NCBI GenBank assembly: GCA_000961765.1
Contig: LADT01000002.1
Span: 1-64,000 of the forward strand
From: Clostridiaceae bacterium BRH_c20a
GTDB lineage: Bacteria > Bacillota > Peptococcia > Peptococcales > BICA1-8
Direction of reading: 5' to 3'
DNA: 64,000 bases
A model generated the notes under the pieces. That model saw only the letters and a list, made by a program, of their open reading frames with translations, did not search any database and was not told the origin of the DNA. Of this stretch, positions 1 to 64,000 are shown piece by piece. Position 1 is the first letter of the stretch; every line of letters begins with the position of its first letter. The translations under genes were made by a program, and so were the position numbers.

Positions 1-615
1 TTTCATCTTAACTTTCGAGTTCATTTTATATAAATCTTGTGGTATCTTTTCCAATTTATGTAGTTTAGATAAGTTGTACGGTTCTTCATAAAACCAGGTT
101 TGTAGAATTTGCCCACGTTTATTCGCGATTACTTTTCCATCTCCAAGAATTTTAATACTATTACTAGAACCCTGCACTTTTCCCATAAATATCAACTCTT
201 GACCATCGTAACAATAAAAAGCTGTTTGTTCGTCACTACTGGGGCCAGACTCGCTGATTGCAATTTCGTTAAACTTATCAGTTTTGTCTATATTAACAAT
301 AACAAAATTTCCGTCTAAGTTTTCCCCTTTCCCAGAGGTTGATACGTTATTTACTTTTAATGTAAAATCATTGCTACCCGGTTGACATTTGAATAAAATT
401 TTATCCTTAATTTCGTCTCCATCCAAATCAATATTATCTGTCTGTTGCCATGTTTCGATATCACTGATGTTCTGAATCTTAGTTTGGGCTTCCGATTTAA
501 TTTTTTGATTAGTTTTAGTCGAAGTAAGATATTCTCTACTCGCACATCCAGTCAATAATATTAGACCTATAATATAAGCGAGGAATATTTTTTTTACTAG
601 CATATTATTATCCAA
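1..615 (-). CDS. Putative lipoprotein, 3' end cut by window edge
   Basis: Reading frame of 205 codons that runs off the window at base 1, so the C-terminus is missing. The N-terminus is a lipoprotein signal: a positive start, a hydrophobic run and the lipobox LLTGC with Cys24, so the protein should be anchored to the outer face of the cytoplasmic membrane. Residues 63-71 (DLDGDEIKD) look like the acidic calcium loop of VCBS/FG-GAP type repeats. The start is taken as TTG at 615, 7 nt after GGAGG; the first ATG (603) is 19 nt from that site. I do not recognise a family. A hairpin followed by T residues (685-707) separates it from upstream DNA, so it is probably its own transcription unit. Confidence 0.7.
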   Translation of the reverse strand, partial: MDNNMLVKKIFLAYIIGLILLTGCASREYLTSTKTNQKIKSEAQTKIQNISDIETWQQTDNIDLDGDEIKDKILFKCQPGSNDFTLKVNNVSTSGKGENLDGNFVIVNIDKTDKFNEIAISESGPSSDEQTAFYCYDGQELIFMGKVQGSSNSIKILGDGKVIANKRGQILQTWFYEEPYNLSKLHKLEKIPQDLYKMNSKVKMK

Positions 616-684
616 TTAAGTACCTCCAAATACTTTAATTTTTCAGTTATAGTTTCGAAGCATCTGATGTTTATTCAAAAAATC

Positions 685-707
685 GGCTGTCAACTACGTT
701 GACAGCC
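685..707 (-). terminator. Intrinsic terminator (minus strand)
   Basis: Perfect 10-bp stem GGCTGTCAAC / GTTGACAGCC with a 3-nt loop, followed on the minus strand by GATTTTTTG. It ends transcription coming from the decayed region upstream, just before the lipoprotein gene. Confidence 0.7.
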
Positions 708-782
708 AGAGGAGTTTGTATATTATCCCCAATAAAAACCCTGTCTATCTAATTATGCCCAGTCATCAAATTTCATGCAATC

Positions 783-863
783 CTAACCTTCTAGTTCCGC
801 AAAAGTACGATAATCGAAATGAACATTATCATAGCCATGAACTGTAGATTTAATAGAATGCGT
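783..863 (-). pseudogene. Gene remnant (C-terminal fragment) next to a repeat element
   Basis: Minus-strand frame of 26 codons ending in TAG at 783-785, with a protein-like composition (it includes STVHGYDNVHFDYRTF). It has no start codon or ribosome binding site, and its upstream end coincides with the left end of the GGGACGG element at 862-988, as if that element had cut it off. The family is not recognised. Otherwise 616-1034 holds only the hairpin at 685-707 and this element. Confidence 0.35.
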
Positions 864-988
864 GTCAAGGGACGGCAGAATGTGTTAAAACATTCCAACT
901 TCGAGGAAAAACAAATATCCTGTTAGCAAGAAGTGTTCTGTGTAAAATTTTATTAATTAAGCTTTATGACATTGGTCTGCCGTCCCCT
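862..988. repeat. MITE-like element with GGGACGGCAGA inverted ends
   Basis: The left end is GTGTCAAGGGACGGCAGA (862-879); the right end, read on the other strand, has GGGGACGGCAGA (up to 988). The 127-nt unit contains a small hairpin (GAATG...CATTC, 878-894) and no coding potential. The ends share the GGGACGG core with the palindromes at 2151, 3219, 4318 and 4799, so this looks like a non-autonomous mobile or REP-type element. No transposase is present. Confidence 0.6.
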
Positions 989-995
989 CGATTCC

Positions 996-1035
996 AAAAG
1001 AACGCTAGCAGCAAGTAAGCAACTAACGTTCTTTT
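996..1035 (-). terminator. Hairpin terminator, probably bidirectional
   Basis: AAAAGAACG-C-TAG pairs with CTA-ACGTTCTTTT across a loop of about 14 nt. It overlaps the stop codon of the membrane-protein gene that starts upstream on the minus strand, and T-rich sequence follows on both strands. Confidence 0.6.
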
Positions 1036-1484
1036 TATTTTTCAAAACCAATAGATTGCTCCATTTCTTTATTTTTTTCAATACAGCTAACCAATGTATA
1101 ACCTAAATAGACGCCATTTAATATATAGAAAATGTCACCATGAGTTCGTAAAACTATCAATTCAATATAATAATAAAATTTAAATAATTCGGATAAGGAT
1201 GAGAAATATATAAATGGATGTATCAGTAATATAATTGAAAAAAATGATCTCCTAAGTAACTTTAACCAACATATTTTCCAAGAACCGTTATGTTCCGGAA
1301 ATTTCCTTAATATACCGGGCATTCCCAAATACATTCCTAGCATTACAGAAAACAATGCAAAGTATAGATAGAAATAAACAGAAAAGTTCATTTTAATATA
1401 TTTCAAAATCTTAAAACCAAAGAATAATAGTACAAGGAATATTATATTATGTATAATTTCTTCAAAACATTTTCTGTACTTAAT
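1035..1484 (-). CDS. Small hydrophobic membrane protein, unusual start
   Basis: Hypothetical multi-pass membrane protein, about 123-149 residues, with several hydrophobic stretches and a conserved-looking GMYLGMPGILRKF segment that resembles small membrane proteins seen in clostridia; function unknown. No ATG fits the upstream end. TTG at 1406 has no ribosome binding site. The frame stays open to a TGA at 1491-1493, and AAAGGAG (1494-1500) lies 9 nt before an ATT codon at 1484. That ATT is either a rare start or a mutated ATG, which would make the gene inactive. The coordinates given use ATT; the conservative alternative is 1035-1406. Confidence 0.5.
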   Translation of the reverse strand: MKYRKCFEEIIHNIIFLVLLFFGFKILKYIKMNFSVYFYLYFALFSVMLGMYLGMPGILRKFPEHNGSWKICWLKLLRRSFFSIILLIHPFIYFSSLSELFKFYYYIELIVLRTHGDIFYILNGVYLGYTLVSCIEKNKEMEQSIGFEK

Positions 1485-1520
1485 AAAAACTCACTCCTTT
1501 AAATAATTAATATAAATTAC

Positions 1521-1646
1521 TCAAACTTCGTAGCATAAATCAGCCAATAAAGCCTTGATATAACTAGGTTGAGAAGCAATCAACTCCCTAAGTTGACACA
1601 AAACCTCTTTTGCTTTCTTAAGTGGAGCTAGTTTGTTGATGTTGAG
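1521..1646 (-). pseudogene. Gene remnant (C-terminal fragment)
   Basis: About 41 sense codons on the minus strand ending in TGA (1521-1523). The peptide is helical and lysine/leucine-rich (it contains LAPLKKAKEVLCQLRELI). There is no start or ribosome binding site and a stop codon lies just upstream, so only a 3' fragment survives. It may come from a mobile-element protein, but I cannot assign a family. Confidence 0.3.
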
Positions 1647-1925
1647 AAATAATTATATATTAGTACCGGAAAAACAATAATCATTACAGGAAAGATGAAT
1701 TCTTTTTAATATTTTTGGCTAATTAAAAAACGAGCCCGAAATTATTCAAATTGGGGTTCGCATGCTAGCATCTTTTATTTTATTTTGAGAAATTCTAGTT
1801 TATTAATTAGTCATTTTAATCTAATCTTTTACTCCGCATTTTTACTGCTGCACTGCACCACACCATTGTTGGAATATGTAACTAGTTATTTCTGCCTAAT
1901 ATAAAATATTAGACTGCCAAAAGTG
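1647..1925. other. Non-coding, no recognisable element
   Basis: AT-rich stretch between a gene remnant and a small membrane-protein frame. I see no convincing reading frame, terminator or repeat in it. Confidence 0.5.
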
Positions 1926-2108
1926 CTATAAAAATAAAATAAACAATATAAAAATTATAGTGACTATAATACTATAACTTGCTAACCTAGAAAACTTATA
2001 AAATACTATAATACCTACAAATGAAGAGAGTGAAATAATACTTAATATTAAGATTGATTGGGAAATAAAGTACCATGTATTATTATGAATCTCATATATT
2101 AATTGCAT
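1926..2108 (-). CDS. Short membrane peptide, possibly a fragment
   Basis: Sixty codons from an ATG at 2108, with two long hydrophobic segments (for example SILILSIISLSSFVG) and a C-terminus ending in a hydrophobic run. The frame stays open further upstream, but that part reads through the GGGACGG palindrome at 2151-2180 and is not credible as protein. No ribosome binding site precedes the ATG. It is either a tiny two-helix membrane protein or the 3' end of a gene broken at the repeat. Confidence 0.3.
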   Translation of the reverse strand: MQLIYEIHNNTWYFISQSILILSIISLSSFVGIIVFYKFSRLASYSIIVTIIFILFILFL

Positions 2109-2150
2109 ATGCCGTTTAGTATTTTCAGTATTTTCAGTAGGAAGTGTTGT

Positions 2151-2180
2151 GTCAGCACCCCCCCGTCCCCCTGTCACGTG
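2151..2180. repeat. GGGACGG palindromic repeat
   Basis: The plus strand reads GTCAGCACC, then a C-rich core with CCGTCCC, then CTGTCACGTG. It keeps the outer GTGTCA/TGTCAC arms and the CCGTCCC core of the family at 862, 3219, 4318 and 4799. Confidence 0.5.
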
Positions 2181-2182
2181 AG

Positions 2183-2254
2183 TTATCGGATAAAATCATA
2201 TTCAGAAAAAACATGAGCCAAAAGAAGGGTTAATTCTCTTAACTCATTATTCAT
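2183..2254 (-). pseudogene. Gene remnant abutting a repeat
   Basis: Minus-strand frame ending in TAA at 2183-2185, three bases from the GGGACGG repeat at 2151-2180. It reads MNNELRELTLLLAHVF and onward for 23 residues, with the frame open a few codons further upstream. There is no ribosome binding site. It looks like the surviving C-terminus of a lost gene; family unknown. Confidence 0.3.
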
Positions 2255-2319
2255 GGAATATTTAATCTTGAAGCGAAAAAGAAGAGAAAATATGAAATTT
2301 GCGTTATCTCAAAGGCTTT

Positions 2320-3174
2320 TTAAAATAACTCAATTTCTACTGGCACAGGATTCTTCAGATCAGATATTACAGTTGTATAAAAACCAAATGGTGTAAGTTT
2401 TGAGTCCGTATTTACTTTTAATCCACCATTTCCATCAGGAAGATATCCATAATATTTTTCTCCCTCATACTCTGGATATATTGGGATACCAGATTTATGT
2501 GATTTATATAATTTTACATTATTGGTAGGAAATTTGTCTGAGCCATCTGAAATAGCAATAGCTACCATTTCATACAATATGCTACTTACTCTAAAATCCG
2601 AATGTTTCTTTTGACTATCATTAGGATAATAATTATAAAAAAATTTGTTTTCAGAATAAATCTGAAGTCCAATATCATGATTAAAATTATTATAAATATT
2701 GAACTCTTCTTTTGTAAATCTAAATGTCAATGGAAAATATGTTATATCTCTGTACCTTAAAAGCGGGTATGTTTCTTTGCTATTATCTATTAATTTACCA
2801 TTTATGGTAACGGGAGTTTCTATGACATATGCTGTTACCCTTAAAGGATTTTTTTTATTATTTATTGTCTCATTGATGGTCGGAATTTCTTTATTATTTC
2901 TAATTGAAACCTTCAACCCTTCTTCTTTAGTCCAACTGCTTTCCAATCCTATCAAATTACAAAAATCATATGTCATCGGCATATATGTAATATCTTTATA
3001 TACAAGTAGGGGATACTCTGCAGTAGTACTATCTACAATAGTGCCGTTTATCTGCACTCTAAATGTGGGGAGCTTTACATTTACAGTTCTTTCAGCGCCA
3101 TAACTGATAACAGGCATACCCTGTACAATTAACAATGTTACAATTATTAAAATCCTCATCACATTTTTCTTCAT
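2320..3174 (-). CDS. Secreted protein with two copper-amine-oxidase-N-type (stalk) domains
   Basis: 284 residues with a signal peptide (MKKNVMRILIIVTLLIVQG, cleavage near residue 27). Two copies of the stalk domain (Pfam Cu_amine_oxidN1 type) follow: about 33-90, with INGTIVDSTTAEYPLLVYKD, and about 115-175, with INGKLIDNSKETYPLLRYRD. Each has the pattern of hydrophobic strands, YPLL.Y+DITY and P-L/M-T. The tail (about 180-284) has no recognised domain. In Firmicutes such domains occur on secreted or surface proteins and are not enzymes by themselves. The start ATG is 8 nt after GGAGG. It stands alone, with decayed DNA on both sides. Confidence 0.75.
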   Translation of the reverse strand: MKKNVMRILIIVTLLIVQGMPVISYGAERTVNVKLPTFRVQINGTIVDSTTAEYPLLVYKDITYMPMTYDFCNLIGLESSWTKEEGLKVSIRNNKEIPTINETINNKKNPLRVTAYVIETPVTINGKLIDNSKETYPLLRYRDITYFPLTFRFTKEEFNIYNNFNHDIGLQIYSENKFFYNYYPNDSQKKHSDFRVSSILYEMVAIAISDGSDKFPTNNVKLYKSHKSGIPIYPEYEGEKYYGYLPDGNGGLKVNTDSKLTPFGFYTTVISDLKNPVPVEIELF

Positions 3175-3218
3175 CTCACTTACCTCCTCTATTACAATCT
3201 AATACAATCTCATATAAA

Positions 3219-3245
3219 GTGTCAATATCCCCGTCCCTTTGTCAC
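3219..3245. repeat. GGGACGG palindromic repeat
   Basis: GTGTCAATATCCCCGTCCCT followed by TTGTCAC: outer arms GTGTCA/TTGTCAC around the CCGTCCC core. It lies between the stalk-protein gene and an insertion-sequence-like remnant. Confidence 0.55.
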
Positions 3246-3255
3246 CTCCAGAAGA

Positions 3256-3357
3256 AATGGCCCATTTAGAGGTTATAGCTGCTATGGTCACTTCCAACGC
3301 TTTGGTGAAACACTGGTGGATGTGCAGGAGTATATGGATTGCAAGAAGATTTATTAG
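3256..3357 (+). pseudogene. Transposase-like remnant (possibly IS3-type OrfB tail)
   Basis: Plus-strand frame of 33 codons ending in TAG (3355-3357). It reads NGPFRGYSCYGHFQRF, then LVDVQEYMD. The order NGP...GHF...L.D..EYMD recalls the C-terminal catalytic part of IS3-family OrfB (NGP.E..FGHFK...EYI..YN), but the catalytic Glu and the YN..R ending are not preserved. It has no start and is far too short. Another frame here reads EEMAHLEVIAAMV, superficially like Mn-catalase/CotJC, so the assignment is tentative. Confidence 0.35.
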
Positions 3358-3378
3358 AATTTAGCCTTTAAAATAATA

Positions 3379-3420
3379 AAAAGCGATAGCTATGCAGAAT
3401 TTCCGCTTGCTATCGCTTTT
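3379..3420. terminator. Bidirectional hairpin terminator
   Basis: Perfect 12-bp stem AAAAGCGATAGC / GCTATCGCTTTT with an 18-nt loop. It lies 14 nt beyond the stop codon of the MNT gene and ends the HEPN/MNT unit on the minus strand. Confidence 0.8.
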
Positions 3421-3434
3421 TAGTTATCTTAATG

Positions 3435-3755
3435 TTACATTATTTTTATTCCAGTAGTTATTATTTCTGCAACAAAAGGGTTTGTCTTATTAAATTCACT
3501 ACTTTTAAAAGGGTGGGGTTCTATTCGATTATCTACTTTCCTTCTAATCTTCATCAATTTTAAAGTATCTTCTACTGGATCACCGGAAAAATCATCACCA
3601 ATAACCGCTATATCAATATCACTATCCTCAGTATTTGTTCCTTTAACAACGGAACCGTAGAGGTAAACGCTTTTTATATTCATTTCACTTCTTACTAATT
3701 CAGCAAATTGACTAGCAATTAGTTTTATTGTTTCTGTATCATAGAAAGAAGCCAT
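3435..3755 (-). CDS. MNT-type nucleotidyltransferase (HEPN/MNT antitoxin)
   Basis: 106 residues with the minimal nucleotidyltransferase signature GSx10DxD exactly spaced (LYGSVVKGTNTEDSDIDIAV, about residues 32-51). In characterised HEPN/MNT systems this protein AMPylates a tyrosine in the HEPN ribonuclease and so neutralises it; that role is inferred here from family and neighbour. The gene overlaps the end of the HEPN gene by 31 nt, the usual order for the pair. Unlike its partner it is intact. A strong terminator follows. Confidence 0.85.
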   Translation of the reverse strand: MASFYDTETIKLIASQFAELVRSEMNIKSVYLYGSVVKGTNTEDSDIDIAVIGDDFSGDPVEDTLKLMKIRRKVDNRIEPHPFKSSEFNKTNPFVAEIITTGIKIM

Positions 3756-4119
3756 TCTCTCAACTCCTTTATTTTATCAATATTTGCAGTAGTAAAGTTG
3801 AAGTCACATTTTTTATAAAAGCTTCTCTGATAATCAGGATACCTTGCACGAATATTAAATGTGGTTATAAGATCTAAGTCATCTTTTTGTTCCTCGGTTG
3901 TTTCAATCCCTGCCTTTTCAGCTAATCTTAACAAATCATGTATTCTTGGAACATTATTATCTATAGTTTTTATATATATGCCTTAAGTAGTTTTTCAATT
4001 ACTAAGTGACCCATAAATAAGGACCAGTGATAATCTTTACTTGTATACAAATTCTGCATTGTACAATAATCATTTTCTGCAGTTTCAACCCAAAAATCAA
4101 TTAGGTCATTCTTTTCCAT
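3725..4119 (-). pseudogene. HEPN-domain toxin gene, frameshifted in an AT repeat
   Basis: The gene begins at ATG 4119 with a good site (GGTGGGAG) and encodes MEKNDLIDFWVETAEND... up to HLVIEKLLKAYI, then hits TAA. The rest continues in another frame (KTIDNNVPRIHDLLRLAEKA ... ARYPDYQRSFYKKC) to the stop at 3725. Both halves match the Pfam HEPN pattern (an EKLLKA helix, then P.IHDL, then ARYPD). The break is in an (AT)4 run at 3972-3979; loss of one dinucleotide would rejoin the frames into a protein of about 130 residues. So this is either a mutated gene or a switchable one. It overlaps the MNT partner. Confidence 0.8.
3972..3979. repeat. (AT)4 run at the HEPN frameshift
   Basis: Four AT units followed on the minus strand by five A residues, exactly where the two HEPN frames part. 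Three units would give an open frame (...KAYIKTIDNN...). Confidence 0.7.
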
Positions 4120-4201
4120 AACTCCCACCTGCTTATCATTTCAATATATTTACAGTATATTTACAGTATATCATATTTATACAAGCATTTAACCCTTATG
4201 T

Positions 4202-4291
4202 TTAAAAGAAGAAATTAAAGAGCTAAGGACCCAATTGGATATTACAAAACCTCGGTTTAATTCTAATGAAATTTTTGAGCATAATTATTGA
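4202..4291 (+). pseudogene. Gene remnant (plus strand)
   Basis: Twenty-nine codons ending in TGA at 4289-4291 that read LKEEIKELRTQLDITKPRFN and on. The peptide is charged and helical at first and looks like a protein C-terminus, but there is no start codon or ribosome binding site. It ends four bases before the tandem GTGTCAA repeats at 4295-4342. Family unknown. Otherwise 4120-4472 holds only this, the repeat and a hairpin. Confidence 0.3.
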
Positions 4292-4294
4292 TTT

Positions 4295-4342
4295 TGTGCG
4301 TGTCAATGCGTGTCAACGTGTCAAGGGACGGTCCTTTGACAC
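4295..4342. repeat. GGGACGG palindrome with tandem GTGTCAA arm
   Basis: Three near-tandem copies of GCGTGTCAA/CGTGTCAA (4299-4324) run into a complete palindromic unit: GTGTCAAGGGACGG then TCCTTTGACAC (4318-4342). The reverse complement of the copy at 4799-4823 matches it at 24 of 25 positions, so the two face each other across about 456 bp. Confidence 0.65.
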
Positions 4343-4365
4343 TATTACTTTTTACTTCCCTTCTT

Positions 4366-4390
4366 GTTGCCTCTGAGTCTCAGTGGCAAC
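4366..4390. other. Strong hairpin between paired repeats
   Basis: GTTGCC-TCTGAG-T-CTCAGT-GGCAAC forms a stem of about 12 bp with one mismatch. It lies just inside the left copy of the facing GGGACGG palindromes. No T-run follows on the plus strand. It may be part of the element or the 3' end of the short minus-strand frame at 4473. Confidence 0.5.
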
Positions 4391-4472
4391 AGGTTTGTGT
4401 GACACCCTCTTAGCACAACCCCTCTGTTCAATCCCAAATAATCGGCTATTTTTCGAATGGACAGTCGAGTTT

Positions 4473-4688
4473 TTATTTTAGATTTACTATGCCTTCCTGC
4501 AGATAATACCTATTACAATCAATCTTTAAATAAGTAATTGACAAATTTCTGTCCTTTAAGTATTTTAGAAAATACCTAAAATATTCAATAGCTTTTATTT
4601 CTCCTGGCAAATAGGAAAATATTTCCAAGGTATCTACCATTTTATTCTTCTTATAATCCTTTATTAATAAATGACCATGGTAATCCAT
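4473..4688 (-). CDS. Hypothetical 71-residue protein
   Basis: ATG at 4688, 71 codons, with no recognised motif. It is rich in Tyr, Lys and Ile, with a central YLPGEIKAIEYFRYFLKYL that could be a helix. There is no ribosome binding site before the ATG and the frame stays open only a few codons upstream. It lies between the two facing GGGACGG palindromes, so it may be a fragment carried in or trapped by them. Confidence 0.3.
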   Translation of the reverse strand: MDYHGHLLIKDYKKNKMVDTLEIFSYLPGEIKAIEYFRYFLKYLKDRNLSITYLKIDCNRYYLQEGIVNLK

Positions 4689-4798
4689 TAAATAATATGC
4701 ATATATGTCAAAAACTTCTTCCTTTTCCTATTCCTTTTTCTTTTCCCTTCTGATATCTAATAGCTTCCCAGAGTATTCAATCATGTTTCCATTGCGCT

Positions 4799-4823
4799 GT
4801 GTCAAAGGACCGTCCCTAGACAC
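4799..4823. repeat. GGGACGG palindrome, inverted partner of 4318-4342
   Basis: GTGTCAAAGGACCGTCCCTA then GACAC. Read on the minus strand this is GTGTCTAGGGACGG then TCCTTTGACAC. A further ACTAGACAC follows, echoing the outer arm. It lies 16 nt beyond the stop codon of the sensor-kinase gene. Confidence 0.65.
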
Positions 4824-4838
4824 ACTAGACACAAAGGA

Positions 4839-5735
4839 TTATTCCTTAGGCAGTATTATTTTAATTGATGTGCCAATTTTTTCACCTGTTTTTATTTCCC
4901 ATGAACCTTGATGAATATCAACTATTTTCCTGCAAATAGCCAGGCCTAACCCTTGACGAGTTGTTCCTTTAGTAGTATTAAAGGGTCTGCCAATTCTCGG
5001 AAGGATATTAGGAGAAATTCCTGGTCCATTGTCGCTGACAGTAATTTTTATAAATGTTTTTTTGCTGCTAAGTTCTACATTGATTATTCCGTCCTTTTGG
5101 ACTTGGATTGCCTCCAAGGAATTGGAGACAAGCATCATAACCACTTCTTTTATAAGCTCCGGATCACCCTTAATTAAAGTGGGGTTCAATGGTATATTAA
5201 ATATTAATTTTACGTTAGGTAAATCTATTTCAGCGGCAAATAAGTTTTCAACCTGTTTTAATTGACTCCCAATATCAAAAACAACAAAATTGAATGCAAC
5301 AGTATTTGAAAGTTTAAGAAAATTACTTATTAAATTTTCGATCTGCTTTATTTCAACAAGCAAGAGTTCAATATTGTCTTTTAATGTTGATTTAGACTTA
5401 ATTTGTTCTAACTGGATAAATCCTTTTATAGAGACCAAGGGATTACGTATACCATCAGCAATCCCGGAGATTACTTCATTTAAGGTATTTTCATGTTCTC
5501 GTTTCTTTTCTGCAGCATTAATTTTCTTCAAGCGAATTTTAATTATAAAAAAATAAGTAAAAAAAGAACCCCAAAAGAAAAAAAAAGCTGGGATAATAAT
5601 ATTAATATCAAAAATTTCCAGTAATATTATTTTTTCATAAAAGGGATTAGAAATAATTTTATGGACGTTAAATTCCCCAATGAACATTACAAAGAAAATA
5701 AAACACGAGGAAAAGATTATTTTATACATATTCAC
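4839..5735 (-). CDS. Sensor histidine kinase lacking the phospho-acceptor His
   Basis: 298 residues. Two membrane segments (about 5-22 and 46-66) are followed by a dimerisation helix region and a HATPase_c domain with the N box (MMLVSNSLEAI), G1 (DNGPGI) and G2 (TTRQGLGLAI). In sporulation-type kinases the H box reads HEIRNPL.SIKGF; here it reads ADGIRNPLVSIKGFIQL (about residue 95), so the histidine is Asp and the following Glu is Gly. The codon is clearly GAT. ATP binding looks intact, but autophosphorylation on the usual residue is not possible. No response regulator is adjacent. Start ATG 5735, or ATG 5729, behind TAGGTG. It is the first intact larger gene after the decayed segment. Confidence 0.85.
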   Translation of the reverse strand: MNMYKIIFSSCFIFFVMFIGEFNVHKIISNPFYEKIILLEIFDINIIIPAFFFFWGSFFTYFFIIKIRLKKINAAEKKREHENTLNEVISGIADGIRNPLVSIKGFIQLEQIKSKSTLKDNIELLLVEIKQIENLISNFLKLSNTVAFNFVVFDIGSQLKQVENLFAAEIDLPNVKLIFNIPLNPTLIKGDPELIKEVVMMLVSNSLEAIQVQKDGIINVELSSKKTFIKITVSDNGPGISPNILPRIGRPFNTTKGTTRQGLGLAICRKIVDIHQGSWEIKTGEKIGTSIKIILPKE

Positions 5736-5828
5736 ACCTATTTGGATACAATAACTTACATTTTGATGTAATTTTACATTTTTTTCTTAATAATGGCAAC
5801 AAATATTAGCAAGCTTATTAATAAACTA

Positions 5829-5852
5829 ACCCCGGATTTAAGGTTTCGGGGT
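5829..5852 (-). terminator. Hairpin, possible terminator of the CxxC peptide gene
   Basis: Stem ACCCCG / CGGGGT with a 12-nt AT-rich loop. On the minus strand it follows the stop of the 23-codon gene by 9 nt; the run after it (TTAGTTTATT) is only moderately T-rich. Confidence 0.45.
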
Positions 5853-5861
5853 ATTTAAAAA

Positions 5862-5933
5862 TTAGATACTTGTTCGGGCTTCTTTTTCCTCTATTATAAT
5901 GTTTTCACTTTTACACTCTGGACATAGTTTCAT
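5862..5933 (-). CDS. 23-residue peptide with a CPEC motif
   Basis: Very short gene: ATG 5933, stop TAA 5862-5864, with a textbook site GAGGAG 8 nt upstream. The peptide begins MKLCPECKSENIIIEEKE. The CPxC pair is one half of a zinc ribbon; the second CxxC is missing, so it either binds metal as a dimer, is a truncated zinc-ribbon protein, or is a small regulatory ORF. A hairpin follows. Confidence comes from the ribosome binding site plus the motif, not from a known family. Confidence 0.5.
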   Translation of the reverse strand: MKLCPECKSENIIIEEKEARTSI

Positions 5934-5988
5934 ATATACAACTCCTCAAATAATTAGAATAAAATTTAAGTTTATTATAAAGACAATA

Positions 5989-6128
5989 ATTTTGCCGAAA
6001 AAGTTCCCATATAATTTAAATATTGTTTTATATGACCGGCAAAAATAGGATTATTTTGCAGAAGATACACACAAGCAATTCTTAATAGCTAGGCCACATT
6101 CCTGGATTCATTTGGATGTGGTCTTTTT
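5989..6128 (+). ncRNA. Candidate small structured RNA
   Basis: On the plus strand a long imperfect hairpin (TTTTGCCG at 5990-5997 with CGGCAAAA at 6037-6044, and an inner CATATAA/TTATATG stem) is followed by a classic terminator at 6092-6128 (GGCCACAT/ATGTGGTC then TTTTT). No plus-strand gene lies upstream to need that terminator. This suggests a short transcript of about 140 nt, but no promoter is clear and the inner stem is AT-rich. Together with the CxxC peptide it fills the 5736-6180 gap. Confidence 0.3.
6092..6128 (+). terminator. Intrinsic terminator (plus strand)
   Basis: Eight-pair stem GGCCACAT / ATGTGGTC (one G-U) with a 16-nt loop, followed by TTTTT on the plus strand. It faces away from the neighbouring minus-strand genes. 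Confidence 0.6.
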
Positions 6129-6180
6129 AAAAAACATAACACAGGCATCATACTCATATGTGTACAATAGGTAAAAACTC

Positions 6181-6729
6181 CTATTTACCCAGAGAAGACA
6201 GCACTGTAGTAATTACCCGATAAATTTCTTCCCGTTCCCGTTCATAATCTAAATTTAAATTGTGCTTGTATTCTCGGGATATGATTTCAGCTTGGGCCAA
6301 AACTAAAGTAAAACTAGCAGTTGATTGCAAACAGTGAATATAGCTATTGTCAAAGAAATTTATTTGTATCTGGTTCTTTTCCATAGGAGTACAACCTGAT
6401 ACCTGTTTTTTTACTACATATCCCCTAGAACCTTCATCTTTACTAAAGGGCTCACGGTACTTAAAAGGAACTAGGATAAGCTCCGGATGAAAAGGAAGGG
6501 GGGTAGAAGTTTTACGTCCTACCAGCTTACCATATTTGCGTTTTAATTGGGATAAATCCAAAGCGAAAAACTTGGCTAGATTTTTTAATACAGTATTGGT
6601 TTTATTAGCTATGATAATTTTTTTGCCACCTACCAACCAGGCTTCCGTACTATTACCTCCATTTTCATCATAAATCGGGAGTAAACATTTCAGTTCTTTC
6701 CAGTTGTTTTCCAATCTCAAGTCAGACAT
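6181..6729 (-). CDS. ComK-like transcription factor (distant similarity)
   Basis: 182 residues, no membrane segment. Residues about 62-105 (LVGRKTSTPLPFHPELILVP, then YREP and a GYV) and about 122-150 (INFFDNSYIHCLQSTASF) follow the layout of ComK, the competence master regulator of Bacillus: FFG...GRK...P.....P.N.I.LFP....RP...W...V, then V.F..G...L..S..SF. The match is by eye and distant, so DNA binding and a competence role are inferences. The ATG is preceded by AGGAGG. It is the only gene downstream of the cyclic-di-GMP riboswitch at 6858-6940 and is probably monocistronic. Confidence 0.55.
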   Translation of the reverse strand: MSDLRLENNWKELKCLLPIYDENGGNSTEAWLVGGKKIIIANKTNTVLKNLAKFFALDLSQLKRKYGKLVGRKTSTPLPFHPELILVPFKYREPFSKDEGSRGYVVKKQVSGCTPMEKNQIQINFFDNSYIHCLQSTASFTLVLAQAEIISREYKHNLNLDYEREREEIYRVITTVLSSLGK

Positions 6730-6813
6730 CTAATGTTACCTCCTTTTTTTTATTATTTTTTAAAGTCATCCTTTTATTTTTAGAGAAAAATACGTTTATA
6801 GGTGGTGGGGAGA

Positions 6814-6843
6814 CAAAAAAACCCACCCATACAAGGGCAGGTT
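6814..6843 (-). terminator. Riboswitch expression-platform terminator
   Basis: On the minus strand ACCTGCCC-TTGTAT-GGGTGGGT followed by seven T residues (two of eight pairs are G-U). It starts about 15 nt after the 3' end of the cyclic-di-GMP aptamer and lies about 85 nt before the ComK-like start codon, so it can act as a ligand-controlled terminator. Confidence 0.8.
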
Positions 6844-6857
6844 TGAACGTAATAATT

Positions 6858-6940
6858 GCTGCAACCAGGCTATCATAGTGGTGTGAACACCTTAGACCCT
6901 ACGGCTTTGCGCCCCCACTTTTCAATGGGTTTGCCATTAA
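6858..6940 (-). promoter_or_regulatory. Class I cyclic-di-GMP riboswitch (GEMM-I)
   Basis: The minus strand contains, in order, GGCAAACC (6935 downward), a short hairpin closed by GAAA-like CATTGAAAAGTG, GGGGCGCAAAGCC, GGTCTAAGG, a hairpin and AGCCTGGTTGC. These are the conserved blocks of GEMM-I: GGCAAACC, the tetraloop, GACGCAAAGCC, GG.CUAA, and the receptor/closing strand. A terminator follows at 6814-6843, so ligand binding should change readthrough into the ComK-like gene. The direction (ON or OFF) cannot be read by eye. I could not assign the single residue that separates c-di-GMP from cGAMP specificity. Confidence 0.88.
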
Positions 6941-7042
6941 AATTCCATTTTATTCAATACATAGGACAATCATTTATCAGTATCAAGATAAAAAATGTAA
7001 AAAAACAACTTGTCCCGATCACTTGTACTGGTTAATAAACTA

Positions 7043-7052
7043 ATTATACCAT
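7043..7052 (-). promoter_or_regulatory. Extended -10 promoter for the riboswitch transcript
   Basis: TGGTATAAT on the minus strand matches an extended -10 (TGnTATAAT). No good -35 is seen 17 nt upstream. Transcription would begin near 7036, about 95 nt before the aptamer. Confidence 0.5.
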
Positions 7053-7204
7053 TTATATTGACTCGAAAATAGTTAAAAAGTTCCTTGATTTACAAAATAT
7101 TACTTAATTACATTTGGAACTTTTTACTATATATTCTCGTCAATCAATGTAAACTTTTTTTTGTAAAATATTTCACTATAATTTTAAAATGGGGTGAGAT
7201 CATG

Positions 7205-8245
7205 ATGACAAAACTCGGAATTATTATTCTTACATTAATATCTCTATCCGGGGCTGCCGGTCCAGTCTTACTGACTGTTCCAGAGCAGCCTCCCACCTTT
7301 TCACTAGCTATCGGGGGCGATGTACTCTTGGCTGGTACTGTAGGAGAAAGGATTAAAATTCATGGTGTGAATTATCCCTGGGGAGATGTAGCACCATTTC
7401 TTCAACAGGCAGATCTGGCCATAGTTAATTTGGAAACTTCGGTAGCTGAAGGTGGCAAACCACAGGAAAAAACTTTTACTTTTCGTTCAAGACCAGAAAC
7501 CCTGGAAGGACTTAAAGCTGCGGGAGTTGATATGGTAGCACTGGCTAATAACCATGTCCTTGATTATGGCCGGGAGGGACTTGAGGAAACCTTGTCATAT
7601 CTTGCAAGATATGAAATACAGCATGCCGGTGCAGGTCTTAATGAGAAATCCGCTTATGCTCCGGCAATTAAAGAGATCAATGGTGCAAAAATTGCTTTTC
7701 TATCGTTCAGTATGGTAGTACCACCAGGCTGGCAGGTCGGCAATGATCATCCTGGAGTAGCTGTGGCTTATGGTCTGGATAAAATGCTGAGGGCTGTCAA
7801 AAATGCTAAAGATGCAACAGACTTTGTCCTTGTCTATATGCACTGGGGGATTGAGAGGCAGAGCACACCTAGTAATATCCAACAGGAAATAGGCCGTGAG
7901 CTAGTTAACGCCGGAGCCGATTTAGTAATCGGCAGCCATCCCCATGTCTTGCAAGGAATTGAATTCTACCGTGGTGTACCTATTTTTTATAGTTTAGGCA
8001 ACTTTGTTTTTACCAACCGTGGCCTTCAGACCACTGAAGATACTATCCTCCTTCTCATTGAAGCAGATAAAAATGGTGTTGCGTCCCTCCGGGCGGTGCC
8101 TTTTGAAATTATTAAAAATAAGCCCACCATTGTTGGAGGAAAGGATCAGGAAAGGATATTTAATAGGTTAATTAAGCTATCATCACCATTAGGTACAGAG
8201 GTCACCTTAGATGGTGAAATTTTCCCTATTGCTAATGTCCCTTAA
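7205..8245 (+). CDS. CapA-family (poly-gamma-glutamate synthesis type) metallophosphatase
   Basis: 346 residues from ATG 7205 (second of two adjacent ATGs, 7 nt after GGTGA); the frame extends upstream to 7085 but that part lacks a site. A signal peptide (KLGIIILTLISLSGAAG) is followed by a CapA/PGA_cap domain of calcineurin-like fold: IGGDVLLAGTVG, NLETSVAEGG, ALANNHVLDYG, VYMHWGIE and IGSHPHVLQG carry the usual metal-ligand Asp/Asn/His positions. CapA proteins take part in poly-gamma-glutamate export or anchoring, but stand-alone copies such as this (no capB/capC nearby) are of unproven function. It is transcribed divergently from the riboswitch unit. Confidence 0.85.
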   Translation: MTKLGIIILTLISLSGAAGPVLLTVPEQPPTFSLAIGGDVLLAGTVGERIKIHGVNYPWGDVAPFLQQADLAIVNLETSVAEGGKPQEKTFTFRSRPETLEGLKAAGVDMVALANNHVLDYGREGLEETLSYLARYEIQHAGAGLNEKSAYAPAIKEINGAKIAFLSFSMVVPPGWQVGNDHPGVAVAYGLDKMLRAVKNAKDATDFVLVYMHWGIERQSTPSNIQQEIGRELVNAGADLVIGSHPHVLQGIEFYRGVPIFYSLGNFVFTNRGLQTTEDTILLLIEADKNGVASLRAVPFEIIKNKPTIVGGKDQERIFNRLIKLSSPLGTEVTLDGEIFPIANVP

Positions 8246-8251
8246 AAAAGT

Positions 8252-8275
8252 AAAACCCTCTAATTAGAGGGTTTT
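8252..8275. terminator. Bidirectional terminator between capA-like and hfq
   Basis: Perfect AAAACCCTCTAA/TTAGAGGGTTTT hairpin shared by the two convergent genes; it overlaps the hfq stop codon. Confidence 0.85.
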
Positions 8276-8503
8276 AGCTTCACTGGAGAAAATAATATTT
8301 TTAGCTGGTGCAATTGTAGAAATTGCATGCTTATAAACCATTTGCTGTTTACCGTCCACTTCTAAAATTACTGTAAAGTTATCAAAACCCTTTACACTAC
8401 CCTTTAGTTGGAATCCGTTTACTAAAAATATAGTAACTGGGACATTTTCTTTACGAACCTGATTTAAAAAAGCATCTTGTAGATTAATTTGTTGTTTTGA
8501 CAT
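8264..8503 (-). CDS. hfq: RNA chaperone Hfq
   Basis: 79 residues, standard length for Firmicute Hfq. Sm1 motif ([20 protein letters not shown]) and Sm2 signature YKHAIST near residue 58 are present. The protein forms a hexameric ring that binds A-rich and U-rich RNA and small RNAs. The start has GGAGGGG 6 nt upstream. It follows miaA in the usual miaA-hfq order. The C-terminal tail is short, as in other Gram-positives. Confidence 0.97.
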
Positions 8504-8558
8504 ATGGACCCCTCCGCTCTCATGAATGTTTTATAGTATAGCTTATTTCAACATAACG

Positions 8559-9494
8559 TCAGATACTCCTGCCAAGATAGGATAATATTTCTTCTAATGC
8601 CTCATTTTCATTTCTATTATCCATTTGTACCCAGTATATCCGTTTATCCCTATTAAACCAAGTTAGTTGTCTTTTAGCAAATCTTCTAGTATCTCTTTTA
8701 ATTAATTCTACCGCTTCTTCGTATGTTAACCACCCCTCTAAATACATTACCAATTGTTTATAACCAAGCCCCTGTAATCCAGGTGCGTCAATTGGGACAC
8801 CATGCTGAAGAAGATTCTCAATTTCTGAAAGCCAACCTTCCTTTAGCATTTCATCTACCCTAAAATTTATTCTTTGATAAAGTTTTTCTCTAGCAAGATT
8901 TAAACCGACGATAATTAATTTATATTTAGTATTGTCCCCATTACTAGTAATTTGGTTTTGAGAAATTGGTTTACCGGTGGAGTAATAGACCTCTAATGCT
9001 CTGATAATTCTCCGTTGGTCATGGGGATGAAACTTTTGTGCACTAATCGGGTCAATTTCATTTAACTTAGCTAACAAGGTTTCTATTCCTTGCTCTAAAA
9101 CAATTTTTTTTAAGTCTGCTCTAATTTTTTGGCTAGAGTCAATTTCTGTGAAATTATAGTCATTAATTACTGAGTTTACATAAAGCCCCGTTCCTCCCAC
9201 TAACATGGGGAGCTTCTTTTTATTATAAATTTCACTTATCTTCTCTTCAGCAAGTTTTTTAAATTCTGCGACACTAAAACTTTCCGTTGGTTTTTTAATA
9301 TTTACTAAATGATGGGGAATCCCTTGCGCTTCTTCCGGTCTAATTTTAGCAGTACCAATATTCAAATACTTATATACTTGCATAGAATCAGCGGAGATAA
9401 TTTCCCCATTTATTTTTTTTGCAATTTCAATACTTAATGAAGTTTTGCCAACCGCCGTTGGGCCAATCAAAACAAAGAGTGGACGTCTTTGCAA
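8559..9494 (-). CDS. miaA: tRNA dimethylallyltransferase
   Basis: Transfers the dimethylallyl group of DMAPP to N6 of A37 in tRNAs reading UNN codons, the substrate for MiaB. P-loop GPTAVGKT near the N-terminus, ISADSMQVYK, and the DPISAQKFHPHDQRRIIRAL block are all typical, and length (311) fits. The start is set at TTG 9494: AAAGG is 9 nt before it, whereas the ATG at 9503 directly touches that site. It lies between the RsmJ-like gene and hfq. Confidence 0.95.
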   Translation of the reverse strand: MQRRPLFVLIGPTAVGKTSLSIEIAKKINGEIISADSMQVYKYLNIGTAKIRPEEAQGIPHHLVNIKKPTESFSVAEFKKLAEEKISEIYNKKKLPMLVGGTGLYVNSVINDYNFTEIDSSQKIRADLKKIVLEQGIETLLAKLNEIDPISAQKFHPHDQRRIIRALEVYYSTGKPISQNQITSNGDNTKYKLIIVGLNLAREKLYQRINFRVDEMLKEGWLSEIENLLQHGVPIDAPGLQGLGYKQLVMYLEGWLTYEEAVELIKRDTRRFAKRQLTWFNRDKRIYWVQMDNRNENEALEEILSYLGRSI

Positions 9495-9542
9495 AAAAAT
9501 CATCCTTTATTAGTTATTTGTTATTATTAACCAAATTATACT

Positions 9543-10322
9543 TTATTTTAACAAAACTCCAAACTTTACTTTGCTATATTTTCCACCGATAACCTCATGG
9601 ACTGATAAATTTTTTAAAATATGTCCATATTTCCATTCTTTAATTACAACTCTTCTTCTAGCAGCCCTTAGGGCATTTTTAATCACATCGTTAGTTAATT
9701 TATCGTAGTTAGCGAAAACCCGCAGACCATTAATACCATTTGACCTAAGTAAAGGAACATCAAACATAGGATCAAAATAAACTACATCAAAACTATTCTC
9801 AGATAGTTTTTCTAAATAATCTTCATAGTTTGAATTTATGACACTTATATTTCTCATAGCATTTTGACTATCTTTGCTGCCCTTTTGAGCGCTAACTAAT
9901 CCCCATTTTGTTACTGCATAGATAATAGGGCTGCTTTCAATTCCAACTATAGTACCTTTGGCTCCAATTATGAAACTTGCTACTATAGCATCATTTGCCA
10001 TCCCTAGTGTACAATCAAGAACACTGTCCCCTTCCTTAATATCCATAGCTTGAACCATTGGATCAAGCTCACCTTTTTTTAGCATCTTGATTCTAGGAAC
10101 AGCCATCCCAGGGTGAAAGAAATACTGATCATCTACAATTATCTTATCTTCCCGGACTATTAAGAGATGGGATAAATTATAATTACGTTTTATATTTTCC
10201 AAGCTTAGCTTATTTCGGGGTATATAATTAATCCCAATTTCTGTTCTTATCTTTTGGGCAATATCTATTAAATGCTCCCTGGGCTGGGAGGTGGTTATTG
10301 CTATTTTTTCAAGGTTAATCAC
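9543..10322 (-). CDS. RsmJ-like class I SAM methyltransferase
   Basis: 259 residues from GTG 10322, which overlaps the mutL stop by 8 nt and has GAGGTGA about 8 nt upstream, inside mutL. The SAM-binding loop reads VLDCTLGMANDA (about 112-123) and the catalytic motif reads YFDPMFD (about 189-195), as in RsmJ (16S rRNA m2G1516 methyltransferase, DUF548), which has DPMFP. The N-terminal segment (ITTSQPREHLIDIAQKI) is typical of the Firmicute members. Substrate is inferred from family. Translational coupling to mutL is likely. Confidence 0.8.
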   Translation of the reverse strand: MINLEKIAITTSQPREHLIDIAQKIRTEIGINYIPRNKLSLENIKRNYNLSHLLIVREDKIIVDDQYFFHPGMAVPRIKMLKKGELDPMVQAMDIKEGDSVLDCTLGMANDAIVASFIIGAKGTIVGIESSPIIYAVTKWGLVSAQKGSKDSQNAMRNISVINSNYEDYLEKLSENSFDVVYFDPMFDVPLLRSNGINGLRVFANYDKLTNDVIKNALRAARRRVVIKEWKYGHILKNLSVHEVIGGKYSKVKFGVLLK

Positions 10323-12192
10323 CCCGATATTCACCTCGCCCGAAAATTTTATATAACTCTTCCATTGATAAATGATAAATAATCGGCCGTCCATGGGGGC
10401 AAGCATGGGGATTATCAACATTATTTAATTCATCAATTAGATATTGCATTTCCGGAAGTGTGAGCTTTTGATTAGCCTTTACTGCGCCTTTGCAACTAGC
10501 CATAGTAATTATATTTTCTCTAATTTTTGCACTAGTGATACGAGTAGATTCGCTTAATACTTCAAGCAAATCCATGAAAAAATTTTCCCTATCTTTTAAT
10601 TTTAAACCGGCAGGAATTGCTCTTAGAACAAAGCTTCTAGGGCCAAAATGTTCTACAACAAAACCTAACTCTTTTAGAAGTATAATGTTTTTCAATAGAA
10701 TTCCTTCCTGCTGCCCTGTAAGGGTTAATGATAAAGGAATTAGTAAATTTTCGGAAGAGATATCTTTCTTATTTTCTCCTTTAAAAAACTTTTCAAATAG
10801 AATCCGCTCATGACAAGTATGTTGATCTATTATATATAGTCCCTTTTTATCTTGGGCTAAAATAAAACAATTATTAAGCTGAGCCAATGGTTTGAGATCT
10901 ATTCGTTTTTTAACTTCAGGCATATCCTGACTAACTTCATGCTCCTCATTTTTAAAATCTTCAGATGTCACGAAAATTGCTTTTTCTATAGCAGGAGTTA
11001 CTTCTTTAGTATCCGGATAGTTAAATATAGCGTTAGATTCTTCGTTAGATCCAGATTTTTTTAAGGATAGTATTTCCTGATGGTACACCACCGGTGTTTC
11101 TTCTAAAAAAAAATTGTTTTCAGTTTCTTTTATTTTATTATGTTTTTCTTCTTTTGAATAAGATTTTTCTTTAACTAAGGGATTATTATCTTTAAAACTA
11201 GTATTCCATAATTTAGGTTTAAATAAATCTACCATACTATTTAAAATAGTATCCAGATTATTTATTTTAACCTGAAGCTTTGTTGGATGAATATTTACAT
11301 CTAATTCGGTGGCTGGAATTTCAAGTTTTATTAGAGCAACAGCAAATCTGCCTTTAGGTATAAGTGTATGATATGTTTCATCTAAGACCTTATTTAATTC
11401 CTTACTTTTAATCAATCTACCATTAATAAAAAAGGTTTGTTGATTCTTAGTGTTACGATTATAATTAGGCAGAGCCAGCCAAGCTTCCACATTTATTTTG
11501 GGTTTTAGCTCTTTTGTGGCGATATTAACAAATTTTCCGGCTAACTCCTGCCCATAGATTTCTTCTAAGCGGCTTTCTACACTATCTAATCCACTAGTAT
11601 CAAAAACAACTTCCTTGTTACTTGTCAGTCTGAAACGCACACCAGGATACCCCAAAGAATATTTACTAACTAGCTCAGTTATTAAGCCGGCTTCATAACT
11701 ACGATTTGTGATAAATTTTCTCCGTCCTGGGGTGTTAAAAAATAAATTACGAATTTCAATAGTTGTTCCTTGTAATGAAGCCACGCTTTCCTTATTTTCG
11801 ATTTCCCCGGCAGCTAGCTTAAGCTTTATACCAATATTAGATGAATTATTGCACGTGGTTAATACAATCTGTGAAACAGCGGCAATACTAGCTAATGCTT
11901 CTCCACGGAAACCAAAAGTACTAAGTTTGAATAGATCCTCTAAAACACTTATTTTACTAGTAGCATATCTTAAAAAAGCGATTTGTGCATCTTCACTATC
12001 CATTCCTTGCCCATTATCCATGACTCTGATCAGACTCAACCCGCCTTCAATAATTTCAATTTCTATATAATCGGCTTTGGCATCAAGGCTGTTCTCCATT
12101 AATTCTTTGACAACTGATACAGGGCGTTCAATAATTTCTCCAGCGGCAATTTTATTGGCGGTGGAAGGATCTAAAATATTTATAATCCCCAT
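10315..12192 (-). CDS. mutL: DNA mismatch repair protein MutL
   Basis: 625 residues. The GHKL ATPase N-terminus (NKIAAGEIIERPVSVVKELM, DNGQGM, STFGFRGEAL) is followed by a poorly conserved linker and an endonuclease-type C-terminal domain with DQH..HERI, C(K)GAVKAN and CPHGRP. The metal motif reads DQHTCHERILFE rather than the usual DQHAAHERI..E: the His and both Glu remain, but the two alanines are Thr and Cys. The start is the second ATG (12192), 9 nt after AAGG, giving MGIINILDPS. Partner of mutS immediately upstream; the RsmJ-like gene overlaps the end. Confidence 0.95.
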   Translation of the reverse strand: MGIINILDPSTANKIAAGEIIERPVSVVKELMENSLDAKADYIEIEIIEGGLSLIRVMDNGQGMDSEDAQIAFLRYATSKISVLEDLFKLSTFGFRGEALASIAAVSQIVLTTCNNSSNIGIKLKLAAGEIENKESVASLQGTTIEIRNLFFNTPGRRKFITNRSYEAGLITELVSKYSLGYPGVRFRLTSNKEVVFDTSGLDSVESRLEEIYGQELAGKFVNIATKELKPKINVEAWLALPNYNRNTKNQQTFFINGRLIKSKELNKVLDETYHTLIPKGRFAVALIKLEIPATELDVNIHPTKLQVKINNLDTILNSMVDLFKPKLWNTSFKDNNPLVKEKSYSKEEKHNKIKETENNFFLEETPVVYHQEILSLKKSGSNEESNAIFNYPDTKEVTPAIEKAIFVTSEDFKNEEHEVSQDMPEVKKRIDLKPLAQLNNCFILAQDKKGLYIIDQHTCHERILFEKFFKGENKKDISSENLLIPLSLTLTGQQEGILLKNIILLKELGFVVEHFGPRSFVLRAIPAGLKLKDRENFFMDLLEVLSESTRITSAKIRENIITMASCKGAVKANQKLTLPEMQYLIDELNNVDNPHACPHGRPIIYHLSMEELYKIFGRGEYRGD

Positions 12193-12239
12193 CTTTATCA
12201 TCCTTACTTAAGCATAATCTTAAAAGGTTAGAAGCTCGA

Positions 12240-14810
12240 CTAAACCCCTTTTTTAGCTTGATTTTGTAAGTCATACAGTAAATTTAGAGCTTGGATAGGT
12301 GTTAAATTTAAAAGGTCAATTTTTAATAAATCCTCAATCACCGGGTAAACCGGTATAGTTTTTTCTATTTTTATAGGGATATTAGTATTTTGCTGAGGAA
12401 TATCCAGCTCTAAATTACTTAATATTTTTTTTGCTCCCGTTATTATTTCTTCGGGCAGCCCGGCTAATTTCGCAACCTGAATCCCATAGCTGCGGTCTGC
12501 ACCGCCAGCAACTATCTTGTGGAGGAATACGATGTGATCCCCTTCCTCCCGGACGGCAATGCTGAAATTTTTTATTCCCGAAAATTTTTCTTCAAGTTTT
12601 GTCAGCTCATGGTAATGGGTGGCAAATAGAGTCTTTGCTTGAATTTTGTTATTAATGTACTCGGTTAAAGACCAGGCAATAGAAAGACCATCATAGGTAC
12701 TAGTGCCCCTGCCTACTTCATCTAAGATAATGAGGCTGTTAGGTGTAGCATTATTAACGATATTAGCTACCTCATTCATTTCCACCATAAAGGTGCTCTG
12801 ACCTGTACTTAAATCATCACTTGCGCCAATCCTGGCAAATACACGGTCAACAATAGAGAGACTTGCTTTTTCACAGGGAACAAAGCTGCCAATTTGCATA
12901 AGAATACTAACCAAAGCAACACTTCTGCAATAAGTACTTTTTCCCGCCATGTTAGGTCCTGTTATGATTAAGAATCTTTGGTTAATAGTATCTAAATATA
13001 AATCATTAGGAATAAACCACTGCCCCTCTAGTTTTGACTCAACTACAGGGTGACGGCATTTTGAAAGCTCAAAAACACCTTTTTCATTAATTTCCGGCCG
13101 TACAAGATTATTTGTAACTGCCGCTTCTGCTAAAGAGGTTAAACAATCTAATTCTCCTAATATTTTAGCCGTTTTTAAGATTCGTGAAATATGTTCTTTT
13201 ACATTTTCTCTAATAGCGATAAAAATCTGGTATTCCAGTTCCTTTAACCTTTCATCAGCACCTAAGACCTGTGCCTCTAATTCTTTTAGCTCAGGTGTAA
13301 TAAAACGTTCTGCATTTGCTAGAGTTTGTTTGCGAATATAGTATTCCGGGGTTAGATGCATATTGCTCTTAGTTATTTCCAGATAATAGCCAAATACTTT
13401 ATTAAACCCAATTTTTAAAGACTTTATTCCGGATTTTTCTCTTTCTTCTTGCTCCAAATTTACAATCCACTTTTTCCCATCCCTAGTCACTAAACGAAGC
13501 CTGTCCACTTCTTGATCATAGCTATCCTTAATTAAATTACCTTCTCGGAGGGAAAAAGGTGCCTCAGGCTCTAGTGCATGCTCTAGATTGATTAACAAAT
13601 CATCTAAAGTATCCAAATTTTCATTCAAGTTCAAAAGATACTGAGATTCACAAGAAGATAATATTTCACGGATTTCAGGCAATAACTCTAAGGAGATTTT
13701 GAGAGAAAGCAGGTCTTTAGCGTTTGCACTGCCAAATGAAACCCGAGCTGTAATGCGCTCTAGGTCGTATATTGGATCTAAAAGATTTCTGATCTTTTTT
13801 CTAATGGTATGGTTATTAACTAATTCACCAGTAGTTTCCAATCTTTCTTCAATATGCCGCTTATTTAAAAGAGGCCGTTCAAGCCAATTTTTTAACATCC
13901 TGCCGCCTAAAGCAGTAACGGTATAATCAATTATTCCTAAAAGGGAATCTTTTCTTTCTAGTGTATGCAGAGACTGGGTTAGCTCTAAATTTCGTTTGGT
14001 GGCATAATCCAAAAACATAGAATCCCTAAGGTGATATATTTTTAATTTAGCTATGTTCTTAGGCTTGATTTTATGATTTATCATCAAATAATCTATTATT
14101 GCCCCTGCACCCATCACAGCTAAAGGAAATTCAGAGCAACCCAGACTATGTAAAGAATTTACATCAAAATGTTCCAGTAGTATCTTTTCACAATATGCAA
14201 ATTGGAAGGCATAGTCTAAATGTTTATTAATTAAGATGTTTTCAAATTTAGCTCCTATCTTTTCCAGGTATTCAAGATCCTTTTGTGAAATAATGCATTC
14301 CGCTGGGTTAAACCTTAAAATTTCATTAATAAGGCTCTGGAAATCAGCAATTTCAGTTGCATAAAAATCCCCTGTCGATATATCAGCAGCAGCTAATCCA
14401 AAAGCCTTCTTATTTGTGACAATAGCTAGTAAGTAATTGTTTGCTTTTTCTTGTAAAATATTGTTTTCTAAAACTGTACCAGGTGTAATTATTCTTACAA
14501 CTTCCCTTTTAACTATACCCTTACACTCTTTGGGGTCCTCCACTTGTTCACAAATTGCAACTTTATATCCTTTATTAATCAATTTTGCGATATAGTTGTC
14601 TGCCGAATGATATGGAATACCACACATAGGTACCCTGTTTCCTTTACCTGCTTCTCGGGAAGTTAAAGCAATCTCTAATATCTTTACAGCTACTAGCGCA
14701 TCTGGTCCAAACATTTCATAAAAGTCACCCAGCCGATAAAACAATATGCTGTCCTGGTATCGTGACTTAATTTCCTGGTATTGGATCATCATTGGGGTAT
14801 CGCCTAACAT
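12240..14810 (-). CDS. mutS: DNA mismatch repair protein MutS
   Basis: 856 residues. The mismatch-reading domain (FYRLGDFYEMFG, with the Phe-Tyr-Glu wedge) and connector, lever and clamp domains precede the ATPase with Walker A (GPNMAGKST), Walker B (LIILDEVGRGTS) and the FATHYHEL switch. Binds mismatches and recruits MutL. The start is ATG 14810, 6 nt after GGAGG; the ATG five codons earlier overlaps that site. The gene is 47 nt upstream of mutL and no terminator lies between them. Confidence 0.97.
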   Translation of the reverse strand: MLGDTPMMIQYQEIKSRYQDSILFYRLGDFYEMFGPDALVAVKILEIALTSREAGKGNRVPMCGIPYHSADNYIAKLINKGYKVAICEQVEDPKECKGIVKREVVRIITPGTVLENNILQEKANNYLLAIVTNKKAFGLAAADISTGDFYATEIADFQSLINEILRFNPAECIISQKDLEYLEKIGAKFENILINKHLDYAFQFAYCEKILLEHFDVNSLHSLGCSEFPLAVMGAGAIIDYLMINHKIKPKNIAKLKIYHLRDSMFLDYATKRNLELTQSLHTLERKDSLLGIIDYTVTALGGRMLKNWLERPLLNKRHIEERLETTGELVNNHTIRKKIRNLLDPIYDLERITARVSFGSANAKDLLSLKISLELLPEIREILSSCESQYLLNLNENLDTLDDLLINLEHALEPEAPFSLREGNLIKDSYDQEVDRLRLVTRDGKKWIVNLEQEEREKSGIKSLKIGFNKVFGYYLEITKSNMHLTPEYYIRKQTLANAERFITPELKELEAQVLGADERLKELEYQIFIAIRENVKEHISRILKTAKILGELDCLTSLAEAAVTNNLVRPEINEKGVFELSKCRHPVVESKLEGQWFIPNDLYLDTINQRFLIITGPNMAGKSTYCRSVALVSILMQIGSFVPCEKASLSIVDRVFARIGASDDLSTGQSTFMVEMNEVANIVNNATPNSLIILDEVGRGTSTYDGLSIAWSLTEYINNKIQAKTLFATHYHELTKLEEKFSGIKNFSIAVREEGDHIVFLHKIVAGGADRSYGIQVAKLAGLPEEIITGAKKILSNLELDIPQQNTNIPIKIEKTIPVYPVIEDLLKIDLLNLTPIQALNLLYDLQNQAKKGV

Positions 14811-14849
14811 AATACTCCTCCACATATCTGATAAATTTAGATATAATTT

Positions 14850-14873
14850 AAGGAGACTTTTAAAAGTCTCCTT
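14850..14873 (-). terminator. Hairpin between ylbF-like gene and mutS
   Basis: Perfect AAGGAGACTTTT/AAAAGTCTCCTT palindrome just after the upstream gene. The run beyond it is AAATTATAT, not T-rich, so it may attenuate or protect RNA ends rather than terminate fully. Confidence 0.5.
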
Positions 14874-14879
14874 AGTGAT

Positions 14880-15266
14880 TTAATTACATGATGAACAACT
14901 GGTGCAACCAGAACTACAATCAGAACCACAAGCATCGTCACTTTCATTTAAAGCACTACTTATAATCAGATTTACTGAACGCAGTATTTGTTCGAGAGCC
15001 TCTTGAGCTTCCATATATGAAACTATATGTTCATTTTGAGACATTTTTTCATCTAATTCTTCTAACTTTTTTTGTTTTTCCTCTGGTAATTCATCAAATT
15101 GCAATCCTGCCTTCATTGCTTCCATTTGGATTGCTTGGTAGTCCTCAACTAACCTTTGTGCTTGAGGGTCACACATCATAGCAGCTTCGGCATCCCGCAT
15201 TTTTTTAAGTTCTTGGGATTGCGAGATAGCTTCAGCCAATTCTTTTGCTTTATTATAAATATCCAT
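14880..15266 (-). CDS. YlbF/YmcA-family protein with cysteine-rich tail
   Basis: 128 residues. The helical YlbF/YmcA (RicF/RicA) domain fills about 1-105 (MDIYNKAKELAEAISQSQE..., ALEQILRSVN). In Bacillus these proteins form the Y (Ric) complex with RicT, bind 4Fe-4S clusters and affect RNase Y-dependent mRNA processing, sporulation and competence. Here the C-terminus ends in CGSDCSSGCTSCSSCN, six Cys in 16 residues, a plausible cluster or metal site. It lies between miaB and mutS, where Bacillus has ricA (ymcA). Rny is also encoded in this window. Clear AGGAGG-type site before the ATG. Confidence 0.85.
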   Translation of the reverse strand: MDIYNKAKELAEAISQSQELKKMRDAEAAMMCDPQAQRLVEDYQAIQMEAMKAGLQFDELPEEKQKKLEELDEKMSQNEHIVSYMEAQEALEQILRSVNLIISSALNESDDACGSDCSSGCTSCSSCN

Positions 15267-15301
15267 TAAAACACCTCCAATTTATTATTTCTATAAATTC
15301 T

Positions 15302-16633
15302 TTAGATTTCCTGCATTTTTCCTTTTAAAATCCAGGTTTGGGGTTCGGTAATGATTACTGGAACAATTTTACCTACATAAGATATATCACCAGGGAAAAT
15401 AACAGTTTTATTTCCATTAGTTTTACCAGAAAGCATTTGGGAATTAGTCTTACTTTCTCCTTCAACTAATACGTCCACAATTTTATTCATATACTGTTCA
15501 TTAATTTCGTGACTAATTAAATTTATTCTATTATTTAGTCTTTGAATTCTTTCTTTTTTTATTTCTAAAGAAACCTGTTCTTTATATTTAGCTGCGGGTG
15601 TTCCTGTCCGAGTTGAATAAATAAAGGTAAAAGCCCCATCAAACCTAACTTCTTCTACTAAATTTAAGGTTTCGAGAAAATCTTCTTCAGTTTCCCCTGG
15701 GAAACCTACAATTATATCTGTTGTTATTACAGCATCAGTATGTTTGTCCCGTATTTTTTTTATTAATTCCAGATAGCTTTCCCTGGTATAGCCTCGGTTC
15801 ATTTTCTTTAAAATCTCATTACTTCCCGCTTGAACCGGCAGGTGAAAATGTCCGCAGACTTTAGTACTCTTTGCAATGGTGCTGATAAGCTTGTCGCTAA
15901 AATCCCTAGGATGGGAAGTCATATACCTTATTCGTCTCAATCCTTCAATTTCATTAACCATTTTTAAAAGGTCAGCAAAATCAGTCTGATCACCAAAATC
16001 CTTTCCATAGGAGTTTACATTCTGCCCCAAGAGCATTACTTCGATTACACCGGCAGCTGCCATATTATTTATTTCCTCAATAATATGTTCAGGGGATCTG
16101 CTCCTTTCTCTGCCCCGCACATAAGGAACTATACAATATGTACAAAAATTATTGCATCCATAGGTAATGTTTACCAGGGATTTAAAAGAAAGTTGCCGTT
16201 CTGAAGGTAAATTTTCTTTGATTTCCCCTTCAGAATCCCATACCGAAACTTGGGGATTTCGGGAAGCTAAAATATTTTCAACCAAATCCGGCAATTCGTG
16301 AATATTATGGGTACCAAATAACAATTCTACATGGGGTGCAGATTTACGGATTATATCTGACATTCCTTTCTGCTGTACCATGCAGCCACAAACGCCTATT
16401 ATCAAATCAGGATTTTTTGATTTCAATTCCTTCAATTCACCTAAGTAGCTCAATACTTTATTTTCAGCTTTTTCTCTTACACAGCAGGTGTTGAATAAAA
16501 TTATATCTGACTTTTGAAGATCATCAGATTTTTGATAGCCCATTTTTTTTAACATTCCAGCCAGAACTTCAGTATCTCTTTCATTCATTTGACAGCCAAA
16601 AGTTTGTATATAATAGGTTTTTTGCATAATCAT
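15302..16633 (-). CDS. miaB: tRNA-2-methylthio-N6-dimethylallyladenosine synthase
   Basis: 443 residues. Radical SAM methylthiotransferase: N-terminal UPF0004 domain with Cys at FGCQMNERD, TCCVREKAE and CGCMVQQ (second 4Fe-4S cluster), the radical-SAM motif CNNFCTYC (about 160), and a C-terminal TRAM domain. It adds the methylthio group to i6A37 made by MiaA. Start ATG 16633 is 11 nt after AGGAGG; a second in-frame ATG follows two codons later. Order miaB-ylbF-like-mutS matches Bacillus. Confidence 0.96.
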   Translation of the reverse strand: MIMQKTYYIQTFGCQMNERDTEVLAGMLKKMGYQKSDDLQKSDIILFNTCCVREKAENKVLSYLGELKELKSKNPDLIIGVCGCMVQQKGMSDIIRKSAPHVELLFGTHNIHELPDLVENILASRNPQVSVWDSEGEIKENLPSERQLSFKSLVNITYGCNNFCTYCIVPYVRGRERSRSPEHIIEEINNMAAAGVIEVMLLGQNVNSYGKDFGDQTDFADLLKMVNEIEGLRRIRYMTSHPRDFSDKLISTIAKSTKVCGHFHLPVQAGSNEILKKMNRGYTRESYLELIKKIRDKHTDAVITTDIIVGFPGETEEDFLETLNLVEEVRFDGAFTFIYSTRTGTPAAKYKEQVSLEIKKERIQRLNNRINLISHEINEQYMNKIVDVLVEGESKTNSQMLSGKTNGNKTVIFPGDISYVGKIVPVIITEPQTWILKGKMQEI

Positions 16634-16725
16634 TTAAAGCATTTCCTCCTTATTTACAGGTTCCTGCCTTATATTATACCCTAAGTTTGTTGAAGACAAA
16701 AAAATAATACTCCCCATTAGGTAAA

Positions 16726-16748
16726 AAGAGACGCATTTTGCGTCTCTT
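16726..16748 (-). terminator. Intrinsic terminator of the decarboxylase gene
   Basis: AAGAGACGC-AAAAT-GCGTCTCTT followed on the minus strand by TTTTACC. Confidence 0.8.
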
Positions 16749-18252
16749 AACCTACATTTTGAATAGTTCCAGTTTGATTTTTTAACAATACAAGGCGATG
16801 GCTAAGGACTTTAATATTTCTTACTTTGGGATCTTGAGTCCCTTGCAGCTCGGCTTCTTCTGTATGCAAAAGCTGTATATATTCGATAATTTCTTTTGTT
16901 ATTTTCTCTCCTGGACAAATCAATGGTATGCCAGGGGGATAGGCCATTATCATTTCTGCACTAATTTCCCCTTCTGCTTCAGCTAAAGATACTAGGTGTG
17001 TTTCACCATAAAAAGCCTGTTGGGGTAAAACCTTTTGTTCAGGCAAATCTGGTAAATCTAAGGAATATCTCAATATTTTATTCAATGGTCTTGTGGAAAC
17101 AATCTCTTTAAAAGCATTTATAAAAGTATTAATAGTATTTTCATCATCACCAATAGTAACCAAAGCAATAATATTAAATAGATCAGATAATTCTAATTGA
17201 ATGTGATGCTTTTTCCTTAAAATTCTCTCTATCTCAAACCCTGAAAACCCTAAATCCCTGACATTTATCACTAGCTTTATTGGGTCTAATGCATACTTAC
17301 CGTCAGAATTTAATATATCTGTATCTAAAACATATATTCCTGGTATTTTTCCTAACTCTTCTTTTGCTTTTCTAGTCAGTTCTATTGTTTGCAATAAACG
17401 TTCTTTCCCGTGTAAGACCATTTCTTTACGGGCAATATCTAAGGAGGCCAGTAAAATATATGATGGACTAGTAGTTTGAGTTAGATTTAAAACGGACTTT
17501 ACATATTCGGGATTTATCAAGTTCCCCTGATGTAAAAGAATAGAGCTTTGAGTTAATGAACCTACCAGCTTATGAGTACTTGATGCTGCCAAATCCGCCC
17601 CCGCTTCCATAGCCGACATGGGTAAATCTTCATGAAAAGCTAAATGGGCACCATGGGCCTCATCAACCAAAACCGGTACATCAAAGCTATGAGTAATATT
17701 TACTATCTCTTTTAAATTAGACGCAATCCCATAGTAGGTAGGATTGATTACAAAGACAGCTTTGGCATCAGGATGCAATTCTAATGCTTCTCTCACTTTT
17801 ACTGGAGTAACACCCATAGCTATCCCCAAAAAAGGATCAATTTCTGGTTCAATATATATAGGATGGGCACCACTGATAATAATGCCGCCAATAGCTGATT
17901 TGTGAGCATTTCGTGGAAGAATTATTTTGTCTCCGGGATTACAAACACTCATTATCATTGCCTGTATTCCGGAAGTGGTTCCGTTAACAAGGAAAAATGC
18001 ATTATCTGCTTTATATGCGTCTGCAGCCAGTTTTTCAGCTTCTTTAATTACGCTTTTGGGGTTACAAATATTATCTAGGTCTTCCATACAAGTCAAATCC
18101 ATAGCCATAGTAGTAGATCCTAGAATAGATGTTAAAACTTTATTACCCCTGCCCTGTTTATGACCTGGAACATGAAAAGGAATTGTACCTTCATTTACAT
18201 AGTTCATTAGGGCATCAAATAATGGTGTTTTATTTTGGTCCATTAGCTGCAT
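16747..18252 (-). CDS. Orn/Lys/Arg-type PLP decarboxylase
   Basis: 501 residues. Fold type I decarboxylase of the SpeA/YaaO group: FHVPGHKQGRG near residue 23, FFLVNGTTSGIQA, VLVDEAHGAH, and the Schiff-base lysine in SSTHKLVGSLTQ (about 229), then the C-terminal domain with PPGIPLICPGE. The product (cadaverine, agmatine or putrescine) cannot be read from the sequence; arginine decarboxylase (SpeA) is the usual role of this form in Bacillus. ATG 18252 follows AGGAGGTGG. The gene is monocistronic, with its own terminator, and divergent from mreB/mbl. Confidence 0.85.
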   Translation of the reverse strand: MQLMDQNKTPLFDALMNYVNEGTIPFHVPGHKQGRGNKVLTSILGSTTMAMDLTCMEDLDNICNPKSVIKEAEKLAADAYKADNAFFLVNGTTSGIQAMIMSVCNPGDKIILPRNAHKSAIGGIIISGAHPIYIEPEIDPFLGIAMGVTPVKVREALELHPDAKAVFVINPTYYGIASNLKEIVNITHSFDVPVLVDEAHGAHLAFHEDLPMSAMEAGADLAASSTHKLVGSLTQSSILLHQGNLINPEYVKSVLNLTQTTSPSYILLASLDIARKEMVLHGKERLLQTIELTRKAKEELGKIPGIYVLDTDILNSDGKYALDPIKLVINVRDLGFSGFEIERILRKKHHIQLELSDLFNIIALVTIGDDENTINTFINAFKEIVSTRPLNKILRYSLDLPDLPEQKVLPQQAFYGETHLVSLAEAEGEISAEMIMAYPPGIPLICPGEKITKEIIEYIQLLHTEEAELQGTQDPKVRNIKVLSHRLVLLKNQTGTIQNVG

Positions 18253-18420
18253 ATAACCACCTCCTGATTTTCACAATGATATAATTACATCATAATTTAA
18301 TTATTTTTGCAATATATTTTTCAAAAAATAGTTAAGATAAAAATTGTATACTGAAGAGCTAATAACAAATACTAATCTTGAAATATCTGATTGGAAAATG
18401 TATTGTAATGGGGTGGATTA

Positions 18421-19467
18421 ATGAGCAGAAAAGAAGAAAAACCTGCCTTTACTTTTAAAATAGGTTTTAACAAAGATATTGGAATTGACTTAGGAACAGC
18501 AAATACCTTGGTATTTTTAATGGGAAAAGGCATTGTATTAAAAGAGCCTTCTGTTGTTGCACTCCATGCCCATACCGGTGAATTATTAGCTGTTGGGGAT
18601 GAAGCGAAAGCAATGATAGGTAGAACACCGAGTAATATTATTGCTATCAGACCGTTAAAAGATGGAGTTATTGCAGATTTTAATATAACTAAAATGATGC
18701 TAAAGTATTTTATCTCAAAAACCTTAAAAGGTATGGGAATTGTCCGTCCCAGAATCCTAATTGGTGTACCTTTAGGAATTACCCAGGTTGAGAGCAGAGC
18801 AGTTATTGAAGCAGCACAACAAGCAGGAGCAAAAGAGGCATATATTATTGAAGAACCAATTGCAGCTGCTATAGGAGCTGGTTTAAAGGTTAATGAACCT
18901 ATTGGAAATATGATAGTGGATATTGGAGGAGGGACCACAGAAGTAGCTATTATCTCCTTAGGCGGAATTGTGGTAGGTAAATCCATTCGAGTTGGGGGAG
19001 ATGAAATGAATCAGTCTATAATTCGCTATATGAAGCGAACCTACAACCTCGAAATTGGTGATCGTACTGCGGAAGAAGCTAAAATTCATATTGGTTATGC
19101 AATAAATCCAAGCCCTAATGCAACATTTGCTGTTAGAGGCAGGAACTTAGCTACCGGTATGCCTAATAGTGTGGAAGTAAGTGCTCAAGAAATATCAGAA
19201 GCTTTAGCAGAACCAATTAATAGTATCATAGAAGCCATCAGATCTACTTTAGAAAAGACTCCGCCGGAAATTGCAGCAGATATTATGGAAACAGGCATGA
19301 TGCTTGCAGGTGGTGGTGCTTTATTAAAAAATATTGATTTAATTATTAGCAAAATTACCAATATGCCTGTTATTATTGCTGAAGACCCTTTGACTTGTGT
19401 AGCTAAAGGTACGGGTAAAGCTTTAGAAAAAATAAGCCTGCTTAAAAAAATTGCAATCAGCTATTAA
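18421..19467 (+). CDS. MreB/Mbl-family actin-like cell-shape protein
   Basis: 348 residues. Phosphate-1 [11 protein letters not shown] (after a 15-residue N-terminal extension), connect-1, phosphate-2 [11 protein letters not shown], adenosine motif MLAGGGALL. MreB filaments guide the peptidoglycan synthesis machinery along the membrane. There is no mreC/mreD beside it, so it is a second copy of the Mbl/MreBH kind rather than the mreBCD member. It is one of only two clear protein genes on the plus strand. GGGGTGG lies 4 nt before the ATG. The 168-nt gap to the divergent decarboxylase has AT-rich promoter-like DNA but no clear consensus. Confidence 0.93.
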
Positions 19468-19494
19468 GTGATTTTTTTTATATCTGTTTTTTTA

Positions 19495-19549
19495 CCTTAA
19501 CCTAGCGGAACAAAGTGAAGCGAAACCTTAACCTAACGAAGTGAAACCT
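19495..19549. repeat. Short imperfect direct repeat
   Basis: CCTTAACCTA(G/A)CG followed by GTGAA and AAACC occurs twice in 55 nt (19495 and 19526), between the mreB/mbl gene and its terminator. The first copy carries an extra GAACAAAGTGAAGCG-like insertion. Confidence 0.5.
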
Positions 19550-19550
19550 A

Positions 19551-19572
19551 AAAAGGCCAAAAGGCCTTTTTT
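19551..19572. terminator. Bidirectional terminator
   Basis: AAAAGGCC-AA-AAGGCCTTTTTT between the convergent mreB/mbl and deacetylase genes. Confidence 0.8.
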
Positions 19573-19573
19573 A

Positions 19574-20377
19574 TTAATTTACTTTCTTTAACCTCTGTGC
19601 TCCTTGATGATCAATAAAATAATTATCTTGATAAATTAATTGGGAAATCGGGATTATTTCATAACCTTGCTCATAAACATACTGAATAATTTCTTCTAAT
19701 GCATCTGCCGTATATCTGCCGTTATTGTGAAAAAGTACAATTGCTCCCGGATGCAGGTTTTTAGTTACCCTATTTATAATATCTTGTTTACTTTTATCTT
19801 CCATCCAGTCTAGTGAATCTATACTCCATTGAATAGGAATATAGCCTAAACTTTCAATAACCTGAATCACCTTATTATTATATTCTCCAAACGGAGGACG
19901 AAATAGTTTTGCCGAAAAACCTGTTACCTCTTCAATTTTCTCTTTATTTTTTTGAAGTTCGTACGTCATCTGTTCTTCGGATAATTGATTAAAATGGGGA
20001 TGAGTAACACTATGCATGCCAATTTCATGACCTGCCATCCTGATTGTTTTAGCAGCATCAGGGTATTCCTTAAGCCAAATGTTTGTTAAAAAGAATGTGG
20101 TTTTAATATTATACTCTTCCAAAATATTGAGTATTTTAGGCGTATATTCCGCCCCCCATGTTGCATCGAAACTAATAGCAATTTTTTTTTCCTGAGTATT
20201 AACAAAGTAAATTGGTTTTAATTTAGAACCAGGAACTAAAACACTCAAGGCTTCACTAGTCTGTTGGAGAATCGGTTGTCCAAAAACTCCTAATGTACAA
20301 ACAATTATTATTGTTATTAAAAACAGCTTCGCTATATTTCTTTTGGATAAAAAAAATACTTTTAATATATCAATCAC
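19574..20377 (-). CDS. Membrane-anchored polysaccharide deacetylase (PdaB-like)
   Basis: About 267 residues with an N-terminal membrane anchor (NIAKLFLITIIIVCTLGVF) and a NodB domain: SFDATWG, HSVTHPH, LFRPPFGEYN, DSLDWM, LFHNNG. The first motif has one Asp where active NodB enzymes have TFDDG, as in the sporulation protein PdaB; the metal histidines and the RPPFG arginine are kept. A role in spore cortex or cell-wall deacetylation is inferred. The only usual start that fits is GTG 20377, which nearly abuts AAGGAGGG; the longer frame from 20434 has no site. Confidence 0.85.
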   Translation of the reverse strand: MIDILKVFFLSKRNIAKLFLITIIIVCTLGVFGQPILQQTSEALSVLVPGSKLKPIYFVNTQEKKIAISFDATWGAEYTPKILNILEEYNIKTTFFLTNIWLKEYPDAAKTIRMAGHEIGMHSVTHPHFNQLSEEQMTYELQKNKEKIEEVTGFSAKLFRPPFGEYNNKVIQVIESLGYIPIQWSIDSLDWMEDKSKQDIINRVTKNLHPGAIVLFHNNGRYTADALEEIIQYVYEQGYEIIPISQLIYQDNYFIDHQGAQRLKKVN

Positions 20378-20426
20378 TCCCTCCTTTTTCCCTTTAATAA
20401 TGTTTATTCTCTGAATAAAAAGAAAT

Positions 20427-20460
20427 GCGTACATTGTAAGGCAAACTAAACAATGTACGC
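20427..20460 (-). terminator. Intrinsic terminator of guaB
   Basis: GCGTACATTG/CAATGTACGC stem with a 14-nt loop, then ATTTCTTTTT on the minus strand. Confidence 0.8.
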
Positions 20461-20475
20461 AAAAAAATTCAAAAA

Positions 20476-21945
<1,470 letters not shown>

Positions 21946-21989
21946 TTAATTTTTAGCTATGATTATAACACAAAGTGTATAATTTAGCA

Positions 21990-22385
21990 TTAAAATCTTC
22001 CTAAATATATATTTACCTTTCCTTCGTGTATTAACTCTCTGAATTTATTTTTTAAATACTCCCTTAGGTAATTCCTGGAAAAAGGCAAAAGTAAAGAAAA
22101 ACCTGCCATATCCGTAATTAGGCCTGGGGTAACCAAAAAAATAGAGCCCACTAAAACCAGCAATCCATCTATTAATGAATTGCCTGGAACAACCCCCTGC
22201 TGGAGTTCAAATTGGATTTTTCTTAAAACCATAACTCCCTGATTTCTCGCTAAAAAAACACCTATGCCTCCTGTAATTATTACTAAAAAAATTGTGGGCA
22301 GTGCTCCAAAATATTGTCCTATTTTGATTAGCAAGGCTAATTCAATTAAAGGTATTAACGTAAATGCCAAAAAAAGTTTACCCAT
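21990..22385 (-). CDS. fxsA: FxsA-family membrane protein
   Basis: 131 residues, with about three hydrophobic segments and the family signature IPLIELALLIKIG near the start and LVLVGSIFLVTPGLITD in the middle. FxsA relieves phage F exclusion in E. coli when overproduced; the normal role is unknown. ATG is preceded by GAGGGG. It ends a run of closely spaced genes downstream of cobC, so it may be co-transcribed with the cobalamin operon. Confidence 0.9.
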   Translation of the reverse strand: MGKLFLAFTLIPLIELALLIKIGQYFGALPTIFLVIITGGIGVFLARNQGVMVLRKIQFELQQGVVPGNSLIDGLLVLVGSIFLVTPGLITDMAGFSLLLPFSRNYLREYLKNKFRELIHEGKVNIYLGRF

Positions 22386-22394
22386 AATAACCCC

Positions 22395-22682
22395 TCAATC
22401 TTTTCTCCATCCATATTCCTCCAAAATTTCCAAGGGAACCTTATTAAGAAACCAATTAAACATGATCATAAAAATTGTAAAATCATCCAATTGACCTAAT
22501 AATGGTAGATCAGGAATAATATCTATGGGCCATAATAAATAAAATAAAGAAAGCCCAACAAAGAACAGTTTATTTTGTAAAGGGAGTCTGCCATCCTGTA
22601 ATAGCTTCCAGGCTAACGGTAAGCTACGGGGAAGATTTAGTAAAAACTTAAATCTTCGCCAGAATAAATTTTTTCTTAGCAT
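22395..22682 (-). CDS. DUF1232 (YkvA-like) membrane protein
   Basis: 95 residues. The DUF1232 core (LWPIDIIPDLPLLGQLDDF, about 53-72) is clear and overlaps a membrane segment. Function unknown. The start is taken as ATG 22682, 9 nt after AGGGG; the ATG three codons earlier touches that site. It lies 9 nt before fxsA and 13 nt after cobC. Confidence 0.85.
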   Translation of the reverse strand: MLRKNLFWRRFKFLLNLPRSLPLAWKLLQDGRLPLQNKLFFVGLSLFYLLWPIDIIPDLPLLGQLDDFTIFMIMFNWFLNKVPLEILEEYGWRKD

Positions 22683-22694
22683 TAGTCTCATCCC

Positions 22695-23306
22695 CTAAGA
22701 GATTTGTAAATGGTGGGTATCATTGAATAAAGTTAAAATTCCTTTTTCTTGATAGAATTCGATTATGGTAATTCCTGTATTTCCCTGTTTAATCCGCCAC
22801 AAATTTATTAATTTTATTTCTAATATATTACATATTAAGGCTCCAATTGTCCCCCCATGGGCAACTAATATTACCGTTTCATCTTGATGTTTAGCGAGAA
22901 TATTCTTTAACCCCTTCCATACTCTGTTTAACATTTCAGAAAAGGTTTCTCCTTCTGGAATTTTGAGATTTTCAGGCTCAGATAACCAGGTTTGCAATAA
23001 TTGGGGATATAATTCATTTATTTCTTTATAAGTCTTACCTTCCCATACACCAAAATTAATTTCTCTAAATTCAGCCATTGGTGTCACAGGCAAATTATGC
23101 TCTGCAGCAATAATTTCCGCCGTTTGTTTTGCTCTTAATAAATCACTGGAATAAATAGCTGAGAGCTTTTCGCTCTTTAGTCTCTGGGCAGCTTTAAATG
23201 CTTGTTCAAGACCGGCTTTATCCAAAGGGACATCTGTATGACCTTGGTATAATCCTAAATCATTCCAAGCAGTTTGCCCATGTCTGACAAAAATTATTCT
23301 AATCAA
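22695..23306 (-). CDS. cobC: Alpha-ribazole phosphatase-type histidine phosphatase
   Basis: 203 residues. Histidine-phosphatase signature FVRHGQTAWND at the start and VILVAHGGTIGAL (second His) near 150, with Glu in FREINFGVWEG. The family also includes broad-specificity GpmB-like enzymes; its position as the last cobalamin gene after cobD supports alpha-ribazole-5'-phosphate (or adenosylcobalamin-5'-phosphate) phosphatase. TTG 23306 is the apparent start; the site AGGATG/AAAGG is imperfect. Confidence 0.8.
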   Translation of the reverse strand: MIRIIFVRHGQTAWNDLGLYQGHTDVPLDKAGLEQAFKAAQRLKSEKLSAIYSSDLLRAKQTAEIIAAEHNLPVTPMAEFREINFGVWEGKTYKEINELYPQLLQTWLSEPENLKIPEGETFSEMLNRVWKGLKNILAKHQDETVILVAHGGTIGALICNILEIKLINLWRIKQGNTGITIIEFYQEKGILTLFNDTHHLQIS

Positions 23307-23322
23307 CCTTTATCACATCCTA

Positions 23323-24405
23323 CTATGACTTTATTATCATTTTCAACTTATTTATTAATGATAAATTATCCCCTCTTTTTTTGATAGCTACCCGAATATA
23401 CTCTTCTCCTAAAAGAGGATAGGAATTACAATTTCTTACAATGATACCTTGTCTAACTAGAGCATTATAGATTTCAGTCGAAGTATTAGGATTTAATAGT
23501 TTAATAAATATATAATTGGCACTAGGCTTTAAAGGAAATAATCCTGATATTTTTAAAAGCTCATTATATAAAAAATCTCTCTCTTCTTGATAAAAATCAA
23601 GGGTTTTTTGGATATAATCTTTTTCTTTTAATACTTTAGCTCCTGCTAATTGGGCAAATATATTTATATTCCAAGGGTCTTTTGATTTCTCAAAGGAATT
23701 AATCAAAGAACAATTGGTAATCATAGCACCTAATCTTATGCCAGGGATAGCAAAAAATTTAGTTAGGGAATAAAGAATGATTAAATTATTATACTCCCTT
23801 GATTTTTTAATGAAGGAGATTTCCTCAAAATTTTCAAGAAAATCAAGAAAAGATTCATCAATAACTAAATACACTTCATTTTTTAAACATATTTGAAAAA
23901 TTTCATTTAGCAGCCGGGGAGAATACAATTGACCTGTTGGGTTATTAGGGTTACATAGAAAAACAACATCATTTTTCCTTAGATTACTAAGCTTGTCCAA
24001 ATCAAAGAAATCCCAATTTTCCCCCTTTAGGGGTAAACGTACTATATTGGCCCCGCTTGATCTTGCGGCAATTTCGTATTCAGAAAAAGTGGGAACAGGA
24101 ATCCAGACATTTTGAGGTCTCAAATGATTAGTAATTAAAAAAATTAATTCGGAGGCTCCATTGCCTAAAATAATATTCTCAAAAGGTATCTTAAGGTGCT
24201 CAGCTAAAACCTTTTTAAGTTCTAAATTCCTGCTGTCAGGATATTGACTTATCTTATCTAAATTATTTTTTATTACTTCATAAACTACCTCAGGCGGGCC
24301 CAATGGATTAATATTTGCACTAAAATCCAATAAACTTTTTTCATTTATTGCAAATAACTCTCCAACTTCTTTTAAGTTACCACCATGCTTTCTAATCTGC
24401 TGCAA
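23323..24405 (-). CDS. cobD: Threonine-phosphate decarboxylase
   Basis: 360 residues, class II aminotransferase fold. FSANINPLGPP near residue 30, FLCNPNNPTGQLYS, VIDESFLDF, and the PLP lysine in LYSLTKFFAIPGIRLG (about 216). CobD converts L-threonine-O-3-phosphate to (R)-1-amino-2-propanol O-2-phosphate, the linker of the nucleotide loop. TTG 24405 follows AGGAGG by 7 nt, and the gene overlaps the 3' end of pduX, which makes the threonine phosphate. A HisC-like activity cannot be excluded, but context decides. Confidence 0.9.
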   Translation of the reverse strand: MQQIRKHGGNLKEVGELFAINEKSLLDFSANINPLGPPEVVYEVIKNNLDKISQYPDSRNLELKKVLAEHLKIPFENIILGNGASELIFLITNHLRPQNVWIPVPTFSEYEIAARSSGANIVRLPLKGENWDFFDLDKLSNLRKNDVVFLCNPNNPTGQLYSPRLLNEIFQICLKNEVYLVIDESFLDFLENFEEISFIKKSREYNNLIILYSLTKFFAIPGIRLGAMITNCSLINSFEKSKDPWNINIFAQLAGAKVLKEKDYIQKTLDFYQEERDFLYNELLKISGLFPLKPSANYIFIKLLNPNTSTEIYNALVRQGIIVRNCNSYPLLGEEYIRVAIKKRGDNLSLINKLKMIIKS

Positions 24406-25298
24406 TAAAAATCCTCCTCTGTTGGGATAGTAACCCCTCCATTGATAAGCTTATAGAAACCAAAAAAACTCAAATGGGGATATTGTTCTTTTAGCATATG
24501 AACTAGTTTCTCTGAATCAGTTTTAGCCTTATTTAAAAGAATACCTATTAATGTTCCACTATGGGCAGTGTTAATTCCATAAGCTCCAGCCTTTTGAATG
24601 AGCTCAATTATTTCTTTTAGCTGGGGCTTATATATTATGTTCTGATTAGCTAAAGCACTAATTGATGCCCCTTGAGCAACTAAATGGGGATTATTTGTTT
24701 TAATACCTTTTTCCACCAGATTTAGGGCTTTTTTTATTTCCGGCTCATTAATATAGTTCTTTTCATGTAAATCAGGACGTTGATTAAACACTATTGTATC
24801 AATTTCTCCACCAAAATCATATACTAATAAATCTATATCTATTGCTTCACCAATATCTTGATAATAATTGCCTTTTACATGGTCAAAGGCAACAATACCA
24901 GGGAAAAACAAACCATCACTAGGTTCGATACTTAATGCTATTTTGCCTACCTCATGGGGAGATATCTCACAGTTTAAGGCCCTAGCAGTTGCCAAACAAG
25001 CTGCACTGATATCAGCTGTACTGCTTGCCATTCCTTTAGAAACCGGAAGCTGGCTATTTACAGTTACCAGAGCTGAATACTTTTTACCAGTAAGATATAC
25101 CATAGTCTTTAAAACAGCCTGCAACACTTTTTTCCTTTTAGGTTCATTAATATAAATAAACTCTTGGTTATCATTCATTATTTCCACAGTAATTTTTGTA
25201 AAACAATTTACCGGACAGGTAATATGAAAGTTTATATTATCCAAAGTTCCTTGTACTAGTTCTCCGCAAGTTCCAGGGGATATAGCACTTCCCTTCAT
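24372..25298 (-). CDS. pduX: L-threonine kinase (PduX-like GHMP kinase)
   Basis: 308 residues from ATG 25298 (GAGGTG 5 nt upstream; the longer frame to 25340 has no site). N-terminal ISPGTCGELVQGT and the GHMP ATP loop PVSKGMASSTADIS (about 94-107), with AHSGTLIGILL in the C-terminal part, are typical of PduX. It phosphorylates L-threonine for CobD. Overlaps cobD by 34 nt. Its presence means the operon can make the aminopropanol linker from free threonine. Confidence 0.88.
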   Translation of the reverse strand: MKGSAISPGTCGELVQGTLDNINFHITCPVNCFTKITVEIMNDNQEFIYINEPKRKKVLQAVLKTMVYLTGKKYSALVTVNSQLPVSKGMASSTADISAACLATARALNCEISPHEVGKIALSIEPSDGLFFPGIVAFDHVKGNYYQDIGEAIDIDLLVYDFGGEIDTIVFNQRPDLHEKNYINEPEIKKALNLVEKGIKTNNPHLVAQGASISALANQNIIYKPQLKEIIELIQKAGAYGINTAHSGTLIGILLNKAKTDSEKLVHMLKEQYPHLSFFGFYKLINGGVTIPTEEDFYCSRLESMVVT

Positions 25299-25358
25299 TT
25301 GGACACCTCTATTCACTGATTCTCTCCCTAGTTTATTCATAGAGCAGACATTTTGCCA

Positions 25359-26099
25359 TTAGAATTTCAAAAGAACCAGACAGACAAGAATAAAAATTAC
25401 TTCGGTCAATTCATTTATAGCCCCATAGGTGTCACCCGTATGCCCCATTAAATGCTTATTGATAATTAAAGCGGGAGTTAAAATAATTAAAAAGGTTATT
25501 AATATAGAGAACAAATAAAAAATAGGCAGAAATATAATAAATACTAACAAAACAAATATCGCAGACAAATACCAGCAGCTTTTAGAGGTATTTTGCCAAA
25601 AGATTTTACCAAGTCCTTCTTTTTTAGCATAGGGGAAAAATGCAAGACAATACAGCAGCATCCATCTGCCCAGCACCGGCATTAATAACAAAAATACTGG
25701 TGCATAGCCCTTAGGCAACGATACAATTATACTATATTTCAAAATTAATAAAGCCACTAAAGCCGTGACACTATGGGCACCAACTCTGCTGTCTTTCATA
25801 ATCTCCATTACTTTTTCCTTTGGTCTTGCCGAAAGTAATCCATCCATGGTATCCATAAATCCATCCAAATGAATACCTCCGGTTATAATTATCTGCATGA
25901 TTATAACAATTGCTCCCACAACCACGGGTGGAAGCAATAAAATGCCTGCTTTGTATGTAAAGAATAAGATTATCCCAATTATAAAACCTACTAGGGTAAA
26001 ATATCTACTTGAATTACCCAAATCCTTTTCACTTAACTGAAACTTATAAGAAATAGGAATTCGGGTCATAAATTGCAGCGCAATTAATAATCCTCGCAT
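25359..26099 (-). CDS. cobS: Adenosylcobinamide-GDP ribazoletransferase
   Basis: 246 residues, polytopic membrane protein. Family signature GGIHLDGFMDTMDGLLSARP (about 75-95) with the acidic D..D motif, then KEKVMEIMKDSRVGAHS. Joins alpha-ribazole (or its phosphate) to adenosylcobinamide-GDP in the membrane, the last or next-to-last step of B12 synthesis. ATG 26099 lies 5 nt after GAGGTGG; GTG 26108 is inside that site. Confidence 0.94.
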   Translation of the reverse strand: MRGLLIALQFMTRIPISYKFQLSEKDLGNSSRYFTLVGFIIGIILFFTYKAGILLLPPVVVGAIVIIMQIIITGGIHLDGFMDTMDGLLSARPKEKVMEIMKDSRVGAHSVTALVALLILKYSIIVSLPKGYAPVFLLLMPVLGRWMLLYCLAFFPYAKKEGLGKIFWQNTSKSCWYLSAIFVLLVFIIFLPIFYLFSILITFLIILTPALIINKHLMGHTGDTYGAINELTEVIFILVCLVLLKF

Positions 26100-26118
26100 A
26101 TATACCACCTCAAATTTT

Positions 26119-27495
26119 TTATTTTAGGGCAAATTGGCTGCAGCTAGTTAAAAAGTTTTTAGCAAGATCAGGGTTTCCTGCAAAATGGATGTGTAAATAT
26201 GATGCTAATAAATTTTTATTCAAATAACCTTCATAATTGCCGTTAGTAAAATAATATGCCTTTGGAACTGCTTGATTTTCGCTTTGTTGAAAAGTGCTAT
26301 AATGAAACTCATGTCCTCTTACCCGAGTATTTGTATAACCTAAAATTGAATCGTTAGCTAACTTACCTTCCCGATAGCCCATACCGGCTAATTTATTAGT
26401 CATCTGACAACTGCCGGGTATTAATCCCGCCATCTCAAAGCTTTTACCGGAAAAATCCGTAATGCTTTGGGTTAGATACATAAAGCCACCACACTCAGCA
26501 TATATGGGCAGACCCGAAGAATTTGCATCTCTAATAGAATTTAATATATTATTATTGCTGCTTAACTCACTTAAAAATAATTCAGGAAACCCTCCACCGA
26601 TAAAAAGCCCTGATAAACCCGGAGGAAGGGTAGTATCCCATAAAGGACTAAAGGGAATTAATTCAGCACCTAAATGTTCCATTAAGTCTAAACTATCACG
26701 ATAATAAAATGTAAAAGCCTTATCAAAGGCATAACCGATCTTTAATCCTGAAAATATACCTTTATCTTTACTATTAAAAATTATATTAATTTCCTCATTA
26801 ATTGGAGGTGCTTCATGAGCTATCTTGATAATCTTTTCGATATCAATAAATTGATTTAACAGATCGGCTAATTTTTGCAAATGGGCTTGGGGACCATCTT
26901 TTTCTAGAGCAGGTATTAAACCTAAATGCCTTTCCGGCATCTTTAAATCACTGGTGCGAAATACATGTCCAATTATTGGAATACTTAGGGAATCCATAGC
27001 CTGAGTAAGTATCTCTAAATGTCTTTGACTTGCCACTTTATTTAATATTACTCCAGCTAGATTTACCTGTGGATCAAGATTTTTAAAACCATATACAACA
27101 GCAGCTGCACTATGCCCCATGGATTTAGTATCGAGCACCAAAATTACCGGTGTTTTTGTGAGCTTAGCTATGTGGGCTGTGCTTCCTATCTGAGGATTTG
27201 CACTAAAGCCATCATATAATCCCATTACACCTTCAATTACTGCTAAATCAGCTCTATGACAGTTTTTAAGCATTAGCTCAAGTAATGCTTTTTCATCTAG
27301 CATCCAAGCATCCAGATTTCTTGAAAAACGATTGGTGGCAAGGGTATGGTAGCTGGGGTCTATATAATCGGGCCCCACCTTAAAACCTTGAACCTTGTAA
27401 CCAATATTGCATAAAAGCTGCATTAATCCACTAGTAATTGTTGTTTTTCCCACCCCGCTATGGGTTCCTGCTATAATTATTCGTGGAATTTTCAT
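26119..27495 (-). CDS. cbiA: Cobyrinate a,c-diamide synthase
   Basis: 458 residues. N-terminal dethiobiotin-synthase-like ATPase (IIAGTHSGVGKTTI P-loop; VGPDYIDPSYH; VIEGVMGLYDG) and C-terminal class I glutamine amidotransferase with nucleophile YAECGGFMYL (about 329) and the HIHFAGNP histidine. Amidates the a and c carboxylates of cob(II)yrinate using glutamine and ATP. Follows cbiB by 22 nt. Confidence 0.95.
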   Translation of the reverse strand: MKIPRIIIAGTHSGVGKTTITSGLMQLLCNIGYKVQGFKVGPDYIDPSYHTLATNRFSRNLDAWMLDEKALLELMLKNCHRADLAVIEGVMGLYDGFSANPQIGSTAHIAKLTKTPVILVLDTKSMGHSAAAVVYGFKNLDPQVNLAGVILNKVASQRHLEILTQAMDSLSIPIIGHVFRTSDLKMPERHLGLIPALEKDGPQAHLQKLADLLNQFIDIEKIIKIAHEAPPINEEINIIFNSKDKGIFSGLKIGYAFDKAFTFYYRDSLDLMEHLGAELIPFSPLWDTTLPPGLSGLFIGGGFPELFLSELSSNNNILNSIRDANSSGLPIYAECGGFMYLTQSITDFSGKSFEMAGLIPGSCQMTNKLAGMGYREGKLANDSILGYTNTRVRGHEFHYSTFQQSENQAVPKAYYFTNGNYEGYLNKNLLASYLHIHFAGNPDLAKNFLTSCSQFALK

Positions 27496-27517
27496 AGTGT
27501 TTCTCCGTTTCTATATT

Positions 27518-28471
27518 TTAGAATAAAATTCTATTAAGCAAAGTAAAAGCTCCTACCCATAGTGCTGAAATAATAAGCATTAATTTATTTGTTTTACTAA
27601 TAGTATCAAGTGCAAGGGGATTGAGATTATCACCGATTAATGGTCTGTGAGAAGGGAGACCATGATAATAATTTAATCCACCTAACCTTACACCTAATGC
27701 ACCACTAACTGCGCTTTCGCTAAAACCGCTGTTAGGACTAGGATGATTTCTGGCATCCCTTAGTAAAATTTTAAGGGAATTTCTTCCCGAATATCCTGGT
27801 AAAAGAAAAGCTGTTAAGCTAATAAAAATGCCGGTAAGTCTAGCAGGCAAATAATTAAATGCATCATCAATACGGGCTGCAGTCTTACCAAAATATAAAT
27901 ATTTTTCATTACGGTAGCCCAACATCGAATCAAGGGTATTAACAGCACGATAGACCATAGCTAATGGTGCTCCACCAATAAAAGCAAAGAATAAGGGGCT
28001 TGTTATTGCATCTACAATATTTTCAGCAGTTGTTTCCACCGTTGCTCGAATTAATTGGGTCTCATCTAAGTTATCGGTATCCCGCCCCACAATAAAACTT
28101 ACTTCCTTGCGTGCGCAAGAAATGTTTTGCATTTTCAATAATGTCTGGATTCTTGCACCAGCTTTATAGAGTCCTTTTACAGCGATTGTTGTTGATATTA
28201 ACCAGATATTTACTATAAAACCTAGGATGGGATTAATTCTGGTACCCAAATAAATAACAAACCAAGTAAATAAAAAAGTAATTGCAATTATTATCAATAC
28301 TAAAAATGCACCTGAGATTAATTTATGAACAGCAGATTTTTCTTTTTTATATAGTTTTTTCTCTAAATGACTAATCATCTTGCCAATAATTATTACGGGG
28401 TGGGGTATATTAGGTGGATCACCTATTATTAGATCAATTAAATAGGCTGCTAAAAGGGTAATACTATTCAT
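27518..28471 (-). CDS. cbiB: Adenosylcobinamide-phosphate synthase
   Basis: 317 residues, polytopic membrane protein. DLIIGDPPNIPHPVIIIGK at the N-terminus, ISSPLF-like DAITSPLFFAFIGGAPLA in the middle and GALGVRLGGLNYYHG near 255 are the family blocks. Attaches aminopropanol phosphate to adenosylcobyric acid. Overlaps the cbiP stop by 8 nt. Confidence 0.94.
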   Translation of the reverse strand: MNSITLLAAYLIDLIIGDPPNIPHPVIIIGKMISHLEKKLYKKEKSAVHKLISGAFLVLIIIAITFLFTWFVIYLGTRINPILGFIVNIWLISTTIAVKGLYKAGARIQTLLKMQNISCARKEVSFIVGRDTDNLDETQLIRATVETTAENIVDAITSPLFFAFIGGAPLAMVYRAVNTLDSMLGYRNEKYLYFGKTAARIDDAFNYLPARLTGIFISLTAFLLPGYSGRNSLKILLRDARNHPSPNSGFSESAVSGALGVRLGGLNYYHGLPSHRPLIGDNLNPLALDTISKTNKLMLIISALWVGAFTLLNRILF

Positions 28472-29990
28472 TTTCTAGACCCATTATTTCATAAAGGAAG
28501 GGTAAGTTTACATTATCTCTGACAATTTTGGCTAACTTATTAAAGGCTTCTTCCTGTAAAGCACTAACATTTATTGAAGAAGCTTCAATTGGCAGCCATC
28601 CTTTAAAGTTCCTAACGTTATTCAAAATTTGCCTTCTTAATAAATCATTATCAAAAATGCCATGGAGATATGTCCCGAAAACCAAACCATCAGAACTCAT
28701 TGAGCCCTCTGATATTTGTGTGTCTTTATCCAAGGCAAATGGATATTCTTCTGTACCTTTTAAGCTTGTTTTTCCCATATGTATTTCATACCCTGCTACT
28801 TTCAGAGCTTGGCAGGCACTCAATAGACCCTTATTTCCATATACTTCCCCGGTAATTTGGGTTGTTACCTTTTCGGGAATGAATTCTGTTTCAATATCTA
28901 ATAATCCTAATCCAGTACATTCGCCAAGGCTGGATTCAATTTCGTAAGGGTCAATCAATTTTTTACCCAAAATTTGATAGCCTCCACAAATACCAATAAT
29001 GGGCACTTGATAATTTTCGTGTAAATATGTTAGTTTTTCAGCCAAACCCGTATTTCCCAGAAAATGCATATCAGCAATTGTATTCTTACTGCCTGGAATA
29101 ATAATTAAGTCAGGTTTGCCTAAAGTATCCGCCTCTTTTATATAACGTATTTCTACATCAGGTTCATATGCTAATGCATCAAAATCAGTAAAATTAGAAA
29201 TATGGGGCAGATTGATTACTGCAATATCAATTTTGTCCTTGTCTTTAATGCCCGAACTCAAGGTTTCAATAACAACAGAATCTTCCTCCGGTATTTTAAA
29301 GTCTGTAAAATAAGGAATAACTCCCACTACAGGTATTTTTGTTCTTTGCTCTAGGAAGTCTAATGCTGGCTGCAATAAGTTGATATCTCCCCGAAACTTA
29401 TTAATAATTAACCCTTTGATTAGCTGCCGTTCTTCTGGTTCTAAAAGCTCTAACGTACCAACTATGGATGCTAGGGCTCCTCCTCTATCAATATCTGCAA
29501 CTAATAAAACAGGTGTCTGAATTTCTTTAGCTACCCGCATATTTACAACATCATTAGCTTTAAGATTAACTTCTGCGGGGCTGCCTGCACCTTCAATAAC
29601 CAATATTTCATAATTTGCCATCAAAGCAGCAAGGCTCTCCGTAATAACTTTCCAGACTTCCTCCTTAAAGTTATGATGATAAAAAGCTGCAGATAAGTTA
29701 CCCACAGGTTTACCTAATACTATTACTTGGGAAACTGCCGGCTCTGTTGGTTTTAACAAAATAGGATTCATTATAACATCTGGTGCAATTCTGCAGGCTT
29801 CTGCTTGTACCACTTGTGCCCTGCCCATTTCACCTCCAGTCGATGTAACAAAGGAATTAAGGGCCATATTTTGGGCTTTAAAGGGGGCAACCTGAAACCC
29901 ATCCTCAACAAATATTCTACATAAGGCTGCACTTAGTACACTTTTTCCTACACTAGAACTGGTGCCTTGCAGCATGATAGTTTTGGCCAT
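28464..29990 (-). CDS. cbiP: Cobyric acid synthase
   Basis: 508 residues from ATG 29990 (AAAGGA 9 nt upstream; the two earlier in-frame ATGs lie in or before cbiC's end). N-terminal ATPase LQGTSSSVGKSVLS, then GAGSPAEVNL, and C-terminal glutaminase with IGICGGYQILG (Cys about 327) and TYLHGIFDND. Amidates carboxylates b, d, e and g. Also named cobQ. It begins two bases after the cbiC stop. Confidence 0.95.
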   Translation of the reverse strand: MAKTIMLQGTSSSVGKSVLSAALCRIFVEDGFQVAPFKAQNMALNSFVTSTGGEMGRAQVVQAEACRIAPDVIMNPILLKPTEPAVSQVIVLGKPVGNLSAAFYHHNFKEEVWKVITESLAALMANYEILVIEGAGSPAEVNLKANDVVNMRVAKEIQTPVLLVADIDRGGALASIVGTLELLEPEERQLIKGLIINKFRGDINLLQPALDFLEQRTKIPVVGVIPYFTDFKIPEEDSVVIETLSSGIKDKDKIDIAVINLPHISNFTDFDALAYEPDVEIRYIKEADTLGKPDLIIIPGSKNTIADMHFLGNTGLAEKLTYLHENYQVPIIGICGGYQILGKKLIDPYEIESSLGECTGLGLLDIETEFIPEKVTTQITGEVYGNKGLLSACQALKVAGYEIHMGKTSLKGTEEYPFALDKDTQISEGSMSSDGLVFGTYLHGIFDNDLLRRQILNNVRNFKGWLPIEASSINVSALQEEAFNKLAKIVRDNVNLPFLYEIMGLENE

Positions 29991-29991
29991 A

Positions 29992-30627
29992 TCAGTCATT
30001 CCTTTCAACTAAGGAATACATTAAGGCATTAATAACGGCGGCGGCAATAGGACTTCCACCTTTAGTTCCTCTTACTGTAATATAGGGCACAGGTGCCTCC
30101 ATAATTAAACGTTCCTTGGATTCTTTAGCGCCTACAAAACCCACCGGTGTACCAATTATTAACGCCGGTTTAATCTTTTTTGATTCACATAGGTCCAATA
30201 AGGTAAACAAGGCAGTAGGTGCATTTCCAATGGCTACAATACTTCCAGTGATTTGATCTGCTGCCAGCTTGATAGCTGTCATTGACCTAGTCTCTCCGGT
30301 CTTCTGAGCCAACTCATATACTTTAGGATGGTTTAGAAAGCACATACTCTTAACCCCTAAATGGGTAAGGGTCTTTTTGTTAACGCCTGAATTGACCATT
30401 TCTACATCGGTGATTATGGTACAGCCAGATTTTAAAGCAGTTAGACCGGCTTCAAAGGCTTGAGGATGATATTCCACCCAATTGGCATAATCGGGGTCAC
30501 CACTGGTATGAACTATTCGATGAATTATCGCTTTTTTTAGTGATGGCCAATCTTTAGACCCGAGAAGTTCACTAATTATCTGCATGCTTTCTTTTTCAAT
30601 TTCCCAAGGATTAATCTTATAGTTCAT
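29992..30627 (-). CDS. cbiC: Cobalt-precorrin-8 methylmutase
   Basis: 211 residues from ATG 30627, 7 nt after AAGGAGG; the longer frame to 30693 lies inside cbiJ. IIHRIVHTSGDPDYANW carries the catalytic His (about 39-43) and VGFVGAKESKERL is the conserved loop. Moves the methyl group from C11 to C12 to give cobyrinate. The start overlaps the end of cbiJ by 11 nt. Confidence 0.94.
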   Translation of the reverse strand: MNYKINPWEIEKESMQIISELLGSKDWPSLKKAIIHRIVHTSGDPDYANWVEYHPQAFEAGLTALKSGCTIITDVEMVNSGVNKKTLTHLGVKSMCFLNHPKVYELAQKTGETRSMTAIKLAADQITGSIVAIGNAPTALFTLLDLCESKKIKPALIIGTPVGFVGAKESKERLIMEAPVPYITVRGTKGGSPIAAAVINALMYSLVERND

Positions 30628-31384
30628 TGTGTACCTCCTTAATAAAATGCAAAACCGAAGCAAAATTATAAGCGACTCTAGGATATTCAACACCTGGTTT
30701 ATCGACTATTATCAGAGGTATTTTTAACTCAGAGCAAGCCTCCAATTTAGTATTTACTCCGCCAATATCCCCGCTATTTTTAGTTATTACAACATCTATT
30801 TCTTTTTCAATGAACAAGGCTTTATTAAATTGTGTTGTAAAAGGTCCTTGTAGAGCAATTATGTTTCTAGGCAGTAATCCCAAATCAAGGCATTTTTTCA
30901 AAGAATCGATATCGGGTAAAATTCTCGCGTAAACCTCTTTTGTTTTAATAAGCTCGTGAAAAATTTCCAGCCTTCTAGAGCCGGTAGTAAGTAAAATTTT
31001 ATTACCCAATTGAGAGGCTAAAAGGCTTGCTTCCATATATGAAGCTGCCCGATGAACATAAGGGTTATTATTAAAATCTATTAGCCCCTGCCGTTCATAA
31101 CGCAAATATTTAATATTATGTTTTTTTGAAATATTAATGGCACAATGGGATATTTTTATTGCATATGGATGGGTAGCATCAATAATTATTTCAATACTTC
31201 TTTCTAAACATAATTTTTCTAACTCATCTTCTTCTAGGGGCAGATTATTAACATTCTCACACACTTCTTTTGCTAAAAAACTTCCATACTCACTGGTCGT
31301 GCTGATTATAAAGCCATAATTATGGGTATTTATCACTTCAGCTAACTGCCGGCTTTCCAGAGTTCCTCCTAATAAGAGAATCAT
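30617..31384 (-). CDS. cbiJ: Cobalt-precorrin-6A reductase
   Basis: 255 residues from ATG 31384 (GGAGTG 8 nt upstream). Begins ILLLGGTLESRQLAE, with IIDATHPYA (about 80) and ITKNSGDIGGVNTKLEA (about 205), the family fingerprints. Reduces the C18-C19 double bond of cobalt-precorrin-6A. Sits 7 nt after cbiG. Confidence 0.92.
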   Translation of the reverse strand: MILLLGGTLESRQLAEVINTHNYGFIISTTSEYGSFLAKEVCENVNNLPLEEDELEKLCLERSIEIIIDATHPYAIKISHCAINISKKHNIKYLRYERQGLIDFNNNPYVHRAASYMEASLLASQLGNKILLTTGSRRLEIFHELIKTKEVYARILPDIDSLKKCLDLGLLPRNIIALQGPFTTQFNKALFIEKEIDVVITKNSGDIGGVNTKLEACSELKIPLIIVDKPGVEYPRVAYNFASVLHFIKEVHNEL

Positions 31385-31391
31385 AAATAAA

Positions 31392-32477
31392 TCACTCCAT
31401 ATTAAACCACAAATTATTTTTTTCGGGTACAAAAAAAGGTTCTTTTACTGCAACTGCCAAGGTTACCCCCTCATAGATGGTTTTTTTTACTAAAATTTTG
31501 CCTTTTTCAACAGCTAGAAGAGCGGCAGGTTCACAAACGCAGGCTGCTCCCACTGTTTGTTTGACAAACTGTGAACTGGAGAAAACTTCACCATTACCTT
31601 CAATACATCTGTTTAATTCATCTTTAGAGTAAGTAATTAGCGGGATCTTTAATTTAGTCTGTAAAGCAATTAGTGCACCTTCATTACTTTTAAGATCAAT
31701 TGTGGCAATAGTTGCTAATGACTTACTACTTAGCTTTTGCTCATTTAAGAAATCATCAACAATAGTTAATAATTTTTCCCTTGGGTAATTTTTGCGACAG
31801 CCTATGCCTAATGCTAAATTTCGAGGTCTCAAAAAAATAATATTCTCTGCAAAACAATTCATAATTTTAGGTGTTACTAATACATTCCAACGGGAATGGA
31901 GCCCTTGGAAATTTGCAATGGGTTTTATATCCAAAGCTTTATTAGGAAGGTCCATTTCCTGTTCAACATAGAAAGTATAATAAGCCCCATTTAATAATGC
32001 TTTATTAAATGGTTTTATATTTTTTACAGGTTCGATATCCATTCCCCATTCTCCGGCTAAAGCATCAATTGCCTTCATGTTATTAATATCGGTAGCTGTA
32101 GTGATTACAGGGCTTGAGCCTGTAAGACCGGCTATTTCTTCTGCTAATTTGTTAGCACCGCCTAAATGGCCGGCTAACAAACTGATTGCAAAAGTATTAT
32201 TTTCATCCATAACAACAACCGCAGGGTCTTGGACCTTATCCTGAATAAATGGTGCAATTACTCTGACTGCTATTCCCGCAGCCATAACCAAAATAAACCC
32301 CTGGAATTTTGGGAATATATCAGCCATTAGCTCAGATAAGGTATTGTATTGGGAATTCCAGCCTTTTCTGGTTAATTTAGTAATACTAAATCTTTCAGCC
32401 TTTAACGTTAGGTTATAAATTTTATCGCCTAAGAGTAATCCTTTTTCCGTAATAGCAACTATTGCAATTTTTTTCAT
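31392..32477 (-). CDS. cbiG: Cobalt-precorrin-5A hydrolase
   Basis: 361 residues. N-terminal domain with MAAGIAVRVIAPF and LLAGHLGGANKLAEEI, then the mid and C-terminal CbiG domain with GIGCRKNYPRE and VKQTVGAACVCEPAALL. Opens the delta-lactone and releases acetaldehyde (ring contraction follow-up). It is not fused to CbiH, and cbiH is absent from the operon. The ATG overlaps the cbiF TGA (ATGA). Confidence 0.93.
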   Translation of the reverse strand: MKKIAIVAITEKGLLLGDKIYNLTLKAERFSITKLTRKGWNSQYNTLSELMADIFPKFQGFILVMAAGIAVRVIAPFIQDKVQDPAVVVMDENNTFAISLLAGHLGGANKLAEEIAGLTGSSPVITTATDINNMKAIDALAGEWGMDIEPVKNIKPFNKALLNGAYYTFYVEQEMDLPNKALDIKPIANFQGLHSRWNVLVTPKIMNCFAENIIFLRPRNLALGIGCRKNYPREKLLTIVDDFLNEQKLSSKSLATIATIDLKSNEGALIALQTKLKIPLITYSKDELNRCIEGNGEVFSSSQFVKQTVGAACVCEPAALLAVEKGKILVKKTIYEGVTLAVAVKEPFFVPEKNNLWFNME

Positions 32478-33229
32478 TCTAAACCTTTCCTATACTCATG
32501 GGAAAAACCTGGGTCATAAAGCTTTGATAATGAATAGTTTTTATGTAAAAATTCCCCCACAAAAATTAATGCAGTTTTTGAAATTTTTTCTTCCACAACC
32601 TTTTTTGCAATAGTAGTAAGGGTTCCCCAAACGACCTTTTCATCAGTCCAAGATGCTTTTTGGACAATAGCCACCGGAGTTTCCGGCGGATAATGGTTAA
32701 GTAATTCTTCCACTACTTTGTCCATCATATTAACACTTAAAAAGATACACATACTAGTTTGATGGGCTGCTAGTAAGCTCAATTTTTCCTTTTCCGGAAC
32801 CGGTGTTCTACCTTCTAACCTAGTTAGAATAAGGGATTGGGATACATCTGGCAGGGTAAATTCCTGTCTTAAAGTTGCAGCTGCTGCAACAAATGAGCTT
32901 ACACCCGGCACTACTTCTACTTCTATTCCTTTATTTATCAGGGGATCAATTTGTTCTTGAATGGCCCCATAGATACTAGGGTCGCCTGTATGCAGTCTAA
33001 CTACCAGCAGATTATTTTGAACTCCTGTTTCAATTACTTCTAAAACCTCCGCTAGGGTCATACCTGCACTATTGTAGACCTGAACCTTATCTTTACAGTA
33101 TAATAATAAGTCTGGATTTACTAAAGAACCGGCATAAATAACAATATCAGCTCGCTCCAATATTTCTTTTCCTTTTACAGTAATTAATTTAGGGTCCCCT
33201 GGACCTGCACCAATAATATATACCTTCAT
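32474..33229 (-). CDS. cbiF: Cobalt-precorrin-4 C11-methyltransferase
   Basis: 251 residues, tetrapyrrole methylase fold: VYIIGAGPGDPKLITVKG at the N-terminus, LHTGDPSIYGA (about 80) and EVVPGVSSFVAAAA. Methylates C11 with SAM. ATG behind AAGGAGG. Other corrin methylases resemble it, but ASL(V)NPDLL and the operon place it as CbiF (CobM). Confidence 0.93.
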   Translation of the reverse strand: MKVYIIGAGPGDPKLITVKGKEILERADIVIYAGSLVNPDLLLYCKDKVQVYNSAGMTLAEVLEVIETGVQNNLLVVRLHTGDPSIYGAIQEQIDPLINKGIEVEVVPGVSSFVAAAATLRQEFTLPDVSQSLILTRLEGRTPVPEKEKLSLLAAHQTSMCIFLSVNMMDKVVEELLNHYPPETPVAIVQKASWTDEKVVWGTLTTIAKKVVEEKISKTALIFVGEFLHKNYSLSKLYDPGFSHEYRKGLE

Positions 33230-33240
33230 AATTTTCCTCC

Positions 33241-33807
33241 TTATCTGCGGGCAGATATTATAAATATAGGATTTTGGCTTTGCAGCATGTAATAACCATT
33301 AACTAATTTAATATTATTAACAGAAATTTGGGATGCATCAATTTTCGCCGCCAATTTTGTTAAAAATTCTAAAGCCTGATTAGTGCTATTGAGGGTTATT
33401 GTATTAATAACTATTACTTCAACCCCCGTATTGAACCACAAATATTTAAGTATCTCTTGCATATTACCCCCACTGCCACCGATAACGGCCTTGGTAGGTT
33501 TGGGGATTTCATTAAAGATTTGAGGAGCAGAGCCCTCAATAATATGTAAGCTTTGACAGCTGAACTTTTCCTTATTGGCCTTTAATAATTTTACTGCTTC
33601 AGGATTTTTCTCAATAGCCCAGACCTGGCCTAAAGGTGTATTTAATGCAGTTTCAACACTTATACTACCGGTACCTGCACCAATATCCCAAATTATATCA
33701 CTGTCTTTAATGTTAAGTTTGTTCAGGGTCAGAGCTCTAATTTCTGCCTTAGTCATGGGAATTTTTCCCCTTATAAAACTTTCATCAGGTATTCCGTACC
33801 TACTCAT
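33241..33807 (-). CDS. cbiT: Cobalt-precorrin-6B C15-methyltransferase (decarboxylating)
   Basis: 188 residues. Class I SAM methyltransferase with FIRGKIPMTKAEIRAL at the start, IWDIGAGTGSISVE (motif I, about 38-51) and AVIGGSGGNMQEIL. Methylates C15 and decarboxylates the C12 acetate side chain. Separate from cbiE rather than fused as in CobL; overlaps it by 8 nt. Confidence 0.94.
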   Translation of the reverse strand: MSRYGIPDESFIRGKIPMTKAEIRALTLNKLNIKDSDIIWDIGAGTGSISVETALNTPLGQVWAIEKNPEAVKLLKANKEKFSCQSLHIIEGSAPQIFNEIPKPTKAVIGGSGGNMQEILKYLWFNTGVEVIVINTITLNSTNQALEFLTKLAAKIDASQISVNNIKLVNGYYMLQSQNPIFIISARR

Positions 33808-34432
33808 CGATTATCACCATCACAACTGGAGAAGCTACTTTTTCTGGTATCAATAGTTTCTCTTCCCTTAAATTTATAGTTATAATTTTTTCCTCAGGAT
33901 AGCCCAATTTCGAACAAATATATACTAATCCATGTTTTCTTCCTTTAGTAATGAGATATTGACAGATAGTCAAGGGATCATTATTAAAGTCGGTTAAAAG
34001 TGCTAGTTTGGGTTCATGCAGGTGGTTATCTAGGATATTTAAATATCTGCCATGCAGGTTTAATAAAACAGCATCATGCCAGGCTAAAGATAAGCGGGCA
34101 AATGCAATTTGTATGGAACTAATTCCGGGAATAACCTTTAACTCCTTTTTATCAAAATATTTGGTTAGAAAACTTAAAATGCTATAAAAACCGGGATCTC
34201 CTGAAACAAGGATAACCACTTTTTCCTGTTGATAATGTTCTTTTATCCTATCTACAACTTCAATTACAGGAGTTTTAATCACATAAAACTTTTTTTGCCC
34301 CTGTTCTATCCAAGGAATTAAGTTGCGTTCACCACCTATTAATACATCGGCATTTTCTATAGCCTGTCTAGCCTCAGGAATAAGATATTGTTGTGTACCT
34401 GGTCCTGTCCCAACAATTGTTACAAAAGCCAA
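33800..34432 (-). CDS. cbiE: Cobalt-precorrin-7 C5-methyltransferase
   Basis: 210 residues, tetrapyrrole methylase: VTIVGTGPGTQQYL, DVLIGGERNL, LVSGDPGFYSIL and VIPGISSIQIAFARL. TTG 34432 is the start, with GGAGTGG 7 nt upstream inside cbiD. The C5 methylation follows CbiT. Confidence 0.93.
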   Translation of the reverse strand: MAFVTIVGTGPGTQQYLIPEARQAIENADVLIGGERNLIPWIEQGQKKFYVIKTPVIEVVDRIKEHYQQEKVVILVSGDPGFYSILSFLTKYFDKKELKVIPGISSIQIAFARLSLAWHDAVLLNLHGRYLNILDNHLHEPKLALLTDFNNDPLTICQYLITKGRKHGLVYICSKLGYPEEKIITINLREEKLLIPEKVASPVVMVIIDE

Positions 34433-35520
34433 TTAAAATCCACTCCCATTTTCTTCGCATTATCATCCATTGTTAAAATATGTTGTCGGTCTTTAAGGAG
34501 AACTGTTCCAACAACCCCTTGCTCAAAAATATATTTTTCTGCTCTCATGCTTATGCGCTGAGCTATTATATCCCAAACCTGAGGAAATCCTTCATTGAAG
34601 GTGAGCATAAGTGCCTCCTCGGTTGTAGAACAATTTAATATTTTTTTGATCAAATGTTGAGGTGCTGCCAGAGCTGCTAAGTAAGCAGCCAATGTTTCCA
34701 GCCGCCCATCACAAATCCGATTATGGGTATAAAATCCACCGCCTGCTACTTTTAAGAGTTTACCCGGATGACCCCAAAGAATAATCTTTTTAAAACCAAC
34801 GTTAATAGCCTTTTCTAACATAAAACCGATAAAATTACTGGTTTGACAAATCTGACTGTCAGGAATTCCATAATTTATGGCACTCCGATGACCGATGTTG
34901 CCTGGTGTGAGAACAACTAGATCATAACCTGAGGCAAAGGTAATATTAAGCTGGGGAACAAGAGAGTCTTTATATGCTTCTTCCGACATGGGTCTTACAA
35001 TTCCGGTAGTACCTAGAATAGAAAGCCCTCCTAAGATACCAAGGTGTTGATTTAAAGTATTACGGGCCAAATCTTCTCCGCCGGGTATTGATAATTCTAT
35101 TTCGACACCATGGTCCAAGCCTTTAATTATTTCAGCCACTCCATCAATTATCATTTTACGAGGTATAGGGTTTATTGCAGGTTTACCTATTTCTACAGGC
35201 AATCCTGGTTTTGTCACAGTCCCAATTCCCGATCCTGCTTTAATAATTATTTCCGGTGTTACTTTTTTAACTGCTTTGGCCCATATCTGAACACCATTAG
35301 TGATATCAGGATCATCACCTGCATCTTTGATAACATAACAAAAAGCCTCCCGGGAGGAAAAATTGCAGCCTAAGACAGAAAATTCTACCTTACTTTCGTC
35401 TGGCAAAGAAATAGTTACCTTATCTATTTTTTTTTGTTCCCTCAGCATAGCAGCTGCCGCTTTTGCAGCTGCCGCTGCACAGGAACCAGTTGTATAGCCC
35501 TTTCTTAGTTCCTTACCCAT
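34420..35520 (-). CDS. cbiD: Cobalt-precorrin-5B C1-methyltransferase
   Basis: 366 residues. The CbiD start KGYTTGSCAAAAAKAA, then VTKPGLPVEIGKPAINP, GTTGIVRPMSEEA and LWGHPGKLLKVAGG. CbiD is specific to the anaerobic (cobalt-early) route, so it defines the pathway type here. Begins 2 nt after the cobU stop, using GAGG within the cobU end. Confidence 0.96.
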   Translation of the reverse strand: MGKELRKGYTTGSCAAAAAKAAAAMLREQKKIDKVTISLPDESKVEFSVLGCNFSSREAFCYVIKDAGDDPDITNGVQIWAKAVKKVTPEIIIKAGSGIGTVTKPGLPVEIGKPAINPIPRKMIIDGVAEIIKGLDHGVEIELSIPGGEDLARNTLNQHLGILGGLSILGTTGIVRPMSEEAYKDSLVPQLNITFASGYDLVVLTPGNIGHRSAINYGIPDSQICQTSNFIGFMLEKAINVGFKKIILWGHPGKLLKVAGGGFYTHNRICDGRLETLAAYLAALAAPQHLIKKILNCSTTEEALMLTFNEGFPQVWDIIAQRISMRAEKYIFEQGVVGTVLLKDRQHILTMDDNAKKMGVDFNWLL

Positions 35521-35521
35521 C

Positions 35522-36091
35522 TTATAACCTCACTAAATCCGGTTTAATCTGCAACGGAATCCCCGCCCATGTTAAAATAACAGTATCAGCATCCTCGGCC
35601 AAGAGTTGATTAATCCTTCCTGCTATATCTCGATATATTCTACTTAAGGCATTTGAAGGAACAAGTCCTAATCCAACCTCATTAGTAATAACTATTAAGT
35701 GTTTATTGCAATTTTTAAAATAACAAATTAATTTTTCGATTTCCCGTGTTATTAAATCTTCTTTCATTATTTGAATTTCAGTTGTTATATTATCAATATT
35801 CAGATCCTTCAAAAGAATATTTGTTATTAGTAGAGTTAAGCAATCCAGCAAGAAGACATCGTGTTTATCTTTTATCTCTTGGACAACCTTGCTTATATTT
35901 AAGGGCACCTCATAGGTTGTCCATTCCTGGGGCCTTCGAGAGCGATGCAGACTAATCCTTGCTTGCATTTCCTCATCTAAAGACTGAGCAGTAGCAATGT
36001 AAGCAACATTTTCGGAAATACCAGCTGCTAATTTCTCACCATAAGAACTTTTACCGCTGCGAGCCCCTCCAATTACTAAAGTAATAGGCAT
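35522..36091 (-). CDS. cobU: Adenosylcobinamide kinase / GTP transferase
   Basis: 189 residues from ATG 36091 (GGAGG 5 nt upstream). P-loop GGARSGKSSYGE, the RPQEW segment with nearby guanylylated His (LHRSRRPQEW), and VTNEVGLGLVPSNALSR. Phosphorylates adenosylcobinamide and transfers GMP from GTP. Placed ahead of the ring genes although it acts late. Confidence 0.94.
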   Translation of the reverse strand: MPITLVIGGARSGKSSYGEKLAAGISENVAYIATAQSLDEEMQARISLHRSRRPQEWTTYEVPLNISKVVQEIKDKHDVFLLDCLTLLITNILLKDLNIDNITTEIQIMKEDLITREIEKLICYFKNCNKHLIVITNEVGLGLVPSNALSRIYRDIAGRINQLLAEDADTVILTWAGIPLQIKPDLVRL

Positions 36092-36105
36092 AATTTCCTC
36101 CAATA

Positions 36106-36363
36106 TTAGTTTTCTTGATGAATTTTCGACTCTAATTCTATTATTATCCTATTCTTATTCCATAACCAATTTGCATATTTAGCATTGTTTTGCTGTAATC
36201 TTCTATTTTCCTTTTCTAGCCGTGTTAATAAAAGTCTTTTTTCTCTCTCTATTTTTTCTATTAGATTCATTAAAACCCGGCGGCTAATTCTTAAATGTTC
36301 AACCTGTTCTTCTAATTCTTTAATTCTACTGATTAATAATTCTTTGTTATACCCTTCGTACAT
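36106..36363 (-). CDS. Small coiled-coil protein, first gene after the B12 riboswitch
   Basis: 85 residues, almost entirely predicted coiled coil: regular heptads of Leu/Ile (ELLISRIKELEEQVEHLRI, then LMNLIEKIEREKRLLL) and strong charge, no membrane or signal segment. I do not know a function. It is the first gene of the riboswitch-controlled operon, 14 nt ahead of cobU, which suggests a link to cobalamin synthesis or uptake (scaffold, regulator or metal-delivery partner). That is inference from position only. Confidence 0.8.
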   Translation of the reverse strand: MYEGYNKELLISRIKELEEQVEHLRISRRVLMNLIEKIEREKRLLLTRLEKENRRLQQNNAKYANWLWNKNRIIIELESKIHQEN

Positions 36364-36429
36364 TACCCAACCCCCGTATAATCTTTTTAGATATTATATT
36401 CCAGGTTAAGGGTTTCTAGTCTTAAAAGA

Positions 36430-36461
36430 AAATCCTTTAGCTATAGAAAGCTAAAGGATTT
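36430..36461 (-). terminator. Terminator of the cobalamin riboswitch leader
   Basis: AAATCCTTTAGC and GCTAAAGGATTT form a long stem with an 8-nt loop, followed on the minus strand by TCTTTT. It stands between the aptamer and the first gene and is the likely expression platform. Confidence 0.8.
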
Positions 36462-36514
36462 ACCGTTTTTAATCCCTAATTGCCTAATCCTTGCACCGAG
36501 GTTCAAAGGCTCAT

Positions 36515-36655
36515 ATTAGGCAGGTCTTCTGGCTCTCGGATCATTCGCAGCCTATGCCTTCCCTTACTTGTGTAAAGTGGCGTGTTTAGGCTTTGTTCCC
36601 GATTACAGCGGCGGGACCGCGTCGGATTTTAACCGAACTTCCCTTTTTCCTAATA
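36515..36655 (-). promoter_or_regulatory. Cobalamin riboswitch (minus strand)
   Basis: The minus strand carries, in order, GGGAAGTTCGGTTAAAATCC, GACGCGGTCCCGCCGCTGTAA, CGCCAC, GGGAAGG, GATCCGAGAGCCAGAAGACC and TGCC, i.e. the conserved blocks ending in the B12 box (36519-36534). TGCCTAAT at the 3' edge of the box (36515-36522) can pair perfectly with ATTAGGCA at 36481-36488, an alternative stem that would compete with the aptamer, and the terminator at 36430-36461 follows. Expected outcome: cobalamin binding reduces transcription of the 36363-to-22695 operon. Confidence 0.95.
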
Positions 36656-36677
36656 CTAATTTTATTTAATTATAGTA

Positions 36678-36706
36678 ATCTTAACAATTTTCCAAAAAAC
36701 GGTCAA
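36678..36706 (-). promoter_or_regulatory. Sigma-A-like promoter of the cobalamin operon
   Basis: TTGACC (36706-36701) and TAAGAT (36683-36678) with a 17-nt spacer. The start site would fall about 15 nt before the riboswitch. Confidence 0.75.
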
Positions 36707-36726
36707 GTCTAAGTTGAATAAATTGA

Positions 36727-37896
36727 CTATATATTGATAAAGTTATTTTTAATTCTCTGTACTGCTTCTGCTAATAACTGTTCATTTTGAACTAAACCTA
36801 TTCGAACATAACCTTCCCCTTCTTTGCCAAATGCAATGCCAGGGACTACGATAACACCTGTCTTTTCAGCTAATTGTTTTGTGAATTCAAGGGACGAATT
36901 AAAACCTTCAGGAATCGGCGCCCAAATAAACATAGAAGCTTTTGGCTTTGGAATTTGCCAGCCTAATTCATTAAATCCATCTACTATAATATTTCTCCTT
37001 TTTTGATATGTTTGAGCTGTAGTCTTTACATACTCCTGAGACCCCGTTAAAACATCGGTTCCAGCCTTTAATATTGCCTTAAAACTCCCAAAATCTATAT
37101 TTGATTTAATCTTACGCAAAGCTGTGATTATGTCCTTATTGCCAACTACAAAACCCAGCCTGCAGCCTGCTAGGTTATAGGTTTTAGACAAGGAATGAAA
37201 TTCAACACCTATTTCCTTTGCTCCTGGAACTGATAGAAAGCTCAATGGTTTATATCCATCATATGCTAATTCTGAATAAGCAAAATCGTGGCAAATAATT
37301 ATTTCATATTTTACAGCAAATTCTATTGCTGCCCGAAAAAAGTCATATGTAGCTGTAGCAGCTAAAGGATTACTAGGATAATTAAGAAACATAATTTTTG
37401 CCTTTTTTGCAACATCTGCAGGAATGGCAGAAAAATCGGGCAAGAAATTATTATCTATATTTAAGGCCATGGGGTATGGAATAGCTTCTGTAAATAACAC
37501 ACCTGCTGTGTAGATGGGATAACCAGGATCAGGCACAAATGCTATATCATCTTTATTTAAAAAAGCCCAATAAATATGACTTAAACCATCTTGAGAGCCC
37601 ATTAAAGGTAAAACTTCACTATAAGGATCCAATGTTATTTGATCTCTGTCATAGTACCACTTTGTTACTGCCTGCCTAAATTCTAATAACCCATCAGTTA
37701 AGGCATATCCATAGTTGTCAGGGTCTAATACATATTCTGCTAATTTTCTACGGAAATCCTCTGAGGGTGGTAAATCAGGACTGCCGATGCTTAAGTTTAT
37801 AACCTTGACCCCGTTAGCAACCATTTCTTTCGCTAGATTATCAATCTGCGTGAAAATACCACCTGATAGTTTTTCTAATCTGTTTGCAACTTGCAT
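36727..37896 (-). CDS. Class I/II aminotransferase, LL-diaminopimelate aminotransferase-like
   Basis: 389 residues. VINLSIGSPDLPPSE, DPGYPIY, FLNYPSNPLAATA, ICHDFAYSELAYDG and PLP lysine in FHSLSKTYNLAGCRLGFVVG (about 234). This is the DapL-like branch common in Firmicutes; DapL turns tetrahydrodipicolinate directly into LL-diaminopimelate. The other lysine/DAP genes in the window (dapA, dapG, asd, dapB) make that role plausible, but alanine/other specificity cannot be excluded. ATG 8 nt after AGGAG. Overlaps the PHP gene end by 22 nt and ends just before the cobalamin promoter. Confidence 0.75.
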   Translation of the reverse strand: MQVANRLEKLSGGIFTQIDNLAKEMVANGVKVINLSIGSPDLPPSEDFRRKLAEYVLDPDNYGYALTDGLLEFRQAVTKWYYDRDQITLDPYSEVLPLMGSQDGLSHIYWAFLNKDDIAFVPDPGYPIYTAGVLFTEAIPYPMALNIDNNFLPDFSAIPADVAKKAKIMFLNYPSNPLAATATYDFFRAAIEFAVKYEIIICHDFAYSELAYDGYKPLSFLSVPGAKEIGVEFHSLSKTYNLAGCRLGFVVGNKDIITALRKIKSNIDFGSFKAILKAGTDVLTGSQEYVKTTAQTYQKRRNIIVDGFNELGWQIPKPKASMFIWAPIPEGFNSSLEFTKQLAEKTGVIVVPGIAFGKEGEGYVRIGLVQNEQLLAEAVQRIKNNFINI

Positions 37897-38726
37897 CTTA
37901 TCAACTCCTGTTTTCTGACTTTCAAATTTTCAACTAGAGAATACTCGATTTTTATGGAACCCAGGAAAAAATTAGTATCCTTATTGCTGCCATGCCAATC
38001 AGAGCCACCTGTCATTAAGAGCTCATAAGTCTTAGCCAAGCTATAATATTTATCTACAGCTTGGTTGTTATGCTCAGGATGCCATACTTCTATTCCTTGC
38101 AGACCAATTTCTTTCAGATAGGGTAGTAAATTATCATCAGGATTTACACCCGGATGGGCTAACACCGGTATGCCGCGGGCATTTAGTATCAATTTTATTG
38201 CTTCTTGGGGAGTTATTTTATACCTAGGAATATAGGCAGGGCAACCTGGACTTAAGAGCTTGATAAAAGCCTCTTTAATAGTTTTAACATAACCTTTTTT
38301 CACTAATATTTTGGCAATATGAGGTCGTCCTATAGCACCGGACCCTGAGATTTCCAGGACCTCGCAGAAATTAATATCATATCCAAGGTTCCTTAGCTGA
38401 ATTACCATATTTTTTATTCTTTGGCTGCGAGAGCTTTTCATCTCCACTAATTTTTCTTGTAATGGGCTATTATCTATATCCAATAGATATCCTAAAATAT
38501 GAATTTCTTTACTTTGCCATACTGTACTGATTTCTACTCCAGCAATTAGTTCCAAATTAACTTCTCCACTTGTTTTTAAAGCTTCCGGAAGACCGCTTAA
38601 TGTATCATGATCTGTTATAGCAATTGCTGTGAAACCTTGTGCCTTAGCAGCTCTGACAACAAATTGCGGAGAATACTCCCCGTCGGATGCATTTGTATGT
38701 AAATGTAAATCTGCATATTTATTCAT
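37875..38726 (-). CDS. PHP-domain phosphoesterase
   Basis: 283 residues. PHP motifs: ADLHLHTNASDGEYSP (metal His pair), AITDHDTLSGL, IAGVEIST, LAHPGVN and TGGSDWHGS. The family (YciV/RNase AM, nucleoside 3',5'-bisphosphate phosphatase) includes enzymes acting on pAp or short RNA 5' ends; exact substrate here is inferred. Overlaps the dipeptidase end by 8 nt; AAGGTG upstream of the ATG. Confidence 0.85.
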   Translation of the reverse strand: MNKYADLHLHTNASDGEYSPQFVVRAAKAQGFTAIAITDHDTLSGLPEALKTSGEVNLELIAGVEISTVWQSKEIHILGYLLDIDNSPLQEKLVEMKSSRSQRIKNMVIQLRNLGYDINFCEVLEISGSGAIGRPHIAKILVKKGYVKTIKEAFIKLLSPGCPAYIPRYKITPQEAIKLILNARGIPVLAHPGVNPDDNLLPYLKEIGLQGIEVWHPEHNNQAVDKYYSLAKTYELLMTGGSDWHGSNKDTNFFLGSIKIEYSLVENLKVRKQELIRCKLQTD

Positions 38727-39669
38727 TAGGCAGCACCTTTTTCAATACTCTTAAATAATTATTACCCATAATATTTGCAATTTCTACCTTAGAAAAACCA
38801 ACTTCTTTTAATTTAGTAATTAAATCACGAATTTTTGTGACATCTTCTAGTCCTTTTGGGACTTTATCAATACCATCAAAATCTGAACCTAGGCCAACAT
38901 GTTCTGTTCCCATAATATTTGAAGCATGAATAATATGTTTAATAACATCATCAATACTAGCGTCATGTGGTTTGTCACTTAGAAAATAGGGATAAAAATT
39001 AATACCTATTACTCCCTGATTTTCAGCTAATGCTTTTAACTGTTGATCAGATAAATTTCTGGGATGGTCAAAAATTTTTTTACAACAGGAATGGGATGCT
39101 ATAATTGGCATATTAGTAGTGTTTAAGACGTCCCAAAAACCTTGCTCCGCTAAATGGGAAACATCAATTAGCATGCCCAGTTTATTCATTTCCCAGATGA
39201 CCTTTTTTCCAAATTTAGATAACCCATAACCTCCCGGGTCCTCAGCACAGCCATCACCAATTTCATTTCTGTTATTCCAGGTAAGTGTTAAGCTCCTTAC
39301 TCCTAAATTAAAAAGACATCTTAAAACTCTTATACTTCCAGTCAATGAATCACCCCCTTCAACAGTTAACAGTACCTTAACTGTTGAATTAGAGAATTCC
39401 TCTACATGCTTTTTATTAAGTATTTTATGAACAAAGTTTACTTGGGATATTTGTTCATCCAGAAGATTTATTAGCTCTAGAGTTTTAATGAGTATGTTAT
39501 GGGGCTTATATTGATTTTCAATGAAAATAGCCATAAGCTGCAGATCAATATTGTTTTGCATGCGATAGAAATCCAAATGTCCTGTATCGCTTTTTTCAGC
39601 TAGTGACCTTAATCCGTTTGAAACATCCAATATCGAATCACAGTGGCCGTCAACAACAGTAAATTGCAA
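38719..39669 (-). CDS. Membrane-dipeptidase family (M19) peptidase
   Basis: 316 residues. VVDGHCDSILDV at the N-terminus, LTWNNRNEIGDG, IDVSHLAEQGF, IASHSCCK and VGLGSDFDGID contain the zinc-ligand His/Glu/Asp set of renal-dipeptidase-like enzymes. No signal peptide, so cytoplasmic. Substrates are probably dipeptides, perhaps D-containing wall peptides. TTG 39669 is 7 nt after GGAGG; the ORF extends upstream to 39699 through the site and is rejected there. Confidence 0.88.
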   Translation of the reverse strand: MQFTVVDGHCDSILDVSNGLRSLAEKSDTGHLDFYRMQNNIDLQLMAIFIENQYKPHNILIKTLELINLLDEQISQVNFVHKILNKKHVEEFSNSTVKVLLTVEGGDSLTGSIRVLRCLFNLGVRSLTLTWNNRNEIGDGCAEDPGGYGLSKFGKKVIWEMNKLGMLIDVSHLAEQGFWDVLNTTNMPIIASHSCCKKIFDHPRNLSDQQLKALAENQGVIGINFYPYFLSDKPHDASIDDVIKHIIHASNIMGTEHVGLGSDFDGIDKVPKGLEDVTKIRDLITKLKEVGFSKVEIANIMGNNYLRVLKKVLPNE

Positions 39670-39719
39670 AAAGCAGCCTCCTTTTTTTAAAAAAATCATT
39701 ATGCGTTACTTAAAATAAA

Positions 39720-39747
39720 ACCTGCTTATTCTTTTGAATAAACAGGT
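39720..39747 (-). terminator. Intrinsic terminator after spoVS
   Basis: CCTGTTTATTC-AAAA-GAATAAGCAGG followed by TTTTATTTT on the minus strand. Confidence 0.85.
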
Positions 39748-39763
39748 GTCAAAAAATCTATTC

Positions 39764-40024
39764 TTATCTAGGCTCTACAATTAACTTAATAGCAGTCCTT
39801 TCTTCACCATCTATCAAGATATCAGTAAATGCAGGAATACAAATTAAATTTATACCACTAGGTGCAACGAAACCTCTTGCAATTGCCACTGCCTTAACTG
39901 CTTGGTTAAGAGCTCCGGCACCAATTGCCTGCATTTCAGCACAACCTTTTTCCCGGATAACCCCTGCTAAAGCACCTGCAACAGAATTTGGACTAGACTT
40001 TGCTGAAACTTTCAATACCTCCAT
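39764..40024 (-). CDS. spoVS: Stage V sporulation protein S
   Basis: 86 residues, full length and nearly invariant family: MEVLKVSAKSSPNSVAGALA, IGAGALNQAVKAVAIARGFV, DGEERTAIKLIVEPR. Small Alba-like fold protein needed for spore coat and core maturation in Bacillus. AGGAGG before ATG. Preceded by a sigma-H-type promoter (40083-40111), consistent with its control in Bacillus, and followed by its own terminator. Confidence 0.97.
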   Translation of the reverse strand: MEVLKVSAKSSPNSVAGALAGVIREKGCAEMQAIGAGALNQAVKAVAIARGFVAPSGINLICIPAFTDILIDGEERTAIKLIVEPR

Positions 40025-40082
40025 TTAATAGCTACCTCCTCGTAATAGAATGTTATGGAAATGTATATTTTTAGTATTTTAT

Positions 40083-40111
40083 GTATTCTACATTTAAAAA
40101 AGAATTCCTTT
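40083..40111 (-). promoter_or_regulatory. Sigma-H-type promoter of spoVS
   Basis: On the minus strand AAAGGAATT (-35, fits RnAGGAwWW) and GTAGAATAC (-10, fits RnnGAATww except the last base) with an 11-nt spacer, about 60 nt before the start codon. Confidence 0.7.
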
Positions 40112-40166
40112 TTTTAGATAAATAAAAAGTTTGAGTGCTCATTAAAACTCATTAAATAATTGTAAT

Positions 40167-40949
40167 TTAAATGAATTCTTGAACTCTCGTTATAGATACT
40201 ACTTCTGCGGTATCCGGATTAATAATAAGAATTACCCCATTTAACTGTCCTGCTCCATCAGCAGTCTCAAATTTTACCGGCATTTGAGTTAAGAATTTAT
40301 TAATAGCTAGGTCCTTTTTTACCCCCAATACCGAATCCCGAGGACCTGTCATCCCTAAATCGGTAATATATGCAGTACCTCCAGGCAAAATTCTTTCGTC
40401 GGCAGTCTGTACATGGGTATGAGTACCTAATAAGGCGGTAATTTTGCCATCTAAATACCAGCCCATTGCAACTTTTTCAGAAGTAGCCTCGGCATGAAAA
40501 TCAACAATAATAATTGAACATTCTTTTTTCAACTCATTTATTAGTTTATCAATAACTAAAAAGGGAGAAGTTAACGGAGGTAAAAAAACAACTCCTGAAA
40601 TATTGATAACCCCAACATTAACATTGTTTTTAAGTTTATAAACTGCATATCCTTTTCCAGGTGTGCCGGGAGGATAGTTAGCAGGTCTTAATAAATAAGG
40701 TTGGAATGGAATAAAATTAATAATCTCTTTTTTGTCCCATACATGATTACCCATTGTTATCACATGGATATTTTGCCCAAATAATTCTTCAGTAATTTCC
40801 TGAGTAATACCATTTCCACCAGCCGCATTTTCACCATTGGCAATAACCATATCTAAATTATGTTCTTTATATAATTTAGGCAAAAGCCTTTTTACAACCA
40901 TTCGACCTGTATTACCAACTATATCCCCAACCATTAATATCTTTATCAT
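40167..40949 (-). CDS. ymdB: YmdB-family metallophosphoesterase (2',3'-cNMP phosphodiesterase)
   Basis: 260 residues from ATG 40949 (GAGGTG 3 nt upstream; the frame to 41012 has no site). ILMVGDIVGNTGR, ANGENAAGGNGIT, TMGNHVWDKKEI, VDFHAEATSEK and GTHTHVQTADERI supply the metal ligands. In Bacillus, YmdB hydrolyses 2',3'-cyclic nucleotides and influences biofilm and late adaptive responses. Placed next to rny as in Bacillus. Confidence 0.94.
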   Translation of the reverse strand: MIKILMVGDIVGNTGRMVVKRLLPKLYKEHNLDMVIANGENAAGGNGITQEITEELFGQNIHVITMGNHVWDKKEIINFIPFQPYLLRPANYPPGTPGKGYAVYKLKNNVNVGVINISGVVFLPPLTSPFLVIDKLINELKKECSIIIVDFHAEATSEKVAMGWYLDGKITALLGTHTHVQTADERILPGGTAYITDLGMTGPRDSVLGVKKDLAINKFLTQMPVKFETADGAGQLNGVILIINPDTAEVVSITRVQEFI

Positions 40950-41018
40950 AAACACCTCTTGTAACTCAATAAACCTCAAAGTAGTTCTTTTATAATAACA
41001 TAGCGAAGGCATAAATAA

Positions 41019-41040
41019 AAGCGACCCAAAAGGATCGCTT
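41019..41040 (-). terminator. Intrinsic terminator after rny
   Basis: AAGCGATCC-TTTT-GGGTCGCTT followed by TTATTT on the minus strand. Confidence 0.85.
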
Positions 41041-41052
41041 ATTTTTACCTAT

Positions 41053-42594
41053 TTACTTAGCATAATCTACAGATCTTGTTTCCCTAATCACTACTACTTT
41101 AATTTGACCTGGATACTCCAGTTCTTTCTCAATACGCTTAACGATATCTCTGGACATTTTTATCGAAGTTGCATCATCAATTTTTTCAGGTTTTACTATA
41201 ATTCTAATCTCTCTGCCAGCCTGAATAGCAAAGGATTTTTCAACTCCATCAAAGGAATTAGCTATTTCTTCTAATTTCTCTAATCGCTTGAGATATGCCT
41301 CTAAAGTTTCCCGTCTTGCACCAGGTCGTGCTGCGGAAATAGCATCAGAAGCCGCGACAAGAACTGCTTCAATCGTAATAGGATCCACATCCCCGTGATG
41401 AGCTTCAATGGCATTGGTTATTTCTTTGCTTTCACGATATCTTTTAGCTAAATCTGCTCCAATTGTAACATGGGGTCCCTCTACTTCATGATCTACCGCC
41501 TTACCAATATCGTGTAACAGACCTGCCCGTTTCGCCAAATGGACATCAACACCTAATTCGGCAGCCATAACTCCAGCTAAATGGGCAACTTCAATTGAGT
41601 GTTTCAAAACGTTTTGACCATAACTAGTTCTATATCTTAGTCTTCCCAGTAATTTTATTAACTCAGGATGTAACCCGTGAACACCTACATCAAAGGTAGC
41701 TTGTTCACCTTCTTCTCGAATTTTTTGTTCTACTTCTTTTTGCGCCTTTTCAACCATTTCTTCTATTCGAGCGGGATGAATTCTACCATCGACAATTAAC
41801 TTTTCTAGGGCAATACGGGCGACTTCTCTCCTAATGGGGTCAAACCCTGAAAGAATTACGGCTTCTGGGGTATCATCTATAATAAGATCAATTCCAGTTA
41901 AAGTTTCCAAGGTTCTAATATTTCGCCCTTCACGGCCTATTATTCTGCCTTTCATTTCATCATTAGGTAAAGCAACAACTGATACTGTAGTTTCAGCAAC
42001 ATGGTCAGCAGCACAACGTTGAATGGCCAAAGATATTACTTCACGGGCTTTTTTATCTGCACCCTCTTTAGCCTGAGTTTCTATTTCTTTTATCATTACT
42101 GCTGTTTCATGTTTAATTTCTTCCTCCACCCGTGCTAAAAGCCAATTTCTAGCTTCTTCAGATGTTAGATTGGAAAGTCTCTCTAATTCCGTTAGTTGTT
42201 TCTCATATAAGCTGTTGATTTCTTCTTTAATTTTTTCAATATTGTTTTCCTGCTTTTGCAAATTCTCTTCTTTTCGTTCTATACTTTCAAATTTGCGATC
42301 AAGGGATTCCTCTTTTTGAATAAGACGCCGTTCTATTTTTTGAAGCTCATTGCGTCTTTCCCTAATATCCTTTTCAGCATCAATCCTTAATTTATGGGTT
42401 TCATCTTTAGCCTCTAAAATGGCTTCCCGTTTTGTACCTTCAGCTTCTTTTTTTGCTTCCACAATAATTTTAGCTGCAGCATCCTCGGCAGATTTTATTT
42501 TTGATTCGGCTATATTTTTTCTTGCTAAATATCCGGCTAAGCCACCAATGACTAAAGCTATTAATCCGACTATTGCATTTTGAATGACATTCAC
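41053..42594 (-). CDS. rny: Ribonuclease Y
   Basis: About 513 residues. N-terminal membrane anchor ([18 protein letters not shown]), a long coiled coil rich in Glu/Lys (about 30-180), KH domain ([15 protein letters not shown]), HD domain ([13 protein letters not shown]) and the Rny C-terminal domain. Endoribonuclease that starts decay of much mRNA and scaffolds other RNases. The start is ambiguous: GTG 42594 is itself part of the GGAGGTGA site, while an ATT at 42585 has ideal spacing; upstream frame to 42618 lacks a site. The YlbF-like protein in this window belongs to a complex known to modulate Rny. Confidence 0.95.
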
Positions 42595-42716
42595 CTCCTC
42601 CTCTAATTTGATTTTCATCTTTTTTAATATTCGCGTTAATAACAGAATATACGGGTTTAACCCCTAAATAGATGGATAAAAAATCTTTTAGTCAATAATT
42701 TTCTATCCAATAAGAA

Positions 42717-42738
42717 AAACCGAGTAAAAACTCGGTTT
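42717..42738 (-). terminator. Intrinsic terminator between recX and rny
   Basis: AAACCGAG-TTTTTA-CTCGGTTT then TTCTT on the minus strand. It ends recA-recX transcription, or attenuates rny if the rny promoter lies upstream of it. Confidence 0.8.
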
Positions 42739-42954
42739 ATAGAAATTATCAATTTAAACGGATAAATACAAACCCTTTCCCCAAAAAAATTATTGATTTT
42801 TTACAATCATAAGGTTAAGGCATATATTAATATTTTTATATAAAAATATATAAAATCCGTACAAATTGGATAGTCCTATAAACAGTTTCCCTCGGATTTT
42901 ATTTTAATGTTAATTAATAATTATGTCAAGATTATAGTGGTATTAACTGGAATT
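42739..42954 (-). other. Leader-like non-coding region with inverted repeat
   Basis: The 42595-42954 gap has no gene. On the minus strand TAAAATCCG (42901-42893) and CGGATTTTA (42859-42851) bracket 33 nt that contains GGGAAACTG and GGACTATCC; very AT-rich, self-complementary DNA follows. TTGTAC with TATAAA 17 nt later (around 42871-42843) is a possible promoter for rny. The terminator at 42717-42738 would then lie within its leader. Confidence 0.35.
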
Positions 42955-43410
42955 TTACTGCTTTATTTCACTAATTATTTTTTGGATAATACTAATTGTA
43001 AAGCCCCTTCGGTATAAATATGCCATAATTTTTTCGTTTGCATTTGGCGAATTACTATAAAGCATCATTAGTTTTTGATCAACTAAATCTTTAGCAATTT
43101 CCAATTCTTTTTCAGGAGGATAATTTTGGCTAATTGCTTCTTCTATTAAAGAACTATCAATGCCTTTTCCCTTTAACTCAAAAAATAAACCATTTTTCCC
43201 CCTTGGTTTAAATCTACTGCGGTTTTCAATCCAAAGCTCGCAAAACTTATTATCATCAAGATAAGATTGTTCTTTAAGATAATCAATAACCTCTATTATC
43301 ACTTCCGGGTTATATAGTTTCTTTTGTAAATAATTCCTGACTTCTTGGACTGTGCGGGGCCGGTACGCTAAAAATTTAATTGCCTGATATTTAGCCTTTT
43401 CTAAACTCAT
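42955..43410 (-). CDS. recX: Regulatory protein RecX
   Basis: 151 residues, on the short side of the family (three-helix repeats): [35 protein letters not shown], and [19 protein letters not shown]. Binds RecA filaments and modulates recombination. ATG overlaps the recA TGA (ATGA), so both are co-translated under SOS control. Confidence 0.93.
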
Positions 43411-44432
43411 TTTGCAGCAGGTATTTCCTCGGTATTATCTTCTCGAATAGGCATATTTAGTAACTGCTTAATCTTTAATTCTACAGCCTTACAAATGTCA
43501 GGGTTGTCTTTAAGGAAATCTTTGGCATTCTCTCTGCCTTGTCCTAAACGCTCATCTGCAAACGAATACCAGGCACCACTTTTTTTAATTACATCCAAAT
43601 CTGCCCCTAAGTCAAGTATACTCCCTTCCCGCGAAATACCTAATCCATACATAATATCGAATTCAGCTTGTTTAAAAGGAGGAGCTACTTTATTTTTTAC
43701 TACTTTAATTCGGGTTCGATTGCCAACCATATCTATCCCTTGTTTTATAGTATCAATACGTCGTACTTCCATTCGGATCGAGGCGTAAAATTTCAAAGCC
43801 CTTCCTCCCGGTGTTGTCTCAGGGCTGCCAAACATTATCCCTACTTTTTCTCTAATTTGGTTAATAAATATTACCGTCGTCCGTGATTTACTAATTGAAC
43901 CGGTTAATTTTCTTAAAGCTTGTGACATCAAACGAGCCTGTAAACCTACATGGGCATCACCCATTTCCCCTTCGATCTCAGCCCGGGGTACTAAAGCTGC
44001 AACAGAATCAACAACAATAACATCAAGGGCCCCACTACGTACTAATGCTTCTGAAATTTCTAAGGCTTGTTCACCTGTATCTGGCTGAGATACTAATAAA
44101 TTATCGATATCAACACCTAAGTTTTTAGCATACATAGGATCTAGAGCATGTTCAGCATCAACAAAAGCTGCAGCACCACCAGTCTTTTGAGCCTCTGCAA
44201 TAATATGCAGAGCAACCGTTGTTTTACCCGATGATTCAGGACCAAATACTTCTATTACCCGTCCCCTAGGTACACCACCAACACCCAAGGCGACATCTAA
44301 AGCTAGCGAGCCTGTGGGGATAACTTCTACATTGAGATTTGCTTGTTCGCCAAGTTTCATAATTGAACCTTTACCAAATTGTTTTTCTATTTGATTTAAT
44401 GCCATTTCTAAAGCTTTACGTTTATCGTTCAT
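43407..44432 (-). CDS. recA: Recombinase RecA
   Basis: 341 residues, complete. Walker [10 protein letters not shown] (about 67), [24 protein letters not shown] (Walker B), loop L1/L2 region [20 protein letters not shown] and [12 protein letters not shown]. Strand exchange, SOS co-protease. AGGGGG 5 nt before ATG. Preceded by a promoter and a LexA box. Confidence 0.98.
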
Positions 44433-44456
44433 TCATTACTACCCCCTCAAAGAAAT

Positions 44457-44470
44457 CGAACGCTTGTTCG
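44457..44470. promoter_or_regulatory. LexA (DinR) operator of recA
   Basis: Perfect palindrome CGAAC-GCTT-GTTCG, the Gram-positive SOS box, placed just after the -10 of the recA promoter so that bound LexA blocks initiation. Confidence 0.9.
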
Positions 44471-44474
44471 TTTT

Positions 44475-44504
44475 ATTATAGATATATTTTATTACTTTTG
44501 TCAA
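44475..44504 (-). promoter_or_regulatory. recA promoter
   Basis: TTGACA (44504-44499) and TATAAT (44480-44475), 18-nt spacer, directly upstream of the LexA box. Both hexamers match the sigma-A consensus exactly. Confidence 0.9.
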
Positions 44505-44586
44505 TGAATATAAATTAAAAACTTTGGCCTTTCCATACTCTTCATATTATTCTTAATTAAGCAAAAAAAAATAAATTCCTTCTGGT

Positions 44587-45999
44587 TTAATTAATTATTG
44601 GAAAAATAAGTTCCATATTAATAAGACTTCTTTCCAAAATGAATCCACTTTGCAAATTATAGACTTTAATAGTGTCTACAGCTGTTAAATTAAAATTTCC
44701 ATTAATATTTTGAAAATGCAATAAAGCTAATGTATAAGGGATTTCTTTAGTGGCCTGCAATCCCCTAATTCCTGCTGCACCTGTGGTTCCTGCATCAATT
44801 ATTAAGGTAGATTCCTCTTTATACATCTTAAACTCGTGGTCATGACCGTGTAGTATTATTGGCACTTTACCGACAAGTATTTTGCCAATTTTAAAATTAT
44901 GTACAGCTAAGATATGGGGTGGGTTTTCTTTAGCGTTTTTCCACAAATCTATTAGCTTGTTTTGATATAGGCTAATCATCTGCATGTCAGGAGGAGTAAC
45001 TTGATCGCTTAAAGAAGCTGGGTCATGTATACCTAAAATATTTAAACCTTTTATGGAGATAATTCCTTCGGAAATAACTTTAACCTGTGGATACTGTTTA
45101 AGCTTTTTTATTATTGAAGGAGAATCATGGTTACCGGCAATATATACATAAGGAACAGGTATTTCTTTAAGAAAGTCTAATAGCTGGGCTTCAATAGGTG
45201 TAGCGAAATCAGTAAAATCCCCGGTATCAATAACAAAATCCACATTAAAACTTTTAACAACTTGATTAACAAATTTCAATGCAGCTTGATTATTATGATA
45301 ATCAGATACATGCAACACTTTTAGTGTTCCTTCAGAGCTGCTAAGGGTCTGCATGGAATTAACTCTTTCAAATAAAACATAAAAATTTTGGGCCATTACC
45401 TCTAGCTGCTCACTTAAGGTATCAAGTTTAACAAAAGCCTGTTCCGCTAATCCTATCATCCAAGGTGCAGCCTCTAGAGCGCCATGATATTCAGGGTTTT
45501 CAAAGCTTTTTACATCATAAGTAGCAAAAGTACCAATTATCAGAACCAGGTAAATCATTAATCCTACTAAAAGACCACAGACTACAGGCTTCCATTTTTT
45601 CCGTTCATATAATAGGCTGCCGGCCATACCTCCAATTAAAGCTAAAATAAAAAGACGCAATAAGTAAACCCTGCCTATGTTGGATATGTGTTCCTCAAAG
45701 TTTTGCAGAACCTTATCTTTATCAGGGTTTGATTCTAATAAACTTTGCAGTAATTTTATATCTATATTCTGTAAGCTTACTGTAAGTTTTAAAGGAGCAA
45801 TATGGGTTTTCGCTCGGACAGTGCCGATGGGTGGGATTTTAAAATCTGTAAATCCATGATCAAATATCTGTAATGCTATTTCAAATTCCAGCGCCTCAAA
45901 ATTAAAACTCATCTGTCCAAAAAAACTAATAAAAAGAAGGGAGCCTATTAAAGATAATAAAATAATACTAAACCAATATTTAAGCTTGCTGACATTCAA
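44587..45999 (-). CDS. Membrane-anchored calcineurin-like metallophosphoesterase
   Basis: 470 residues. An N-terminal membrane segment ([18 protein letters not shown]), an extracytoplasmic domain (about 30-110), two further hydrophobic segments (about 112-126 and 138-160), then a phosphoesterase domain: [30 protein letters not shown] and [10 protein letters not shown], all metal ligands present. The catalytic part should face outside if three segments are used. Substrate unknown. Starts at TTG 45999, overlapping the pncC stop by 4 nt; GGAG is 12 nt away. Confidence 0.8.
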
Positions 46000-46487
46000 A
46001 TCTTCTCTAAACTCCTTTTTAGTAAGTTTAAGGCTAAGGTTGCCGAACGCCGTCTTATTTCATCCCTATTACCTAGGAATAAACATTTGTTGCATATACT
46101 TATATTTTGCCCTACCAGTGAAATATATACCAGCCCTACTGGTTTACTCTCTGTCCCTCCCCCGGGTCCTGCAATACCGGTTGATGCTAAGGCAAAATCA
46201 GTTCTTAATAGTTTGTTTGCACCATGGGCCATAGCCAGTGCCGTTTCTTCACTTACTGCTCCAAATTTTAATAAAGTATCCCCGCTAACACCCAAAACCT
46301 TTTCTTTAACAGAATTATCATAAGCAACCACACTGCCCAAAAAATATTCAGAACTTCCTGATATATCAGTTATTCGCTTGGCAATTAAACCACCGGTACA
46401 AGACTCAGCAGTCCCTAAAGTAAGCTTCTTTTCAAGTAATAAATCCCCAATTATTTTTTCTAGCTTTGTATCATTAGAACCTTTCAA
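45996..46487 (-). CDS. pncC: Nicotinamide-nucleotide amidohydrolase (CinA C-terminal domain only)
   Basis: 163 residues. Single CinA C-terminal domain: [45 protein letters not shown]. Deamidates NMN to NaMN in pyridine-nucleotide salvage. The N-terminal MoaB-like domain of Bacillus CinA (about 416 residues) is absent, so this is the stand-alone form. TTG 46487 follows AGGAGGTG by 7 nt. It lies near recA as cinA does in Bacillus. Confidence 0.93.
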
Positions 46488-46529
46488 GCTTTAACACCTC
46501 CTGTCTCTTAAGTGTTTTTATTAGTGCAT

Positions 46530-46558
46530 AGTGTATATCATTGCTTATCTATAGTCAA
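46530..46558 (-). promoter_or_regulatory. Promoter upstream of pncC
   Basis: TTGACT (46558-46553) and TACACT (46535-46530) with a 17-nt spacer on the minus strand, about 40 nt before the start codon. Confidence 0.5.
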
Positions 46559-46565
46559 TAAATAA

Positions 46566-46602
46566 AACCAGAGGACAGCTAAGTTTAAGCTGCTCTCTGG
46601 TT
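46566..46602 (-). terminator. Intrinsic terminator after the FtsH-like gene
   Basis: AACCAGAG-AGCAGCTT and AAGCTGTC-CTCTGGTT form a long stem, followed by TTATTTAT on the minus strand; it overlaps the gene's stop. Confidence 0.8.
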
Positions 46603-48060
46603 AATAATTTTTCTTATAACATCCCCGGATATTTTTTCTTCTTTTTTAAGAATATTGACTATTTCCGTCAATAAATTAAGATTTTCCCGGAGTAAATTCT
46701 CAACTACTATTTCTTCTTCTCGAATAATTTCCTTGATAACTGTATTAATTTGTTCCGGTGATATATCCTCGACAGATATTACCCCCAAAGAGGATAAACC
46801 GGTATTTATTATTGTTTTGACAATTTTTATTGCCTGTTGGAAATCATTTCCTGCGCCAGTACTCTTATCTCCTAAATACATATTTTCAGCAGCAGCTCCG
46901 GCTAAACATACTTTTATTTGATTGCGTAATTCAGCTTCAGTATAAAGCTTTTGGTCTTCCTCTTGACTTTGGCGAACATACCCTAAGGCATTTCCCCGGG
47001 AAGTTACTGTCACCTGTGAAACCGAATTTGGTTTGACTAGTTCACTTATCAAAGCATGTCCGGCTTCATGAATAGCTACCCTATTTAATACTTTTGAGTT
47101 TGCTTTACCATTTAATTTCTCACCTAACATAACCTTATCTATAGCTTCTTTCAGGTGATATTGATTAATCTCCGGGCAATTATCTCGTAGTGCTAGAATT
47201 GCAGCTTCATTTGTTACATTTTCCAGGTGAGCTCCTGAAAACCCGTATGTTTCCTTAGCTATATCCTCCAAATTAACTCCAGAGGCAATTTTCTTATTAT
47301 TAATATGCAGTTTTAAAATTTCCAATCTACCCTCAAGGGTAGGAACATCAACCCTAACCTGCCTATCAAATCTCCCAGGTCTTAATAAAGCGGAATCTAA
47401 TAAGTCAGGTCTATTGGTAGCTCCAATTACTAATATGTTTATTTCTTCGTGGGCATTTAACCCGTCCATTTCGACCAAGAATTGGTTTAAGGTCTGATCA
47501 TATTCCATATGGCTAGAGTGACTACCTCTTTGAGCACCTAATATATCTATTTCATCAATAAATATTATTGCCCTATTTTTATTAGATTTTTTTGCTTTTT
47601 CCCGAGCAGATTGAAAAATTTTCCTTACCCTCTGGGCTCCAACTCCTGCATACATTTCTATGAATTCCGAACCAGAAGTAAAAAGATAAACTGCATCAGA
47701 ATAATTAGCAGCAGCTTTAGCTAAAAGGGTTTTTCCTGTACCAGGCGGTCCTGTCAGCAAAATGCCTTTTAAAGGTCGTATACCCCTCAGAGTAATTTCT
47801 TCCGATTTTATGAGAAATTTTAACGCTTCTTTAAGTTCTTGCTTAGCAACTTCTTGTCCGCCAATATTTTCAAAATTAAAATCCCTAATACTTTGAACTT
47901 CTTGAAAAGACTCAGTTTTAACTAATCCCTTTTTCTGCAACATAAAATAAAAAATGGCTGCTAAAATAAGCAGAACAACTAAAGGTGTAATATCATAACC
48001 TAGGTATACTAAAAATACAAATAATCCTAAAACAATTCCCGAAATAACCTCTACCTTCAT
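46585..48060 (-). CDS. Short FtsH-like AAA+ membrane metalloprotease
   Basis: 491 residues, well below the 600-650 of typical FtsH. Two adjacent membrane segments (about 4-20 and 25-42) leave almost no extracytoplasmic domain. AAA module: TGPPGTGKTLLAKA (Walker A), IIFIDEID (Walker B), GATNRPDLLDSALLRPGRFD (SRH). Protease: HEAGHALISEL (HEXXH), and a third zinc-ligand Asp region GAGNDFQQA. An FtsH paralogue that may accept a restricted substrate set. It overlaps by one base a gene for a small membrane protein, a likely partner or substrate. Confidence 0.88.
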   Translation of the reverse strand: MKVEVISGIVLGLFVFLVYLGYDITPLVVLLILAAIFYFMLQKKGLVKTESFQEVQSIRDFNFENIGGQEVAKQELKEALKFLIKSEEITLRGIRPLKGILLTGPPGTGKTLLAKAAANYSDAVYLFTSGSEFIEMYAGVGAQRVRKIFQSAREKAKKSNKNRAIIFIDEIDILGAQRGSHSSHMEYDQTLNQFLVEMDGLNAHEEINILVIGATNRPDLLDSALLRPGRFDRQVRVDVPTLEGRLEILKLHINNKKIASGVNLEDIAKETYGFSGAHLENVTNEAAILALRDNCPEINQYHLKEAIDKVMLGEKLNGKANSKVLNRVAIHEAGHALISELVKPNSVSQVTVTSRGNALGYVRQSQEEDQKLYTEAELRNQIKVCLAGAAAENMYLGDKSTGAGNDFQQAIKIVKTIINTGLSSLGVISVEDISPEQINTVIKEIIREEEIVVENLLRENLNLLTEIVNILKKEEKISGDVIRKIINQRAA

Positions 48061-48617
48061 TAAATATCACTTCCTATGTTGTTTATTATTCTTGGGAAAC
48101 TATTATCAACTCGATTCAATACATAGTACAAATATCTATCAGCATCCTCCAACTCTAAAATAATATAATTAGCAGATATAGTTAAGCCAGCTTTACTTAG
48201 TTTACTATTTATATTTTCATCTTTTATTTTCTGCTGTAATTTCGAATAATTGCCAAGAACTGCTGCTTCAAATAGAGAGGGGTGAATTTCCTGGTAAAAG
48301 TCTAAGAGTTTAGCATTAGGATTACTTGATAATTGTAATTCCAGATCTTTCTCTGTTAAAACCCGACCACTGGATGTTAAAAAACCCTGAAATAGTTCAG
48401 CAAAGTTTTCTGCTTGATTTAGTTTAATTTTTAAAAGAGGTTTATTCCTATCTTGAATAAACTGGTATTCTGAAATTAATTCCGAATTATCTAACGTCTC
48501 AGAAAGCGGTTGGTTTACAAAAAATTGCTTATACAAAAAATAAGCTCCAAAAAGTACTCCTGTAGTAATCACAAATATCAAAAATATCATCATAAATTTA
48601 TTTAAATGTTTAAACAC
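48060..48617 (-). CDS. Single-pass membrane protein paired with FtsH-like protease
   Basis: 185 residues from GTG 48617 (AAAGGGGGCGG 5 nt upstream). One N-terminal membrane segment (FMMIFLIFVITTGVLFGAYF), then an extracytoplasmic domain with no family I recognise; it contains FAELFQGFLTSSGRVLTEKD. Its last base is the first base of the next gene's start codon, which points to tight co-expression. It may supply the outer domain the short FtsH lacks, or be its substrate; both are guesses. Confidence 0.7.
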   Translation of the reverse strand: MFKHLNKFMMIFLIFVITTGVLFGAYFLYKQFFVNQPLSETLDNSELISEYQFIQDRNKPLLKIKLNQAENFAELFQGFLTSSGRVLTEKDLELQLSSNPNAKLLDFYQEIHPSLFEAAVLGNYSKLQQKIKDENINSKLSKAGLTISANYIILELEDADRYLYYVLNRVDNSFPRIINNIGSDI

Positions 48618-48695
48618 TTTTTCCGCCCCCTTTCAGACTTATATTATAACAATGCTGCAAGTTGTTTTCCTTATGAAATGGATGGAAACAAAAAA

Positions 48696-48714
48696 ACACG
48701 CCTTGTGAGCGTGT
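48696..48714 (-). terminator. Intrinsic terminator after pgpA
   Basis: ACACGC-TCACAAG-GCGTGT followed by TTTTTTTG on the minus strand. Confidence 0.85.
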
Positions 48715-48715
48715 G

Positions 48716-49144
48716 TTAATATACAATGAAAATTACAACGGCTAAAATTATTCTGGTTATAACCCCGGCAGCAATATCATCTAGCATTATTCCCAGACCA
48801 CCAGGAATTTTTTCCAGTTTATTAATGGGATAAAACTTTTTTATGTCAAAAAGCCTGAATAACAAAAAAGCAAAAGGATATAAGATAATCGGAATATTCC
48901 AAAGAGAGATCCATATCCCCACCATTTCATCAAAAACAATCCGCGGACTATCATGTTCATTTAATATCTTTTCTCCACTTTGGCAAATAAAAACACCCAG
49001 AAATGAAAAAAAAATAATTATTCCCAGAGGCATTTGCCATAAAAAATAAATAATCAGACCAATTACAGTACCCCATGTGCCTGGAGCAGGTTTTATAAAT
49101 CCTGTACCAAAACCGGTAGCAAGGATTTTTAATATCTGATTCAT
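48716..49144 (-). CDS. pgpA: Phosphatidylglycerophosphatase A
   Basis: 142 residues, three to four membrane segments. Family blocks GTGFIKPAPGTWGTVIGL, FDEMVGIWISLW and FDIKKFYPINKLEKIPGGLG with DDIAAG at the end. Removes the phosphate from phosphatidylglycerophosphate made by PgsA, the next gene upstream; the start overlaps its stop (ATGA). Confidence 0.93.
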   Translation of the reverse strand: MNQILKILATGFGTGFIKPAPGTWGTVIGLIIYFLWQMPLGIIIFFSFLGVFICQSGEKILNEHDSPRIVFDEMVGIWISLWNIPIILYPFAFLLFRLFDIKKFYPINKLEKIPGGLGIMLDDIAAGVITRIILAVVIFIVY

Positions 49145-49689
49145 TCTTTAAGACCTGCCCTTAATAATTTTCCTGCCTTTAAAAAATAATCCAAACCAGA
49201 ATAGATTGTAAAAAATATTGCAACATACATAAAATAATCTCCAAGGGGAAGACCTATTATTTTAATAATAAACTCATTTATTAATATTGCAACGATAGCA
49301 ACAATTTGGGATACTGTTTTATATTTACCTAACTTGCTGGCAGCTATGACAATACCTTCTGCAGCTGCTACAGATCTTAATCCTGTAACAGCAAACTCTC
49401 TGCCTATTATAAGAACTGCAACCCAACCGGAAATTTTCCCCAATTGGACTAAGGAAATTAATGCCGCTGAAACTAGTAACTTATCAGCTAAAGGGTCCAT
49501 AATTTTACCGAAATTAGTTATTTGTTTCCGTTTTCTAGCAATATAGCCATCTAAACCATCTGTACTAGCAGCAATAATGAAAATAGCAGCTGCAAATAAT
49601 TGACCGTAAGGTATCTTTACTAATAGCACCAACATAAAAATTGGTACTAGGATAATCCTGATCATAGTAAGTGTGTTAGGTAAGTTCAC
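49141..49689 (-). CDS. pgsA: CDP-diacylglycerol-glycerol-3-phosphate phosphatidyltransferase
   Basis: 182 residues with the CDP-alcohol phosphotransferase signature DGLDGYIARKRKQITNFGKI then DPLADK (D-G-x2-A-R-x8-G-x3-D-x3-D pattern; about 44-72) and about five membrane segments. Makes phosphatidylglycerophosphate. GTG 49689 is the start, with GGAGAG upstream inside rimO, which it overlaps by 14 nt. Confidence 0.95.
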   Translation of the reverse strand: MNLPNTLTMIRIILVPIFMLVLLVKIPYGQLFAAAIFIIAASTDGLDGYIARKRKQITNFGKIMDPLADKLLVSAALISLVQLGKISGWVAVLIIGREFAVTGLRSVAAAEGIVIAASKLGKYKTVSQIVAIVAILINEFIIKIIGLPLGDYFMYVAIFFTIYSGLDYFLKAGKLLRAGLKE

Positions 49690-51016
49690 AGTATATCTCT
49701 CCTATTAAATCATAATCTTGCAAATGAGTAATTTTAACAGTCAGCAGTTGACCCGGAATTAATCGGTCTTGGGTAAATACAAGTATTACAGGGTCGATTT
49801 CAGGAGCTTCACCTGTACTACGGCAAACCCATAAATCATTATTATCGTCGGCAATACCGTCAACCTGCACTGTTATTTCTTTGCCTATATACTGCCGATG
49901 TTTTTCAAGTAAAATCTGATACTGCAGCTCCATCAATTTATTTAGCCTTTTTATTTTTGAGTTATTAGTTATTTGATTTGCCATTTTACCAGCAGGTGTA
50001 TTATCTTCCTGGGAATAGCTAAAGGCACCAACTCTATCTAACTTAACCTCTTGTAAAAATTCCAAGAGATTATGGAAATTTTCTTGGGATTCCCCGGGAA
50101 ATCCTACAATAAAGGTAGATCTAATAATGATCTCGGGAATATTATCTCTAAGTTTTTTAATCAAACTCTTAATTTCTTCTTGGGTAATATTACGTCCCAT
50201 TCTTTTCAGAATCGAATTATCAACATGCTGCAGAGGTAAATCAATATATTTGCATATTTTAGGCTCATCTTTTATGACTTCAATTAAATTATCGGAAAAA
50301 TAATTGGGATAACAATACAATAGACGTATCCACCGAACCTCAGATATCTTACATAACTCTTGTAAAAGACTTGCCAGTCGGAGCTCTTGATAAATATCCT
50401 TACCATATTGAGTGGTATCTTGAGCAACAAGAATAATTTCTTTTACACCTAGACTTACTAAGTACTTAGCTTCATTTATAATATTTTCCATGGGTCGACT
50501 GCGAAAGGGACCTCTTATCTCTGGAATTGTACAATATGAACAGCGGTTATCACAACCTTCAGCAATACGGAGATATGCATAATGTTTAGATGTCACAAGA
50601 TGCCTAGGCAGCTCAAAATATTGCTGAGTGTGTTTTGCATTTACTTTTATCACTTTTTCCTTATTTAAGGTTTTATTTATTGCTTCTATAATTTCGTGAT
50701 AGTTATTGGTCCCTAATAAGGCGTCAATTTCGGGAATTTCTTGTTTTAGTTCTTTTTGATATTTCTGCACTAAGCAACCAACTACTATTAAAACCTTACA
50801 CTCACCCGTTATCTTGTGCTCAGTCATTTCTAAAATTGTATTTATTGATTCTTCCTTTGCACTTTCTATAAATCCGCAAGTATTTATAATAATTACTTCT
50901 GCTTTCCGGTAGTTATCAGTAATTATAAAATTTCCTTCCTTAATTAGACCAAGCATATTTTCTGAATCAACTAGATTTTTAGGACATCCCAAGGATATGA
51001 CCGCAACACTATTCAA
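49676..51016 (-). CDS. rimO: Ribosomal protein uS12 methylthiotransferase
   Basis: 446 residues. Radical SAM methylthiotransferase like MiaB but with RimO-type blocks: VISLGCPKNLVDSENM, IINTCGFIESAKEESI, VVGCLVQ, radical-SAM CDNRCSYCTIP (about 150), and a TRAM domain. Methylthiolates Asp88 of ribosomal protein S12. TTG 51016 fits GGGAG 8 nt upstream; ATG 51034 has no site. Confidence 0.95.
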   Translation of the reverse strand: MNSVAVISLGCPKNLVDSENMLGLIKEGNFIITDNYRKAEVIIINTCGFIESAKEESINTILEMTEHKITGECKVLIVVGCLVQKYQKELKQEIPEIDALLGTNNYHEIIEAINKTLNKEKVIKVNAKHTQQYFELPRHLVTSKHYAYLRIAEGCDNRCSYCTIPEIRGPFRSRPMENIINEAKYLVSLGVKEIILVAQDTTQYGKDIYQELRLASLLQELCKISEVRWIRLLYCYPNYFSDNLIEVIKDEPKICKYIDLPLQHVDNSILKRMGRNITQEEIKSLIKKLRDNIPEIIIRSTFIVGFPGESQENFHNLLEFLQEVKLDRVGAFSYSQEDNTPAGKMANQITNNSKIKRLNKLMELQYQILLEKHRQYIGKEITVQVDGIADDNNDLWVCRSTGEAPEIDPVILVFTQDRLIPGQLLTVKITHLQDYDLIGEIYCELT

Positions 51017-51091
51017 GATTTGAACTCCCTTCATACTCTAATAAATACCCCAGACTAAGTATATTACAACAGATTTTTGGTGTCAAAAGGA

Positions 51092-51123
51092 AATCCTCTC
51101 TATTATTACCTATAGAGAGGATT
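51092..51123 (-). terminator. Intrinsic terminator after rodZ
   Basis: AATCCTCTCTA and TAGAGAGGATT stem with a 10-nt loop, then TCCTTTTG on the minus strand. Confidence 0.75.
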
Positions 51124-51892
51124 AACTATTTAAATCGTCAAGGGTAAACTCCTTATCAATAACTTGACCTACTTTCCCTGGAATACCAATATCTTTTTCT
51201 CCTAATAATAGTTTTACTACTCCAGCATTACCTAGTATTATCTTCATTTTTGCATCAGCTTCAAATATTTTTATATCTCCCTGGTACATAGTTCCTTCGA
51301 AATTCAGGGTGTTGTCACTGTAAACCTGTATCCAGCAAGCCTCTTTTGCAGGACCCAAGTCAAGTATTTCCATAGTTAAAACTATTTTCTCAGGCAATTG
51401 AGTTGTTATATCTTCCTCAATTGGGGGTTCTTCTAGTGGAGGTTTTTCTATTGGGATACCATTATCTTTTGGTGCTGGCGGAGGAGATATTTCCACTTTA
51501 AAATGCTTATCATATATGTTTTGCACACCAAATAGTATCAGGACAGCAATAAGACTAAGGACTACAGTAATATATTTCTTTTGTAAACCTTTTAGGGAGG
51601 ATCGATTATTCACTTGAAAAGCTCCGGTTTTTTCGATATCTAAGGTTTTTACTATATTTTCTTCTAAAAAATTTTTTATTTCTTCATTGTTTTCAATTTC
51701 CAAAAACTTTGCATAAGATTTTATAAAACCTTTTACATAAACTTTACCAGGTATCAGGTCAAAATTCTCCTGTTCAATTGCTTTAATATATTTACTCCTG
51801 ATTTTGGTGCTGTTCTCAACATCAGTTAAAGTGAGCCCTCTATTTACACGGTTTGTTTTAAATAAATCACCTATCCCATCTAATTTGTTCAC
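51122..51892 (-). CDS. rodZ: RodZ-like cell-shape protein
   Basis: 256 residues. N-terminal helix-turn-helix (FKTNRVNRGLTLTDVENSTK ... YIKAIEQENFDLIPGKVYVK), a linker, one membrane segment (YITVVLSLIAVLILFGV, about 111-127), a proline-rich stretch (PPPAPKDNGIPIEKPPLEEP), and a C-terminal DUF4115-type domain. Links MreB filaments to the cell-wall machinery. GTG 51892 sits inside AAAAGGAGGTGA, so start spacing is odd. Homologue of Bacillus ymfM in the same neighbourhood. Confidence 0.9.
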   Translation of the reverse strand: MNKLDGIGDLFKTNRVNRGLTLTDVENSTKIRSKYIKAIEQENFDLIPGKVYVKGFIKSYAKFLEIENNEEIKNFLEENIVKTLDIEKTGAFQVNNRSSLKGLQKKYITVVLSLIAVLILFGVQNIYDKHFKVEISPPPAPKDNGIPIEKPPLEEPPIEEDITTQLPEKIVLTMEILDLGPAKEACWIQVYSDNTLNFEGTMYQGDIKIFEADAKMKIILGNAGVVKLLLGEKDIGIPGKVGQVIDKEFTLDDLNS

Positions 51893-51907
51893 CTCCTTTT
51901 TATTTCA

Positions 51908-51967
51908 TATTCTACAATAAGTACAGATATTCTACAATAAATAGAGATATCCTGCAAATTGTAAAAA
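51908..51967. repeat. Three imperfect 20-nt tandem repeats
   Basis: ATATTCTACAATAAGTACAG, ATATTCTACAATAAATAGAG and a diverged third copy (ATATCCTGCAAATTGTAAAA) run head to tail between rodZ and ftsK. Confidence 0.6.
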
Positions 51968-51981
51968 CTTTGAAAAAAATA

Positions 51982-54207
51982 TTAATAATTTCCATATAAC
52001 CTTTCATAATCTTCAACTGTTATCAATACCTGCCTGGGCTTACTGCCCTCATAACCACCAATAATTCCCTTTTTCTCCATCAAGTCAATTATTCTGGCTG
52101 CCCTATTGTAGCCAACTCTGAATCTCCTTTGGATCAGGGAAATAGAAGCTTGTCCATTTTCAATAAATAGTTTTGCCGCTTCAGGAATTAATTCATCGTC
52201 ATTATCTTCTAATTTTGGTTTTTCTGCTTCTACTTGATTGTTTACAACTTCTTCATTATACTCCGGGTTTTCCTGCTGTTTTAAAAATTCAACAACTTCC
52301 TCAACCTCTTTATCTGAAACAAAAACACCCTGCAGACGTATAGGCTTAGGTAATCCTGTCGGAAAAAACAGCATGTCTCCTCTACCTAAAAGTTTCTCAG
52401 CACCATTCATATCAAGTATTGTTCTAGAATCGGTCTGAGACGAAACAGCAAAAGCAATTCTAGAGGGTATATTAGCCTTAATAATCCCTGTAATAACATC
52501 AACTGAAGGTCTTTGAGTAGCAACTACTAAGTGTATTCCAGCCGCTCTGGCCATCTGAGCTAAACGACAGATAGCATCTTCGACATCAGCAGGTGCCACC
52601 ATCATTAAATCAGCCAATTCATCAATTAATACCACAATATAAGGAAGAAACCCTTTGTTTAGGCTATTATTGTCTGCAAGTAACTGATTGTAACGAATAA
52701 TATCTTTTACTCCTAGTGCAGCAAATAACTCATATCTATTCTCCATCTCATGAACTGCCCAACGTAAGGCAGATGCTGCTTTTTTAGCATCTGTTACAAC
52801 AGGTGTTATTAAATGGGGTATGCCATTAAAGGTTGTAAGCTCTACCATTTTAGGGTCAACCATTAAAAGCTTGACTTCCGTAGGCTTTGATCTAAACAAG
52901 ATGCTGGTTATCAAAGTGTTCATGCAAACACTTTTTCCTGAACCAGTGGCACCGGCAATCAACAAATGAGGCATTTTCGCTAAATCTGCCATTACTGGTT
53001 TGCCGGCGATATCCTTTCCTAAAGCAACAGTTAATTTTGATTGAGCATTTTTATATTCATTTGTTTCTAGTACTTCCCTTAGACTGACCGTAGCAATTTC
53101 CTGATTAGGGACTTCAATGCCAATAGCTGCTTTTCCTGGAATTGGTGCCTCAATCCTAACCCCTGCTGCTGCTAAACTTAATGCAATATCATCAGCCAGA
53201 TTCACAATCCTACTAACTTTTACCCCTGGAGCAGGCTGGAATTCGTAGCGAGTTATCGAGGGACCACAACTTACTTGAACCACTTTGCCTTTTACTCCAA
53301 AACTTTCTAAGGTATTTTGTAACACTAAAATATTTTCATTAATATCTTTTTGGGTTAAATTATTGGAATTTCTTTTCGCATTTTCTAGCATAGTCGTTTT
53401 AGGCAGAACAAAGTCCTCATTAATTTGTTTCTTATTATTAAGTGGTAAATCAATAATATTACTATTAACCTCTTGTTCTTTTTTAATTTTTGTATTTTTA
53501 GAACTACTTCCATTTTCATAATGATTAATAATTAATGGAACTTCAACCTCAGGCCCATTATTATCCTGAAGTGATTGTTTATTAATAATAATCGGTTTTG
53601 GATCAGATTCCTCATCAGTTGTAAAAATAAAGTTTGTCATTTGTTCTTTTATACCTATTAAACATTTAATAAGAAGTTTATACAGCTTAAATGATATCTC
53701 CTTAAAAGATGTACCAGATAAATACAATACAGAGACAATATTTAAAGATATCAATAGAATATAGGACCCTATTAATCCAAAAACCTTTAAAGTAAGCCAG
53801 CTTAAACTACCACCTAGTCCTCCCCCTCCTAATCCATACATTAAACCATTAACTATTGTTTGTTCTGAAATAGGAAGCCTCAAGTGCAGCACAGCTAAAA
53901 TGCTAGCAATAAATACAACTTGAGCCAAGTAATGGTGTTTGTTAAGACTCATTCTTTTATACATTATCTGTAATCCATTCATTAATATAAAAAGAGGAAT
54001 AAGCAATTTGCCCTCACCAGCTAGACCTCTTAATACTCTTAGTAAGAATTCCCCCAGCAGACCTGTCCCTTCTTCCGGCAGGGGGTATGGACCAGAAGGC
54101 TTTTGAAAAATGACCCAAAATAAATAGATAGAAATCCCAACTAATAGTATTCCAATTAATTCAAGCTTTACTTCTTCGTTAAATTGTTGTTTTTTTGTTT
54201 TAGCCAT
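51982..54207 (-). CDS. ftsK: FtsK/SpoIIIE-family DNA translocase
   Basis: 741 residues. Four N-terminal membrane segments (about 18-175), a variable linker, the alpha/beta motor with Walker A LIAGATGSGKSVCMN (about 395-409) and Walker B VLIDELADLMM, and a C-terminal gamma winged helix (ISLIQRRFRVGYNRAARIID). Pumps chromosome DNA through the septum in division or sporulation. The AAGGAG-type site precedes ATG. Clostridia often have this SpoIIIE-like copy next to tepA, as here. Confidence 0.95.
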   Translation of the reverse strand: MAKTKKQQFNEEVKLELIGILLVGISIYLFWVIFQKPSGPYPLPEEGTGLLGEFLLRVLRGLAGEGKLLIPLFILMNGLQIMYKRMSLNKHHYLAQVVFIASILAVLHLRLPISEQTIVNGLMYGLGGGGLGGSLSWLTLKVFGLIGSYILLISLNIVSVLYLSGTSFKEISFKLYKLLIKCLIGIKEQMTNFIFTTDEESDPKPIIINKQSLQDNNGPEVEVPLIINHYENGSSSKNTKIKKEQEVNSNIIDLPLNNKKQINEDFVLPKTTMLENAKRNSNNLTQKDINENILVLQNTLESFGVKGKVVQVSCGPSITRYEFQPAPGVKVSRIVNLADDIALSLAAAGVRIEAPIPGKAAIGIEVPNQEIATVSLREVLETNEYKNAQSKLTVALGKDIAGKPVMADLAKMPHLLIAGATGSGKSVCMNTLITSILFRSKPTEVKLLMVDPKMVELTTFNGIPHLITPVVTDAKKAASALRWAVHEMENRYELFAALGVKDIIRYNQLLADNNSLNKGFLPYIVVLIDELADLMMVAPADVEDAICRLAQMARAAGIHLVVATQRPSVDVITGIIKANIPSRIAFAVSSQTDSRTILDMNGAEKLLGRGDMLFFPTGLPKPIRLQGVFVSDKEVEEVVEFLKQQENPEYNEEVVNNQVEAEKPKLEDNDDELIPEAAKLFIENGQASISLIQRRFRVGYNRAARIIDLMEKKGIIGGYEGSKPRQVLITVEDYERLYGNY

Positions 54208-54295
54208 ATTTTCACTCCTTCTCCCTAAAATAAAAATTCAACATGTTAAAGAAAAATCCTGCAAATATTGCATAACCGGATACATACAAAGAGTA

Positions 54296-54314
54296 AAACT
54301 CCCTTGGGGAGTTT
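54296..54314 (-). terminator. Intrinsic terminator after uppP
   Basis: AAACTCCC-CAAG-GGAGTTT followed by TACTCTTT on the minus strand. Confidence 0.6.
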
Positions 54315-55086
54315 AGAAAAATAAATATCCAATTATCGTAATGGTTCCCAATATCCAAACATAGTAAGAAAATATTTTCAAGCTGCCATTTTTTAAGATT
54401 TTCAATATTATTTTAATGGCAAAAATACCCGAAACTGCGGCGGCAAATGCACCTGCTAAATATGCTATACCTCCGGTCGATTCTAAGCCGTTTTCCCAAA
54501 TACCTTTAAATTCTAAAAGATTTGCACCAAAAATTACCGGAATTGATAGCAGAAATGAATATTTAGCAGCCATCTCTCTGGATAATCCCCTCATTATTCC
54601 CGCGCTTACAGTTAAGCCCATTCTGGATATTCCTGGTGTTATAGCTAGCCCTTGGGCAATACCAATAATTAAGACATCAAGCCAAGTGGTATTTATTTCT
54701 GTTTTCCTGCCTCCTAAATGATCATCTGATAACCAAAGTATAATCCCGGTCAAAATAAGGCTTATTCCCACAATTAGTAATGACTCAAAGAATTTTTCGA
54801 AATAAGGTTTAAAAGCAAAGCCTATAAAAGCAGTGGGTACAGCACCTACAATTATTAATAATGTCATTCTTTGAAAAGGGTTTCTAATCAATTCCCATAT
54901 TTCTCGTCTATAAACAAAAAATACAGCAAATAGAGTTCCAAAATGTACAAAGACTTCAAATGTCAAGCCAGGCTCTGTTATTCCCAAAAATCTTTGCATT
55001 AAAACTAGATGACCGGAACTACTAACTGGAAGAAACTCAGTTAGACCCTGTACTACCCCTAAAAAAATTGCTTGGATTAGACTCAT
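54313..55086 (-). CDS. uppP: Undecaprenyl-diphosphatase
   Basis: 257 residues, about eight membrane segments. Catalytic region 1 FLPVSSSGHLVL (about 18-29) with Glu17 before it, and region 2 TPGISRMGLTVSAG (about 150-163). Removes a phosphate from undecaprenyl diphosphate to recycle the lipid carrier; its action confers bacitracin resistance. The usual PGxSRSG reads PGISRMG here (second Ser is Met). AGGAGG before ATG. The gene stands alone. Confidence 0.94.
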   Translation of the reverse strand: MSLIQAIFLGVVQGLTEFLPVSSSGHLVLMQRFLGITEPGLTFEVFVHFGTLFAVFFVYRREIWELIRNPFQRMTLLIIVGAVPTAFIGFAFKPYFEKFFESLLIVGISLILTGIILWLSDDHLGGRKTEINTTWLDVLIIGIAQGLAITPGISRMGLTVSAGIMRGLSREMAAKYSFLLSIPVIFGANLLEFKGIWENGLESTGGIAYLAGAFAAAVSGIFAIKIILKILKNGSLKIFSYYVWILGTITIIGYLFF

Positions 55087-55218
55087 TTGCTCCTCCTAAT
55101 ATTTCTATCTCTAATTATTAATAGTATTTAACTGACTAAATAATTATATCAATAAGCCATTAAATGCACAAACAAAATGAAGTTAATAATAAATATAATA
55201 TAAATTCTTTTCATAAAA

Positions 55219-55264
55219 AAACCTGCCAACTGAAATAAATAATAAATTCCTGTTAGCAGGTTTT
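55219..55264 (-). terminator. Intrinsic terminator after ylzJ
   Basis: AAACCTGC(T)AAC ... GTTGGCAGGTTTTTTT on the minus strand, with a long AT loop. Confidence 0.75.
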
Positions 55265-55282
55265 AAAAAATTTTTATTTATA

Positions 55283-55498
55283 CTACGGAGATATAATAGA
55301 ACCTGGTTGTAAATTATTATCCAAGTAATGAGCTGGATCTGTACTGTATAATCTTATGACTCTAAATTTATTCCATTCTAATGGTTCAACCTGCATATCT
55401 ATCCCTTGATAATTAATATCCTGAAAATTAAATTGGTGTTCTTTGGATTTATCTTCAAGTATCAGTTCCATTGGGTAAGTTGTATACATTACATCCAT
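55283..55498 (-). CDS. ylzJ: YlzJ-like protein
   Basis: 71 residues, matching the small YlzJ family found beside tepA in spore formers: [14 protein letters not shown] at the start, and STDPAHYLDNNLQPGSII at the end. Function unknown. ATG overlaps the last base of the tepA stop and uses AAGGTGGG upstream, so the pair is translationally coupled. Confidence 0.85.
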   Translation of the reverse strand: MDVMYTTYPMELILEDKSKEHQFNFQDINYQGIDMQVEPLEWNKFRVIRLYSTDPAHYLDNNLQPGSIISP

Positions 55499-56307
55499 TA
55501 ATGGATCCCACCTTGTGTTTTTTGCTCATCAATTAACTGTTTGAGTTTTTTTAAGGCTTGGGAGATGGTTCCCTCCTCATTAATTAAACCATTATTTACA
55601 GCTTCTTTTCCGACAAGTACTGTACCAATATCCTGGGATAGCTCTCCTACTTTAAACATAAGTTTTTTAAACTCTTGTTGACTAATATTAGAGTTTTCTG
55701 TAACAAATTGAACTACCCTGTCTTGCATTCTTTCCAAATAATCCATGGTAGCAGGTACCCCTATTACCAAACCTGTCAAACGAATTGGATGAATAGTCAT
55801 TGTAGCGGTAGGCGCGATAAAAGAATAATTTGCTGAAACCGCAATGGGTGTACCAATACTATGTCCGCCACCCATTACTATCGAAACTGTGGGTTTTGAT
55901 AAGCCTCTAATAGTTTCGGCTATAGCCAAACCTGCCTCAACATCTCCTCCTACAGTATTTAGTACTAACATCATTCCTTCAATATCAGGATTTTGTTCTA
56001 CAGCAATAATCTGGGGAATTATGTGTTCATATTTTGTAGTCTTATTTTGGGGCGGGAGTATCATATGCCCCTCTACTTGACCCACTATAGTCATGCAATG
56101 AATATTACTTTGAAAATTAATTGGCAAAGTTGCTTCACCTAGTTCTGTAATAGGTTCAATTTTCTTAGGATTTGCTCTCGCTTTGCGTCTTACCGGATTT
56201 ATCGGTTTTGGCTGAATATCAGGCGGTTTTATGGCTGGCGGAGAAAAGGGATTATTATTTTGCATGTTTTGCTTTTTCTCTCCAAAGTAATCGGAATTAT
56301 AATACAT
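55498..56307 (-). CDS. tepA: ClpP-fold protease TepA (YmfB)
   Basis: 269 residues with a proline-rich N-terminus ([16 protein letters not shown]). ClpP-like fold: [37 protein letters not shown] (serine nucleophile region) and [10 protein letters not shown] (His). No ATPase partner. In Bacillus TepA degrades small acid-soluble spore proteins at germination. Located between ylzJ and rnjA as in Bacillus. Confidence 0.92.
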
Positions 56308-56365
56308 TATTAAATCACTCCTTTAAGCTTTTAAAACTAGTATGTAATTAATACTTAAAAAAAAT

Positions 56366-56387
56366 GCGCAGAGTTTTCACCCTGCGC
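56366..56387 (-). terminator. Intrinsic terminator after rnjA
   Basis: GCGCAG/CTGCGC stem followed by ATTTTTTTT on the minus strand. Confidence 0.8.
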
Positions 56388-58054
56388 TAAACTTCCATGA
56401 TTATTGGTAATATCATGGGTCTTCTCCTAGTTCTTTCATATAAAAATTTACCTAACCCATCTCTAATGTTAGATTTAATAGCTGCCCACTCAGTAATATT
56501 TTTTTCTGCACATTTCTCCAAAGATTGTCTAACTCTTTCTTTGGCTTCTTCCATTAATTCTTCGGCTTCTCTAACATAAACAAAGCCTCTTGATACTATA
56601 TCTGGTCCAGCAATTACTTGTTTTAATTCTTTATTTATTGTAACGACAACAATTAAAATACCGTCTTGTGATAATTGTTTACGATCTCTTAATACAATAT
56701 TTCCTACATCACCAATACCCAAACCATCAACCAAGACTCTGCCGGAAGTTACCCGACCAGAAATTGCACCTTTTTCTTCGGAGAATTCTAAGACATGACC
56801 ATTTTCTGCTACAAAAATGTTGCTCGCAGGTATTCCAACTTCCCGGGCTAATTGGGCGTGCTTGATTAACATGCGATATTCACCATGAACTGGAACAAAA
56901 AACTTTGGTTTCACTAGGTTGAGCATAAGTTTTAATTCTTCTTTACTGGCATGTCCAGAAACATGAATACCAGAGACTGATTCATAGATAACCTCTGCTC
57001 CTAATTTAAACAACTGATCAATTGTCCGGGATACCAGTTTTTCATTCCCCGGTATAGGCGTAGCTGAGATTATTACAGTATCACCAGGCTCAATTTCTAC
57101 TCTGCGGTGATCAGACATAGCCATACGAGTTAGAGCAGACATGGGTTCTCCTTGACTGCCGGTAGTAATAATCGCAACTTTATTTCTGGCGTAATTGCCA
57201 ATTTCGTCCAGTTCTATTATCATATTATCTGGAATATTTAAATATCCAAGTTCAGAAGCAATGTTTACAACGTTCACCATACTTCTCCCAGCTATAGCAA
57301 CCTTTCTGCCATATTTAAAAGAGGAATCAACGGCCTGTTGGATTCGATGAACATTAGAAGCAAAGGAGGCTATAATAATCCTTTCTTTAGCTAAGCGAAA
57401 GTTATCATCAAAATTCTGACCCACCACTTTTTCAGACATAGTAAAGCCAGGCCTCTCAACATTTGTGCTATCGGATAACAAAACTAGCACACCCTCTGCT
57501 CCTAGTTGGGCTATTCTATTAAAATCAGCTACTTTACCATCAACCGGTGTTTGATCTAGTTTAAAATCACCTGTATGCAGTATAGTTCCAACAGGTGTAT
57601 GAATTCCTAATCCCACAGCATCAGGTATACTGTGGCTAACCTTAAAAAATTCAATTTCAAAGGACCCTAAGCTTATAATATCTCTAGGTTTTACAACATT
57701 TAATTTAACCCGCGAAGAAAAATTTGCTTCTTTTAGTTTTCCTCCTAATATACCAAGAGTCAATTTGGTGCCAAAAATAGGAACATCATCAATATCCCTT
57801 AAAACATAAGGCAGAGCACCAATGTGATCTTCATGCCCATGGGTTAGGACGATTCCTTTAATCATATTCCTATTTTCAATTAAGTAGGTTATATCAGGTA
57901 TTACTACATCTATACCTAATAATTCATCTTCCGGAAACATAAGTCCCGAATCAATTACAACAATCTCATCCTTATATCTGGCAATCATCATATTTTTCCC
58001 AATTTCCCCAAGACCGCCTAGGGGAATTAGGGTAATTTTATCATCTTTTATCAT
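56387..58054 (-). CDS. rnj: Ribonuclease J
   Basis: 555 residues. Metallo-beta-lactamase motif VLTHGHEDHIGALP (about 71-84), SHSIPDAVGL, HTGDFK, beta-CASP motifs (FASNVHRIQQ, HVSGHASKEE) and GEYRM. 5'-3' exo- and endonuclease central to mRNA turnover. Whether it is RnjA or RnjB cannot be told from one copy. ATG behind AAAGGAGG. Confidence 0.94.
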   Translation of the reverse strand: MIKDDKITLIPLGGLGEIGKNMMIARYKDEIVVIDSGLMFPEDELLGIDVVIPDITYLIENRNMIKGIVLTHGHEDHIGALPYVLRDIDDVPIFGTKLTLGILGGKLKEANFSSRVKLNVVKPRDIISLGSFEIEFFKVSHSIPDAVGLGIHTPVGTILHTGDFKLDQTPVDGKVADFNRIAQLGAEGVLVLLSDSTNVERPGFTMSEKVVGQNFDDNFRLAKERIIIASFASNVHRIQQAVDSSFKYGRKVAIAGRSMVNVVNIASELGYLNIPDNMIIELDEIGNYARNKVAIITTGSQGEPMSALTRMAMSDHRRVEIEPGDTVIISATPIPGNEKLVSRTIDQLFKLGAEVIYESVSGIHVSGHASKEELKLMLNLVKPKFFVPVHGEYRMLIKHAQLAREVGIPASNIFVAENGHVLEFSEEKGAISGRVTSGRVLVDGLGIGDVGNIVLRDRKQLSQDGILIVVVTINKELKQVIAGPDIVSRGFVYVREAEELMEEAKERVRQSLEKCAEKNITEWAAIKSNIRDGLGKFLYERTRRRPMILPIIMEV

Positions 58055-58183
58055 TTTTCCTCCTTTCTGATTTTTTTACCGGACCGGAAAACATCTTTTA
58101 TAATTATAAAGTATTTATTTTATTAGGACAAGGAAAAGTATCATGCAAACATCTGCCTAATTATTATTACCTTATAACTAATT

Positions 58184-58211
58184 AAAAAACGCACCTGTTG
58201 GTGCGTTTTTT
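58184..58211. terminator. Bidirectional terminator after dapA
   Basis: AAAAAACGCACC-TGTT-GGTGCGTTTTTT, about 55 nt beyond dapA. The gap 58055-58267 holds only this and the rnj ribosome binding region. Confidence 0.85.
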
Positions 58212-58267
58212 AATTAGTTATAATCACATATATTGTAATACTAAAATTTCCATTATTATTCATAATT

Positions 58268-59146
58268 TTACAGTTTCCCAGCTTCACCTAATATTTTTAA
58301 AATTTCATCCTTTTGCTCTTTTGTTGCACTAATCATAGGTAAACGCATTTCTCCAACTTCAATCCCAATTAAATTAACGGCAGTTTTTACCGGAATTGGA
58401 TTAGTTGTGATAAACATTGTTTTAAATAAGGGGAATAAGGACTGATGAAGTTTTTGTGCTTCTTTTATATTACCAACTAAGTAATTATTAATCATTTCTT
58501 TAATTTCTTTGCCAACTATATGTCCAGCAACACTAACTACTCCATAGCCACCTAAAGCCAACATAGGTAAAGTTAAGGAATCATCACCACTATAAATAAA
58601 AAAGTCTTCAGAAACTAAGGCTTTTATTGCACTTACCTGATCCATATCACCGGCCGCTTCTTTAATTGCAATAATATTTGGCACTTTTGAAAGCTTAGAA
58701 ATAGTATCAGGAAGCATATTAGTAGAGGTTCGCCCGGGAACATTATAAAGCAAAATTGGGAGCTTGGTTGTCTGAGCAATAGCTGAGAAATGTTGATATA
58801 GGGCATCTTGCGGTGGTTTATTATAGTATGGTACTACCAGCATGACCCCATCTACACCTGATTCTGCTGCAGCCTGTGTTAATTCAATACTATCCTTGGT
58901 AGAATTTGAACCTGTACCCGCAATAACCTGGCCTTTCTTTCCTACTACCTCCTTTACTGCCTTAAACAAATTAAGCTTTTCAGAATTAGATAAAGCAGGT
59001 GACTCACCGGTAGTACCAGCAACTACTATCCCATCATTTCCGTTAGCTATTAAATATTGTGCAAGTTCTTGCGCCTTTTTATAATCCACCTCCAAATCTT
59101 TATCAAAGGGCGTTACCATAGCAGTTAATAATCTACCAAAAACCAA
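58268..59146 (-). CDS. dapA: 4-hydroxy-tetrahydrodipicolinate synthase
   Basis: 292 residues. Schiff-base lysine in [10 protein letters not shown] (about 161), Tyr in YNVPGRTS, substrate loop [10 protein letters not shown]. Condenses pyruvate with aspartate semialdehyde. TTG 59146, 8 nt after AGGAGG. Final gene of the dapG-asd-dapA lysine/DPA group. Confidence 0.96.
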
Positions 59147-59158
59147 AATCCTTACCTC

Positions 59159-60379
59159 CTAACTCAAATTAAATTTTTTATGCAGAGCTATAACAGCTTT
59201 CTCCATGTCTTCTTTTCTTACTAAACACCAAATAGTAGTATGGGAATCAGCAGTCTGCAGGATTTGAATGTTCTCCTCTGTTAATGCTTCAACTATTTTT
59301 GACATTACACCAGGCACACCAGCCATATTTGCACCTACAGCTGAGACCTTAGCACAGCCTGGTAATACCTCGGCCGTAAGACCGATATTTTCAATAATTT
59401 TTTCTGCCTTTAGCGCATCATCATCTTTTACTGTAAATATGACTTGATGAGGATGAACATTAATAAAATCAATACTAATATTAGATAAAGCCATAGCACG
59501 AAAAATTTTCAATTCCAAACCTTTGGTATTTTCCGATTTATTTGTAAATATTTTTAGTTGAGTAATATTAGGTACATGAGTTATTCCCGTTAATAAACGA
59601 TCTGAGCTAATCTCAACAGTATTATAAGTATCACCGTAATTAGTAACAAGTGTTCCTAAAGAATCCTCAAAAGTGGATCTAACTCTTAGCGGTATATTTT
59701 TCTGCATTGCAATCTCTACTGCCCTCGGATGTAGTACTTTTGCACCCTGATGGGCTAATTGGCAAATCTCATTATATGTTATTACTTCTAAAGTTCTGGC
59801 ATTCTTAACAATTCTAGGGTCAGCTGTTTTAATTCCATCAACATCTGTAAAAATGTCTACAAATTCTGCATTAAGGGCTACACCTAAGGCTGAAGCAGTT
59901 GTGTCACTCCCCCCCCTACCTAGTGTCGTTAAATCTCCCTCGTCAGTAACCCCTTGAAAGCCTGCTACGATTACAATCTTATTTTCTTTTAGGTTTTTTA
60001 ATATTTTTTCAGGATTGACCCTTAAAATCCGGGCCTCTGTAAATGCTCTATCAGTAATTATTCCAGCTTGTGCACCGGTTAATACAGTAGCATCATAACC
60101 CAATCCTGTAAAAACCTGGCATAAAACTACAGCAGAAATAATCTCACCACAGTTTAATAACAGATCTAACTCTCTAGGTATCACATCTCTATTGACCTCT
60201 TTTGCCATATTAATAAGGGTGTCTGTTGCATAGGGATCACCAATTCTCCCAATAGCAGAGACAACAACAACATTTGCATAACCTTCTCTTTTCGCTACTA
60301 TAACTTTATTTGCAGCCTGAACTCTTCTTTCTTTAGTTGTAAGAGAAGAACCACCAAACTTCTGCACAATTATTTTCAC
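59159..60379 (-). CDS. dapG: Aspartokinase I (diaminopimelate-sensitive type)
   Basis: 406 residues. KFGGSSLTTKERR, GRGGSDTTASALG, then C-terminal ACT domains. Phosphorylates aspartate at the head of lysine, threonine and DAP synthesis. Placement between dapA and asd next to dpaAB marks it as the DapG form. GTG 60379 follows GAGGTGG. Confidence 0.94.
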   Translation of the reverse strand: MKIIVQKFGGSSLTTKERRVQAANKVIVAKREGYANVVVVSAIGRIGDPYATDTLINMAKEVNRDVIPRELDLLLNCGEIISAVVLCQVFTGLGYDATVLTGAQAGIITDRAFTEARILRVNPEKILKNLKENKIVIVAGFQGVTDEGDLTTLGRGGSDTTASALGVALNAEFVDIFTDVDGIKTADPRIVKNARTLEVITYNEICQLAHQGAKVLHPRAVEIAMQKNIPLRVRSTFEDSLGTLVTNYGDTYNTVEISSDRLLTGITHVPNITQLKIFTNKSENTKGLELKIFRAMALSNISIDFINVHPHQVIFTVKDDDALKAEKIIENIGLTAEVLPGCAKVSAVGANMAGVPGVMSKIVEALTEENIQILQTADSHTTIWCLVRKEDMEKAVIALHKKFNLS

Positions 60380-60392
60380 AGGTCCACCTCAA

Positions 60393-61403
60393 TCAAATCA
60401 AATTATTTTTTAGTAATTCTTCTGCAATTTGTACAGTATTTGTAGCTGCACCTTTTCTTATCTGATCTGATACTACCCACAAGTTTAAACCATTTTTTGA
60501 ATATAAATCTTTACGAATTCTGCCGATATAAACCTCATCGGTATCAGAAGTAAAAAGCGGCATTGGATAAAGGTTTTTTAAAGGATCATCTTGAACTATC
60601 ACACCTTTGCTCTTTGTTAATAGTTCCCTAGCAGTTTCAGGAGTAATTGGTTCTTCTGTTTCTATATAAATAGACTCAGAGTGGCTTCTGTATACAGGAA
60701 CCCTAACAGTAGTAGCAGTTATGCCAATATCATAATCATTTAGAATTTTTTGGGTTTCAAAAACCATTTTCATTTCTTCTTTGGTATAATTTTCTTCCAC
60801 CCAAACATCAATATGAGGAATTAAATTGGTTGCAATTTGGTATGGAAATGTCTTAGGAGCGGTTTTTTCTCCTCGTAAGATTTGATTATTTTGCAATTCT
60901 AATTCTTCTAAACCTTCTTTTCCAGCACCGGAAACGGCCTGATAGGTAGAAACAATAATCCGTTTAATTTTGCTGAATTTATAAAGAGGATACAGTGCAA
61001 CTGCCATGATAATAGTAGAACAATTAGGATTTGCGATCAGACCGTTATGTTCTTTTAAAGCATGGCTGTTAACTTCTGGAACAACTAAAGGTACATCCTC
61101 GTCTAACCTAAAAGTGCTGCTATTATCGATAACTACTACACCTTTTTTTTGAGCAAGACGTCCAAAAGCTTTACTAGCAGGACCTCCAGCAAAAAGTGCC
61201 AAATCAATCCCGGCAAAAGAATGCTCGGTAGTTTCTTCAACTGTATATTTACTGCCACAAAAACTAATCTCACTACCCGCGGATCTTTCACTAGCTAATA
61301 ATTTTATATTTTTGTAAGGAAATTTCCTTTCCTCCATGATTTTTATTAGTTCTTGCCCAACAGCACCGGTAGCACCAACTATTGCAACATTATACTTTTT
61401 CAT
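60393..61403 (-). CDS. asd: Aspartate-semialdehyde dehydrogenase
   Basis: 336 residues. NADP loop VGATGAVGQE, nucleophile NPNCSTIIMA (Cys about 129), SGAGKEGLEELE. Reduces aspartyl phosphate to the semialdehyde. TAGGAGG before ATG. An AGGTAATATTACCT palindrome lies just before it after dpaB. Confidence 0.96.
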   Translation of the reverse strand: MKKYNVAIVGATGAVGQELIKIMEERKFPYKNIKLLASERSAGSEISFCGSKYTVEETTEHSFAGIDLALFAGGPASKAFGRLAQKKGVVVIDNSSTFRLDEDVPLVVPEVNSHALKEHNGLIANPNCSTIIMAVALYPLYKFSKIKRIIVSTYQAVSGAGKEGLEELELQNNQILRGEKTAPKTFPYQIATNLIPHIDVWVEENYTKEEMKMVFETQKILNDYDIGITATTVRVPVYRSHSESIYIETEEPITPETARELLTKSKGVIVQDDPLKNLYPMPLFTSDTDEVYIGRIRKDLYSKNGLNLWVVSDQIRKGAATNTVQIAEELLKNNLI

Positions 61404-61450
61404 AAAAATCCTCCTAAAATGGAATTAATAACCACAAGAAGGAGGTAATA

Positions 61451-62032
61451 TTACCTATCTAAAATAGGCTGTATTTGTCTGCCTTCGAGTGATGCCGCTA
61501 TTGTATCCAGTAGTAGATTCATATTTGCTACTAATGAATTAGGTTTTTTGATTGGATCATCCTGACTAAAGGGAACAAAATAAATATTTTTTATATTTAA
61601 AAGTAATCCAAGATTTTTGGCGTTATTACTTAAACCGTCATTTGTTGAGATTGCAATAACTAAAGGCTTCATGTTACGCAGATGAGCTTTAGAAGCCATT
61701 AAAACAGGTCCATCAGTAATACCATTGGCTAATTTACCTAAGGTATTTCCAGTACACGGTGCGATGGCAATACAATCTAAATAGTTCTGAGGACCAATTG
61801 GTTCAGCTTCGGTAATTGATGAAATAATCTCATTTTCTGAGATGTTCTTAAATTTTTCAAACCAGTCTTGGGCTGTGCCATACCTTGTATCAGTATTTTT
61901 TGCGGAATCTGAAAGAATTATGAATACTTCTGCTCCCTCCTTTTTTAGTCTTTCTATTTGTGGAATGACTTTTTCAAAGGTACAATGGGAACCGGTTATA
62001 GCTAAACCAATTTTCCTGCCATCTAATTTCAT
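61451..62032 (-). CDS. dpaB: Dipicolinate synthase subunit B
   Basis: 193 residues. Flavoprotein-like fold: IGLAITGSHCTFEKVIPQI, APCTGNTLGKLANGITDGPV, KPLVIAISTNDGL. With DpaA it oxidises dihydrodipicolinate to DPA in the mother cell. ATG overlaps the dpaA TGA (ATGA). Also called spoVFB. Confidence 0.95.
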   Translation of the reverse strand: MKLDGRKIGLAITGSHCTFEKVIPQIERLKKEGAEVFIILSDSAKNTDTRYGTAQDWFEKFKNISENEIISSITEAEPIGPQNYLDCIAIAPCTGNTLGKLANGITDGPVLMASKAHLRNMKPLVIAISTNDGLSNNAKNLGLLLNIKNIYFVPFSQDDPIKKPNSLVANMNLLLDTIAASLEGRQIQPILDR

Positions 62033-62952
62033 TCCTTTTTACCTCCTACCTTGTTTGTTTCAGGTAAGGAGATTTGCTCTAGTATAAGCTTGGGCAGAGC
62101 TTCAGCTAAAATTAGACCGGCAGTTTTAGGGGCAACTAATCCCGGTAAACTAGGAGCTAATATGGCTTCAATACCTAATTTTTCTGCAGCTTGAAAATCG
62201 GTACCACCCGGTGCTGATGCTATATCAATTATTAGTGCTTCTCTATTGGTTACCTCTAAGCGATTTTCAGTAAGTATTTGAATAGGGATAGTATTAATAA
62301 TCAAATCTGCCTGGGGTAATAATCCTGTTAATTGGTCTAGATTATAGGCATTTAAACCCATTTCTTTGATACGGGCCAAATCAGCAGTTTTACGAGCAAA
62401 AACAGTAGTTTTTGCCCCTAAAGCACCAAGCATTCTAGCTATAGTTCTACCACACCGCCCAAAACCAATTACAAAACTATTGCTTCCATGAATTGTAATC
62501 GATAGCTTTTCCATGGCCATTTGCAGACATCCTTCAGCAGTCGGAATGGAGTTTGGGATAGCAATCTCATCTAATTCAGCAATTTCAATTAGTTTCTTTT
62601 GATAAAAACGAGCCCATTCTTTAAGAAAAGGTTTAGCAACACCAACAAATATGGGTATCTCATTTGGTATGCTCTGGAAAATCTGTTGAGTTAATTGAAT
62701 TTTCTGTTTTGAAAGGGCTGTGATAATATTGCCCTCAAAATCTGTTCCCGGCATTGGTAAAATAATAGCATTTGCAACTCTAATTACTTCTAAAAAGTCC
62801 TGGCAAAAATCACACCCGGTCAGTTCCTTCCTTTCCGGTAAGCCCATAACTTTTACTTCTGCCCCTAAATGCAACAACTTATTTACCAATACTATTTGCC
62901 GCTCGTCTCCCCCAATTACAGCAACTGTAATCCCAGTTAACTTTTCAGTCAT
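62029..62952 (-). CDS. dpaA: Dipicolinate synthase subunit A
   Basis: 307 residues. N-terminal IAVIGGDERQIVLVNKL; NAD-binding loop VIGFGRCGRTIARMLGALGA (about 150-175). Catalytic dehydrogenase subunit for DPA. AGGGAGG before ATG, with a mother-cell-type promoter further up. Also called spoVFA. Confidence 0.95.
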   Translation of the reverse strand: MTEKLTGITVAVIGGDERQIVLVNKLLHLGAEVKVMGLPERKELTGCDFCQDFLEVIRVANAIILPMPGTDFEGNIITALSKQKIQLTQQIFQSIPNEIPIFVGVAKPFLKEWARFYQKKLIEIAELDEIAIPNSIPTAEGCLQMAMEKLSITIHGSNSFVIGFGRCGRTIARMLGALGAKTTVFARKTADLARIKEMGLNAYNLDQLTGLLPQADLIINTIPIQILTENRLEVTNREALIIDIASAPGGTDFQAAEKLGIEAILAPSLPGLVAPKTAGLILAEALPKLILEQISLPETNKVGGKKE

Positions 62953-62982
62953 TTGTAAACCTCCCTACCTTTTAGCTATAGT

Positions 62983-63010
62983 CAGTATATGAAATAGGGA
63001 GATATTACGT
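62983..63010 (-). promoter_or_regulatory. Sigma-K/E-like promoter of dpaAB
   Basis: On the minus strand an AC pair (63010-63009) and CATATACTG (62991-62983), with 17 nt between. The sigma-K consensus is AC-N16/17-CATAnnnTA; the last base deviates. It lies about 35 nt before dpaA. Confidence 0.45.
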
Positions 63011-63050
63011 GCATATTTGAAGTTTTTTAAAAAAAAATATAGCTTTTTAA

Positions 63051-63857
63051 TTAAGCATCGGGCAAAATGTTTTCTAGTCCATATACCAATCCCTTCCAGG
63101 TTATTACTTTTTTACACGCCAGAATTATACCAGGCATAAATGACTCCCTAGATAATGAGTCATGTTTTATTGTCAACGTTTGCCCGACTCCACCAAATAT
63201 AATCTCTTGGTGGGCAATAAGCCCCGGCAGACGCATGCTGTGCACTTTTATTCCTTGATAATCTCCACCCCTAACTCGGGAAATTTTTTCGTATTCTTTT
63301 GGGTTACCTTGAACTAAAGGCATTCTAATTTTTGATATTTCTTCTAAGGTTTTAATTGCAGTACCAGAAGGGGCATCCAATTTCTGATCATGGTGTTTTT
63401 CAATTATTTCAATGTGGGGTAAATATTTGGCTGCTTCTTTAGCAAACTTTATCATCAGTACCGCCCCGATAGCAAAGTTAGGGGCTATAAAAACGCCGGC
63501 GTTATTATCCTCAGCCATTTTTTGAATATCTTCTATTTCCTCTGAAGTTAACCCAGTAGTTCCAATAACAAGATTAATACCTTGACTTAGAGCTTTAGGC
63601 ACATTATTTAATAAAGCTTGAGCATTTGTAAAATCTACCAGTACATCTAGTTTAATACTTTGTACTAAATTATTAAAATTAGTTTCAATACATACCCCTA
63701 CTTTTGGTCTTCCAACTAATAAACCGATATCATAGCCCTGATTAATTACATCAATAGCTGCGGCAAGTTCTAAGTCGGAGTCATCTAATATAGTTCTGCA
63801 TATTTCCTGTCCCATCTTACCACAAGCACCCATTACTCCAATTTTAATCTTATCCAT
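63051..63857 (-). CDS. dapB: 4-hydroxy-tetrahydrodipicolinate reductase
   Basis: 268 residues. Nucleotide loop IGVMGACGKMGQEI, IGTTGLT, APNFAIGAVLM, catalytic EKHHDQKLDAPSGTA. Makes tetrahydrodipicolinate; its product or substrate branches to DAP and DPA. Separated from dpaA by about 100 nt with the promoter above. Confidence 0.96.
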   Translation of the reverse strand: MDKIKIGVMGACGKMGQEICRTILDDSDLELAAAIDVINQGYDIGLLVGRPKVGVCIETNFNNLVQSIKLDVLVDFTNAQALLNNVPKALSQGINLVIGTTGLTSEEIEDIQKMAEDNNAGVFIAPNFAIGAVLMIKFAKEAAKYLPHIEIIEKHHDQKLDAPSGTAIKTLEEISKIRMPLVQGNPKEYEKISRVRGGDYQGIKVHSMRLPGLIAHQEIIFGGVGQTLTIKHDSLSRESFMPGIILACKKVITWKGLVYGLENILPDA

Positions 63858-63932
63858 AATGCCCCTCTCTCTTGTTTTTAAATAAACAAACTCTTCGTGT
63901 GGAAGAATATGGAATATGAATTACTATAATAA

Positions 63933-63962
63933 AAACCAAAGGGAAAAATATCCCTTTGGTTT
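63933..63962 (-). terminator. Intrinsic terminator of the next upstream gene
   Basis: AAACCAAAGGG-ATATTTTT-CCCTTTGGTTT then TTATT on the minus strand; ends a gene lying mostly beyond 64000. The 63858-63932 stretch holds dapB's leader and site (GAGAGGGG). Confidence 0.8.
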
Positions 63963-64000
63963 AGTCCAAAGTAAATATCCCCATTCTCCAATGAGATAGC
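63961..64000 (-). CDS. 3' end of a gene beyond the window
   Basis: Thirteen codons ending LSHWRMGIFTLD and TAA (63963-63961), directly followed by the terminator. Too short to identify. Confidence 0.4.
   Translation of the reverse strand, partial: LSHWRMGIFTLD

Follow-up and report, generated by a model that had tools for sequence, protein, structure and literature searches.

ComK activates competence genes and binds AT-rich K-boxes. In the window, by which we mean the whole stretch of 64,000 nucleotides analysed here, a gene that had been likened to ComK by eye follows a candidate cyclic-di-GMP riboswitch. This arrangement raises the questions of whether the RNA and the protein are what they appear to be, in which direction the switch would act, and whether c-di-GMP could gate a competence regulator directly. 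The features of the locus are as follows.

6857..6945, (-) strand: c-di-GMP-I (GEMM-I, RF01051) riboswitch aptamer (cmscan, 73.5 bits)
6845..6854, (-) strand: 3' strand of the predicted extended P1 helix, UAUUA-C-GUUC (fold constrained to the formed aptamer)
6836..6843, (-) strand: AACCUGCC, 5' arm of the terminator and putative antiterminator partner (free fold of the nascent RNA)
6815..6844, (-) strand: intrinsic terminator, AAACCUGCCC-UUGUAU-GGGUGGGUUU followed by a U run (z -4.3; kept in the second copy, on contig C35)
6739..6743, (-) strand: ribosome-binding site GGAGG (sequence)
6181..6729, (-) strand: gene for a ComK-like, LytTR-fold putative DNA-binding regulator of 182 aa (homology, predicted fold, dN/dS 0.19)

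A c-di-GMP-I riboswitch precedes the ComK-like gene

The window was searched with cmscan, and the minus strand at 6945-6857 matched RF01051 with 73.5 bits (E 1.6e-12 for the whole window), well above the gathering score of 35 and end to end over the model (positions 1-87 of 87). The GGCAAACC core, which is conserved in the c-di-GMP-I class, is retained, and an expression platform lies 5' of the gene, in which the terminator at 6844-6815 is followed by the ribosome-binding site and the open reading frame. In the constrained fold, the 5' strand of the extended P1 is predicted to be GAAU-UU-UAAUG at 6945-6935, and its 3' strand to stop one base short of the terminator. The top of P1 is weak in the window aptamer because the ligand-pairing C is followed by an A, where the C35 copy has a C. 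Judged by its sequence, the window RNA is indeed a riboswitch, of a class already known, and it presumably responds to c-di-GMP.

The terminator stem spans 6844-6819 (10 pairs, -15 kcal/mol), the U run continues to 6815, and the z score of -4.3 was obtained against shuffles. It is retained in the C35 copy, where one U-G pair has become U-A. Relative to the window aptamer it occupies +13 to +38, entirely downstream and without overlap. The sequence-only reading had placed the aptamer at 6858-6940 and the terminator at 6814-6843; both elements are real, and their coordinates were off by a few bases. It had also assigned the switch a single target gene, and the surroundings agree with this. The open reading frame at 6729-6181 is intact, the next gene on the same strand encodes a histidine kinase (5729-4839) and begins only after a further 450 nt or so, and a PGA_cap gene at 7205-8245 (+) is divergent. 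Thus, the leader should serve the ComK-like gene first, and transcription may read through from it into the kinase. A scan for sigma-70 promoters around the ComK-like gene was uninformative (7 sites against 5.9 expected). The window also contains a cobalamin riboswitch at 36502-36698 (-), with 98.1 bits.

The regulator is a remote homologue of ComK

When the window protein was searched alone with HMMER, there was no credible match in Pfam, NCBIfam or PDB sequences, and it did not reach the PF06338 (ComK) cut-off of 22.3 bits. A relative that is 42% identical to it, L022, passes PF06338 with 23.4 bits over 143 of 152 positions, as do several other clostridial members of the family. Profile-profile comparison with Bacillus-type ComK gave a probability of 54.5% for a profile of nine close sequences (A1), 96.5% for thirteen, and 98.3% for the family profile of about 57 (E 2.1e-14, 146 columns), while twelve control comparisons, of four unrelated families with three profiles, gave 0.1-0.6%. 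Homology to ComK over the domain is therefore supported through relatives and profiles. The likeness first seen by eye, for which a profile comparison with PF06338 had been proposed, holds up as remote homology, and its two 'ComK blocks' match real conserved columns; the part that fails is a PF06338 match by the window protein alone. Because it has no such match in Pfam, we file the window protein, on the strength of these comparisons, as a remote ComK homologue and not as a ComK by the Pfam criterion. Among viral contigs, there was no member of the clostridial ComK-like family, only one ComK fragment.

A search of PDB sequences with Bacillus-type ComK found no solved ComK, and the AlphaFold2 model of the window protein (pLDDT 83.6) was therefore compared with the whole PDB. 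The six best entries (VIA-align) were all LytTR domains, including those of AgrA and ComE, with Z from 8.9 to 7.3, and the next row had 3.2. A Z near 8 is moderate, yet the six LytTR entries stand well clear of the rest, and the modelled protein has by this measure a LytTR-like fold. We found no match of the window protein to LytTR (PF04397) in Pfam, and sequence homology to LytTR was rejected, the profile comparison reaching only about 7%. The window protein is a putative regulator, and it would act by binding DNA.

A paralogue outside the usual cluster, duplicated together with its riboswitch

By profile, the ComK-like family was detected in about a third of the genomes sampled from the phylum (140 of 398), and each of the five genomes from the organism's own taxonomic family has a member. 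In the scan of genome contigs, a single-protein query found nothing and an alignment query found the family. In most relatives examined, the gene closes a cluster in the order DUF1659, DUF2922, YvrJ, N-acetylmuramoyl-L-alanine amidase and ComK-like gene, in which DUF2922, DUF1659 and the amidase were named from Pfam and YvrJ by eye; examples are L099:137-2031, L085:14867-18220 and L115:128-2115. With YvrJ, which we take to be holin-like, the cluster has the look of a cassette of the holin/amidase type that includes a regulator. One further locus (L089 of genome G030, 9192-10154) carries a full ComK-like gene followed in tandem by a second, partial copy.

The genome under study has one ComK-like copy in this usual cluster, on contig C24, which is 54% identical and lacks a riboswitch, and two copies with a riboswitch, in the window and on contig C35. 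The C35 aptamer (77.6 bits) lies ahead of the same gene. From the 5' edge of the aptamer, where homology begins, to the stop codon, the two DNAs are 85% identical, so that aptamer, terminator, leader and gene recur on C35 as one block. In the phylogenetic tree, the two riboswitch copies formed one clade with high support (100/99) and did not group with the C24 copy. These results, all drawn from sequence, show the window gene to be a ComK-like paralogue outside the usual cluster that was duplicated along with its riboswitch. A riboswitch search around 59 loci that match ComK or the ComK-like family found one only beside these two copies. Just upstream of the C35 riboswitch there is a remnant (L083:992-1134) that is 79% identical to the 3' end of the histidine kinase (window 4833-4975), a sign of duplication and rearrangement. 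The two contigs also share an apparently non-coding repeat, 84-90% identical (window 4317-4823 and L083:10155-10586), which looks like a small mobile repeat.

The C35 gene is broken by a single TAA at codon 135, and some class-I copies in C. difficile are without function (PMC6200980). It might therefore be supposed that the whole unit is a decaying duplicate, whose second copy was lost to the stop and whose window copy is perhaps on its way out. We consider this very unlikely, since the open reading frame, aptamer, terminator and ribosome-binding site of the window copy are all intact, and the dN/dS between the window and C35 genes is 0.19, a value that points to purifying selection on the gene.

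High c-di-GMP would probably turn the gene off

In the mechanism that we infer, which covers ligand response, OFF direction, antiterminator pairing, DNA binding and regulated genes, the c-di-GMP-I riboswitch would turn off transcription of a gene that encodes a ComK-homologous regulator with a LytTR fold. Binding of c-di-GMP would leave the aptamer and its extended P1 (up to 6845) compatible with the adjacent terminator at 6844-6815, and RNA synthesis would end upstream of the gene. When no ligand is bound, two segments of the aptamer, GGCA and GGUU, would pair with the AACCUGCC arm, the terminator would fail, and the regulator would be made.

Among class-I switches, Cd1, which is OFF, allows its bound aptamer and its terminator to form together, whereas in pilM, which is ON, one precludes the other (PMC9262584); in C. 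difficile, those class-I switches that function are OFF (PMC6200980). The window terminator begins only after the aptamer has ended, as it does in class-I OFF switches that have been proven, and a high level of c-di-GMP should therefore silence the gene. The pairing proposed for the unbound state appears in the free fold of the nascent RNA, where AACCUGCC is paired with two stretches of the aptamer, GGUU (6866-6863) and GGCA (6935-6932), and the same alternative is predicted in the C35 copy. However, this pairing was not above chance, since shuffled arms paired equally well in 172 of 300 cases for the window and 44 of 300 for the C35 copy; across ten of the genome's switches, the complementarity was marginal (combined p about 0.05). 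The antiterminator therefore stays a candidate, and the case for the OFF direction is made by layout and precedent.

In all, 13 c-di-GMP-I aptamers occur in the genome, and in ten of them the best terminator lies entirely downstream of the aptamer. The switches on C76 and C44 were flagged as overlapping, with larger and less certain hairpins. In front of the type IV pilus operon pilT-pilC-pilin (L081, contig C65, 8464-9712), the 3' strand of the aptamer doubles as the 5' arm of the terminator; this layout is of the ON type, the reverse of what the window switch shows. The same riboswitch and gene could accordingly be read as an ON switch in which c-di-GMP binding prevents termination: besides the pilT operon switch, Bacillus thuringiensis has a class-I switch, Bc2, that works in the ON direction (PMC6366702), and in folding runs the terminator, once fully present, also forms in the unbound RNA. 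We regard this reading as unlikely, because a terminator at +13 to +38 that shares nothing with the aptamer matches Cd1 and not pilM (PMC9262584). Taken as a whole, the OFF-switch explanation, with its riboswitch, its ComK-homologous LytTR-fold regulator and its duplicated paralogue, is in our view probably correct.

A role in competence is doubtful

In another reading, the regulator could be a true competence master regulator, through which c-di-GMP directly gates DNA uptake. Its homology to ComK speaks for this, and a role in competence or DNA uptake is conceivable because the genome encodes ComEA and ComEC, which lie in a single region and both pass their cut-offs, as well as a type IV pilus operon preceded by a c-di-GMP-I switch of its own. 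However, the usual neighbours of the ComK-like family are DUF1659, DUF2922, YvrJ and the amidase, not competence genes, and the nearest precedent is TfoY, which fails to induce competence in V. cholerae (PMC4858559). We thus consider a true competence master regulator a doubtful proposition. On contig C44 (L079 / L009), another c-di-GMP-I riboswitch (43787-43876) precedes an apparent agr-like set, comprising a membrane protein, a sensor kinase, an AgrB-like protein (by eye) and a LytTR response regulator; comEC and comEA lie some 4-7 kb away.

More speculatively, the family may consist of LytTR-fold regulators tied to the lytic cluster, with the paralogue here wired to c-di-GMP such that the low signal of cells giving up sessile life would start a programme of cell lysis or DNA exchange, convergent with the TfoY circuit of Vibrio; we hold this to be a long shot. 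What is well supported, at the level of sequence, is the wiring itself, a known RNA class on a newly described target, the remote ComK homologue. The literature searched, which leaves out most subscription journals, held no report of a riboswitch paired with a ComK-like gene. If the explanation is true, a second-messenger riboswitch would act directly on a ComK-family regulator. These results also draw attention to a widespread and little-characterised clostridial family that is predicted to fold like LytTR domains and keeps a conserved neighbourhood with an amidase gene; its members are candidates, open to test, for regulators of competence-like or lytic programmes in Clostridia.

Comparison with known systems

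The window protein shares with the ComK (PF06338) of Bacilli a collinear homology across about 146 columns, and its relatives pass the Pfam cut-off, whereas its clostridial family is separate, at about 12-13% identity, and sits in another gene neighbourhood. Its predicted fold is like that of the LytTR domains of AgrA and ComE (Z 7.3-8.9), but the protein has no receiver domain, contains an additional insertion and has a long helix at its C terminus. As an RNA device, the window switch resembles Cd1 (Cdi-1-3) of the flgB operon in Clostridioides difficile, an OFF switch that also combines a class-I aptamer with a compatible downstream terminator (PMC9262584, PMC6200980); Cd1 controls flagellar genes, whereas the window switch precedes a ComK-type regulator.

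To our knowledge, TfoX and TfoY are unrelated to ComK. If the OFF-switch explanation holds, the locus would parallel, with a different protein, the competence-regulator paralogue of Vibrio under a c-di-GMP-I OFF switch. TfoY, a paralogue of the competence regulator TfoX, is under the control of Vc2 and is made at low c-di-GMP; in Vibrio cholerae as in the window, a c-di-GMP-I aptamer lies in the 5' UTR of a relative of a competence regulator (PMC7371385, PMC4858559). Vc2 restricts translation, whereas the window switch has an adjacent terminator. Vc2-TfoY is the closest precedent, and it warns against assuming a competence role for the window regulator.
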